This document shows, piece after piece, positions 1-41,115 of a stretch of 41,115 bases of DNA. Under the pieces are notes generated by a model. That model had not been told where the DNA came from and searched no databases. It saw nothing but the letters and a program-made list of their open reading frames with translations. The DNA is from Lachnospiraceae bacterium (GTDB lineage Bacteria; Bacillota; Clostridia; Lachnospirales; Lachnospiraceae), in assembly GCA_024403555.1 (NCBI GenBank), contig JAKSRP010000014.1:1-41115 (forward strand), given 5' to 3'. The translations under genes and the position numbers were made by a program. How positions within the stretch are numbered: the stretch's first letter is position 1; each line of letters begins with the position of its first letter.

Positions 1-2
1 TC

Positions 3-1049
3 CACTGTCACGACTGGCAGGCAGGCTTAGTGCCAGTATATTTAAAAACAGTATTTGCAGGTCCGAATTTCTACCGCAATATCAAAACTGTATTTACAAT
101 CCACAATCTTAAATTCCAGGGTATCACAGATGCAGCTCGTATGATGGACATCACAGGTCTTCATTCTGATCTCTTCACAGATACATTAATGGGCGGAAAC
201 AACTGTGGCAATATGTTAAAAGGTGGTTTAACATTCTCTGACAAGATCAACACAGTATCCGAAACATATGCAGAAGAAATCCAGACAGCTTTCTTTGGTG
301 AAAGATTAGATGCTCTTCTTCGTTACAGAAGCGCAGATCTTTCCGGTATCGTTAATGGTATCGACTATGATTCCTACAATCCATTAACAGACAAAGCAAT
401 CGCTCAGGGTTATGATGTTAATAGCTTCATCGAAGGTAAGAAAGTAAATAAAGTAGATTTACAGAAAGAAGTTGGCTTACCAGTAGACGAAGATAAGTTC
501 GTGATCGGTATCATTTCCCGTTTAACAGACCAGAAAGGTTTAGACCTTGTAAATGCTGTTATGAATGAAATCTGTAACATCGATCTTCAGTTCGTAATTT
601 TAGGTACAGGCGAAGAACAGTACGAAAACATGTTCAAATATTATGCAGGCCAGTATCCAGATAAAGTTTCTGCTAATATCTTCTATTCTGATCCATTATC
701 CAAGAAGATCTACGCAGGTGTTGATGCTTTATTAGTACCATCCTTATTCGAACCTTGTGGATTAACTCAGCTTATGTCCTTACGTTATGGTACAGTTCCA
801 GTTGTTCGTGAAACAGGTGGTTTAAAAGATACAGTTCATGCTTACAACAAGTATGAACAGACAGGTAATGGATTCAGCTTCGCTAACTACAATGCTCATG
901 AATTATTATTCCAGATCGAATCCGCAGCAGACGTATTCTACAATGACAAAGATTCCTGGAATGCAATCGTTGAACGTGGCATGAACATGGACTACAGCTG
1001 GAACACATCCGCTTTAGTTTATGCTGATTTATATGAATCTATGCTTTAA
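3..1049 (+). CDS. glgA: Glycogen/starch synthase (ADP-glucose), 3' part
   Basis: C-terminal part of a GT5 glycogen synthase, which transfers glucose from ADP-glucose to growing alpha-1,4-glucan in the cytoplasm. The reading frame is open to the left edge of the window. The first codons give HCHDWQAGLVPVYLK, equivalent to the family's H-x-x-D-W acceptor-side motif, so the GTG at position 30 is an internal valine and not a start. Later come the IVNGID motif, the GT-B C-terminal Rossmann segment (FVIGIISRLTDQKGLDL) and the nucleotide-sugar site PSLFEPCGLTQLMSLRYG followed by RETGGLKDTV, where GlgA usually has KTGGL. The N-terminal domain is outside the window. A strong terminator follows directly, so this is the last gene of its transcript. 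Confidence 0.93.
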   Translation, partial: HCHDWQAGLVPVYLKTVFAGPNFYRNIKTVFTIHNLKFQGITDAARMMDITGLHSDLFTDTLMGGNNCGNMLKGGLTFSDKINTVSETYAEEIQTAFFGERLDALLRYRSADLSGIVNGIDYDSYNPLTDKAIAQGYDVNSFIEGKKVNKVDLQKEVGLPVDEDKFVIGIISRLTDQKGLDLVNAVMNEICNIDLQFVILGTGEEQYENMFKYYAGQYPDKVSANIFYSDPLSKKIYAGVDALLVPSLFEPCGLTQLMSLRYGTVPVVRETGGLKDTVHAYNKYEQTGNGFSFANYNAHELLFQIESAADVFYNDKDSWNAIVERGMNMDYSWNTSALVYADLYESML

Positions 1050-1061
1050 TTGATATTTGGG

Positions 1062-1093
1062 CGGCGGGAGCTTTAAGCTTCCGCCGTTTTTTT
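1062..1093 (+). terminator. Intrinsic terminator of glgA
   Basis: A 25-nt near-perfect inverted repeat (CGGCGGGAGCTT facing AAGCTTCCGCCG, one G-T pair) is followed by seven T residues. It starts 13 bases after the glgA stop codon. Confidence 0.93.
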
Positions 1094-1655
1094 ATGTTGT
1101 TGCAGGAAGGCGAAGGGAAGCTCGCAAAATAAAGCTTGCGAAATACGAGAGATAGAGGTGAGCATGCGACTTGCTTTTCCAACTAAGTGCCACAGAGAAA
1201 GAATATCAGATTTATAATACAGTTTTCCGGGCTTCGTTGTACCATATTTTTAGGTATCGAAATTTGTAATGCTTTTTTATAGCAAGTCGGTCCCACAGAT
1301 TTCAATTCTGTTATTTGTAATGCATATTTTTATGGAAATTTGATTATGAATCTAAGTTTTGAATATTGTGGCACAGCCTAGTGTGCCACACAAAAGCAAG
1401 TCGGAATTTGTAATTATTTTTATGGTACCACAGGAAGAAAAATGAATGAGTGTAATACAATTTGCTTTAAATTGTGTATTATGAAATGAGAAACTCGGAA
1501 CTGTAATCAATTTTCTAAACACAATTGTATTACAATTTAAGAATTAACCTAACATAATACTTTTTATGAAAAAAATAGTATTACAAAATGAGTTTATGAA
1601 TTCTGTGATACAATTCATGTCCTACAGAATAAGAAATCGAATTCTGTAGGACAAC
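1094..1655. repeat. Gene-free region with degenerate repeats and palindromes
   Basis: No plausible coding frame is visible. The region holds three diverged copies of ATTTGTAAT-N2-5-TTTTTAT(A/G)G (from 1261, 1313 and 1405). The octamer GCAAGTCG occurs at 1282 and 1396, and in reverse at 1167. There is a perfect palindrome GTGGCACA-N6-TGTGCCAC (1368-1389). An 11-bp inverted pair GTAATACAATT (1452-1462) faces AATTGTATTAC (1523-1533), with further related copies around 1585. GCAAGTCG also occurs in the other long gene-free stretch, at 23340. This looks like decayed repeat or small mobile-element remnants, or an uncharacterised non-coding RNA; the sequence alone does not decide. Confidence 0.5.
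1619..1652 (-). terminator. Hairpin at the 3' end of rqcH
   Basis: A perfect 12-bp inverted repeat, GTCCTACAGAAT facing ATTCTGTAGGAC with a 10-nt loop, starts 4 bases past the rqcH stop codon. On the minus strand the bases after the stem are ATGAATTG, not a T run. It may act as an RNA 3'-end stabiliser or a weak terminator. Confidence 0.5.
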
Positions 1656-3449
1656 CTACTCAATCCTTTCAATCCCCTCTATATTCGGCTCGCTGACCAT
1701 GCTGTAATTGGTATGGTAAATGACGAATCCCGGTTTTCCACCGGGTGTTTTCTTCAAATGTTTTTTCTGTATATAGTCAATTTCAACCTTATTGGTATCT
1801 TTTCCTTTGCTAAAGAATGCGGCTAATCGACATGCTTCTTCATAGGTCTGATCTGGCATGATACCGCCATCCGGGTTTTTCACGATGACATGGGATCCTG
1901 CCATCTGCTTTGCATGGAACCACCAGTCATTGCCGGTCGCAACCTTAAAAGACAAGTCTTCATTCTGGTAGTTATTCTTTCCGACATACATGTGGTAGCC
2001 GTCGGAACTTACAAAATGCATTGGCTTTGATTTAAACTTCGCCTTCTTCATGTTGCCTTTACGACGTTTGATATAGCCACAGTCCATCATTTCTTCACGA
2101 ATCTGTACCAGATCCTCTTCATCAAGCGCAATATTTAACGCATTGCTGATGGATTCAAGATGCTCTACATCCGCTTTCGTCTCTAACGTAAGTTCAGATA
2201 ACGCCTCATAGGTTCTCTTCATCTTGTTATATTTCGCAAAATATTTTTGAGAGTTTTCCTGTGCAGACTTCTGAGGGTCTAATGGAATAGTGATTTCCTC
2301 ATTCGTGTAGTAGTTGAGACAAGTCAGAGATTTATCCCCCTCCGAGCAGCCATAACCATATACATTGAGCAACTCACCATAAATTTTATATTTTTCACGT
2401 TTTTCGGTGTCACGAAGCTGCTTAATCTGTAAATCATATTTTTTCGATGCACGAGAGAGTGATGTGTCCACGATTTTTCGAAGATCCGTGGATTTCTGCT
2501 TGATACGCGTAATCTTCTCCTTCATGGAGTAGTAGTTTTGCAGCACTTCGGAAATCGAATCATAGGCCATCGCACCGGATCTGGAACCGCCCGTCGTCGA
2601 CTGCGCAGAGCCATCCATCGCATCTGATCCGCTAAAGGAAGTCAGTTCGATGGAAGAAAATTCTTTTGGTATGCCACCTTCTAACACGATATTTGGTGCA
2701 AATGCTCCCGTCTCAACGATTTCATTAAATCGAACCAATTCCCCGTAAAGTCTGGCTGCTGCAATTTCGTCGAGTGATGCCATGGCATCACTGCCATCAA
2801 GACCTGCGCGGAAACACAGTTCATTTGCTATTAAAGGGCTGATTCCGGTAATGGAAGTGTAGATGCCCTTACAAATGGACACTGGTTTTGTTACGATTTC
2901 AGTAAGAAAATAGTTAAGATCTACACAAAGTGGAGAACGTTTCCCCTGAGAAGGCGGAGTTACGTAATCACGACCAGGTAAAACCTCACGCACGGACGAA
3001 ATATTTGCCGAGATATGCTTGATGGAATCGATGATCTTATCGGTGGCAGCATCCACAAAGATGATATTAGAATGCTTGCCCATGATTTCGACAACTAATT
3101 TTTTCTGGCATAAATCGCCTAATTCGTTTAAGTGCTCGATCGTAAACTCGATGATTCGCTCAAATCCCGGCTGAGTGACCGAGATGATTCTTCCATTATT
3201 AATATGTTTTCGAAGCAGCATACAGAAGTTTGGAGCCTGACTAGGATTATTCTTGCTCTCGGTAGTGATGTATACAAGCGGCAAAGATGGGCTTGCAGAG
3301 AGAAGAAGACGGTAAGTCGTACGATTGTTTTTGATGACTAAAGTCAGCTCATCCGCTTCCGGCTGATATATTTTATAGATACGTCCGCCCACGAGAAGCT
3401 TTTCGCAGTCGGAACGAACATTTGCAATGACAAGTCCGTCAAGGGCCAT
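1656..3449 (-). CDS. rqcH: NFACT-family ribosome quality control protein RqcH
   Basis: RqcH binds stalled 50S subunits carrying peptidyl-tRNA and recruits Ala-tRNA to add C-terminal alanine tails that mark the peptide for degradation. It was formerly annotated as a fibronectin-binding protein. The 597-residue product has an N-terminal NFACT-N domain (MALDGLVIANV...), a central charged coiled-coil-forming region (about 300-430) and a C-terminal NFACT-R domain with DWWFHAKQMAGSHVIV. At the positions equivalent to B. subtilis D97-R98 this protein has E97-R98, a conservative change at a functional site. The start was placed at 3449 because AAAGGAGG lies 6 bases upstream of that ATG; an earlier in-frame ATG (3479) has no such site. 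It is divergent from the his operon. Confidence 0.9.
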   Translation of the reverse strand: MALDGLVIANVRSDCEKLLVGGRIYKIYQPEADELTLVIKNNRTTYRLLLSASPSLPLVYITTESKNNPSQAPNFCMLLRKHINNGRIISVTQPGFERIIEFTIEHLNELGDLCQKKLVVEIMGKHSNIIFVDAATDKIIDSIKHISANISSVREVLPGRDYVTPPSQGKRSPLCVDLNYFLTEIVTKPVSICKGIYTSITGISPLIANELCFRAGLDGSDAMASLDEIAAARLYGELVRFNEIVETGAFAPNIVLEGGIPKEFSSIELTSFSGSDAMDGSAQSTTGGSRSGAMAYDSISEVLQNYYSMKEKITRIKQKSTDLRKIVDTSLSRASKKYDLQIKQLRDTEKREKYKIYGELLNVYGYGCSEGDKSLTCLNYYTNEEITIPLDPQKSAQENSQKYFAKYNKMKRTYEALSELTLETKADVEHLESISNALNIALDEEDLVQIREEMMDCGYIKRRKGNMKKAKFKSKPMHFVSSDGYHMYVGKNNYQNEDLSFKVATGNDWWFHAKQMAGSHVIVKNPDGGIMPDQTYEEACRLAAFFSKGKDTNKVEIDYIQKKHLKKTPGGKPGFVIYHTNYSMVSEPNIEGIERIE

Positions 3450-3501
3450 GTGTGGCACCTCCTTTAAATCTATTTGCAATTTGTTGGTAAATGTTATGTT
3501 G

Positions 3502-3518
3502 CAATTTGCAGCAAATTG
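3502..3518. promoter_or_regulatory. Palindrome in the rqcH leader
   Basis: Perfect CAATTTG-N3-CAAATTG inverted repeat between the predicted rqcH transcription start and its start codon. It could be an operator or an RNA hairpin in the leader of about 95 nt. No known factor can be assigned. Confidence 0.4.
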
Positions 3519-3551
3519 TGCTGCGTAATATCGATATGCAATACGTGAAAA

Positions 3552-3580
3552 ATTATAGCATGCTTATAGCACTTAGGCAA
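3552..3580 (-). promoter_or_regulatory. Sigma-A-type promoter for rqcH
   Basis: On the minus strand TTGCCT and TATAAT are separated by exactly 17 bases. The -35 box lies 18 bp from the -35 box of the divergent his promoter. Confidence 0.65.
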
Positions 3581-3598
3581 ATGTGCAGGCAAATTCAT

Positions 3599-3627
3599 TT
3601 GTCAAGAGCACTTTAGTGTGCTAATAT
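3599..3627 (+). promoter_or_regulatory. Promoter of the his operon
   Basis: TTGTCA, a 17-base spacer and TAATAT, upstream of hisZ. An alternative -10 box, TATAAT, overlaps at 3625-3630 with a 20-base spacer. The spacer holds an imperfect repeat (AGCAC-TTTA-GTGTGCT) that could be an operator. I see no T-box-type leader. Confidence 0.6.
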
Positions 3628-3662
3628 AATAAAATACGAAACTATGTGAAAAAGGAGAAACG

Positions 3663-4946
3663 ATGAACATTAAATTATTACATACACCGGAAGGTGTAAG
3701 AGATATCTACAACGTAGAATATAGCAAAAAAGTAAAAATTGAACAGGACATTTTAGAAGTCCTTCATTTATATGGTTATAAAGGCATCCAGACACCGATG
3801 TTTGAATTCTTTGACATTTTCAACAGAGAAACAGGTAGTGTAAGCTCTCGCGAGATGTACAAATTCTTTGACAGAGAAGGCAATACATTAGTATTAAGAC
3901 CAGATATGACACCATCAATCGCACGCTGCGTTGCCAAATATTTTGATGAAGAGCATTTACCAATCCGTCTTTGCTACAAAGGCAATACATTTGTAAATAA
4001 CGCAAGCCACCAGGGTAAATTAAAAGAAACAACAACCATTGGTGCAGAATTAGTCAATGATAACAGCTCCTCCGGAGATGCAGAAGTGATCGCACTTGCC
4101 ATCAACTCCTTCCTTGCACTTGGAATCACAGACTTTACAGTTGACGTAGGACAGGTTGATTTTTACCAGGGAATCTGTGAAGAATTCGGAATCAAGGGCG
4201 ATATCGAACTTCGTCTTCGCGAATTAGTAAAGAATAAAAACTTCTTTGGTGTAGAAGAACTCTTACATGATGTTGATACCATTTCAGAAGAAGGCAAAAA
4301 AGCGATTTCAACATTTACACAGTTATATGGTGGACGCGAAATCTTAGAAACAGCAAAGAACTTAGTATTTAACAGCAAAGCGCGCAAGGCAGTAGAACAT
4401 CTGGATAATGTATACCGTATCCTTTCTGTATATGGATACGAAAAGTATATAAGCTTTGACCTTGCAATGCTTCACAACTTTGATTATTATACTGGAATCA
4501 TTTTCAAAGGCTATACATATGGTACTGGTGATGCGGTAGTTAAGGGTGGCCGTTACGATAACCTTCTTGAACAGTTTGGCAAGAAGGCTCCATCCGTTGG
4601 TTTTTCTGTCAATGTTGACGAATTACTTCTTGCTATGACAAGTCAGAAAATTAAGGTTGACACAGCGCGCAACAAAAGACTTCTTGTATATCATGGACCA
4701 GGTTATAAACCAGCAATCAAGACAGCAAATTATTATAGAAAGAATGGCATTATCTGTGAAGCAGTCAGACTGTTACAGGGCATGGACATTGAAGATTATG
4801 TCGAAAAAGCAAAAGAAGCAGGCTACGGTGGAATCTGCTACTTTGAAACAAGAGAAATTGCATGGGTAATCAATACAGAAACAGATAAACGTGAAAGATT
4901 CACAGATTTCCATGCATTAGCAGATCGAATTGACCAGATTGTATAA
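3663..4946 (+). CDS. hisZ: ATP phosphoribosyltransferase regulatory subunit HisZ
   Basis: Paralogue of the histidyl-tRNA synthetase catalytic core that does not charge tRNA. It forms a hetero-octamer with short-form HisG and provides its activity and histidine feedback control, at step one of histidine synthesis. The 427-residue protein shows class II synthetase-like segments: FFDREGNTLVLRPDMTPSIA near residue 80, and HNFDYYTGIIFKGYTYG followed by GGRYDNLLEQFG near residues 275-310. Pairing with a short HisG immediately downstream, rather than with other synthetase features, identifies it as HisZ and not HisS. An AAAGGAG site precedes the ATG. It is the first gene of a compact five-gene his cluster. 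Confidence 0.94.
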   Translation: MNIKLLHTPEGVRDIYNVEYSKKVKIEQDILEVLHLYGYKGIQTPMFEFFDIFNRETGSVSSREMYKFFDREGNTLVLRPDMTPSIARCVAKYFDEEHLPIRLCYKGNTFVNNASHQGKLKETTTIGAELVNDNSSSGDAEVIALAINSFLALGITDFTVDVGQVDFYQGICEEFGIKGDIELRLRELVKNKNFFGVEELLHDVDTISEEGKKAISTFTQLYGGREILETAKNLVFNSKARKAVEHLDNVYRILSVYGYEKYISFDLAMLHNFDYYTGIIFKGYTYGTGDAVVKGGRYDNLLEQFGKKAPSVGFSVNVDELLLAMTSQKIKVDTARNKRLLVYHGPGYKPAIKTANYYRKNGIICEAVRLLQGMDIEDYVEKAKEAGYGGICYFETREIAWVINTETDKRERFTDFHALADRIDQIV

Positions 4947-4971
4947 GATAGATAGTAGGAAGGAATAAAAT

Positions 4972-5619
4972 ATGAGATATTTAACATTTGCACTGGCGAA
5001 AGGTCGTCTTGCGAAACAGACTATGAAGCTGTTAGAGCAGATTGGCATCACCTGTGAAGAAATGAAAGACCCAAAAACAAGAAAATTAATCTTTGTGAAC
5101 GAAGAACTAAAGGTAAAATTCTTCTTATCCAAAGCTTCTGATGTGCCAACTTATGTGGAATACGGTGCAGCAGATATCGGGGTTGTTGGGAAAGATACAA
5201 TTTTAGAAGAAGGCAGACCATTATATGAAGTATTAGATTTAGGCTTTGGTAAATGTAAGATGTGTGTCTGCGGACCAGAATCTGCAAGAGAATATTTAGA
5301 ACACAAAGAATTAATCCGTGTTGCATCCAAATATCCAAACATCGCGAAGGAGTATTTCTATAACAAAAAGCTTCAGACCGTTGAAATCATCAAGCTCAAT
5401 GGTTCCGTAGAACTTGCTCCAATTGTTGGATTATCGGAAGTAATCGTTGATATCGTTGAAACAGGTACTACCTTAAAAGAAAACGGATTAGGTGTTTTAG
5501 AAGAGATCTGCCCATTATCCGCTCGTATGGTAGTAAACCAGGTAAGCTACAAGCTCGAACAGGAGCGTATCCAGAAGCTTATTAACGACTTAAAGGAATT
5601 AACAGCAAAAGGAGAATAA
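4972..5619 (+). CDS. hisG: ATP phosphoribosyltransferase, short form
   Basis: Catalytic subunit of the first histidine pathway step, condensing ATP and PRPP to N1-(5'-phosphoribosyl)-ATP. At 215 residues it is the HisG-S form, lacking the C-terminal histidine-binding domain of the roughly 290-residue long form, so it depends on HisZ encoded just upstream. Family segments include the N-terminal [34 protein letters not shown], and the PRPP-loop region [19 protein letters not shown]. It starts 25 bases after hisZ behind GGAAGG, and hisD begins 3 bases after its stop, so translation is probably coupled. Confidence 0.97.
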
Positions 5620-5622
5620 ATC

Positions 5623-6921
5623 ATGAGACTTGTAAAAGTGAATGACGAATCAATCAAGAATATCCTTACTGATTTATTACAGAGAAGCCCAAATAACTAC
5701 GGCAAATACGAAGCAATTGTTGCTGATGTAGTTAATGATGTTAAGGCAAATGGTGACGCCGCTGTTCTTTCTTATACTAAGAAATTTGACGGCTGTGATT
5801 TTACTCCGGAACAGATGCTAGTAACAGATGAAGAAATTGCAGAAGCTTATGAAGCAGTAGATGATTCCTTAATTGAAATTATCAGAAAAGCGTTAGTAAA
5901 CATTCGTGAGTATCATGAAAAACAGCGTCAGTACAGCTGGTTTGATTCAAAACCGGATGGAACTATGCTTGGACAGAAAGTAACGGCATTAGAATCCGTT
6001 GGTGTATATGTACCGGGCGGAAAAGCTGCTTATCCATCCTCTGTACTTATGAATATCGTACCTGCAAAAGTGGCGGGTGTTGAAAAGATTGTTATGACAA
6101 CTCCTCCTGGAAAGGATGGAAAAGTCAATCCAAATACTTTAGTAGCTGCAAAAGAAGCAGGTGCAGATGAAGTATATAAAGTAGGTGGTTCTCAGGCGGT
6201 TGCTGCACTTGCATACGGCACAGAAACCATTCCCAAAGTTGATAAAATCGTAGGACCAGGTAACATCTTCGTAGCCCTTGCGAAAAAGCAGGTATATGGT
6301 AACGTTGCCATTGACTCCATCGCAGGTCCATCCGAAATCTTAGTTCTCGCGGATGAAACAGCAAATGCGCACTTCGTAGCGGCAGACTTACTTTCTCAGG
6401 CAGAACATGATGAGCTTGCAAGTGCGATTTTAGTTACTACAAGCGAACAGCTTGCAAAAGACGTGGAAAAAGAAATTGAAGGCTACTTAGCTGTTCTTCC
6501 ACGTGCAGAAATCATGAGAAAATCCATTGATAATTTTGGATATTTACTCGTGGCAGAAACCATGGATCAGGCTATCGCAACAGCGAATGCAATCGCATCT
6601 GAGCATTTAGAAGTTGTAACAGCAAATCCATTTGAAGTAATGACAAAAATCAAGAATGCGGGTGCCATCTTTATTGGCGAGTACAGCTCTGAACCATTAG
6701 GTGATTATTTCGCAGGTCCAAACCATGTACTTCCAACAAATGGAACAGCGAAGTTCTTCTCCCCACTTTCTGTAGATGATTTCATCAAGAAGTCTAGTAT
6801 CATCTACTACTCCAAAGAAGCACTTGAGCCAATCCACAAAGACATCATTGCATTTGCAGAAGCAGAATATCTGACAGCTCATGCAAATTCCATCCGTGTT
6901 CGTTTCGAAGATGATAAATAG
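5623..6921 (+). CDS. hisD: Histidinol dehydrogenase
   Basis: Zinc-dependent enzyme that oxidises L-histidinol to L-histidine in two NAD-linked steps, the end of the pathway. The 432 residues match the family length. Motifs seen: [34 protein letters not shown] followed by [15 protein letters not shown] (the signature region), [15 protein letters not shown] (with zinc-ligand Gln and His), SEHLEV, and [19 protein letters not shown]. Its ribosome binding site, GGAG, lies in the last codons of hisG. Confidence 0.97.
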
Positions 6922-6939
6922 ATATAAAGGAGCTTAATT

Positions 6940-7530
6940 ATGGAAAGAACAGCATCCATCGCAAGAATGACAAGTGAAACCAAGATTGAGATGTTCTTAA
7001 ATATCGACGGAAGCGGAAAAGCAGAAGTGGATACAGGAATTGGATTTTTCGATCATATGTTAAATAGTTTCGCAAAGCACGGATTTTTTGATCTTAAGGT
7101 AAAGGTTGTGGGTGATCTTCATGTTGATTGTCATCATACGATTGAAGATACCGGAATCGTGCTTGGAGAATGTATCAAAAAAGCTATTGGCGACAAAAAA
7201 GGAATTGTACGCTACGGATCCTGCATCCTTCCAATGGATGAATCCTTAATTCTTTCCGCATTAGATTTATCCGGACGTCCATATTTTGTGACAGATCTTA
7301 AGTTCAATGTGGATAGTGTTGGTGGTTATGATACAGAGATGTGCAAAGAATTCTTCTATGCGATTTCATACAGCGCAGGTATGAACCTTCATATCAAACA
7401 GCTTTCCGAAGGCGGCAATGCACATCATATCATTGAAGGTGCTTACAAATCATTTGCCAAAGCACTTGATCAGGCAACAAAATACGATGAACGCATCACA
7501 GATGTGTTATCCACAAAAGGATCATTATAG
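6940..7530 (+). CDS. hisB: Imidazoleglycerol-phosphate dehydratase
   Basis: Manganese-dependent dehydratase converting imidazole glycerol phosphate to imidazole acetol phosphate. The 196-residue monofunctional form has no fused histidinol-phosphatase domain. Metal-binding motifs are plain: GFFDHMLNSFAKHG, DCHHTIEDTGIVLGE, and the second set NAHHIIEGAYKSFAKAL. It lies 18 bases after hisD behind AAAGGAG and 9 bases before hisI. Confidence 0.97.
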   Translation: MERTASIARMTSETKIEMFLNIDGSGKAEVDTGIGFFDHMLNSFAKHGFFDLKVKVVGDLHVDCHHTIEDTGIVLGECIKKAIGDKKGIVRYGSCILPMDESLILSALDLSGRPYFVTDLKFNVDSVGGYDTEMCKEFFYAISYSAGMNLHIKQLSEGGNAHHIIEGAYKSFAKALDQATKYDERITDVLSTKGSL

Positions 7531-7539
7531 GAGAACGTC

Positions 7540-7881
7540 ATGTTAGAAAAGAAATTTGAATTTGAAGATTTTAAATTAAACAGCGATGGCATGATTCCGG
7601 TTGTTGTTCAGGATTATGAGAATAAAGACGTTCTTATGGTTGCGTATATGAACAAGGAATCCTATGAAAAGACCATCGAAACCGGCCTTATGACTTACTG
7701 GAGCAGAAGCCGCAATGAATTATGGACAAAAGGATTAACTTCAGGTCATGTTCAGCACGTAAAAGAATTGAAAATTGACTGTGATAATGATACAATCTTA
7801 GCGTTAGTTGACCAGACTGGTGCAGCCTGCCATACAGGAAACAGAACTTGTTTCTATAGAGAATTGGCAAATCTAAAATAA
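7540..7881 (+). CDS. hisI: Phosphoribosyl-AMP cyclohydrolase
   Basis: Opens the purine ring of phosphoribosyl-AMP, the third histidine step. The 113-residue stand-alone HisI has the expected [27 protein letters not shown] and [21 protein letters not shown] segments, with the acidic Mg2+ cluster and three zinc-binding cysteines (CD..., ACH, RTC). There is no HisE domain, so the preceding pyrophosphohydrolase step must be encoded elsewhere, as must hisA, hisC, hisF, hisH and the phosphatase. The promoter of the next small gene overlaps its stop codon. Confidence 0.96.
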
Positions 7882-7892
7882 TGTGGTATAAT
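7864..7892 (+). promoter_or_regulatory. Promoter of the small membrane protein gene
   Basis: TTGGCA, a 17-base spacer and a perfect TATAAT overlap the end of hisI. This gives the small gene at 7946 transcription independent of the his operon. Confidence 0.7.
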
Positions 7893-7945
7893 ATTGGGAA
7901 GATTATTATACAAACAAACTGTTTGACGAAACGGAGGCCGAACAA

Positions 7946-8068
7946 GTGACAGCATTATTATCTGAATTCGTAAGCTATGTGATTATTTATGTGATGACAG
8001 TTGCATTTGCAGTAGCAGGTGTACTTCTTGGAATCAATTTAAAGAAGAAAAAAAGCTCAGAAGACTAA
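7946..8068 (+). CDS. 40-residue single-pass membrane protein, unknown function
   Basis: A short frame begins with GTG and is preceded by CGGAGG about 7 bases upstream. The product starts MTALLSEFVSYVIIYVMTVA and has one hydrophobic helix (about residues 9-31), followed by a basic then acidic tail (LKKKKSSED). The positive-inside rule suggests a cytoplasmic C-terminus. It has its own strong promoter and is followed by a hairpin, so it forms a one-gene unit between the his operon and alaS. I recognise no function. The combination of promoter, ribosome binding site, transmembrane helix and 3' hairpin supports a real gene. Confidence 0.75.
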   Translation: MTALLSEFVSYVIIYVMTVAFAVAGVLLGINLKKKKSSED

Positions 8069-8100
8069 TAATTAAAAAAGAAAATGAATTATGATTATTA

Positions 8101-8129
8101 AGGAAAGTCATCAGCGATGGCTTTCTTTA
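8101..8129 (+). terminator. Hairpin after the small membrane protein gene
   Basis: GAAAGTCATC-AGC-GATGGCTTTC forms a 10-bp stem with one T-G pair and a three-base loop. Only TTTAG follows, so termination may be partial and allow read-through into alaS. Confidence 0.55.
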
Positions 8130-8181
8130 GTGCGTTTTAAAGGATGGCGCACGCATATAGAAACATGGAGGAAAAGATAAA

Positions 8182-10821
8182 GTGAAAAAATATGGTGTGA
8201 ATGAACTGAGAAAGATGTATCTTGAGTTCTTTGAAAGCAAAGATCATTTAGCAATGAAGAGCTTCTCCTTAGTTCCACAGAATGATAACAGTTTATTATT
8301 AATTAACGCAGGTATGGCTCCATTAAAGCCTTACTTTACAGGTCAGGAAATCCCACCTCGCAAACGAGTAACAACTTGCCAGAAGTGTATCCGTACAGGT
8401 GATATCGAAAACGTTGGTAAGACAGCTCGTCACGGTACATTCTTTGAAATGTTAGGTAACTTCTCCTTTGGTGATTACTTCAAAGAAGAAGCAATCGAAT
8501 GGACATGGGAATTCTTAACAGACGTAGTTGGATTAGATAAAGACCGTTTATATCCTTCCGTATTTGAGAATGATGACGAAGCATTTGAAATCTGGGAAAA
8601 GAAAATCGGTATTGCCCCAGAACGTATCTTCCGTTTTGGTAAAGAAGATAACTTCTGGGAACACGGCGCAGGCCCATGTGGTCCTTGTTCCGAAGTTTAC
8701 TATGACCGTGGTGAAAAATATGGTTGTGGACAGCCTGGCTGTACAGTAGGTTGTGACTGTGACCGTTACATGGAAGTTTGGAACGACGTATTTACACAGT
8801 TCGATAATGATGGTCATGGCAACTACGTAGAATTAGAAAATAAAAACATTGATACAGGTATGGGTCTTGAACGTCTTGCAGTAGTAGTTCAGGATGTTGA
8901 TTCCATCTTCGACGTTGACACAATTCAGGAACTTCGTGACAAGGTTTGTGAATTTGCTAAGACAGAATATAAAGCTGATGAAATCAAAGATATCTCCATC
9001 CGTTTAATTACAGACCATATCCGTTCTTCAACATTTATGATTTCCGATGGTATTATGCCATCTAACGAAGGCCGTGGATACGTTCTCCGTAGATTAATCC
9101 GTCGTGCAGCTCGTCATGGACGTTTACTTGGTATTGATGGCAAATTCTTAGCTGAATTATCCAAGACAGTAATCTCCACATCCTGCGATGGATATCCAGA
9201 ATTAGCAGAAAAGAAAGACTTCATCACAAAAGTTCTTTCTCAGGAAGAAGACAAATTCAATAAGACAATCGACCAGGGTCTTTCTATCTTAGCTGACTTA
9301 GAAGCTGATTTATCCGCAAAAGGTGAAAAGACATTAACTGGTGAAGATGCATTCAAATTATATGATACATACGGATTCCCTCTTGATCTTACAAAAGAAA
9401 TCTTAGAAGAAAAGGGATTTGAAATCGATGAAGAAGGCTTCAATGCTTGCATGCAGAAACAGCGTGAAACAGCTCGTAATGCTCGTAAAGTAACAAACTA
9501 CATGGGCGCAGAAGCTACTGTTTACGAAGAAATCGATGCAGCAATCACATCCGAATTCGTTGGATATGATAAATTAGAAGCAGAAGGTAAAGTACTTGCT
9601 CTTACAACAGCAGAAGATGTAGTAGAAGCATTAGTTGCTGGAGATAAAGGTACAATTATCACAGATGTTACTCCACTTTATGCTACAAGCGGTGGTCAGC
9701 AGGGCGATACAGGTATCATCACAATTGGCGATGCACAGTTTAAAGTAGAAGATACACAGAAATTAGTTGGTGGTAAGATTGGTCACATCGGTGTTATGGT
9801 TTCCGGCATGATCAAAGTGGATGACGTTGTTACATTAAGCGTAAATGCTGATCAGCGTGCAAAAACTGCTAAGAACCACAGTGCAACTCATTTATTACAG
9901 AAAGCGCTTAGAACTGTTCTTGGTACTCACGTAGAACAGGCTGGTTCTTCTAACAACCAGGATAGACTTCGTTTCGACTTCTCTCACTTCCAGGCTATGG
10001 AAGCAGACGAAATCAAAGAAGTAGAAGCTATCGTAAACCAGAAGATCGCTGAAAACCTTCCAGTTGTAACTCAGGTTATGAGCATGGATGAAGCTAAGAA
10101 AACTGGTGCTATGGCATTATTCGGTGAAAAATACGGCGATGAAGTTCGTGTAGTTAAGATGGGTGATTTCTCCACAGAATTATGTGGTGGTACTCATGTA
10201 GCTAACACAGGCGTTATTTCCGCATTCAAGATTCTTTCTGAAACTGGTGTAGCAGCAGGTGTTCGTCGTATCGAAGCGATCACATCTGACGCAGTATTTG
10301 CTTACTATGATGAAGTAGAAGCTTCCTTAGAAAAAGCAGCAGCAGTTGTAAAAGCAAAACCAGCTGACTTAGTTGAAAGATTAGAAAAATTAATGGCTGA
10401 AATGAAAGCACTTCAGTCTGAAAATGAATCCTTAAAGAGCAAATTAGCTCAGGGCTCTTTAGGTGATGTTGCAAACCAGGTAAAAGAAGTAAAAGGTGTG
10501 AAATTACTTGCTACTTCCGTAAAAGACGTTGATATGAACGGCTTACGTGATCTTGGTGACCAGTTAAAAGAACAGATTGGTGAAGGTGTTGTAATCATCG
10601 CTTCTGATAATGGCGGCAAAGTGAACTTAATTGCTATGGTAACTCCAGAAGCTATGAAAGCAGGCGCTCATGCTGGTAACTTAATCAAAGGCATCGCTAA
10701 ATTAGTAGGCGGTGGCGGTGGTGGTCGTCCAAACATGGCTCAGGCTGGTGGTAAGAACGCAGCTGGAATCCCAGATGCACTTGCAGCAGCAGAAGGTGTG
10801 TTAGAAGGTCAGATCAAATAA
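8182..10821 (+). CDS. alaS: Alanyl-tRNA synthetase
   Basis: Charges tRNA-Ala with alanine and edits mischarged Ser/Gly. The 879-residue product is full length. Class II catalytic core at the N-terminus (LLINAGMAPLKPYFTG, CQKCIRTGDIENVG, HGTFFEMLGNFSFGDYF); an editing domain with NHSATH near residue 567 and CGGTH near residue 668; a coiled-coil linker near 715-755; and a C-Ala domain with a six-glycine stretch in GGGGGGRPNMAQAGG. The start codon is GTG at 8182, chosen because GGAGG lies 9 bases upstream and the protein begins with the family-typical MKKYGVNELRKMYLEFF. No T-box leader is visible upstream. Codon use is strongly biased, as in highly expressed genes. Confidence 0.98.
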   Translation: MKKYGVNELRKMYLEFFESKDHLAMKSFSLVPQNDNSLLLINAGMAPLKPYFTGQEIPPRKRVTTCQKCIRTGDIENVGKTARHGTFFEMLGNFSFGDYFKEEAIEWTWEFLTDVVGLDKDRLYPSVFENDDEAFEIWEKKIGIAPERIFRFGKEDNFWEHGAGPCGPCSEVYYDRGEKYGCGQPGCTVGCDCDRYMEVWNDVFTQFDNDGHGNYVELENKNIDTGMGLERLAVVVQDVDSIFDVDTIQELRDKVCEFAKTEYKADEIKDISIRLITDHIRSSTFMISDGIMPSNEGRGYVLRRLIRRAARHGRLLGIDGKFLAELSKTVISTSCDGYPELAEKKDFITKVLSQEEDKFNKTIDQGLSILADLEADLSAKGEKTLTGEDAFKLYDTYGFPLDLTKEILEEKGFEIDEEGFNACMQKQRETARNARKVTNYMGAEATVYEEIDAAITSEFVGYDKLEAEGKVLALTTAEDVVEALVAGDKGTIITDVTPLYATSGGQQGDTGIITIGDAQFKVEDTQKLVGGKIGHIGVMVSGMIKVDDVVTLSVNADQRAKTAKNHSATHLLQKALRTVLGTHVEQAGSSNNQDRLRFDFSHFQAMEADEIKEVEAIVNQKIAENLPVVTQVMSMDEAKKTGAMALFGEKYGDEVRVVKMGDFSTELCGGTHVANTGVISAFKILSETGVAAGVRRIEAITSDAVFAYYDEVEASLEKAAAVVKAKPADLVERLEKLMAEMKALQSENESLKSKLAQGSLGDVANQVKEVKGVKLLATSVKDVDMNGLRDLGDQLKEQIGEGVVIIASDNGGKVNLIAMVTPEAMKAGAHAGNLIKGIAKLVGGGGGGRPNMAQAGGKNAAGIPDALAAAEGVLEGQIK

Positions 10822-10857
10822 TAGTAGATATTGTTGAATTGATAAAAGTTTCAAATA

Positions 10858-10893
10858 AAAAACCTCAGATTCGAAAGAATCTGAGGTTTTTTT
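10858..10893. terminator. Bidirectional terminator between alaS and the ATP-grasp gene
   Basis: AACCTCAGATTC-GAAA-GAATCTGAGGTT is a perfect stem with a GAAA tetraloop, followed by a T run on the plus strand and preceded by an A run. It serves two converging genes. Confidence 0.95.
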
Positions 10894-10956
10894 ATTCTTT
10901 ATGAAAACTTATCAATTTCAAAAACGTCTAGTAACGAATACGTATTTCGAAAAATC

Positions 10957-12156
10957 TTAGTATGTTTCCTGAACGTATTTGATAAATGCGTCTTTTTCTT
11001 CTGCTGTAGAAAGTTTTGCTGTCCACATATGGTTACCCATAGCACCAGAAAGAGCTGTTGGGATTTCTTCGTCTAATACGATCTTATCGCCCCATGCTGC
11101 ACGAATATCATCAAAGTTATGAACATAAGGTTTGCCATAACGCTGAGAAGCGTAAACTGCAAAGAATTTTTCTTTGTTAAGGTCTACATATGTTTTGTCA
11201 TAAGCAACCATGTCAGCCCAGATTGTGTATACGTCTACGCTGTTAGCATAGTTGTACATATCAGGTGTCCAGCCGCCAGCTGGTCTCATGTTAACTTCTA
11301 ATGCAACGACATCTCCAACTTCACCAAGACCTGGTTTTGCTTCTAAGAGGCGGAAGAATTCTAAGTGGAAGAAACGGCTCTTAACACCGAAAGATTTTAC
11401 AGTTGCACGACCTTTAGCCTGTAAATCTGCTGGCATTTCATTTGCAGAATAGTAAGCAAGATGACCTTTCTGATTTACGATATCTGCAACACTTCGTGGC
11501 CAGGAAACAACAGCTTCGAAAATGATGTCGCCATTGCTGTCAGAGATTCCATCGTAGGACCAGATATCACCAAAGATAAATTCTTCCATGATATAAGTTA
11601 CAGGCTGTTTTGTAGCGAAGAAATATCTTACTTCGTCGTCATTCTTTAATTTGTGGGAGTCTTCTGCACCCATACCACCATCTGGTTTAACGAATACAGG
11701 GTATCCAACTGTGTTAGCAAATGCTAATGCATCGTCGCAATTGCTGTCAACTTCAACGATGTGATATCTTGCAACAGGTACGCCAGCCATCTCGTAATAT
11801 TTTTTCATTGTGGATTTACGACGTACGATTGCAACCTGTTCAGGTTTCATACCAGTTGTGATATTGAAGTCCTGACGAAGTTTTGCATCCTGTTCTAACC
11901 AATATTCATTGTTGGATTCTAACCAGTCGATCTTGCCATACTTGTGTGTGAAGTAACCCATAGCACGAACCATCTGGTCGTAATCTTCCATGCTGTCAAC
12001 TTTGTAGTATTCAGTTAAGCTATTCTTTAACTGATCGGAAAGTTCATCATAAGAAGTATCTCCAATACCTAATACATTGATTCCGCGCTGTTTTAAACGA
12101 TCACAGAAGTTCCAGTAGCTTCTTGGGAAAGCTGGTGAAATAAATACAAAATTCAT
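10957..12156 (-). CDS. ATP-grasp superfamily carboxylate-amine ligase, substrate unknown
   Basis: A 399-residue protein with a pre-ATP-grasp Rossmann-like N-terminus (FVFISPAFPRSYWNF...), then an ATP-grasp fold: Lys-containing segment GYPVFVKPDGGMGAEDSHKL, IMEEFIFGDIWSYDG (adenine hinge and following strand) and the Mg2+-binding ALEVNMRPAGG. Enzymes of this fold join a carboxylate, via an acyl-phosphate, to an amine or similar nucleophile. The layout is nearer to the PurK/BioC-carboxylase or dipeptide-ligase groups than to peptide-tailoring ligases, but I cannot name a substrate. It stands alone between two terminators; the ribosome binding site AAAAGGAG is about 12 bases before the ATG. Confidence 0.85.
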   Translation of the reverse strand: MNFVFISPAFPRSYWNFCDRLKQRGINVLGIGDTSYDELSDQLKNSLTEYYKVDSMEDYDQMVRAMGYFTHKYGKIDWLESNNEYWLEQDAKLRQDFNITTGMKPEQVAIVRRKSTMKKYYEMAGVPVARYHIVEVDSNCDDALAFANTVGYPVFVKPDGGMGAEDSHKLKNDDEVRYFFATKQPVTYIMEEFIFGDIWSYDGISDSNGDIIFEAVVSWPRSVADIVNQKGHLAYYSANEMPADLQAKGRATVKSFGVKSRFFHLEFFRLLEAKPGLGEVGDVVALEVNMRPAGGWTPDMYNYANSVDVYTIWADMVAYDKTYVDLNKEKFFAVYASQRYGKPYVHNFDDIRAAWGDKIVLDEEIPTALSGAMGNHMWTAKLSTAEEKDAFIKYVQETY

Positions 12157-12205
12157 ATCTTCTATTATCTCCTTTTCTTAATTATCAAATATTAACCTAA
12201 CTATC

Positions 12206-12214
12206 ATTGTACCA
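12206..12214 (-). promoter_or_regulatory. Extended -10 promoter of the ATP-grasp gene
   Basis: The minus strand reads TGGTACAAT, a TGn-TACAAT extended -10 element about 50 bases before the start codon. The -35 match is poor, as is common with extended -10 promoters. Confidence 0.45.
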
Positions 12215-12243
12215 TATAGTTTAATTTTATTCTATATAAAATG

Positions 12244-12277
12244 CAAAAAAAGGAATGACTAGCTATTAGTCATTCCT
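12244..12277 (-). terminator. Terminator of the AbrB-type gene
   Basis: AGGAATGACTA-N5-TAGTCATTCCT is a perfect 11-bp stem. Seven A residues precede it on the plus strand, giving a T run on the minus strand. Confidence 0.93.
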
Positions 12278-12282
12278 ATCTA

Positions 12283-12546
12283 CTATTCGTTGATTTTGAT
12301 ATTCGCGATTCGACAAAGTTCTCTGATCGTATCTTTAGAAACATACTTACCATCTAATTCTACAAGATCCTGTGTTTCTCCTGTAAAGATGTCCTGGTTT
12401 GTAAGTTTTTTAATAATAATAGTGTCGCCATCCTGATACATCTCAAGTGGTTCGCGGGTATCCATCTCAAAGCTTCTACGTAATTCAATTGGTAAAGTAA
12501 CACGACCAAGCTGATCTAATTTACGAACGATTCCAGTTGCTCTCAT
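12283..12546 (-). CDS. AbrB/SpoVT-type transition-state regulator
   Basis: An 87-residue protein with an N-terminal SpoVT-AbrB swapped-hairpin DNA-binding domain (MRATGIVRKLDQLGRVTLPI, then ELRRSFEMDTREPLEMYQDG). These dimeric or tetrameric barrels bind AT-rich DNA and control stationary-phase or sporulation genes. The C-terminal 35 residues (VELDGKYVSKDTIRELCRIAN) probably form the multimerisation part. AbrB, Abh and SpoVT cannot be told apart here; at 87 residues the AbrB/Abh class fits better than the much longer SpoVT. A GGAGGAG site precedes the ATG and TATAAT (12577-12582 on the minus strand) lies upstream. It is divergent from the phosphohexomutase gene, a possible target. Confidence 0.9.
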   Translation of the reverse strand: MRATGIVRKLDQLGRVTLPIELRRSFEMDTREPLEMYQDGDTIIIKKLTNQDIFTGETQDLVELDGKYVSKDTIRELCRIANIKINE

Positions 12547-12576
12547 AACACTCCTCCTAATATTTTAGCTAATTTT

Positions 12577-12582
12577 ATTATA
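12577..12582 (-). promoter_or_regulatory. -10 box upstream of the AbrB-type gene
   Basis: Perfect TATAAT on the minus strand, 30 bases before the ATG. The 17-base-spaced -35 hexamer (TTCCAA) is weak, so the promoter may need activation or be self-regulated. Confidence 0.45.
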
Positions 12583-12670
12583 GCACAAATTTCAATAGAT
12601 TGGAAAATTATTTACAAAAAAATATTTATTATGAGAATTGTTAAAATTGAGCAAACAGAAAGTCGATTCA

Positions 12671-12699
12671 TTGACATATATGTCAAAATGGATTAAAAT
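12671..12699 (+). promoter_or_regulatory. Promoter with palindromic operator before the phosphohexomutase gene
   Basis: TTGACA, a 17-base spacer and TAAAAT. The -35 box forms the left half of the perfect 16-bp palindrome TTGACATATATGTCAA (12671-12686). A dimeric repressor bound there would block RNA polymerase directly. The regulator cannot be identified from this window. Confidence 0.7.
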
Positions 12700-12769
12700 A
12701 TTATTAGGATTTTCGGTAAAAATATCCACATTTATTAACAAAAACATTTAATCAATAGGAGTGTGACAA

Positions 12770-14452
12770 ATGTACAAAGCAGAATTTGAAAGATGGCTTG
12801 CTTATGATTTAGAAGACTGTGATTTATATCCAGAACTCGCAAGCGTAAAAGACAATGATGATGAAATCGCTGATCGTTTTGCAGTATCCTTAGCATTCGG
12901 TACAGCTGGTCTTCGTGGTGTTTTAGGTGCAGGTACTAACCGCATGAACATCTACGTTGTTCGTCAGGCTACACAGGGTGTTGCTGACTGGGTTTTAACA
13001 CAGGGCGGAAACCAGACAGTAGCAATCGCTTACGATTCTCGTCTTAAATCTGATGTATTTGCTAAAGAAGCAGCAAGCGTTTTAGCAGCTAACGGTATCA
13101 AAGTTAGAATCTGGGATGCATTAATGCCAGTTCCAGCTCTTTCTTTCGCTACACGTTATTATGAATGTAATGCAGGTATCATGGTTACTGCATCTCACAA
13201 CCCATCCAAGTACAATGGTTACAAAGCATACGGTCCTGACGGATGTCAGATGACAGATGATGCTGCAGCTGTTGTTTACGATGCTATCCAGAAAACAGAC
13301 GTTTTAACAGGCGCTAAGACAATGAACTTCGCTGACGCTGTTGAAGAAGGATTAATCAAATTTGTAACATCTGACTGTAGAAAAGCTTTCTATGAAGCAA
13401 TCGAAGGATGCCAGGTTCGTCCAGGTCTTGCTAAGACAGCTGGTTTACAGCTTGTTTATACACCACTCAATGGTACAGGTTTAGTTCCTGTAACTACAGT
13501 ATTAAAAGACATTGGAGTTTCTGACGTAACAATCGTTAAAGATCAGGAATATCCAAATGGATACTTCACAACATGTAGCTATCCAAACCCAGAAATCTTA
13601 GCTGCTATGCAGTTAGGTATCGATGAAGCAACAGCTCGTGGCGCAGATTTAATGCTCGCTACAGACCCTGATGCTGACCGTGTAGGTATCGCTATGAAGT
13701 GCCCAGATGGATCCTATGAATTAGTATCCGGTAACGAAATGGGTGTTCTCTTATTAGACTACATCTGTGCTGGACGTATCGAAAAAGGCACAATGCCTAA
13801 GAACCCAGTAGCTGTTAAATCTATCGTATCCACACCACTTGCAGATGCAGTAGCTGCTAACTACGGCGTAGAATTACGTTCCGTACTTACAGGATTTAAG
13901 TGGATCGGCGATCAGATTGCTGGTTTAGAAGCTGCAGGCGAAGTTGAAAGATTTATCTTCGGTTTCGAAGAATCTTACGGATACCTTGCTGGACCATACG
14001 TACGTGACAAGGATGCTGTAGTAGCTTCCATGTTAATCTGTGAAATGGCTGCATACTACAGAAGCATTGGTTCTTCTATCAAACAGAGATTAGAAGAAAT
14101 CTACGCTCAGTATGGCCGTTACTTAAACCTTGTTGATTCCTTCGAATTCCCTGGTTTAACAGGTATGGATAAGATGGCTGGTATCATGCAGGGTCTTCGT
14201 GATGAACCTCTTACAGCAATCGGCGAATACAAAGTAGTAAAAGTAACAGACTACAAAGATACAGCTTCCACAGGTCTTCCTGGATCTAACGTTCTTCGTT
14301 ACGACCTTGAAGGTGGCGCTTCTGTAATCATTCGTCCATCCGGTACAGAACCTAAGATCAAAGGTTACTACACAACATTAGGTAAAGACTTAGCAGAAGC
14401 AAAAGCTCAGAAAGATGCTTTAGCAGCAGCTTTAGCTCCAGTATTCAGCTAA
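12770..14452 (+). CDS. Phosphoglucomutase/phosphomannomutase (alpha-D-phosphohexomutase)
   Basis: Interconverts hexose 1- and 6-phosphates, linking central metabolism to glycogen and cell-surface sugar nucleotides. The 560-residue protein has all four domains: FGTAGLRGVLGAGTNRMN near residue 43, catalytic phosphoserine loop TASHNPSKYNGYKAYG, Mg2+ loop TDPDADRVGIAM, sugar-specificity loop GFEESYGYLAG, and phosphate-binding RPSGTEPKIKGY near the C-terminus. GFEES is the sugar loop of the PgcA-like group, which favours glucose phosphates but may be relaxed; I therefore give no symbol. GGAGTG precedes the ATG. Codon use suggests high expression. Confidence 0.93.
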   Translation: MYKAEFERWLAYDLEDCDLYPELASVKDNDDEIADRFAVSLAFGTAGLRGVLGAGTNRMNIYVVRQATQGVADWVLTQGGNQTVAIAYDSRLKSDVFAKEAASVLAANGIKVRIWDALMPVPALSFATRYYECNAGIMVTASHNPSKYNGYKAYGPDGCQMTDDAAAVVYDAIQKTDVLTGAKTMNFADAVEEGLIKFVTSDCRKAFYEAIEGCQVRPGLAKTAGLQLVYTPLNGTGLVPVTTVLKDIGVSDVTIVKDQEYPNGYFTTCSYPNPEILAAMQLGIDEATARGADLMLATDPDADRVGIAMKCPDGSYELVSGNEMGVLLLDYICAGRIEKGTMPKNPVAVKSIVSTPLADAVAANYGVELRSVLTGFKWIGDQIAGLEAAGEVERFIFGFEESYGYLAGPYVRDKDAVVASMLICEMAAYYRSIGSSIKQRLEEIYAQYGRYLNLVDSFEFPGLTGMDKMAGIMQGLRDEPLTAIGEYKVVKVTDYKDTASTGLPGSNVLRYDLEGGASVIIRPSGTEPKIKGYYTTLGKDLAEAKAQKDALAAALAPVFS

Positions 14453-14484
14453 GATATTGATTTAAGTTTAGGTTGTTTTATTGA

Positions 14485-14516
14485 ATCCCTCTCGAGTTTT
14501 CGGGAGGGATTTTTTT
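14485..14516 (+). terminator. Terminator of the phosphohexomutase gene
   Basis: ATCCCTCTCGA-GTTT-TCGGGAGGGAT is an 11-bp stem with one T-G pair and a four-base loop, followed by seven T residues. Confidence 0.95.
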
Positions 14517-14593
14517 CGTTATATGCAAGTTAATATACAACTCATCCTAACATATACTTTTTTGCGATTTATAGCAATTTTTATAAAATACAT

Positions 14594-14622
14594 GTGACTG
14601 ATAACCTTTTTTCATGTATAAT
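14594..14622 (+). promoter_or_regulatory. Promoter of feoAB
   Basis: GTGACT, a 17-base spacer and a perfect TATAAT. A 7-bp inverted pair, ATACATG (14588-14594) and CATGTAT (14613-14619), brackets the spacer and overlaps the -10 box. Confidence 0.6.
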
Positions 14623-14636
14623 AGATTATGAGTAAG

Positions 14637-14657
14637 TATGTATGAGAAACATGCATA
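14637..14657 (+). promoter_or_regulatory. Candidate operator in the feoAB leader
   Basis: TATGTATG-N5-CATGCATA, an inverted repeat with one mismatch, lies just downstream of the predicted transcription start and 21 bases before the start codon. Position suits a metal-responsive repressor, but it does not match a Fur or DtxR box that I can recognise. Confidence 0.4.
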
Positions 14658-14678
14658 ATAGAAAAAAGGAATTAGAAT

Positions 14679-17015
14679 ATGACATTAAAAGATATCGCAA
14701 TTGGAAAAAGCGCAATTATAACAGAAGTTGGAGGAGAAGGCTCTTTACGTCAGCATTTTCTTGATATGGGTGTGATTCCGGGGGCAACCGCAACGGTTGT
14801 AAAATTAGCTCCGATGGGAGACCCCATGCAGCTTCGTATTCATGGATATGAACTGACCTTAAGACTTGCAGACGCAGAAAAGATAGGGGTAAAAGAGATT
14901 ACCAAAAATCCGGAACCAAAACGAGAACGAGTGAATAAACACATTCCACATCCGGGATACGGTGAAGGTGGAAAGTATCATGATAAAGAGGAAGAAGAAC
15001 CACTTCCAGAAGGGACGGTTCTTACCTATGCACTAGTTGGAAATCAGAACTGTGGGAAGACCACATTATTTAATCAGTTAACAGGATCGAATCAGCATGT
15101 CGGAAACTTTCCGGGCGTTACGGTTGATCGAAAGGATGGCGTAATTCGTGGCTATCCAGATACAAATATCACTGACTTGCCAGGTATTTATTCTATGTCT
15201 CCGTACACTGCAGAAGAACTGGTATCGAGAGATTTCGTGTTGAATCAAAAACCGAAAGCAATCATTAACATTGTTGATGCAACGAATATTGAACGTAACA
15301 TGTATCTGACCATGCAGCTTCTTGAGATGGACGTTCCGATGGTAATCGCACTGAATATGATGGATGAAGTTTTAGGTAATGGAGGATCCATCGATATCAA
15401 TGAAATGGAAGAGATGTTAGGTGTTCCAGTTGTTCCAATCTCCGCTGCGAAAAATCAGGGCGTAGATGAGCTGGTAAGACATGCGATTCACATCGCACAT
15501 TTCCAGGAAAAGCCTAGAAGACAGGATTTTTGTGATCAGGAAGAGAATGGTGGAGCAGTTCATCGCTGTGTCCATGCCGTTATTCATCTTATTCAAAACC
15601 GAGCAGACCAGACGGGACTTCCCGTTCGATTTGCAGCATCTAAGCTCATCGAAGGCGATGATACGATATTAGAAAAATTAGGGTTAGATGAATCTGAAAA
15701 GATTACATTAAATTATATTATCCAACAGATGGAAAAGGCCAGAGGGCTTGACCGAAGTGCGGCGATGGCTGATATGCGGTTTTCTTTCATTCAGAAGGTT
15801 TGTGATCAGACTGTAATCAAGCCAAAACAGAGCAAAGAAGCACTTAGAAGCCAGAAAATCGATGAGATTTTAACTGGTAAATATACAGCTATTCCAACAT
15901 TTATCGGAATTATGCTGCTGGTATTTTATCTGACCTTTAACGTAATCGGAGCATGGCTTCAGGGATTACTAGAAACTGGCATCGATCATTTTTCAAACAT
16001 GATTGGAGCGATTATGACTGCCAGCCATGTAAATGCTACCGTCCAGAGCTTAGTTTTAGATGGTATATTTTCAGGGGTAGGAAGTGTGTTAAGTTTCCTT
16101 CCGATCATCGTAACACTCTTTTTCTTCCTGTCTATTTTAGAAGATAGTGGATATATGGCGAGGGTAGCATTTGTCATGGATAAATTACTTCGAAAAATCG
16201 GTTTATCCGGACGAAGCATCGTGCCACTTTTAATTGGATTTGGTTGTACGGTACCGGCGGTTATGTCGACAAGAACCCTGCCATCCGAACGAGACCGTAA
16301 GATGACAATCTTACTGACACCATTTATGAGCTGTACAGCAAAGCTCCCAATCTATGCATTCTTTGTAAATGCGTTCTTCCCGGGAAAGGGAGGATTCGTC
16401 ATGGGAGGACTGTACCTGCTTAGTATTATAACGGGTATTATTGTAGCATTTATCTATAAAAAGACAATTTTTAAGGGAGAAGCAGTACCATTCGTACTTG
16501 AACTTCCAAATTACCGTTTTCCGGGAGCGAGAAATGTATGCCAGCTTCTTTGGGAAAAGGCAAAGGACTTTGTTTCGAAAGCTTTTACGGTAATTTTACT
16601 TGCAACCATTGTCATCTGGTTCTTACAGAGCTTTGATGGACATTTAAATCTGGTTGTGGATTCAAAAGAAAGCCTTCTTGCAGGCATCGCAAGCATCCTT
16701 GTACCAATCTTTAAACCGATTGGGTTGGGGGACTGGAAAATCTGTACTTCATTAATCAGTGGTTTTATTGCAAAAGAAAGCGTCGTTTCCACTTTACAGA
16801 TTCTCTATACAAAGGGTGTTGCCAACGTGATGAGTGCAGGAACAGCTGCAACGTTGCTTGTATTCAGTTTATTGTATACACCATGTGTGGCTGCAGTTGC
16901 ATCTGTTAAGCGTGAGCTTGGCGGAAAATGGGCTTTCCTTGTTGTGCTTTGGCAATGTGCTATTGCATGGATTGTTGCTCTTGGGGTACATATGATTTGC
17001 ACATGCTTTATGTAA
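14679..17015 (+). CDS. feoB: Ferrous iron transporter, FeoA-FeoB fusion
   Basis: Takes up Fe2+ across the cytoplasmic membrane. Residues 1-75 are a complete FeoA SH3-like domain (MTLKDIAIGKSAIITEVGG, HFLDMGVIPGA), joined by a charged linker (about 80-115) to FeoB. The FeoB part begins with a G domain: GNQNCGKTTLFNQLTG, VGNFPGVTVDRKDG, DLPGIYSMSPYTAEE, then NMMD, where G4 is usually NxxD. A helical region and two Gate domains follow, with GFGCTVPAVMSTRTL and FMSCTAKLPIYA, and the late SLLYTPCVAAVASVKREL. Most bacteria encode FeoA and FeoB separately; the fusion fixes 1:1 stoichiometry. No FeoC is visible. The ATG has AAAGGAATT upstream. Confidence 0.97.
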   Translation: MTLKDIAIGKSAIITEVGGEGSLRQHFLDMGVIPGATATVVKLAPMGDPMQLRIHGYELTLRLADAEKIGVKEITKNPEPKRERVNKHIPHPGYGEGGKYHDKEEEEPLPEGTVLTYALVGNQNCGKTTLFNQLTGSNQHVGNFPGVTVDRKDGVIRGYPDTNITDLPGIYSMSPYTAEELVSRDFVLNQKPKAIINIVDATNIERNMYLTMQLLEMDVPMVIALNMMDEVLGNGGSIDINEMEEMLGVPVVPISAAKNQGVDELVRHAIHIAHFQEKPRRQDFCDQEENGGAVHRCVHAVIHLIQNRADQTGLPVRFAASKLIEGDDTILEKLGLDESEKITLNYIIQQMEKARGLDRSAAMADMRFSFIQKVCDQTVIKPKQSKEALRSQKIDEILTGKYTAIPTFIGIMLLVFYLTFNVIGAWLQGLLETGIDHFSNMIGAIMTASHVNATVQSLVLDGIFSGVGSVLSFLPIIVTLFFFLSILEDSGYMARVAFVMDKLLRKIGLSGRSIVPLLIGFGCTVPAVMSTRTLPSERDRKMTILLTPFMSCTAKLPIYAFFVNAFFPGKGGFVMGGLYLLSIITGIIVAFIYKKTIFKGEAVPFVLELPNYRFPGARNVCQLLWEKAKDFVSKAFTVILLATIVIWFLQSFDGHLNLVVDSKESLLAGIASILVPIFKPIGLGDWKICTSLISGFIAKESVVSTLQILYTKGVANVMSAGTAATLLVFSLLYTPCVAAVASVKRELGGKWAFLVVLWQCAIAWIVALGVHMICTCFM

Positions 17016-17116
17016 GCAAAAAATGTGAAAGCTTGCTGGGGGGCGAGCGTGAGAAGGTGTGTAGCACTAGAATCCGTTCTTGTAGCGGGAAAATTTTTAT
17101 TAGTGAGGACATTATT

Positions 17117-18595
17117 ATGTACAAAATTGGAGTTTTAGGAGCTGGTACCTGGGGTATGGCTCTGGCAAGAATGCTTGCGAATGCAGGAAATGAAGTTCGT
17201 GTGTGGTCCGCTTTGGAACGTGAAGTGGAAGAGTTTTCTAAGACTAGAAGACATCCAAATTTACCGAAGATGATCATTCCGGACGAAATCATTTTTACAA
17301 AAAATATAGAAGATGTATGTACTGACGTGGATATTATTCTTTGTGCAGTACCGTCCCCATTTGTTCGTTCAACCATTGCTTCGGCAAGACCATTTATTAA
17401 AGATGGGCAGATTATCGTTGATGTAGCAAAGGGGATTGAAGCGAATACTTTATTTACCATGACACAGGTAATTATGAGTGAGATTAATAAAGATGGATCC
17501 CATGGAAATGTGAAATTAGTAGCACTTTCCGGACCTACTCATGCAGAAGAAGTTTCTCTGGATATGCCGACAACGATTGTTTCCGCCTGCCATGATATGA
17601 ATGCAGCTGAACTCGTGCAGGACATTTTCATGAATACTTGTATGCGTGTATACACAAATGTTGATATCTTAGGTGTTGAACTTTGTGGTGCGATGAAAAA
17701 TATCATTGCACTCGCGTCTGGTATTTCCGCTGGTCTTGGCTATGGAGATAATGCAAAAGCAGCGCTTATTACAAGAGGGATGTCTGAAATTACAAGATTA
17801 GGACTTAAGATGGGATGTATGGAACAGACATTCTCCGGTTTGGCTGGTATAGGGGATTTGATCGTAACTGCTACTAGTATGCACTCTCGTAATAACAAAG
17901 CAGGTTATCTCATTGGTTCCGGTATGACACCAGAAGAAGCAAAAAAAGAAGTAGGCATGGTCGTAGAAGGGATTAATGCTCTTCCAGCAGCAATGCGTCT
18001 TATGAGACATTACCATGTTGAGATGCCTCTTACTTATGCAATCAATGCTGTGATCAATGAAGGGGCAGATGCGGGTGAAACCGTGCGCAAATTGATGGAA
18101 CGTGGCAAAAAATCTGAAATCGATAAGTCCGTCTCCACATTAGATTTTGAAAGTTCTCTTTTAAAGAGCAAAAAAGATACTGGAATGAGAAGAGTCATGA
18201 CATATGGCGGATTTGACTTACTTCATTATGGACATATCAATTTACTTCGCCGTGCAAAGGCATTAGGGGATTATCTCATTGTTGGTCTGTCTACTGATGA
18301 ATTCCGTGCAAAGGAAAAGGGTGAACCTTGCTTCTTTGATTATCAGAAGAGAAAAGAACTCTTATTATCCACTCGTTATGTAGATTTAGTTATTCCAGAA
18401 GACAGCTGGTCTCAAAAGATTCCAAATATCAAGGAATATCATATCGATGTTCTTGTTATGGGAGATCATTGGAGAGGCAAGTTTGATTATTTAAGAAATT
18501 ATGGGGTTGATGTTATTTATCTTCCACGTACACCGGAAGTATCTACCACTATGATCAAAGAAGAGGTTAAGCAGGGGGAAAATGTACCTGACTAG
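17117..18595 (+). CDS. Fusion of glycerol-3-phosphate dehydrogenase and glycerol-3-phosphate cytidylyltransferase (GpsA-TagD)
   Basis: Residues 1 to about 345 are GpsA: NAD(P)-binding GVLGAGTWGMALARML, CAVPSPFVRS, DVAKGIE, LSGPTHAEEV, and the catalytic-lysine segment GVELCGAMKNIIALASG. Residues 357-492 (136, against about 130 for free TagD) are a complete cytidylyltransferase: MTYGGFDLLHYGHINLLRRA with the HxGH motif, MGDHWRGKFD, and YLPRTPEVSTTMI, the RTxxxSTT motif. The frame is uninterrupted across the 10-residue junction. The two halves perform consecutive reactions: DHAP to sn-glycerol-3-phosphate, then CTP-dependent activation to CDP-glycerol, the donor for glycerol-phosphate polymers. 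The start was set at 17117, behind GAGG, where the Rossmann motif begins; the open frame extends upstream into feoB without support. Confidence 0.93.
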   Translation: MYKIGVLGAGTWGMALARMLANAGNEVRVWSALEREVEEFSKTRRHPNLPKMIIPDEIIFTKNIEDVCTDVDIILCAVPSPFVRSTIASARPFIKDGQIIVDVAKGIEANTLFTMTQVIMSEINKDGSHGNVKLVALSGPTHAEEVSLDMPTTIVSACHDMNAAELVQDIFMNTCMRVYTNVDILGVELCGAMKNIIALASGISAGLGYGDNAKAALITRGMSEITRLGLKMGCMEQTFSGLAGIGDLIVTATSMHSRNNKAGYLIGSGMTPEEAKKEVGMVVEGINALPAAMRLMRHYHVEMPLTYAINAVINEGADAGETVRKLMERGKKSEIDKSVSTLDFESSLLKSKKDTGMRRVMTYGGFDLLHYGHINLLRRAKALGDYLIVGLSTDEFRAKEKGEPCFFDYQKRKELLLSTRYVDLVIPEDSWSQKIPNIKEYHIDVLVMGDHWRGKFDYLRNYGVDVIYLPRTPEVSTTMIKEEVKQGENVPD

Positions 18596-18631
18596 TTTGT
18601 TCATCTGAAATGAATTTACGGGAGCAATGCT

Positions 18632-19858
18632 ATGACTTTATTGGGGAAATTAAAAGAGAAAAAGCGTCCAATGACGAAAAAAGAAAGTTTGATATTATTG
18701 TTAGTCATCATTTTTGTGGCATTCTTGATTATTCTTCCTTCTGTCATTCGTCAGGATAATGATAAAAAATATTATATGTCTTATGCTGAGTTTGTCGATA
18801 AGATGGAAGATGATAAGGTTATTTCTGTAACCATTACCGATGATAAAGTTACTTTTGAGTTAAATAATGGGGAAAAACGCAATACAGATAATCCGGATTA
18901 TGACACCTTTAAGAGAGACCTTCTAAAAAGAGGGATTGAAGTGAAGGATGGAAAAAGTATGTCTGGAGCGATTGTATTTGTAACGGATATGCTGTTTAAT
19001 ATCATTTTCTTTGCTATTATTGGGTTTTTGATCTTAAAATTCTGGCGTACGTTTGGCGGCGGTGAGTTTAAAGTAAGTGATGGTACGGATGTGTCCTTTG
19101 ATGATATTTGTGGCATGGAGGATGTGAAGGAAGAGATGATGAGTGCTGTTGAGATTTTGAAAAATCCACAGCGCTTTGCTTCCATGGGGATTCGTCCTCT
19201 GCGAGGTATCGTATTAGAAGGTCCTCCGGGAAATGGAAAGACTTTATTTGCCAAGGCCTTAGCTACAGAATGCGATGTGAATTTTATAGCTGCTAAGGGT
19301 GCAGATTTCCAGAGTGCACTTATGAGCATGGGTGCAGTTAAAACTAAGAGTCTTTTTAAGAAAGCAGCAAGAAAGAAACCTTGTATCGTATTCATAGATG
19401 AATTTGACAGTATTGGTGAGAGAAGAAATTATACCGGTACTGGAATTGATAAAGAAAATAATCGTATCATTACGACGATGTTAAATATGATGGATGGATT
19501 TGAAGAAGGTGATGGCGTGCTCGTTATTGCAGCAACAAATTCCTATCATTCCTTAGATCCTGCATTGATTCGACCAGGTCGTTTTGATTTGAAGTATCAC
19601 ATTGGAAATCCAGATATTCCGACGATTTTACAGCTGATTGAGCTTTATACGATTGGAAAAGGCATTTCTTCCGATTTAGATAAGGAAGAATCAGCGAAAT
19701 CTTTTGAAGGATTAAGCTGTGCGGCGATTGAAACAATCATCAATGAAGCGTCGTCTATGGCAATTCATAATGGAGGAAGAACAATCGGCCCAGTCTTAAT
19801 TGAAGAGGCAAGAAGAAGAACTGGTCTTTTACCAACTGAGCATGGAGAAGAAGCATGA
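18632..19858 (+). CDS. FtsH-like membrane AAA ATPase lacking the protease domain
   Basis: The 408-residue protein has the FtsH layout: transmembrane helix (20-38), extracytoplasmic domain with YAEFVDKMEDDKVISVTI, second helix (115-137), then an AAA module with GMEDVKEEM, Walker A GPPGNGKT (197-204), Walker B IVFIDE (252-257), second region of homology NRIITTMLNMMDGF, and arginine fingers in LIRPGRFD (R314, R317). It ends after the AAA lid (SFEGLSCAAIETIINEA), where FtsH would continue about 200 residues with the HExxH zinc protease; no such motif is present. In the pore loop, FtsH FVG is replaced by LMS (GADFQSALMSMGAVKTK). It therefore looks like a pseudo-protease remodeller or scaffold. GGGAG precedes the ATG, 36 bases after the GpsA-TagD gene; its TGA overlaps the next ATG. 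Confidence 0.9.
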   Translation: MTLLGKLKEKKRPMTKKESLILLLVIIFVAFLIILPSVIRQDNDKKYYMSYAEFVDKMEDDKVISVTITDDKVTFELNNGEKRNTDNPDYDTFKRDLLKRGIEVKDGKSMSGAIVFVTDMLFNIIFFAIIGFLILKFWRTFGGGEFKVSDGTDVSFDDICGMEDVKEEMMSAVEILKNPQRFASMGIRPLRGIVLEGPPGNGKTLFAKALATECDVNFIAAKGADFQSALMSMGAVKTKSLFKKAARKKPCIVFIDEFDSIGERRNYTGTGIDKENNRIITTMLNMMDGFEEGDGVLVIAATNSYHSLDPALIRPGRFDLKYHIGNPDIPTILQLIELYTIGKGISSDLDKEESAKSFEGLSCAAIETIINEASSMAIHNGGRTIGPVLIEEARRRTGLLPTEHGEEA

Positions 19859-20871
19859 AAGTAATTTTTCTTGATGTGGATGGGGTATTAAACTCCATGG
19901 CCTATTATCAAAACGTTACGGATGTCTTTGAAGAGGCGATTGATCCGGATAAGGTGAAAAATCTGGCTCGAATTGTTGAGGAGACAGGGGCTAATATTGT
20001 ATTAACCTCATCCTGGCGTGGTGGCTGGGAAAAGGACATTTTGCAATGTGGAGAAGATGGTGCGATTTTAACTCGTGCTCTTGCACAGGAGAAATTGACG
20101 ATTTTTGATAAAACAGGTGCATCTAGCGTTTATCGCAGGGAAGGGCGTTCGCTTGAGGTGCTTGAATGGATGAAACTGTGTCCGAAACTTTATGGAGAAA
20201 AGGTAGAACAGTTCGTTATTATCGATGATAATGATTTTGGCTGGGCAAAGCATAATCTGGATGCATATTGGGTGGAAACAGACTTTTTAGGTCCGGCTCT
20301 TGATCAAGCACATACAGACGCGGCAATTGAAATCCTGAATAGACCGGTAAAACGAAAGATGATTTTTTTAGTAGAACAGGATTATAAAAAATTTTATGAT
20401 GGATTGATTGCAAAGCTTGGATTAAAACCAGAGCTGATGAGTCTGATAAAAAAGGTAAATAAGCTGATTACGTTGTTTATGTATCTGGCCTATCCGCTTA
20501 CAGTAGCCTGGATGATTTATCAGCGTGATCTTCGAGTAATCAAGGTTATCCTTGTTCCTGGAATCTTTTTTGTACTGGTGTCGTTTTTTCGAAAGAAGAT
20601 TAACCGAAAGCGCCCGTATGAAACCTGGGAAATCGATAATCTGATCAAAAAAGATACAAAAGGACAATCTATGCCGAGCAGGCATGTGTTTTCTTCGACG
20701 ATCATATCTATGGCATTTTGTTTTTTATGCTGGCCAATTGGTGTGATTTGTTTAGGCCTTAGTGCCTTAGAGGCTGTCATTCGTGTAGTTGGCGGTGTTC
20801 ATTATCCTTCGGATGTAGTTGTGGGATATGTAGTTGGGATTTTGTCTGGACTTTTGATTTTTATACTTTAA
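19855..20871 (+). CDS. HAD-family domain fused to a PAP2 membrane phosphatase
   Basis: Residues 1 to about 165 form a HAD-like domain (nucleophile motif FLDVDGVLN with D7 and D9, NIVLTSSWRGGW, VIIDDND) resembling the HAD domain found in RNA-repair-type fusions. Residues 195-338 form an integral-membrane PAP2 domain with hydrophobic helices and the three motifs: RKKINRKRP, PSRHVFSS and IRVVGGVHYPSD. PAP2 enzymes dephosphorylate lipid phosphates such as phosphatidate, phosphatidylglycerol phosphate or undecaprenyl diphosphate. There is no signal peptide, so the HAD part is probably cytoplasmic. The start ATG overlaps the stop of the FtsH-like gene (ATGA), so the two are translationally coupled. 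A small GCGAAA-TTG-TTTCGC hairpin follows the stop. Substrate unknown. Confidence 0.87.
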   Translation: MKVIFLDVDGVLNSMAYYQNVTDVFEEAIDPDKVKNLARIVEETGANIVLTSSWRGGWEKDILQCGEDGAILTRALAQEKLTIFDKTGASSVYRREGRSLEVLEWMKLCPKLYGEKVEQFVIIDDNDFGWAKHNLDAYWVETDFLGPALDQAHTDAAIEILNRPVKRKMIFLVEQDYKKFYDGLIAKLGLKPELMSLIKKVNKLITLFMYLAYPLTVAWMIYQRDLRVIKVILVPGIFFVLVSFFRKKINRKRPYETWEIDNLIKKDTKGQSMPSRHVFSSTIISMAFCFLCWPIGVICLGLSALEAVIRVVGGVHYPSDVVVGYVVGILSGLLIFIL

Positions 20872-20944
20872 GCGAAATTGTTTCGCGTAATAAATATTAG
20901 AATGTAAATAACCCTACAGAGGAGAAATATAGAAATAAATAATT

Positions 20945-22276
20945 ATGGATATAGAATTATCAGTTCGTAATTCAATTTCATATGGTTTGGGCGGGTTTGG
21001 AAAAAATATCGCTTATGGGATTGTAGCTTCTTATACGTTGTATTATTACAACTCTGTCCTTGGAATCAGTGCATCCTTTGTGGCAATGCTTTTGATGATT
21101 GCCCGTGTTTTCGATGCATTTAACGATCCATTGATGGGTGTAGTGGTTGCTAAGACAAGAAGTAAGTATGGCAGATACAAGCCGTGGATTTTAACCGGTG
21201 CTTTGACAAATGCTATTGTCATGTATGCGATGTTTAGCGTGCCTCATTTTCTTGCTGGAACGGGGCTTCGTATGTATGTGACGATTACCTACTTTTTATG
21301 TGGAATCACTTATACGCTTTCGGATATTCCTTACTGGTCGATCATTCCGGCGATTACAAGGCCGGGTGCAGGAAGAGAAAAGCTGACCGTCTTTGCAAGA
21401 ACATTTTCTGGGATTGGGGCAGCACTTCCAACGATTATTACGATGTCACTCGTTGCATTTTTAGGCCGTGGCGAGACGAGAGAAGCATACCGTCTTGGAT
21501 TTTCCAGACTTGTGTTGATTATTTCTATTATTTATGCAATTACGACAATTATGACATTTTTGGCGTTGCCAAATAATGAACTTTCTACGCCACAGGATTC
21601 TTCGGTCAAAGAACTTCTTAGCGCCTTATTCACCAATGACCAGGCGATGAATCTGGCACTCATCATCATTTGTTTTAATGCTGCTATTCAGATGACGCTG
21701 AATCTGGCTTTGTATATGTTCCAGTATGATATTGGAGATGCAGGGCAGTATTCCATGTTTATGATGATTAGTGGGGGGATGCAGCTGATTGCTATGACGA
21801 CCATCTATCCAATAGCAAGAAAGAAATTCAGTAATCGAGAGATTTTTCTGACTGCATGCGTAGTGGCAATTTTGGGATATCTGATAGTGACTGGAATCAT
21901 CTTTATCCATAAGCTCACCATTTGGTCGTTGATCATTCCTGGTATATGTGTATCTTATGCAAATGGTATTGGATACGTGCAGACGACCATTTTTGTGGCG
22001 GGAGCGATCGATTATGGAGAAGCAAAAAGTGGAAAGAGAAATGACAGTATCATTTCTTCGCTTCAGACATTGATGATAAAATTCTCTTCTGCGATGGCAG
22101 TTTTCGTTGCAGGAACAGGAATTGATTTTGTAGGTCTTGAGGTACATGCTGTGGAACAGACGATGATAACGTTAAGACTGCTTCGTGCTCTGTTTGCTGT
22201 GCCACCACTTATTTTTATGATCATCGCATTGTTTATGTTTATGCGAAAGAAAACCTTGGGAGTTGATGAAATATGA
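20945..22276 (+). CDS. GPH-family (MelB-like) sugar:cation symporter
   Basis: A 443-residue polytopic membrane protein with 12 predicted helices. The N-terminus (ISYGLGGFGKNIAYGIVASY), ARVFDAFNDPLMGVVVAKTR and GRYKPWILTG are typical of glycoside-pentoside-hexuronide symporters, which bring in sugars or glycosides with Na+ or H+. ITYTLSDIPYWSIIPAIT in helix 4 and the central loop also fit. The substrate cannot be named; no glycosidase gene is adjacent. The strong AGGAG site lies about 20 bases before the ATG, unusually far, and no other start with better spacing exists. It overlaps the next gene by 4 bases. Confidence 0.92.
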   Translation: MDIELSVRNSISYGLGGFGKNIAYGIVASYTLYYYNSVLGISASFVAMLLMIARVFDAFNDPLMGVVVAKTRSKYGRYKPWILTGALTNAIVMYAMFSVPHFLAGTGLRMYVTITYFLCGITYTLSDIPYWSIIPAITRPGAGREKLTVFARTFSGIGAALPTIITMSLVAFLGRGETREAYRLGFSRLVLIISIIYAITTIMTFLALPNNELSTPQDSSVKELLSALFTNDQAMNLALIIICFNAAIQMTLNLALYMFQYDIGDAGQYSMFMMISGGMQLIAMTTIYPIARKKFSNREIFLTACVVAILGYLIVTGIIFIHKLTIWSLIIPGICVSYANGIGYVQTTIFVAGAIDYGEAKSGKRNDSIISSLQTLMIKFSSAMAVFVAGTGIDFVGLEVHAVEQTMITLRLLRALFAVPPLIFMIIALFMFMRKKTLGVDEI

Positions 22277-22821
22277 GATTTTTTGGAACCGTACCATTAA
22301 CAACACAAAATTTATATCTTCGAAGATATCATATAAATGATGTTCCGGCGCTTCATAAGATTGGAAGTGATCCGAAGGTTAATCAATATATCACGTTTAC
22401 TCCTTGTAAGACACTGCAAGGTACGAAAGATTTTGTGATGATCAATCTGCAGGAGTATCGCAATGACCAGTCCTTTTTTGGCTGGGCGATTACGAAAGAT
22501 GACAAATTAGTGGGTTCCATCGGAACCTATAACATGGACAGAGAGAACGAAAGCTGTGAGGTAGGATATAATATCAGCAGTGAACACTGGAATGAGGGGA
22601 TTGCTACAGAGAGCCTTCAGGCAGTGCTAAAATACCTGTTTGAGAACATTCAGATGCATAAGGTATATGCATCCTTCCATGTAGATAATGTGGCATCGAA
22701 AAAAGTGCTTGAAAAATGTGGGATGAGTTATGAAGGGACCGCAAGAGAGCAGATTAAGGAAAAGGATGGGAGTTTTAGTGATTTGATTTATTATGGGATT
22801 ACGGCTGGGGAGTATTTTTAG
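22273..22821 (+). CDS. GNAT acetyltransferase, RimJ/RimL type
   Basis: A 182-residue N-acetyltransferase that moves acetyl from acetyl-CoA to an amine. RimL-like features include TQNLYLRRYHINDVPALHKIG at the N-terminus (cut here to the core), FFGWAITKDDKLVGSIGTY, EVGYNISSEHWNEGIATESL (acetyl-CoA region) and ASFHVDNVASKKVLEKCGM. The acceptor may be ribosomal protein, other protein or small amine. It overlaps the symporter gene by ATGA, so the two are co-translated. A terminator lies about 130 bases downstream. Confidence 0.9.
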   Translation: MRFFGTVPLTTQNLYLRRYHINDVPALHKIGSDPKVNQYITFTPCKTLQGTKDFVMINLQEYRNDQSFFGWAITKDDKLVGSIGTYNMDRENESCEVGYNISSEHWNEGIATESLQAVLKYLFENIQMHKVYASFHVDNVASKKVLEKCGMSYEGTAREQIKEKDGSFSDLIYYGITAGEYF

Positions 22822-22951
22822 CTTTTGATTGATTGTGTCTCCTGGCTTTCCGCGTTCATCAAACAGATGTAATCAAAAAAGATGAGTACTACGACTAAGC
22901 AGTCCTTTTTATTGCTTATCGCATATGTCTTTTCTATCAATGTACATCTTC

Positions 22952-23006
22952 AAAAAATCCGTATTAGACGGACATGTATCATGTTCGCCTAATACGGATT
23001 TTTTTT
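22952..23006. terminator. Strong bidirectional terminator
   Basis: AATCCGTATTAG and CTAATACGGATT form a 12-bp perfect outer stem, continued after one mismatch by CGGACATG against CATGTTCG (one G-T pair), with a three-base loop. It is flanked by six A residues on one side and eight T residues on the other. Confidence 0.95.
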
Positions 23007-23456
23007 CGCTGTTCATTGGATAAAAGACATCCTGTGAAACAGACGGAAGCGATTTGGTCAGTTTATTATGTAGTCGTGCTATGTAGTTATGATATGAAAT
23101 GATTATGGAATCCCTCTTTTGAGACTTTCATTTTAATATGAGGTATTGTGATGCTCAAATGTTCCTCATTCGGTTGAAATATTTCTAAAAGAGTATATAC
23201 TTTCTGTTCTTGTTCCTCTTTCACGCTATTTAATCTGTAAAAGAGTATAGAAAACTTACAAATTGTCGTGATCAACTTGCTTTTTGATTCATTTTCGCTG
23301 AAGTGATCATTGATTTTAGGCGAAAAGATACCTCATTTAGCAAGTCGATTTGTCGAAAGAGGTACTCAGTCAATGAAGTACTACTCATCTAGCCGTGGAA
23401 GTACAAAAAAGAGGTATGCGCACCTCAAATATATACTCATTTCAATTATTACAAGG

Positions 23457-23486
23457 TTATAAGAGCAACAATTATAAGAGCAACAA
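23457..23486 (+). repeat. 15-bp perfect tandem duplication
   Basis: TTATAAGAGCAACAA occurs twice head to tail without a spacer, in non-coding DNA. This suggests a recent slippage event. Confidence 0.9.
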
Positions 23487-23511
23487 GAATATCCACAAGA
23501 TAAAACCCGAC

Positions 23512-23542
23512 AAAAAAGAGCCCATGGCAAAACCACAGGCTC
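23512..23542 (-). terminator. Terminator of the PurF-like gene
   Basis: On the minus strand GAGCCTGTGG-TTTTG-CCATGGGCTC forms a 10-bp stem with two G-T pairs, followed by TTTTTT. It lies 13 bases after the stop codon. Confidence 0.88.
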
Positions 23543-23554
23543 AGTCTAAATTTT

Positions 23555-24964
23555 TTATTCTCTTCCATCCCAGCAATAAGTACATAATTTATCTGGGTCA
23601 ATTTCAACAGATGCTAACATGTCGTCTAATCGATGATAACGAAGGGAAGTAAATCCCATCTGTTCACAGATTTTATCAACCATCTGCTGGTATTCTTTTG
23701 TATCTGGATCACAGTATGGTGTAAGGTCAATGTCGGTCTGACCTGGGTTTAATTCACAGATGACTCTTCTTGCAATTAAATCCATATCGGATTTGGAACG
23801 AGAGAAGTTTAAGTATTTACAGCCAAACATGATTGGTGGACATGCTGGTCGTACGTGAACTTCACTTGCACCATTTGCAAATAAGTATTCTGTTGTTTCA
23901 CGAAGCTGTGTTCCACGAACGATAGAGTCGTCGATGATAACCATGCTCTTGTCTTTGATTAAGTCTTCAACCGGAAGAATCTTCATCTTGGCAATCATAT
24001 CACGCTTATTCTGTGTTGTAGGCATGAAAGAACGTGGCCAGGTTGGTGTGTACTTGATAAATGGTCTCTGGAAAGGAATTTCAGATTTCATGGAATAACC
24101 AACTGCATGAGCAGTACCAGAGTCAGGCACACCGGCAACTAAATCAGCCTTAACATCATCACGTTTTGCAAGGTATTCACCACAGTTATAACGCATTCGT
24201 TCTACAGAGATGCCTTCGTAAGAAGCAGAAGGGTAACCATAGTAAATCCATAAGAATGTACAGATCTTCATCTTAGAACCAGGATTAACGAGTGTTTTTG
24301 GTCCATCTTCTGTGAAGATGACAACTTCACCAGGTCCAAGTTCACGGAAGTTTTTGTATCCAAGATTTAAGTAGGAATAATTTTCAAATGCGAAGCACCA
24401 GGATCCATCTTTGTGACCTACGGAAACTGGAGTACGGCCCATCTTATCACGTGCAACATAGATTCCGTCTGGAGTCATAAGTGCAAATGTCATGGAACCA
24501 TCGATGATTTCCTGTGCATACTGGATACCTTCGATTAAGTTTTTCTTGGAATTGATAATGGCAGCGACAAGTTCTGTCTGGTTGATCAGTCCGCCACTCA
24601 TCTCCATAAAATGAGTATTCCCATTGTTGATGATCTGGTTGAGAATTTCTTCTTCGTTGTTGATTTTACCAACCGTAACGATGGAATAAGATCCATGACG
24701 GGAACGAACGTTAACTGGCTGTGGTTCATAGTCAGAGATACAGCCAAGACCCATGCGGCCTTTCATAGAGTTCATGTCACGGTCAAACTTTGTACGGAAT
24801 GGGCTGTTTTCGATGTTGTGGATCGCACGGTCAAATCCGCGTTCATCATCGTAAAATACCATACCGGCTCTTCGTGTTCCTAAATGAGAATGGTAATCTG
24901 TGCCGAAGAATACGTCAAATACAACGTCTTCCTTTTTAGAAATAGCACCAAAAAATCCTCCCAT
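23555..24964 (-). CDS. PurF-like amidophosphoribosyltransferase without the glutaminase cysteine
   Basis: The 469-residue protein has a class II glutamine-amidotransferase-like N-terminal domain and a phosphoribosyltransferase domain with the PRPP loop MVIIDDSIVRGTQ (341-353). PurF makes phosphoribosylamine from PRPP and glutamine, the first step of purine synthesis. Here the N-terminus is MGGFFGAI; PurF needs cysteine as the mature first residue, and no cysteine occurs before position 75. The start is firm, with GAGGAGG 7 bases upstream. Cysteines at 235 (CTFLWIYYGYP), 382, 461 and 464 match the order and context of the four [4Fe-4S] ligands in B. subtilis PurF. It may use free ammonia, or act as a regulatory paralogue; a canonical purF would then lie elsewhere. 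Confidence 0.88.
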   Translation of the reverse strand: MGGFFGAISKKEDVVFDVFFGTDYHSHLGTRRAGMVFYDDERGFDRAIHNIENSPFRTKFDRDMNSMKGRMGLGCISDYEPQPVNVRSRHGSYSIVTVGKINNEEEILNQIINNGNTHFMEMSGGLINQTELVAAIINSKKNLIEGIQYAQEIIDGSMTFALMTPDGIYVARDKMGRTPVSVGHKDGSWCFAFENYSYLNLGYKNFRELGPGEVVIFTEDGPKTLVNPGSKMKICTFLWIYYGYPSASYEGISVERMRYNCGEYLAKRDDVKADLVAGVPDSGTAHAVGYSMKSEIPFQRPFIKYTPTWPRSFMPTTQNKRDMIAKMKILPVEDLIKDKSMVIIDDSIVRGTQLRETTEYLFANGASEVHVRPACPPIMFGCKYLNFSRSKSDMDLIARRVICELNPGQTDIDLTPYCDPDTKEYQQMVDKICEQMGFTSLRYHRLDDMLASVEIDPDKLCTYCWDGRE

Positions 24965-24981
24965 AATATTTCCTCCTCTGT

Positions 24982-24994
24982 GTTCATAATGAAC
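24982..24994. promoter_or_regulatory. Palindrome just upstream of the PurF-like gene
   Basis: GTTCATAATGAAC is a perfect 13-bp palindrome located 18-30 bases before the start codon, immediately upstream of the ribosome binding site. It is a candidate operator. It does not match the long PurR box of Bacillus. Confidence 0.4.
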
Positions 24995-25053
24995 AAAAAA
25001 TAATTAAAATTTGCTTAAAAATTCAACACTTTTTAATTTTGCTTTAAGATGAA

Positions 25054-25090
25054 GATAAGCATCCCGAAATCGGAATGCTTATCTTTTTTT
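25054..25090 (+). terminator. Hairpin between carB and the PurF-like gene, T run on the plus strand
   Basis: GATAAGCAT-C-CCG-AAAT-CGG-A-ATGCTTATC has one internal mismatch and is followed on the plus strand by seven T residues. Both neighbours are transcribed on the minus strand, where the hairpin is followed by TTCATC only. It may end carB weakly or block antisense transcription entering carB. Confidence 0.6.
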
Positions 25091-25102
25091 ATATTTTATA
25101 TA

Positions 25103-28100
25103 TTATTTGTCTTTAATTGCGGAATGTAATTCCTGAAGGGATTTGATATCAGAACCACCATGTCTTCTGATAGACTGAATACCCTTAGCAGCTGCAAGAG
25201 CAGCAGCGATTGTTGTGAAGTAAGGAACTTTTGCTTTGATTGCAGCCTTACGTAAGTAAGAGTCATCATAAGCAGAGTCTTTACCTACTGGAGAGTTAAC
25301 AACGATGTCAACTGTTCCGTTTGTGATAAGATCGTATGTATTTGGACGACCTTCGAAGAGTTTGTTTACTCTTTCAGCAGCAATACCAGCTTCATTAAGA
25401 GCTTTGCAGTTACCTTCTGTAGCAACGATCTTGAATCCGTTGTCGGAGAAGATCTGAGCAAGTTCAACGATTTCTGGTTTGTCTTTTCTATTTACAGAGA
25501 TGAGTACAGTTCCTTCTGTAGGTAATTTCATGGAAGCAGCTTCCTGAGCTTTGCAGAATGCTTCATGATATGTTGCAGAAAGACCTAAAACTTCACCTGT
25601 AGATCTCATTTCTGGTCCAAGTACAGGGTCAACTTCCTGGAACATGTTGAATGGGAATACGGATTCTTTTACACCGTAGTGTGGAATATCCTGTTCACAT
25701 AATGCTGGAACTGGAGATTCTTTTCCTGTAAGTTCGGAAGTGATGATTTCTGTAGCAAGTGGTACCATACGGATGTTACATACTTTAGATACTAATGGTA
25801 CTGTACGGGATGCACGTGGGTTAGCTTCTAATACATATACTTTATCATTTTCGATTGCGTACTGCATGTTCATAAGACCACGAACGCCCATTTCTTCAGC
25901 AATCTTTCTTGTGTATTCTTTGATTGTTTCAACATTCTTTGGAGAGATGTGAACAGATGGAAGTACACAAGCGGAGTCACCGGAGTGAACACCTGCAAGT
26001 TCGATATGTTCCATAACTGCAGGAACGAATGCATGTTTTCCATCAGAAATAGCATCAGCTTCACATTCCATAGCATGTCCTAAGAAACGGTCAATAAGGA
26101 TTGGTCTGTCAGGTGTTACACCAACAGCAGCTTCCATGTAGCCAACCATAGCAGTTGCATCGTATACAACTTCCATACCACGACCACCAAGTACGTAAGA
26201 AGGACGTACCATAACTGGATAGCCGATTTCTTCAGCGATTGCTAAAGCTTCTTCAACGTTAACAGCCATTCCGGATTCTGGCATTGGGATTTCTAATTTA
26301 TCCATCATAGCACGGAATAAGTCACGGTCTTCCGCAAGGTCGATAACAGCAGGAGAAGTACCTAAAATCTTAACTCCGTTAGCTTCTAACTGGGAAGCTA
26401 AGTTAAGTGGAGTCTGACCACCGAACTGAGCAATAACGCCAAGAGGTTTTTCTTTATTGTAGATACTTAAAACATCTTCTAATGTAAGAGGTTCAAAGTA
26501 TAATTTGTCGGATGTATCGTAGTCTGTAGATACTGTTTCAGGGTTACAGTTTACGATAATTGTTTCAAATCCTAATTTCTTTAATGCTTTAGCAGCATGT
26601 ACACAACAGTAGTCAAATTCGATACCCTGACCGATACGGTTAGGACCACCACCTAAGATCATAATCTTATTGTTGTTTGATACTTCGTTTTTGTCTTCTG
26701 CATTGTATGTGGAGTAGTAGTAAGCAGCATCCTGAGTTCCGGATACGTGTACACCTTCCCATGCTTCTTCAACACCAAGTTCGATTCTCTTGTTACGTAC
26801 ATCATCTTCAGATACTTCACAGATCTGGGAAATGTATTTGTCAGAGAAACCGTCTTTCTTAGCAGCGATTAATAATTCGTCTGCTGGTAAAGAACCTTTG
26901 CATTCCATCATAGCATTTTCTTCGTCAACTAATTCCTTCATCTGTTCAATGAACCATTTTTTAACCTTTGTAAGGTTGTAGATTTCATCAACAGTAGCGC
27001 CTGCACGAAGTGCTTCGTACATTACGAAGTGACGTTCGGAGCTAGGAGTAATTAACATCTTGAGTAAGTCTTCTTTGGATTTTGTATCAAAATCTTTCGC
27101 ATGACCAAGACCATAACGACCTGTTTCAAGAGAACGGATTGCTTTCTGGAAAGCTTCTTTGTATGTTTTACCGATACTCATAACTTCACCAACGGCTCTC
27201 ATCTGAGTACCAAGTTTATCTTCAACGCCTTTGAACTTTTCAAATGCCCAACGAGCGAACTTGATTACAACGTAATCTCCGTCTGGAACGTACTTGTCAA
27301 GTGTTCCATATTTACCACATGGAAGATCTTTTAATGTAAGACCTGTAGCTAATTTTGCGGATACTAAAGCGATAGGGAAACCTGTAGCTTTAGAAGCAAG
27401 AGCAGAAGAACGGGATGTACGTGGGTTGATTTCGATGATGATGATACGGTCAGATACTGGATCATGAGCAAACTGACAGTTACATCCACCAATAACCTGT
27501 ACAGCGTCTACTACTTTGTAAGCAGCTTCCTGTAAACGGTCCTGAATTTCCTGGGAAATTGTAAGCATTGGAGCGGAACAGAAGGAGTCACCTGTGTGAA
27601 CACCCATTGGATCGATGTTTTCGATGAAACATACTGTGATCATGTTTCCATCTTTATCACGAACTACTTCAAGCTCTAATTCTTCCCATCCTAAGATAGA
27701 TTCTTCAACGAGAACCTGTCCTACTAAGGAAGCCTGAAGACCACGGGCAATAACAGTTTTTAACTCTTCTTTATTGTATACGAGACCGCCGCCGGCACCA
27801 CCCATTGTGTATGCAGGACGAAGAACTACTGGGTAACCTAATCTATCAGCGATTTCTAAACCTTCTTCAACACTGTATGCAACCTGGGATCTAGCCATTT
27901 CGATTCCAAGTTTGTCCATTGTGTTCTTGAATTCGATACGGTCTTCACCACGTTCGATAGCATCGATCTGTACGCCGATAACCTGTACATTATATTTATC
28001 TAAGATACCTTCCTTGGAAAGCTCTGCACATAAGTTTAATCCGGACTGTCCGCCTAAGTTAGGAAGAACTGCATCTGGACGTTCCTTTGCGATAATCTGT

Positions 28101-28324
28101 TCGAGACGTTCAACATTTAAAGGTTCGATATAAGTTACATCAGCTGTTTCTGGGTCAGTCATGATTGTAGCTGGGTTAGAGTTTACTAATACGATTTCAT
28201 AACCTAAGCTCTTTAATGCTTTACAAGCCTGAGTACCGGAGTAGTCAAACTCACAAGCCTGTCCGATTACGATTGGGCCGGAACCGATGATCAGAACCTT
28301 ATGAATATCTGTTCTTTTTGGCAT
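25103..28324 (-). CDS. carB: Carbamoyl-phosphate synthase large subunit
   Basis: Makes carbamoyl phosphate from bicarbonate, ammonia (from the CarA glutaminase) and two ATP, feeding arginine and pyrimidine synthesis. The 1073 residues contain two homologous ATP-grasp halves: the first begins VLIIGSGPIVIGQACEFDYS, the second MILGGGPNRIGQGIEFDYC. An oligomerisation region lies between them, and a C-terminal MGS-like regulatory domain starts with ISVNRKDKPEIVELA. The start is set at 28324 because AAAGGAG is 8 bases upstream; the open frame extends 12 codons further. carA is not adjacent. The gene has its own promoter with a leader of about 38 nt, too short for a pyrimidine attenuator. Confidence 0.97.
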   Translation of the reverse strand: MPKRTDIHKVLIIGSGPIVIGQACEFDYSGTQACKALKSLGYEIVLVNSNPATIMTDPETADVTYIEPLNVERLEQIIAKERPDAVLPNLGGQSGLNLCAELSKEGILDKYNVQVIGVQIDAIERGEDRIEFKNTMDKLGIEMARSQVAYSVEEGLEIADRLGYPVVLRPAYTMGGAGGGLVYNKEELKTVIARGLQASLVGQVLVEESILGWEELELEVVRDKDGNMITVCFIENIDPMGVHTGDSFCSAPMLTISQEIQDRLQEAAYKVVDAVQVIGGCNCQFAHDPVSDRIIIIEINPRTSRSSALASKATGFPIALVSAKLATGLTLKDLPCGKYGTLDKYVPDGDYVVIKFARWAFEKFKGVEDKLGTQMRAVGEVMSIGKTYKEAFQKAIRSLETGRYGLGHAKDFDTKSKEDLLKMLITPSSERHFVMYEALRAGATVDEIYNLTKVKKWFIEQMKELVDEENAMMECKGSLPADELLIAAKKDGFSDKYISQICEVSEDDVRNKRIELGVEEAWEGVHVSGTQDAAYYYSTYNAEDKNEVSNNNKIMILGGGPNRIGQGIEFDYCCVHAAKALKKLGFETIIVNCNPETVSTDYDTSDKLYFEPLTLEDVLSIYNKEKPLGVIAQFGGQTPLNLASQLEANGVKILGTSPAVIDLAEDRDLFRAMMDKLEIPMPESGMAVNVEEALAIAEEIGYPVMVRPSYVLGGRGMEVVYDATAMVGYMEAAVGVTPDRPILIDRFLGHAMECEADAISDGKHAFVPAVMEHIELAGVHSGDSACVLPSVHISPKNVETIKEYTRKIAEEMGVRGLMNMQYAIENDKVYVLEANPRASRTVPLVSKVCNIRMVPLATEIITSELTGKESPVPALCEQDIPHYGVKESVFPFNMFQEVDPVLGPEMRSTGEVLGLSATYHEAFCKAQEAASMKLPTEGTVLISVNRKDKPEIVELAQIFSDNGFKIVATEGNCKALNEAGIAAERVNKLFEGRPNTYDLITNGTVDIVVNSPVGKDSAYDDSYLRKAAIKAKVPYFTTIAAALAAAKGIQSIRRHGGSDIKSLQELHSAIKDK

Positions 28325-28369
28325 ATTGTTATCTCCTTTATTAAATTTTTTCAAAATCATACAATTTCT

Positions 28370-28397
28370 ATTATATCGAAAGTTTCTAATTTATCAA
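28370..28397 (-). promoter_or_regulatory. Promoter of carB
   Basis: On the minus strand TTGATA and a perfect TATAAT are separated by 16 bases. The predicted transcript starts about 38 bases before the ATG. Confidence 0.65.
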
Positions 28398-28463
28398 CTA
28401 ATTTATTAAAAAATTTTAATGAAAAACTTTATTTTATAAAGATATGGAATGAAAGCACCCGTC

Positions 28464-28492
28464 TTGTCATGGATAAAAAAACCTTATATAAT
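28464..28492 (+). promoter_or_regulatory. Promoter of the Rrf2/NUDIX-M15 unit
   Basis: TTGTCA, a 17-base spacer and a perfect TATAAT, then AT-rich sequence up to the Rrf2 start codon 46 bases downstream. Rrf2 regulators often bind their own promoters. Confidence 0.72.
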
Positions 28493-28538
28493 ATATATTT
28501 AGTAGGATTTGAACAGAGAAATATCAGGAGAAAAGAAC

Positions 28539-29003
28539 ATGAAAATTTCAACAAAAGGACGATATGCTCTTCGAATTGTCATTGATTTAGCGAAAAACAG
28601 TCAGGAACATTGTGTGCCGTTAAAAGACATTTCCAAAAGACAGCATATCACAATCAAATACATGGAACAGATTATGCCTCTTCTTACAAAGGCAGGTTAT
28701 GTTAAGAGCTACCGTGGAAATAATGGAGGATATAAGCTTAACAAACCGGCAGAAGAACTCTCAGCAGGCATGATTCTTAGAGCAGCAGAAGGCAGCTTAT
28801 CACCGAATGCATGCTTGGATGATGAGATTAATACATGTCCACGATGTGGTCTTTGCGATACCATTGGCTTTTGGGAAGGCTTAAAAGCCGTGGTGAATGA
28901 ATATACCGACAGTGTGTCCATCGCAGACTTAGTCAATGAAGAAAAACGAAAAGATAAAATTATGGAAACATTCAAGAATAAACAGGAAGAAAACGATGAA
29001 TAA
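28539..29003 (+). CDS. Rrf2-family transcriptional regulator with Fe-S-type cysteines
   Basis: A 154-residue winged-helix regulator. The N-terminus (MKISTKGRYALRIVIDLA), the recognition-helix region (LKDISKRQHITIKYMEQIM) and the wing (YRGNNGGYKLNKPAEEL) are typical of IscR/CymR-like Rrf2 proteins. A cysteine group, ACLDDEINTCPRCGLC, lies where IscR and NsrR bind an iron-sulfur cluster, so sensing of Fe-S status, redox or NO is plausible; CymR lacks such a group. The start at 28539 follows AGGAG. The last 8 bases overlap the start of the NUDIX-M15 gene, so the two are co-translated. Confidence 0.92.
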   Translation: MKISTKGRYALRIVIDLAKNSQEHCVPLKDISKRQHITIKYMEQIMPLLTKAGYVKSYRGNNGGYKLNKPAEELSAGMILRAAEGSLSPNACLDDEINTCPRCGLCDTIGFWEGLKAVVNEYTDSVSIADLVNEEKRKDKIMETFKNKQEENDE

Positions 29004-30141
29004 ATCAGATTTAATAGCGAAATTAGAACAGTTTCTTCCATATAATGAGCAGGAGCAAAAGGATAAAGCGTTTATTTTACGCTTGTTAAATGCTTCCGAA
29101 GACGTTTTTTTCCGTTCGAATGACGTGGCGCATATGACGGCTTCTGCGTGGGTAACGAATAAAACACATGACAAGATTTTGATGATCTATCATAATATTT
29201 ATGATTCCTGGGCGTGGCTTGGTGGTCATGCAGACGGGGACGAGGATTTACTTCGTGTTGCCTTAAAAGAGGTGCGAGAAGAGAGTGGGCTTACGAACAT
29301 TGTGCCCGTGACCGATGACATTTTCAGTGTTGAAGTGCTTACGGTCAATGGTCACGAAAAGAGAGGCGAATACGTGCATTCCCATCTTCATCTTAATGTG
29401 ACCTATCTTTTTGAGGCGGATGAAGAAGATGAGATTTTCATCAAACCAGATGAAAATAGTAATATTGGATGGTTTTCTTTAGATGGCGCCATTGAAGCAT
29501 CATCTGAAGAGTGGTTTGTTAAGAGAGTGTATCCAAAGCTTAATGAAAAGCTTAACGCCTTATTTGCAGCAGAACCGATTTCGGACGAAACATTTGCTCG
29601 TATGAAAGGAAAATCTTTTGCTGATGACTGTGTGATTCCAAGAGAAGAGCTTCGATATCTTCGCGTGCTCCACTGGGGATTTGATGAAAAGCCTCACAAA
29701 GGAGAACTAGTAGTGCATGAATCCGTTGCGGATGAAATCGTACTTATAATGAAGAAATTGTATGAAAACCGCTATCCGATAGAGAAGATGAGACTGATTG
29801 ATGAGTATGATGCGGATGATCTAAAGTCCATGGGGGATAATAATTCTTCGGCATTTTGTTACCGTGTCATTGCCCATACGGACATCATTTCCCAGCATGG
29901 AAGAGGGCTTGCGATTGATATCAATCCGCTTTATAATCCGTATGTGACGGACATCGAGTTTACGCCGGTTGAAGGTGAGGCGTATCTTGACCGAAGCAAG
30001 GATTTTCCTTATAAAATCAATCATGAGGATCTCTGCTTTAAACTGTTTAGCGAATATGGTTATGAGTGGGGTGGAGACTGGGAAGACAGCAAGGATTACC
30101 AGCATTTCCAGAAGGTAAAAAGAGAGAAACCTATCTATTAG
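28996..30141 (+). CDS. NUDIX hydrolase fused to an M15-family D,D- or L,D-peptidase domain
   Basis: The 381-residue protein has a NUDIX domain (about 35-190) with the box G-x5-E-x7-KEVREESGL (77-99; the usual R of REUxEE is K91). A second domain follows (about 216-381) of the M15 peptidoglycan carboxypeptidase type: LHWGFDEKPHKGELVV, MRLIDEYDADDLKSM, SQHGRGLAID matching SxHxxGxAxD with probable zinc ligands H301 and D308, and DYQHF with D367 and H370. M15 enzymes cut peptidoglycan stem peptides and usually work outside the cell, yet there is no signal peptide or membrane helix. A cytoplasmic role in muropeptide recycling or nucleotide-linked precursor turnover is an inference. The start at 28996 overlaps the Rrf2 gene and is preceded by AGGAAG. 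Confidence 0.88.
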   Translation: MNKSDLIAKLEQFLPYNEQEQKDKAFILRLLNASEDVFFRSNDVAHMTASAWVTNKTHDKILMIYHNIYDSWAWLGGHADGDEDLLRVALKEVREESGLTNIVPVTDDIFSVEVLTVNGHEKRGEYVHSHLHLNVTYLFEADEEDEIFIKPDENSNIGWFSLDGAIEASSEEWFVKRVYPKLNEKLNALFAAEPISDETFARMKGKSFADDCVIPREELRYLRVLHWGFDEKPHKGELVVHESVADEIVLIMKKLYENRYPIEKMRLIDEYDADDLKSMGDNNSSAFCYRVIAHTDIISQHGRGLAIDINPLYNPYVTDIEFTPVEGEAYLDRSKDFPYKINHEDLCFKLFSEYGYEWGGDWEDSKDYQHFQKVKREKPIY

Positions 30142-30211
30142 GAATTTCTTTATATATAGAAGAAATAATAATTGATAAAAGAAAATATATGAAAAATTGA
30201 GGAAATTGAAG

Positions 30212-30916
30212 ATGAAAAAGAATTTTATGGAAGGCTTCCGTGATGGGATTCCTATTGGACTGGGATATTTCGCGGTAGCATTTTCTCTGGGGATTTTTGC
30301 CCGTGACATCGGGATGAATGCCCTTCAGGGCTTTTTAGCAAGTTTAGTGACACTTGCTTCCGCCGGAGAATATGTAGGGTTTAGCATGATGGCAGCTCAT
30401 GCAACCTATGCAGAAATGGCAATTGCGATTGCGGTTACGAATGCAAGATATTTTCTGATGAGCTGTGCGCTTAGCCAGAAATTATCACCGGAAACAGGTA
30501 TTGGACATCGTTTTGGTGTAGCACTTGGGGTAACCGATGAGATTTTCGGTATTTCGATTGCAAGAAAAGGCGTGTTAAGTCCATTCTATAATTATGGCGC
30601 CATTACGATTGCGGCACCTCTCTGGGCACTGGGAACTTCCCTTGGTCTTATTGCGGGAAATCTGCTTCCAGACCGATTAGTAAGCGCATTAAGCGTTGCT
30701 TTATATGGCATGTTTCTTGCCATTATCGTACCTCCTGCAAGGGATAACAAGATTATCCGCGTTCTTGTGTTAGCAGCATTTGCCGCAAGCTTTGCTTTTG
30801 AGAAGCTTCCGATGATTTCTACATTATCCGGTGGAACAAGAACGATTATCATTACCGTGATTTTAGCAGCAATTGCGGCTTTATTATTCCCGGTTGACGA
30901 CGAGGAGGACGAATAA
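30212..30916 (+). CDS. azlC: AzlC-family branched-chain amino acid exporter, large subunit
   Basis: A 234-residue integral membrane protein of the LIV-E family that, with AzlD, exports branched-chain amino acids and analogues. Typical segments: GFRDGIPIGLGYFAVAFSLG at the N-terminus, LVTLASAGEYVGFSMM, AVTNARYFLMSCALSQKL and GVTDEIFGI. The start was set at the ATG at 30212 behind GAGGA; a TTG 15 bases upstream is less likely. It is followed after one base by azlD, so the pair forms a unit, possibly continuing from the NUDIX-M15 gene 70 bases upstream. Confidence 0.93.
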   Translation: MKKNFMEGFRDGIPIGLGYFAVAFSLGIFARDIGMNALQGFLASLVTLASAGEYVGFSMMAAHATYAEMAIAIAVTNARYFLMSCALSQKLSPETGIGHRFGVALGVTDEIFGISIARKGVLSPFYNYGAITIAAPLWALGTSLGLIAGNLLPDRLVSALSVALYGMFLAIIVPPARDNKIIRVLVLAAFAASFAFEKLPMISTLSGGTRTIIITVILAAIAALLFPVDDEEDE

Positions 30917-30917
30917 G

Positions 30918-31223
30918 ATGAGCAAAACCTGGATTTATATTATCATTATGGCGGGAGTAACTTATCTAATCCGTGTGCTCCCACTGACTTTGATTCGAAA
31001 ACCAATTGAGAATCGATTTATCAAATCATTTTTATACTATGTACCATACGTAACACTGGCTGCGATGACATTTCCGGCAATCGTTGAGGCGACCACTGCA
31101 CCAGTTGCAGGGATTGCAGCACTCATCATTGGCGTCATTTTAGCATGGAGAAATACAAGCATGGTTATGGTAGCATCCATTTGCTGTTTTGTGGTACTGG
31201 CAGTGGAGTTTGTATTAGTATAA
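30918..31223 (+). CDS. azlD: AzlD-family branched-chain amino acid exporter, small subunit
   Basis: A 101-residue membrane protein with about four hydrophobic helices (WIYIIIMAGVTYLIRVLPLT, FLYYVPYVTLAAMTFPAIV, then two more), the partner of AzlC. The start is the ATG one base after the azlC stop, with GAGGAGG in the end of azlC. The frame extends upstream within azlC without support. Ends at a strong convergent terminator. Confidence 0.92.
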   Translation: MSKTWIYIIIMAGVTYLIRVLPLTLIRKPIENRFIKSFLYYVPYVTLAAMTFPAIVEATTAPVAGIAALIIGVILAWRNTSMVMVASICCFVVLAVEFVLV

Positions 31224-31306
31224 GACATGCGCTTGTATAAGAAGTTGTATAAGATATGTATATAAAGTGTATTTAAGAACTCTTAGATATTCATATGCAA
31301 AAAAAT

Positions 31307-31353
31307 AACCCTGAAGAACTGGAGAGAGAAATCGTGTTCTTCAGGGTTTTTCA
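31307..31353. terminator. Bidirectional terminator between azlD and the hydrolase gene
   Basis: AACCCTGAAGAAC (31307-31319) and GTTCTTCAGGGTT (31336-31348) pair perfectly over 13 bp with a 16-base loop. A T run follows, and an A-rich stretch precedes, so converging genes share it. Confidence 0.92.
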
Positions 31354-31413
31354 ATGATTAAAGTAGATTGAAGAAGAGTGTGTATTAGTCTGACGCTACT
31401 TTAATTATTGTTA

Positions 31414-32844
31414 TTAGTGATTGGAATCCATGACTGGAACTGGTCTTGCAACTGCCTGGGCTTTCATGATATCGCCGTCAAGAACGGAGATAAAGCCGTC
31501 ATCAACAAATGCATCGATGGCTGCAAACATTTTTGTGATGTAGTCTTCGTGTGTTGGATATAATTCCTTGAGACGTTCTTCACTAAATGGTACATAGCAG
31601 CTGTCCATGTCATTAGAACTTGTGCCACTGTAATAAGAAGCAACTGGAACACTTAATTCAGGAAGTCTTAAACCACCCTTGCAGTTTCCGTCTTCATCTA
31701 AAGCGGCATAACCAGTTTCGTCTGTTTCGATGAGACCATGTGCATGTGGTGGAACACTGATTCCACGGGACCATGCATCTAAGTTTCTTAAAGCCTGTCT
31801 CATAATAGCATCCATGCATAATGTAGAGAAATCTGTTGCAGGGAAGCCTGTTTTCTGGCCGATTGCTGCGATTTCCTCATAACCTGGGCGGTAGAGACAG
31901 CCTACAAATGTATTGTGAGCATGGCTGGCAGCTTCGTATAAGCGGAAGCGGTCGCCAATTTCATCACTGTCTGGTCTTCTGTGGCTGATATGTCCGGCAA
32001 AATCGCGGAAATCCCACTGAGACATGATACGGATAAATGGTACAGGACAGTTCTTTGTAATCTGGATTGGATCGGTTGGTTCTGCAGGATCTTCTTCCTG
32101 GTTTAATGGAACCATCTGGCTTCCTGTGTAGCTTAAATATCCGTCAAATGGTGCTTCCACTGGAGATGGGCGGTCACTTTCGTGGAAGATATTAATGTAG
32201 GTAGATAAGAACATGCCAGACTGGGAACATCCCATAGCATATACCTTTTCAATTTCGCCACCAATAAATTCAGATCCTTCCGGACGTTTAAAGAAGTCAC
32301 CTAACTGTGTGAGCATATCCCAGAAAAGACCATATTCAGTCTCTTTGGAGCTGTGCTGCCACATAAGAATCTTCTTACTGATTTCGCCAGGATTCTTATT
32401 TGGGTTTGTCCAGTCAAGTGGAGCATAACGTTCTGGATCATATTTTTTAAGAGAAGCAATACAGCCTTCACGGATTGTGATACCTACATAGATATCTCCG
32501 TCTCTTAACATAGATGGCCATACCTGACACCACATTGGAACTACATCCCATCCATTGGTTGGGTTGATGAGTTCAATTACGATATTACCGCTGAATTTTT
32601 TCATATCAGCAGGCTTTCTTACAAGAAAACGGTTTGTATATGGCGCATCAGCGAATTTGATTTCCGCCTGATTATTTTTTAATGTGTAAACATTTGCTTT
32701 TCCGCTAAAGAAATATTCTTCTTCAACATAGCCGTAGCGTTTTAAGTCGATTGGGACAAGCTGACGGTCACATGCATTCCATGGAATAGAGTTTTCTGTT
32801 CTAGGAACATATGTAATATTTTCAATTGTTAATTGATTTTTCAT
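31414..32844 (-). CDS. Alpha/beta-hydrolase domain protein, substrate unknown
   Basis: A 476-residue protein of the alpha/beta-hydrolase-domain type. The nucleophile elbow is GCSQSG with serine about residue 207, preceded by the strand IEKVYAM. Other conserved-looking parts are FLVRKPADMKKFSGNIVIEL, NPTNGWDVVPMW and the later IMSQWDFRDFAG, which may carry the acid; a histidine in YEAASHAHNTF could complete the triad. No signal peptide is seen, so it probably acts on something imported. It lies 40 bases after the DASS-like transporter gene on the same strand, suggesting it hydrolyses the transported ester or amide. The start at 32844 is favoured by GGGGGA 7 bases upstream; an ATG 15 bases earlier has no site. 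Confidence 0.82.
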   Translation of the reverse strand: MKNQLTIENITYVPRTENSIPWNACDRQLVPIDLKRYGYVEEEYFFSGKANVYTLKNNQAEIKFADAPYTNRFLVRKPADMKKFSGNIVIELINPTNGWDVVPMWCQVWPSMLRDGDIYVGITIREGCIASLKKYDPERYAPLDWTNPNKNPGEISKKILMWQHSSKETEYGLFWDMLTQLGDFFKRPEGSEFIGGEIEKVYAMGCSQSGMFLSTYINIFHESDRPSPVEAPFDGYLSYTGSQMVPLNQEEDPAEPTDPIQITKNCPVPFIRIMSQWDFRDFAGHISHRRPDSDEIGDRFRLYEAASHAHNTFVGCLYRPGYEEIAAIGQKTGFPATDFSTLCMDAIMRQALRNLDAWSRGISVPPHAHGLIETDETGYAALDEDGNCKGGLRLPELSVPVASYYSGTSSNDMDSCYVPFSEERLKELYPTHEDYITKMFAAIDAFVDDGFISVLDGDIMKAQAVARPVPVMDSNH

Positions 32845-32884
32845 TTCAAAGTCCCCCATAATTATAATTTTAATTAGATTTTGA

Positions 32885-34339
32885 TTAGATGATACCTGCT
32901 AATAATTTTGTTCCTAAAGGTACAATAATGAGACAGGATACGATAATCATAGTTGCACATACAGCGATACTGTATTTTGCGGTACCTTTATATTCTACAC
33001 CCATGTCAGAGTAAATGATACTCATTGTTGGAGCAGCACTTACTGTACAGAATGCGGTACCACAGATTGCAATTACTGCACATGCGAATGCAAGTACCTG
33101 TGCTGGATTGATTCCAGGAACAGACATCATTGCTGGTACGAAACTGGAGCATACAACAACACCTGCAACTGTGTTAGAACAGAAGTTAGTGATTAAGGAT
33201 GCTACAACGATACCGATTAACATAGCTAACATGATTGGCATTTTAGCAACAATAGGTCCTAAGATGTTCTGTAAACATAAGGAGATACCGAATTCTTCAG
33301 CACCTACGTTACCAGCATAGAACATGATTGCGCCTAAGAACATAATCATAGACCAAGGTACTTTAGCAGCTGCTTTGTTAAGATCCATAACAGGTTCGCC
33401 GTCTACTGTGATGATACACATTAATGCACATACAAGTGTTACACCGGCAGCGATGGAGATACCACTGAAGTATCCTGCAACAGGTCCTAAGAATGTACAG
33501 TAAGCAAGTACATAGAATGTTAAGATTACGATCATACCTAAGATTGCAATCTTACCACGTTTGTTGATTGGGTTTGCACTTAATTCTGCACGCATTGCAG
33601 CGTCGTCGAAGTTTTCAAATTTTGATACGTCAGGACGGATGATAAATTTGATTACGAGCCATGCAACAACAATCATAATTGCAAGATAGAAACCACATAC
33701 GGAGAAGTAGTCCATTGCTGTAAATTTGCTGAATCCAAGACCTACAACAAGACCAACCATAGTTAATACATATGGACGACCCCAGATTAAAACACCATCA
33801 CATGTCTGAGCGACCCAGCCGATTAATAAGCCGTGTGCTTTGAAGAATTTGTCTTCTTTTGTATAACCGATGGATTTTGTTACTTCATATAAAATTCTGA
33901 AGAATAATACGGATACTACCTGAGGAGCTGTAAAGATGGAGATGATAACCATAGCAATTGTAAACATGATCATGAATAATGTTGGATGACCATGGATGAA
34001 TTTTCTGGAAATGATCCATTTTACGATCCATTCAAATGCACCGCTTTCTTCCATTACAGTAGCTACCATTAAGAATGGGATTACAGCTGCTGCACAAACG
34101 TTACCCCATAATGTCATATAAGATGGAACACCAGGTGCAACAAGAAGCATAATTGCAACGGTTACAGAAAATAAAGAAGTCCATCCTGTACCACAGGTAA
34201 GCCATAAATAAATAGTTGGCAGGAATACTGATAACATACGTACACCTGCATTAGTAAGGCCGTTTGCTTCTGGTAATAAGAAGTAAAGAGCGATACCAGC
34301 AATAATAGCAATCAAGAAATGTTTCTGATTCTTATTCAT
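32885..34339 (-). CDS. DASS/ion-transporter superfamily permease
   Basis: A 484-residue membrane protein with about 12 hydrophobic helices. Segments such as WLTCGTGWTSLFSVTVAIMLL, AAAVIPFLMVATVMEESGAFEW, FTAPQVVSVLFFRILYEV, PWSMIMFLGAIMFYAG and FCSNTVAGVVVCSSFVPAM fit the divalent anion:sodium symporter (SLC13) or related arsenite/Na+ antiporter group. The paired helix-hairpin NFCSNTVAG and CTVSAAPTMS resemble the SNT/SxP motifs of that group. The substrate is probably an organic acid. The start at 34339 follows AAGGAGG; an earlier in-frame ATG lacks a site. It is first in a two-gene unit with the hydrolase and divergent from a LysR gene. Confidence 0.86.
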   Translation of the reverse strand: MNKNQKHFLIAIIAGIALYFLLPEANGLTNAGVRMLSVFLPTIYLWLTCGTGWTSLFSVTVAIMLLVAPGVPSYMTLWGNVCAAAVIPFLMVATVMEESGAFEWIVKWIISRKFIHGHPTLFMIMFTIAMVIISIFTAPQVVSVLFFRILYEVTKSIGYTKEDKFFKAHGLLIGWVAQTCDGVLIWGRPYVLTMVGLVVGLGFSKFTAMDYFSVCGFYLAIMIVVAWLVIKFIIRPDVSKFENFDDAAMRAELSANPINKRGKIAILGMIVILTFYVLAYCTFLGPVAGYFSGISIAAGVTLVCALMCIITVDGEPVMDLNKAAAKVPWSMIMFLGAIMFYAGNVGAEEFGISLCLQNILGPIVAKMPIMLAMLIGIVVASLITNFCSNTVAGVVVCSSFVPAMMSVPGINPAQVLAFACAVIAICGTAFCTVSAAPTMSIIYSDMGVEYKGTAKYSIAVCATMIIVSCLIIVPLGTKLLAGII

Positions 34340-34397
34340 TGTTTTCCTCCTTTTCATACGTACACACACTCTCTCTTGATGATTATTTAACAATCAC

Positions 34398-34426
34398 ATT
34401 ATAGAGAATTTCTAATTGTTTGAGAA
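34398..34426 (-). promoter_or_regulatory. Promoter of the transporter-hydrolase unit with overlapping inverted repeat
   Basis: On the minus strand TTCTCA and a perfect TATAAT are 17 bases apart. The inverted repeat ATTTCT-N9-AGAAAT (34408-34428) overlaps the -35 box and spacer, where the divergent LysR regulator would be expected to act. Confidence 0.65.
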
Positions 34427-34448
34427 ATATAAGTTTTTTGATTTTAAA

Positions 34449-34461
34449 TTACAAATTGTAA
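34449..34461. promoter_or_regulatory. LysR-type T-N11-A box
   Basis: TTACAAATTGTAA is a perfect 13-bp palindrome of the T-N11-A form bound by LysR-type regulators. It lies between the divergent transporter and lysR genes, 56 bases before the lysR start codon and upstream of the transporter -35 box. Confidence 0.65.
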
Positions 34462-34516
34462 TATAGATTTAAAAATAGGTTTGTGATAGAATGAAGAAGG
34501 AAAGGGGAAAGAGAAC

Positions 34517-35401
34517 ATGACATTTGATCAGCTTGAATATTTTATCGCTATTGCAGAAACACAGAATATGACCAGTGCGTCCAAGAGACTTAATGTTGCA
34601 CAGCCTGCATTAAGCAGAACAATCGGGAGACTTGAGCAGGAACTTGATTTTCCATTGTTTGACCGACACGGAAAGACAATTATATTAAATAGCAATGGAG
34701 AGGAATTTCTTAGATTTGCTCAAAAATGTATGCAGAGTTTTCATAATACAAAGAACAGCATTACCTCAGGTGGAATAAAGGGTACCTTAAAAATCGGGAA
34801 TATGTTAGAGAATATAGAGATTAACCGTGCGATTGCGGAATTTGCAAAGCAGTTTCCGGGCGTTCAATTAGAAGTGGTACGCCAGCCGAAAACAGAGAAT
34901 CTCAAGGCATTTGATTTCTTTTTTGGGAATGCCGACTTTGAAAATGCTCATTTAAGCCATTCTCTGGATAAAGTGACTCTTTGGCATGAACCTATGGGGG
35001 TTTTGGTAAGCAGAAATCATCCATTATCAAACCGTACGGAAATTGATTTAAAAGAGGCGGAGGATTATAGCTTTGTCCTGCCATATGATACGGCTTTTGC
35101 AAAATTTGTGAATCATTTTTTCAAACTGGCTGATTTTGTTCCGAAAAGTACCTTTAAGACGAATGACCAATCCATGCTCGTAGAGATTATTCGAACGATG
35201 GATTACATTGCATTGACACCGATGTATTGTAATTTGTATGGTGATCAAGATGATTTTCGAATTCTCAGACTGAATAATCCGGAATATATTCGTCAGATTT
35301 ATTTATACTGGGATACTAACAAGACTATGACAGATTCTGAAAAAGTATTTCTCGATTTTGTAGAGCAATATGAGTTTGAATATAACAAAATTGATATATA
35401 G
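34517..35401 (+). CDS. LysR-family transcriptional regulator
   Basis: A 294-residue regulator. The N-terminal winged helix (MTFDQLEYFIAIAETQNMTS, RLNVAQPALSRTIGRLEQEL, LFDRHGKTIILNSNGEEFL) is the standard LysR motif, and a periplasmic-binding-protein-like effector domain starts near residue 88 (GTLKIGNMLENIEINRAIAEF). Divergent placement and two operator-like repeats imply control of the transporter-hydrolase unit, with the transported compound or its product as co-inducer. AAAGGGG precedes the ATG. The GNAT-SGNH gene follows after 28 bases and may be co-transcribed. Confidence 0.95.
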   Translation: MTFDQLEYFIAIAETQNMTSASKRLNVAQPALSRTIGRLEQELDFPLFDRHGKTIILNSNGEEFLRFAQKCMQSFHNTKNSITSGGIKGTLKIGNMLENIEINRAIAEFAKQFPGVQLEVVRQPKTENLKAFDFFFGNADFENAHLSHSLDKVTLWHEPMGVLVSRNHPLSNRTEIDLKEAEDYSFVLPYDTAFAKFVNHFFKLADFVPKSTFKTNDQSMLVEIIRTMDYIALTPMYCNLYGDQDDFRILRLNNPEYIRQIYLYWDTNKTMTDSEKVFLDFVEQYEFEYNKIDI

Positions 35402-35429
35402 AAAGAAGAAAAGTGCATAAGGAGATATG

Positions 35430-36593
35430 ATGAAAATTAGAATTGCAACCCCTTATGATGCAGTGAAATTACTGCATATTTATGAAAAGTATGTTAAAAA
35501 TACGGCAATTACATTTGAATATGAGGTGCCTTCCGTAGAGGAGTTTGAAGGTCGTATCCGTAATATCAGCAAACGTTATCCCTATTTGGTATTAGAGGAT
35601 GAAGGTCGCATCCTGGGATATGCTTACGCGGGGGTGTTTAAGGGTCGTCGTGCTTACGACTGGAGTGTGGAAACAACGGTTTATGTTGATTCCGAATATA
35701 AGGGAAGAGGATATGGCCGAATGCTCTATGAAGAATTAGAACGTTATCTTATCATGCAGCATGTCACCAATCTTAATGCCTGCATTGCCTATACGGAAAT
35801 TGAGGATGAATATCTAACTAATGGCAGTCCTCGATTCCATGAATCTATGGGATATCAATTGGTTGGAACATTCCACAATTGTGCATACAAATTCGACAAA
35901 TGGTATGACATGATCTGGATGGAGAAGATGATCGGCGAACATACTGTGCCGGCAGCAGAATTTATTCCTTTTCATGAACTGTTAAAGGATCGTACCTATC
36001 TCTTTTTGGGAAGCTCTGTAACGTTAGGAATGGCAGCAAATGATTATTCCTTTGTAGATGAGCTGGTAAAAACGGAAGGAATTCATGCGATCAAGGAAGC
36101 AGTCAGCGGAACTACCTTAGTGGATGAAACCAATGAGAATGGTGAATCCTACATTACAAGAATGAAACGAATGGATCAGAAAGTGAAAGCAGACGGGTTC
36201 ATTTGCCAGCTTTCTACGAATGATGCGTCGCGTGGGCTCCCGGTTGGTGAGCTGTCGGAAAGTTTTGATTTAGAAGATTTTGATACGCACACAATTACGG
36301 GTGCGATGGAATATGTGATTGCTTACGCGAAAGAAACTTGGGAATGCCCGGTTTATTTTTATACAGGAACGAAGTTTGACAGTGATCTCTATGAAGAGAT
36401 GATCGCGCTTTTATATAAAGTGAGTGCCAAATGGCAGGTGCCAGTGCTTGATTTGTGGAATGATGAGGATATGAATCAGGTGAGTCCTGAAGATTATGCA
36501 CGTTTTATGCAGGATCCGGTTCATCCACTCAAAGCAGGTTATGTGGAGTGGTGGACACCGAAATTTGCCACATTTTTAAAGGAACAGTTATAA
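35430..36593 (+). CDS. GNAT acetyltransferase fused to an SGNH hydrolase
   Basis: A 387-residue two-domain protein. Residues 1-165 are a GNAT domain of the phosphinothricin-acetyltransferase type: IRIATPYDAVKLLHIYEKYV, ILGYAYAGVF, and the acetyl-CoA site YKGRGYGRMLYEEL. Residues about 188-387 are an SGNH/GDSL-like hydrolase: LFLGSSVTLGM with likely nucleophile S196, QLSTND (block III, N264) and DPVHP with catalytic D362 and H365. One part adds acetyl to an amine, the other may remove acyl groups from a sugar or other ester, all in the cytoplasm as there is no signal peptide. Two adjacent ATGs exist; the second (35430) has the better spacing from AAGGAG. The stop overlaps the next start (TAATG). 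Confidence 0.88.
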   Translation: MKIRIATPYDAVKLLHIYEKYVKNTAITFEYEVPSVEEFEGRIRNISKRYPYLVLEDEGRILGYAYAGVFKGRRAYDWSVETTVYVDSEYKGRGYGRMLYEELERYLIMQHVTNLNACIAYTEIEDEYLTNGSPRFHESMGYQLVGTFHNCAYKFDKWYDMIWMEKMIGEHTVPAAEFIPFHELLKDRTYLFLGSSVTLGMAANDYSFVDELVKTEGIHAIKEAVSGTTLVDETNENGESYITRMKRMDQKVKADGFICQLSTNDASRGLPVGELSESFDLEDFDTHTITGAMEYVIAYAKETWECPVYFYTGTKFDSDLYEEMIALLYKVSAKWQVPVLDLWNDEDMNQVSPEDYARFMQDPVHPLKAGYVEWWTPKFATFLKEQL

Positions 36594-37321
36594 TGAAGAT
36601 TCAGAAATTATACAGTCTGACCCGTCAGGCGATAGATGCCTATGCGATGATTGAAGAAGGGGATAAAATTGCGGTTGGAATTTCTGGTGGCAAGGATTCT
36701 CTTACTTTACTTCAGATTATGGCGGGACTTCAGAAGTTTTATCCGAAAAAATTTGAATTGATGGCAATTACATGTGATGTAGGTTTTGAGGGGATGGATT
36801 TTCGTCCGGTTGCAAGCTGGTGTGAGAGCCTTGGGATTGCTTATGAGACCGTAAAGACGAACATTGCAGAAATTGTTTTTGAACATAATCAGGATGAGCG
36901 ACCTTGCTCTCTGTGCGCAAAGCTTCGAAAAGGTGCGATGTATGACCGTCTAAATGAACTTGGTTTTCATAAGATTGCCTATGCGCATCACAAAGACGAT
37001 TTTATTGAAACTGCATTTATGTCACTAATATTTGAAGGGAGATTTTATTCCTTCCCGCCGGTTACCGAACTGGATCGCTCCGGTATCACGGTTATCCGCC
37101 CAATGATGTATGTGCCAGAACGCTCTGTGGCAACCTTTGCCCGTGAAAATGCTCTGCCGGTCGTTCATAATGTCTGTCCGGTCGATGGTTCTACGAAAAG
37201 AGCTTATGCAAAAGGGTTGGTGAAACAATTAAGTGAAGAAAATCGAGGTGTGAAAGATCGTTTGATGCATGCAATCGAAGAAGCACATTTTGAGGATTGG
37301 CCGGTAAAAGTTGTGAAATAG
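36593..37321 (+). CDS. TtcA-like tRNA 2-thiocytidine synthetase (PP-loop ATPase)
   Basis: A 242-residue PP-loop ATPase of the TtcA group, which adenylates cytidine 32 of tRNA and replaces its oxygen with sulfur using a [4Fe-4S] cluster. Seen: PP-loop SGGKDS (31-36), CSLC (C105, C108) after an ERP stretch, AHHKDDFIETAFMSLIFEG, and a third cysteine, C195, in VCPVDG. Three cysteines in these places match cluster ligation in TtcA. Other tRNA thiolases of this fold cannot be fully excluded. AAAGGA precedes the ATG, which overlaps the stop of the GNAT-SGNH gene by one base. Confidence 0.88.
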   Translation: MKIQKLYSLTRQAIDAYAMIEEGDKIAVGISGGKDSLTLLQIMAGLQKFYPKKFELMAITCDVGFEGMDFRPVASWCESLGIAYETVKTNIAEIVFEHNQDERPCSLCAKLRKGAMYDRLNELGFHKIAYAHHKDDFIETAFMSLIFEGRFYSFPPVTELDRSGITVIRPMMYVPERSVATFARENALPVVHNVCPVDGSTKRAYAKGLVKQLSEENRGVKDRLMHAIEEAHFEDWPVKVVK

Positions 37322-37340
37322 ACGAAAAATTGATAGAAAT

Positions 37341-37390
37341 AAAAAAGGACTGTGCGCGAAATAGTTGTTTCGCGTGACAGTCCTTCATTT
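37341..37390. terminator. Bidirectional terminator between ttcA-like and PH-SHOCT genes
   Basis: AAGGACTGT (37345-37353) pairs with ACAGTCCTT (37377-37385), and an inner CGCGAAA pairs with TTTCGCG. An A run lies on one side and a short T run on the other. Confidence 0.92.
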
Positions 37391-37993
37391 TTATATACCT
37401 AAAATCTTCTTTTTAATTGCAGCAAATTCTTCTTCGGTAAGGATTCCATCATCAAGAAGCTTTTTATATTCAAGGATTTGTTCTACATTCGATTTTGCAG
37501 CAGGTTCTTCCTTGACTACTTCCTTAATGATGACTGGAGAAGCAGGAGCTGCTGGTGTTGCCTGAAGATGAGTTGCGTGAGTTTTAAAGATTTCATTCGC
37601 CATGTCTACGATTTCTTCACAGCGGTCTTTACGAAGACCGATGCGGAAAACGCCGGGAACGGAATCTAATACGAGCACATCAAGAAGCGCATCCTCTTCA
37701 CGATAAATACGATTCAAATGATACCAGTAAACGGATACAAAATGATCTGTAAAACGCTTTTTCTGGGAAATGATAAAGCGCTTATTTGTTAAGGCGAAAG
37801 CAGTATAATCTGCCTGTGTTCTTCGTCCACGATAATTATCCATACCGATGAAAGTCATAAGACATTCTTCATCTGGTTCTAAATTCTTTTCAATGATTGC
37901 AAAATGTTTTTTTGCCATCTTAAATGAGTAGCCAAACGCAAAATGATGTTCGCTTGCATAGTCATACATGGCCTGAGCAGTTCTAATTGCCAT
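37391..37993 (-). CDS. Bacterial PH-domain protein with C-terminal SHOCT motif
   Basis: A 200-residue protein. Residues about 25-125 look like a bacterial pleckstrin-homology domain (ADYTAFALTNKRFIISQKKR, VSVYWYHLNRIYRE, VLVLDSVPGVFRIGL). A proline/alanine-rich linker (about 140-165) leads to a SHOCT helix pair, VEQILEYKKLLDDGILTEEE. SHOCT modules are short oligomerisation helices found next to PH-like and membrane-associated domains. No signal peptide or membrane helix is present. Function unknown, perhaps an envelope-stress or membrane-scaffold protein. GGAG precedes the ATG by 8 bases. Confidence 0.85.
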   Translation of the reverse strand: MAIRTAQAMYDYASEHHFAFGYSFKMAKKHFAIIEKNLEPDEECLMTFIGMDNYRGRRTQADYTAFALTNKRFIISQKKRFTDHFVSVYWYHLNRIYREEDALLDVLVLDSVPGVFRIGLRKDRCEEIVDMANEIFKTHATHLQATPAAPASPVIIKEVVKEEPAAKSNVEQILEYKKLLDDGILTEEEFAAIKKKILGI

Positions 37994-38025
37994 AAAGATC
38001 TCTCCTTAATTTCAGTCTTGCTTTT

Positions 38026-38054
38026 ATTTTAGCAAAATTTTTTGCGAAATACAA
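38026..38054 (-). promoter_or_regulatory. Promoter of the PH-SHOCT gene
   Basis: On the minus strand TTGTAT and TAAAAT are separated by exactly 17 bases. The spacer contains a GCAAAAAATTTTGC-type palindromic stretch. Confidence 0.62.
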
Positions 38055-38114
38055 TGATTGCAGAAATGATAGAAATTGTTTATTATTTTGTACAATTTTG
38101 TCTATATATTCTGC

Positions 38115-38143
38115 TTGTATATTCATTAATAATAGCTTATAAT
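38115..38143 (+). promoter_or_regulatory. Promoter of the small RNA candidate
   Basis: TTGTAT, a 17-base spacer and a perfect TATAAT. The predicted start is near 38150. Confidence 0.68.
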
Positions 38144-38149
38144 AAAGTA

Positions 38150-38283
38150 TGTCACGGGAGCACTGTGGCTTAGGGTATTTACATTTTAAAAACATTTCTC
38201 TTAGAAGACGTTTACACACACAAGCATTTAATTTTAAAGAGAACGGAAGAGCACTGGTTTATTGGCGTTACCAGTGCTTTTTT
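38150..38283 (+). ncRNA. Candidate small non-coding RNA of about 134 nt, unknown class
   Basis: A promoter and a strong intrinsic terminator enclose this short unit. The only frame of note (from 38149) has no ribosome binding site and runs through the terminator. The 5' segment AGCACTG (38159-38165) is repeated as the 5' arm of the terminator, so it can pair with CAGTGCT (38272-38278) in place of that arm. The RNA could therefore close end to end or switch between two forms. I recognise no known riboswitch, 6S RNA, SRP RNA or tmRNA features. It could also be a leader for the beta-helix gene that ends early. Confidence 0.6.
38250..38283 (+). terminator. Terminator of the small RNA candidate
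   Basis: AGCACTGGT-N11-ACCAGTGCT is a perfect 9-bp stem followed by TTTTTT. No coding gene ends upstream of it on this strand. Confidence 0.9.
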
Positions 38284-38306
38284 CGTTGTTGAAATATACC
38301 TTTTGT

Positions 38307-38335
38307 TTGTGCACAGCATATGAATGTAGTAAAAT
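38307..38335 (+). promoter_or_regulatory. Promoter of the beta-helix gene
   Basis: TTGTGC, a 17-base spacer and TAAAAT, lying downstream of the small RNA terminator and about 53 bases before the start codon. Confidence 0.58.
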
Positions 38336-38387
38336 AAACATAAGTGTAAGTAAATGATTACTTTATATAGAAGAAGGAGAAAAAATT

Positions 38388-40571
38388 ATGATTTATTATG
38401 TAGATCAGCAGGCAATTCAGACTGGTGCTGGTACAAAAGAACAGCCATTTTTAACAATTTCTGAAGCAGCAGCCATTGCAAAAGCAGGCGATCAGATTAT
38501 CATCATGCCTGGTATTTATGAAGAATGGATCAATCCGGCAAATGGTGGTGAAGAAGACGCACCAATCGCTTACCGTGCATATAAACCAGGAACAGTGACC
38601 GTTACAGGTGCTATGAAAGCAAAAGGCTGGGAAGCATTTGATGGCGACGTATGGATGCTTACGATCGATAATAAAATCTTTGGAGAGTACAATCCATATA
38701 CGACAATTATCCATGGAGACTGGATTTCTGAGAGTAATCCGGTTCATACAGGTGAGATATATTTAAACAATAAGAGTTTTTATGAAAAACAGACGTTAGA
38801 AGAAGTAATGGATCCAACTGTTTATGGATATTCCTGGGATCAGGATCAGACATTATATTGCTGGTTTACTGAGCAGGACGAAGAGCATGATACAACCATC
38901 CTTTATGCAAACTTCCAGGGAGCAGATCCAAATGAAGAAGAGGTTGAAATCAATGTGAGAAGACGATGTTTCTTCCCGGATCGAACAGGCATTAATTATA
39001 TTACGATTTCTGGAATTGCCTTTGAAAAGGCAGCAACTCAGTGGGCACCGCCAACGGCATTTCAGGATGGTATGGTAGGCCCTCACTGGTCAAAAGGCTG
39101 GGTAATCGAAGATTGCGAAATCTCTAATTCCAAGTGTAGTGGTATCTCTCTTGGGAAATATTTACAGCTGGAAAATGATAATAAATGGTCTACATGGGGG
39201 TATAAAGATGGTACTCAGACTGAGCGTGATAACATTTGCCAGGCAGTCAATGAAGGTTGGAGCAAGGAAACGATCGGCTCTCATATCGTAAGAAACTGTC
39301 ATATTCATCATTGTGGACAGACGGGTATCGTAGGTCATCTTGGCGGCGTATTCTCTACCATTGAAAACAATCACATTCATAATATTAATAATAAACAGGA
39401 TCTGGCAGGTGCAGAAATCGGTGGAATCAAGATGCACGCAGCCATTGATGTAACATACAAAAATAATCACATCCACCATTGTACCCGTGGTCTCTGGCTT
39501 GACTGGCAGGCACAGGGCACTCGTGTGACCGGAAACTTATTCCATGACAACTGCCCACCAGAAGGCACACAGTTTGGCAACGACGTATTAGCCATTGGAG
39601 AAGATATTTTCGTGGAAGTTTCTCACGGGCCAACATTAATTGACAATAACTTTTTATTGTCGAAAGCATCCCTTCGAATTCCAACTCAGGGTGTTGCAAT
39701 TGTTCATAACTTTATTGCAGGATCGTTTACCTGTGTTGGCAAAGGCGTGGACAATGGAACCGTGAACTTTCCATCACCACGTTACACACCTTATCACGTG
39801 CCACATGATACAAAAATTGCTGGTTTCATGACATTCCTTCACGGAGATATTCGTTTTTACAACAACATTTTTGTTCAGCAGGAGATTCGTGAAGACTTAG
39901 AAACATTTGCCGTGGAAAAGAGCAACGGTGAGCAACAGTATATCTGCGGCACAATTCCTTACGAAGCTTATCCAACCTTTAAAGAATGGAAGGCACGTTT
40001 TGCAGCGAATCGTCCTTTATCCGGCATTGACCGTGACCGTTATTATGATCATCTTCCAGTCTGGTATGAAGGTAATGTATATTTTAATGGTGCCAAACCT
40101 TGTAGTAAGGAAAATGCTATTGTAAAGGATGAACAGGTTCTCTGGTCTTTATCAAAAGAAGACGAAAAGATGATTTTTACATCCAATGTGTTTGATTTTA
40201 TTGGCGATATAACAGAAGAACTGATTGATACACAAAAATTAGGATGGGCATTTGAACCAGAACAGAAATTTGAAGATCGTGATGGAAAAGAAATCATATT
40301 CAACAAAGACTATTTTGGAAAGAAACGAAAGAGCATTCTTCCGGGACCTTTAGCCAAAGTATCCGATACATGGGCTCTGTTCGATGATCATGTAGCAGGC
40401 AAATATCCTTGCCCATGCTGTGGCTGTCATACATTAAATGAGGGCGAAGGCTCCTATGAGATCTGTCCAGTCTGTGGATGGGAGGATGACCGTGTTCAGA
40501 AAAATGATCCAGAATTTCAAGGCGGTGCAAACGAAGAATCTTTAAAGGAAGCAAAAGAAATACTTGGATAG
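38388..40571 (+). CDS. Right-handed parallel beta-helix protein with C-terminal CPCC zinc-ribbon-like domain
   Basis: A 727-residue protein. The N-terminal part (MIYYVDQQAIQTGAGTKEQP, then FLTISEAAAIAKAGDQIIIM, PGIYEEW) is the entry of a right-handed parallel beta-helix as in pectate lyase-like enzymes. It continues with helix rungs such as CEISNSKCSGISLG, NCHIHHCGQTGIVGHLGG and NNHIHHCTRGLWLDW. The fold usually binds or cleaves polysaccharides. The last 56 residues are a cysteine-rich CPCC domain (YPCPCCGCHTL, ICPVCGWEDD, likely zinc-binding), which is normally a separate small protein. No signal peptide is present, so it should act on oligosaccharides inside the cell. I cannot name the glycosidic bond or a GH/PL family. 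AGAAGGAG precedes the ATG. Confidence 0.87.
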   Translation: MIYYVDQQAIQTGAGTKEQPFLTISEAAAIAKAGDQIIIMPGIYEEWINPANGGEEDAPIAYRAYKPGTVTVTGAMKAKGWEAFDGDVWMLTIDNKIFGEYNPYTTIIHGDWISESNPVHTGEIYLNNKSFYEKQTLEEVMDPTVYGYSWDQDQTLYCWFTEQDEEHDTTILYANFQGADPNEEEVEINVRRRCFFPDRTGINYITISGIAFEKAATQWAPPTAFQDGMVGPHWSKGWVIEDCEISNSKCSGISLGKYLQLENDNKWSTWGYKDGTQTERDNICQAVNEGWSKETIGSHIVRNCHIHHCGQTGIVGHLGGVFSTIENNHIHNINNKQDLAGAEIGGIKMHAAIDVTYKNNHIHHCTRGLWLDWQAQGTRVTGNLFHDNCPPEGTQFGNDVLAIGEDIFVEVSHGPTLIDNNFLLSKASLRIPTQGVAIVHNFIAGSFTCVGKGVDNGTVNFPSPRYTPYHVPHDTKIAGFMTFLHGDIRFYNNIFVQQEIREDLETFAVEKSNGEQQYICGTIPYEAYPTFKEWKARFAANRPLSGIDRDRYYDHLPVWYEGNVYFNGAKPCSKENAIVKDEQVLWSLSKEDEKMIFTSNVFDFIGDITEELIDTQKLGWAFEPEQKFEDRDGKEIIFNKDYFGKKRKSILPGPLAKVSDTWALFDDHVAGKYPCPCCGCHTLNEGEGSYEICPVCGWEDDRVQKNDPEFQGGANEESLKEAKEILG

Positions 40572-40573
40572 AT

Positions 40574-40602
40574 TTGTCAGATTACTGAAAAAATGATACA
40601 AT
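40574..40602 (+). promoter_or_regulatory. Promoter of the last gene
   Basis: TTGTCA, a 17-base spacer and TACAAT, starting 3 bases after the beta-helix stop codon. Confidence 0.65.
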
Positions 40603-40639
40603 AATAGACAGATTATTTGCAAAATAAAGGAGAATGAGC

Positions 40640-41026
40640 ATGGGAATCTTTTCTAAGAAAAACGTGGAAGTGGTAACAATTTCACCAGAAGAACTGAATG
40701 CAAAAAGACTAAAAGAATTTGTTCCAACAAAGGCTCTTGGCGTTAAAAAATATCCAGACGCTATGCAGTTTATTTATGATGAGGATAGAAGACTTTTTTG
40801 TGTAGTAGAAGGACCGGAAGAAACATTTCGTGAACGAAACCCTCATGTATTTGCTTTTAAGGAAGTCATTGATGTATATCTTCATGTTGTGCAGTACTGG
40901 ACAGAAAAAGCAAAACAGGGAGAAGATATGAAGGGTACTGAGAAGCTTCCACCAGAACGATTTGGTGATGTATTCTGGCACTATGATTTTTATCTTCACA
41001 TTTTAATTTACAAGTTTCACATATAA
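40640..41026 (+). CDS. Small protein of unknown function
   Basis: A 128-residue protein that I do not recognise with certainty. It begins MGIFSKKNVEVVTISPEELN, has an acidic/basic mixed composition, and includes strand-like segments (AMQFIYDEDRRLFCVVEG, VFAFKEVIDVYLHVV) reminiscent of PH-like cytoplasmic domains. There is no signal peptide or membrane helix. The second of two near ATGs (40640) was chosen because AAAGGAG lies 7 bases before it; the first is only 1 base away from the site. The C-terminus YDFYLHILIYKFHI ends abruptly in a beta-strand-like stretch, so truncation by a frameshift is possible. The last 89 bases of the window are AT-rich and hold nothing recognisable. Confidence 0.65.
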   Translation: MGIFSKKNVEVVTISPEELNAKRLKEFVPTKALGVKKYPDAMQFIYDEDRRLFCVVEGPEETFRERNPHVFAFKEVIDVYLHVVQYWTEKAKQGEDMKGTEKLPPERFGDVFWHYDFYLHILIYKFHI

Positions 41027-41115
41027 AAATAAAACAATCACGACAAAAATGAGATAAAACATTTTGAGAACAAATATGACATTTTAAATATAATTTTTTT
41101 AATTTTTCATCATTT

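Follow-up and report, generated by a model that had tools for sequence, protein, structure and literature searches.

What does a cell use a protein for when one half belongs to an enzyme family that makes glycerol-3-phosphate and the other to a family that activates it? The window, the whole 41,115-nucleotide stretch of Lachnospiraceae DNA analyzed here, contains one gene for glycerol-3-phosphate dehydrogenase (GpsA) and CTP:glycerol-3-phosphate cytidylyltransferase (TagD) in a single polypeptide. The initial annotation proposed that the fusion channels glycerol-3-phosphate toward CDP-glycerol and away from phospholipids, implying either a second, free GpsA for lipids or a branch point controlled within this enzyme. 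The genome of the window is called G000; the genomes and loci compared with it carry G and L numbers. The gene, its parts and its neighbors are as follows.

14679..17015, + strand: upstream gene, FeoB-type with a FeoA domain, native to the genus (67-70% identity in four congeners)
17117..18595, + strand: GpsA-TagD fusion gene, 492 amino acids plus stop in one uninterrupted frame (translation)
17117..18124, + strand: GpsA half, residues 1-336, a "clade II" GpsA (Pfam, NCBIfam, tree)
18125..18184, + strand: inter-domain linker of 20 residues, 337-356, recognizable in most fusions, most of those with a pseudo-TagD (see below) included
18185..18592, + strand: TagD half, residues 357-492, accelerated, with near-invariant residues changed
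18224..18235, + strand: HYGH (HxGH motif), residues 370-373, kept
18527..18550, + strand: RTPEVSTT (RTxGISTT-type motif), residues 471-478, kept
18632..19858, + strand: downstream gene for an FtsH-like AAA protein with an FtsH extracellular domain

The initial annotation described the gene correctly. The unbroken frame of 492 codons holds a full GpsA, a short linker and a TagD, HYGH and RTPEVSTT are both in place, and Pfam and NCBIfam scores put the halves in the GpsA and TagD families. Pfam matches over cut-off were NAD_Gly3P_dh_N at residues 3-163 (142 bits), NAD_Gly3P_dh_C at 183-323 (174 bits) and CTP_transf_like at 362-482 (75 bits). The protein passed the NCBIfam GpsA subfamily models NF000942 (396 bits, cut-off 257) and NF000940 and narrowly missed the narrower GpsA equivalog NF000941 (403.6 vs 423). 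Residues 360-484 passed the TagD equivalog TIGR01518 with 174.5 bits (cut-off 165.4), on which three sister fusions score 195-205 bits; the TagD domain spans approximately residues 357-484. The frame is open 5′ as far as 16928 (555 amino acids), the extra stretch overlapping feoB, and alignments to fusion homologs from the scan of the best 80 loci begin at residues 1-4 of 492. Residues K105, K194, N195, D247, T251, R258 and N259 of the GpsA half, which we take to be active-site positions, are invariant among 29 fusions. One linker column holds Glu in 33 of 37 rows, six of these rows being pseudo-TagD. The window gene combines the marks of the fusion family: a clade II GpsA, the linker and a TagD in one frame.

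Like the NAD(P)H-dependent GpsAs (PRK00094 group; solved structures 3k96 and 1z82), the GpsA half is full length with both Pfam domains. It differs in its C-terminal TagD and in its clade, which a quick tree of 103 rows separates from 17 canonical Lachnospiraceae GpsAs with a support of 100; identity to the canonical GpsA of congeners is about 50%. Instead, the GpsAs of fusions group with stand-alone ones from Faecalibacterium, Erysipelotrichaceae and others. The TagD half is like TagD/TarD (1coz, 2b7l) in passing TIGR01518 and in keeping HxGH, K44 and RTxxxSTT. It differs in being fused behind GpsA, in changes at T9, N41, K46, D80 and D94, and in evolving much faster than its sister.

The architecture recurs in other genomes. 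Searching for it across Lachnospiraceae genomes, as the initial annotation advised, gave full-length fusions in at least three of 200 family genomes (sampled nearly one per genus) among the matches listed: G000, G183 and G071. The window fusion is 74% identical over its full length to that of the congener G183 and 62% to that of G071, and two of the five genomes of its genus carry one. G510 joined these when the TagD half was searched against 392 genomes of the order, and the best 80 loci were kept from a scan of a species-genome collection. Altogether, fusions with the same domain order and a mostly recognizable linker occur in at least 30 other genomes, so the gene is neither unique nor an error. 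The count of at least 31, window included, is of fusions with a TagD match above 120 bits and is not usable as a frequency; it takes in L106, whose TagD is partly degraded (145.5 bits, below the TIGR01518 cut-off), and L125, which ends at a contig edge. Hosts include Clostridium sartagoforme, Faecalibacillus faecis, Clostridium spiroforme, Massilimicrobiota, Ruminococcus flavefaciens, Lachnospiraceae RM5 and Eggerthella sinensis; F. faecis, C. spiroforme An567 and Massilimicrobiota An134 are isolates. At three loci gpsA and tagD are separate neighboring genes. In Blautia sp. XA-2221 (L147:10001-11463), gpsA is broken into two frames and followed by a separate tagD.

The fusions are scattered in the GpsA tree, where 28 of 99 inner branches are starred, and the TagD tree is similar. 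The starred branches force at least three changes, a number that a single gain with two losses could explain, and an AU test did not reject the fusions as one clade (p 0.42).

We then compared the place of the ordinary gpsA. In congeners G183 and G200 the gene order is der, plsY, gpsA and a gene of aspartate-aminotransferase type. G000 keeps the other three genes in this order inside one unbroken contig; gpsA is absent, and the gap from plsY to the aminotransferase gene is 83 bp. A PF07479 search of the whole G000 genome (86% complete) returned the fusion (177 bits) and two distant paralogs (80 and 69 bits), and found no second full-strength GpsA. These GpsA-like paralogs lie at L003:1348-2382 and L004:1480-2523, one of them beside a putative LacI-type regulator. 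Of the 31 fusion genomes, 22 yielded no full-strength GpsA other than the fusion, and nine have a second copy (G183, G510, G554, G555, G564, G570, G574, G576 and G577). The 22 include G000 and the isolates F. faecis, C. spiroforme An567 and Massilimicrobiota An134. Some second copies may have been missed in these counts, because completeness is known just for G000, G183, G071 and G510; drafts can miss gpsA, since the congener G202 (87% complete) shows neither the fusion nor a canonical GpsA.

The second, free GpsA for lipids expected from the initial annotation is thus not implied, since the fusion is the sole full-strength GpsA found in 22 of the 31 genomes, G000 among them. With the canonical gpsA missing and second copies this scarce, lipid synthesis probably often depends on the fused enzyme as well, unless glycerol kinase supplies it. 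Seventeen of the 31 genomes, with G000 among them, have a glycerol kinase over cut-off; of the 22 with a sole GpsA, 11 do and could therefore draw on glycerol too. Faecalibacillus faecis yielded no glycerol kinase match and no second GpsA. The alternative offered in the initial annotation, a branch point within the fused enzyme, survives.

The two halves of the window protein have changed at different rates. Four substitutions at near-invariant TagD positions are listed here, with residue numbering checked against 1coz; the role of K46 is taken from PMC8262930.

18209..18211, + strand: residue G365; T in 62 of 66 other TagDs (B. subtilis T9), by alignment
18323..18325, + strand: residue E403; K in 65 of 66 others (K46, a CDP-glycerol phosphate contact), by alignment
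18425..18427, + strand: residue N437; D in 66 of 66 others (D80), by alignment
18467..18469, + strand: residue H451; D in 65 of 66 others (D94), by alignment

In addition, N41 (N in 54 of 66 others) is replaced by R. At TagD columns at least 93% conserved, the window deviates 8 times, L106 12 times and the next sequence 4 times. Where conservation among the remaining fusions is 90%, the window copy differs at 9 of 76 TagD columns and 1 of 106 GpsA columns. The corresponding deviations in TagD and GpsA are 1 and 2 for the G183 sister, 17 and 2 for L106, and 9 and 8 for L133; L133 is a caveat for relaxation, having as many TagD deviations as the window but nearly as many in GpsA too. In three-way comparisons of the window and the G183 sister with eight outgroups, the window TagD has 26-33 changes of its own vs 2-4 in the sister, and the GpsA half 15-26 vs 14-20. 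Tajima's test gave p 7e-6 for TagD (28:3) and p 0.22 for GpsA (25:17). The end branch of the window TagD is 0.79 (median 0.12) and that of its GpsA 0.23 (median 0.26). Recombination that replaced the TagD half from an unsampled source would give a long branch as well. The grouping of the window TagD with L106 in the TagD tree was set aside, flagged as two long branches meeting.

The window TagD is not evolving freely, since pN is 0.21 and pS 0.79 against its sister. It retains K44, HxGH, R113 and the STT motif. According to PMC8262930, K44 and K46 hold the CDP-glycerol phosphates in B. subtilis TagD, and H14, H17 and R113 are essential. The window has lost K46 alone of these five, which suggests that its TagD is drifting or changing and not plainly dead. 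Because the kept motifs are joined by a pass of TIGR01518, this half may be active.

Given these observations, we consider it on balance probable that a surface-polymer fusion took over as the housekeeping GpsA in G000 and that its TagD half is being released from constraint. Fusions of this kind, often placed in surface-polymer loci of gut Bacillota, would lead from DHAP to CDP-glycerol in two steps. The GpsA half would reduce DHAP to glycerol-3-phosphate, which would leave the enzyme and feed phospholipids, and in intact members the TagD half would turn part of it into CDP-glycerol. G000 appears to have lost its ordinary gpsA, and the fusion, now beside feoB, would act as the housekeeping GpsA for phospholipids. 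The TagD half of the window fusion would be escaping constraint, and its activity is probably weakened or altered; a separate TagD, able to make CDP-glycerol and lying beside TagF-type transferases, may be the reason. The sequence itself shows the fusion, the vacant gpsA place, the separate TagD and the unequal rates of the two halves. From these we infer what the halves catalyze, the takeover and why the TagD half relaxed, and the order of events from two genomes, G000 and G183.

That separate TagD lies at C12:77985 of G000 (204 bits) with three Glyphos_transf matches adjoining; a fourth match is on another contig. It is sister to a stand-alone TagD of G183 (support 99/97). The initial annotation had suggested looking for TagB/TagF-like CDP-glycerol glycerophosphotransferases in the same genome, and the four PF04464 genes of this type in G000 answer that; PF04464 occurs in 26 of the 31 fusion genomes. 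The separate TagD fits relief of the fused half by redundancy. As a rule for decay, redundancy was not borne out. A second TagD over cut-off is present in nine of the 31 genomes (G000, G183, G555-G558 and G573-G575), and in the eight others than G000 the fused TagD is unaccelerated. The L106 genome, with the most degraded fused TagD, has neither a second TagD nor a Glyphos_transf match; there, lost use of CDP-glycerol may matter more. Intact fused TagDs also occur in genomes without Glyphos_transf (G552, G561, G567 and G571).

The fast change could alternatively be adaptation, the TagD half having changed its substrate to activate another alcohol phosphate. The core motifs are kept, as this would require, and the loop N-W-N-x-K-x-K-K of the sister has become R-A-K-E-K-G-E-P, which aligns with K-G-P-P of the ethanolamine-phosphate cytidylyltransferase 3elb. 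The charge is reversed at K46, a CDP-glycerol phosphate contact, and a spare TagD by itself predicts no decay elsewhere. However, the change extends to D94 and D80, which nearly all TagDs conserve, the overall pattern is like that of the degraded halves of L106 and L126, and no polymer or head-group genes were recognized adjoining the window copy. We regard a change of substrate as unlikely, though it deserves a hearing.

Further along the path of decay are L126, L127, L128, L129, L131 and L151, in which GpsA is followed by a shortened C-terminal domain that we call pseudo-TagD. Pfam found no cytidylyltransferase in the C-terminal domains of L126, L128 and L131, and TIGR01518 gave 32-44 bits (cut-off 165) on pseudo-TagD domains. 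Comparing profiles of these domains and of intact tails, with some linker sequence in the comparison, nevertheless gave 99.6% (E 1.7e-24). The pseudo-TagD domains have lost HxGH and lack the RTxxxSTT region. For ten pairs among five of these fusions (L131 left out), dN/dS was 0.30-0.52 in the domain and 0.17-0.32 in GpsA, rough values at sizeable dS; three close pairs of intact TagDs gave about 0.01-0.04. By this comparison the pseudo-TagD domain is relaxed, yet still under some constraint and not free.

These domains raise the prospect that fusions repeatedly displace the housekeeping gpsA and that the cytidylyltransferase half becomes a retained dead domain serving the dehydrogenase, for example as a CTP/CDP-glycerol sensor or a dimer scaffold. 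The window would then be a midpoint and the L126-L129/L151 clade the end. A pseudo-domain dN/dS below 1 in all ten pairs speaks for retention, and we hold this general scheme to be quite improbable. For the window itself, takeover with release of the TagD half is still the account we prefer.

The tie of the architecture to surface polymers, drawn in the initial annotation, holds across the family. At least one polymer gene lies in the fetched flanks of 19 of the 30 other fusion loci vs 2 of 41 stand-alone relatives (Fisher p 8e-8, kinship not corrected for). The flank seeds were TagF, LicD, priming transferase, flippase and DUF4422 proteins, and the seed families were confirmed; leaving out the two loci that gave seeds, the count is 17 of 28 fusions. 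Flanks of at least 9 kb were available for 27 of the 30 fusion loci and for 32 of the 41 stand-alone ones; the 41 leave out five further stand-alone loci, L010-L014. The contrast is limited to the seed families, because a group 1 glycosyltransferase, outside these families, adjoins L013 and L014. Polymer genes are in the flanks of none of six pseudo-TagD loci and one of four split or adjacent loci. Among 143 neighboring ORFs (at most three on each side of 30 fusions; ORFs above 900 amino acids or past the size limit left out), the commonest Pfam matches were Glyphos_transf (8), LicD (7), Polysacc_synt (7) and Glycos_transf_2 (6). The G183 fusion is flanked by a priming sugar transferase on one side and DUF4422 and LicD genes on the other.

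The window fusion sits between feoB and the FtsH-like gene, and no polymer-locus or head-group genes were recognized around it. Next to the G183 polymer cluster is a block of genes of TrkA, TrkH and other types; G000 has this block too, at 64-78% identity, without that cluster beside it. A conserved site beside feoB was considered and rejected, as feoB neighbors differ among the four congeners (two loci end at contig edges). No peptidase domain was found in the FtsH-like protein (18632-19858), and no close homolog of it in the four congeners; stronger matches are 32-36% identical. Other ORFs of the window include one with HAD_SAK_2 and PAP2 phosphatase domains (19855-20871), one matching both NUDIX and Peptidase_M15_4 (28936-30141), and a beta-helix/GH120-insertion-type protein with a C-terminal Cys_rich_CPCC domain (38388-40571). 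No tRNAs and no Rfam matches over gathering score were found in the window. A promoter scan predicted fewer promoters than in shuffles, and a terminator scan gave 2 vs a shuffle mean of 0.9.

These surroundings bear on the channeling proposed in the initial annotation, by which both halves are fully active and glycerol-3-phosphate passes to CDP-glycerol while another enzyme serves lipids. Both halves retain their catalytic motifs, lipids in G000 could be supplied through glycerol kinase, and eight of the nine fusions in genomes with a second full-strength GpsA lie in polymer loci; channeling may hold in such genomes, for example G183. Fusions outside polymer loci make up 11 of the 22 that are the sole GpsA vs one of the nine others (p 0.10), so the tie between the two is only a trend. 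For the window copy the inference fits poorly: no second full-strength GpsA was found in G000 and 21 other fusion genomes, the gpsA place is empty, no polymer genes were recognized around the fusion, and its TagD half is relaxed with a separate TagD present. An analogue also speaks against it, and we judge channeling in the window protein improbable.

The analogue, the closest one studied, is Bcs1, the bifunctional CDP-ribitol synthase of Haemophilus influenzae, which combines an IspD-type cytidylyltransferase with an SDR, families unrelated to GpsA and TagD. Like the fusion, it joins a reductase to a cytidylyltransferase within a single chain and yields a CDP-polyol for a surface polymer, reducing first and cytidylylating second (PMC10299916). 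Its substrate is another one, and the unrelated families make it an analogue rather than a relative. The title of Zolli 2001, as cited in PMC10299916, describes it as "without substrate channeling".

A misassembly, misbinning or frame error in the metagenome assembly is very improbable: G000 is a draft (81 contigs, 86% complete, 4.9% contamination) and the 3.9 kb from the fusion to the HAD gene, a short stretch, correlates only 0.46 in tetranucleotides with the left part of the window, but homologous fusions in at least 30 other genomes, isolates among them, rule out the joining by chance or by assembly error that the initial annotation named as its refutation, a full-length sister with 74% identity exists within the genus, the neighboring FeoB is 67-70% identical to those of four congeners, and the left 16.5 kb correlates at 0.59-0.78 with four stretches of other G000 contigs vs 0.46-0.50 with four congener stretches. 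In a search for a mobile origin, 194 plasmid and 148 phage records matched, but no single place in any of them covered at least 80% of the query; scanning viral contigs with the TagD half turned up no relative.

Other oxidoreductases are joined to TagD-type cytidylyltransferases as well, at L085, L086, L087, L012 and L110. They differ from the window in belonging to other oxidoreductase families, and the Gfo/Idh type has the reverse order. L085:795-2138, L086:909-2261 and L087:581-2455 encode a TagD-type cytidylyltransferase followed by a Gfo/Idh/MocA oxidoreductase, L087 with two cytidylyltransferase stretches. Many frames of about 450 amino acids in the order scan may be this same fusion, for which L085-L087 were tested. 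Fusions of a short-chain dehydrogenase and a cytidylyltransferase lie at L012:2663-3844, directly downstream of a clade II gpsA, and at L110:18501-19670, about 7 kb past a GpsA-TagD fusion.

Among the open PMC papers listed, we found no description of a GpsA-TagD fusion. PMC12786226 mentions a TagD domain in a protein of a Bulleidia extructa polysaccharide locus, which may have the same architecture. Genome databases probably hold the architecture under automatic names.

Membrane lipids and glycerol-phosphate surface polymers part ways at glycerol-3-phosphate. Should the fusion often be the sole GpsA, as found in 22 of the 31 genomes here, one polypeptide would carry both branches and its regulation would be directly testable. 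Annotators could wrongly infer CDP-glycerol synthesis from fusions with a failing TagD half. The series of intact, drifting and degenerate TagD halves would offer a natural experiment on a bifunctional enzyme losing the need for one of its activities.
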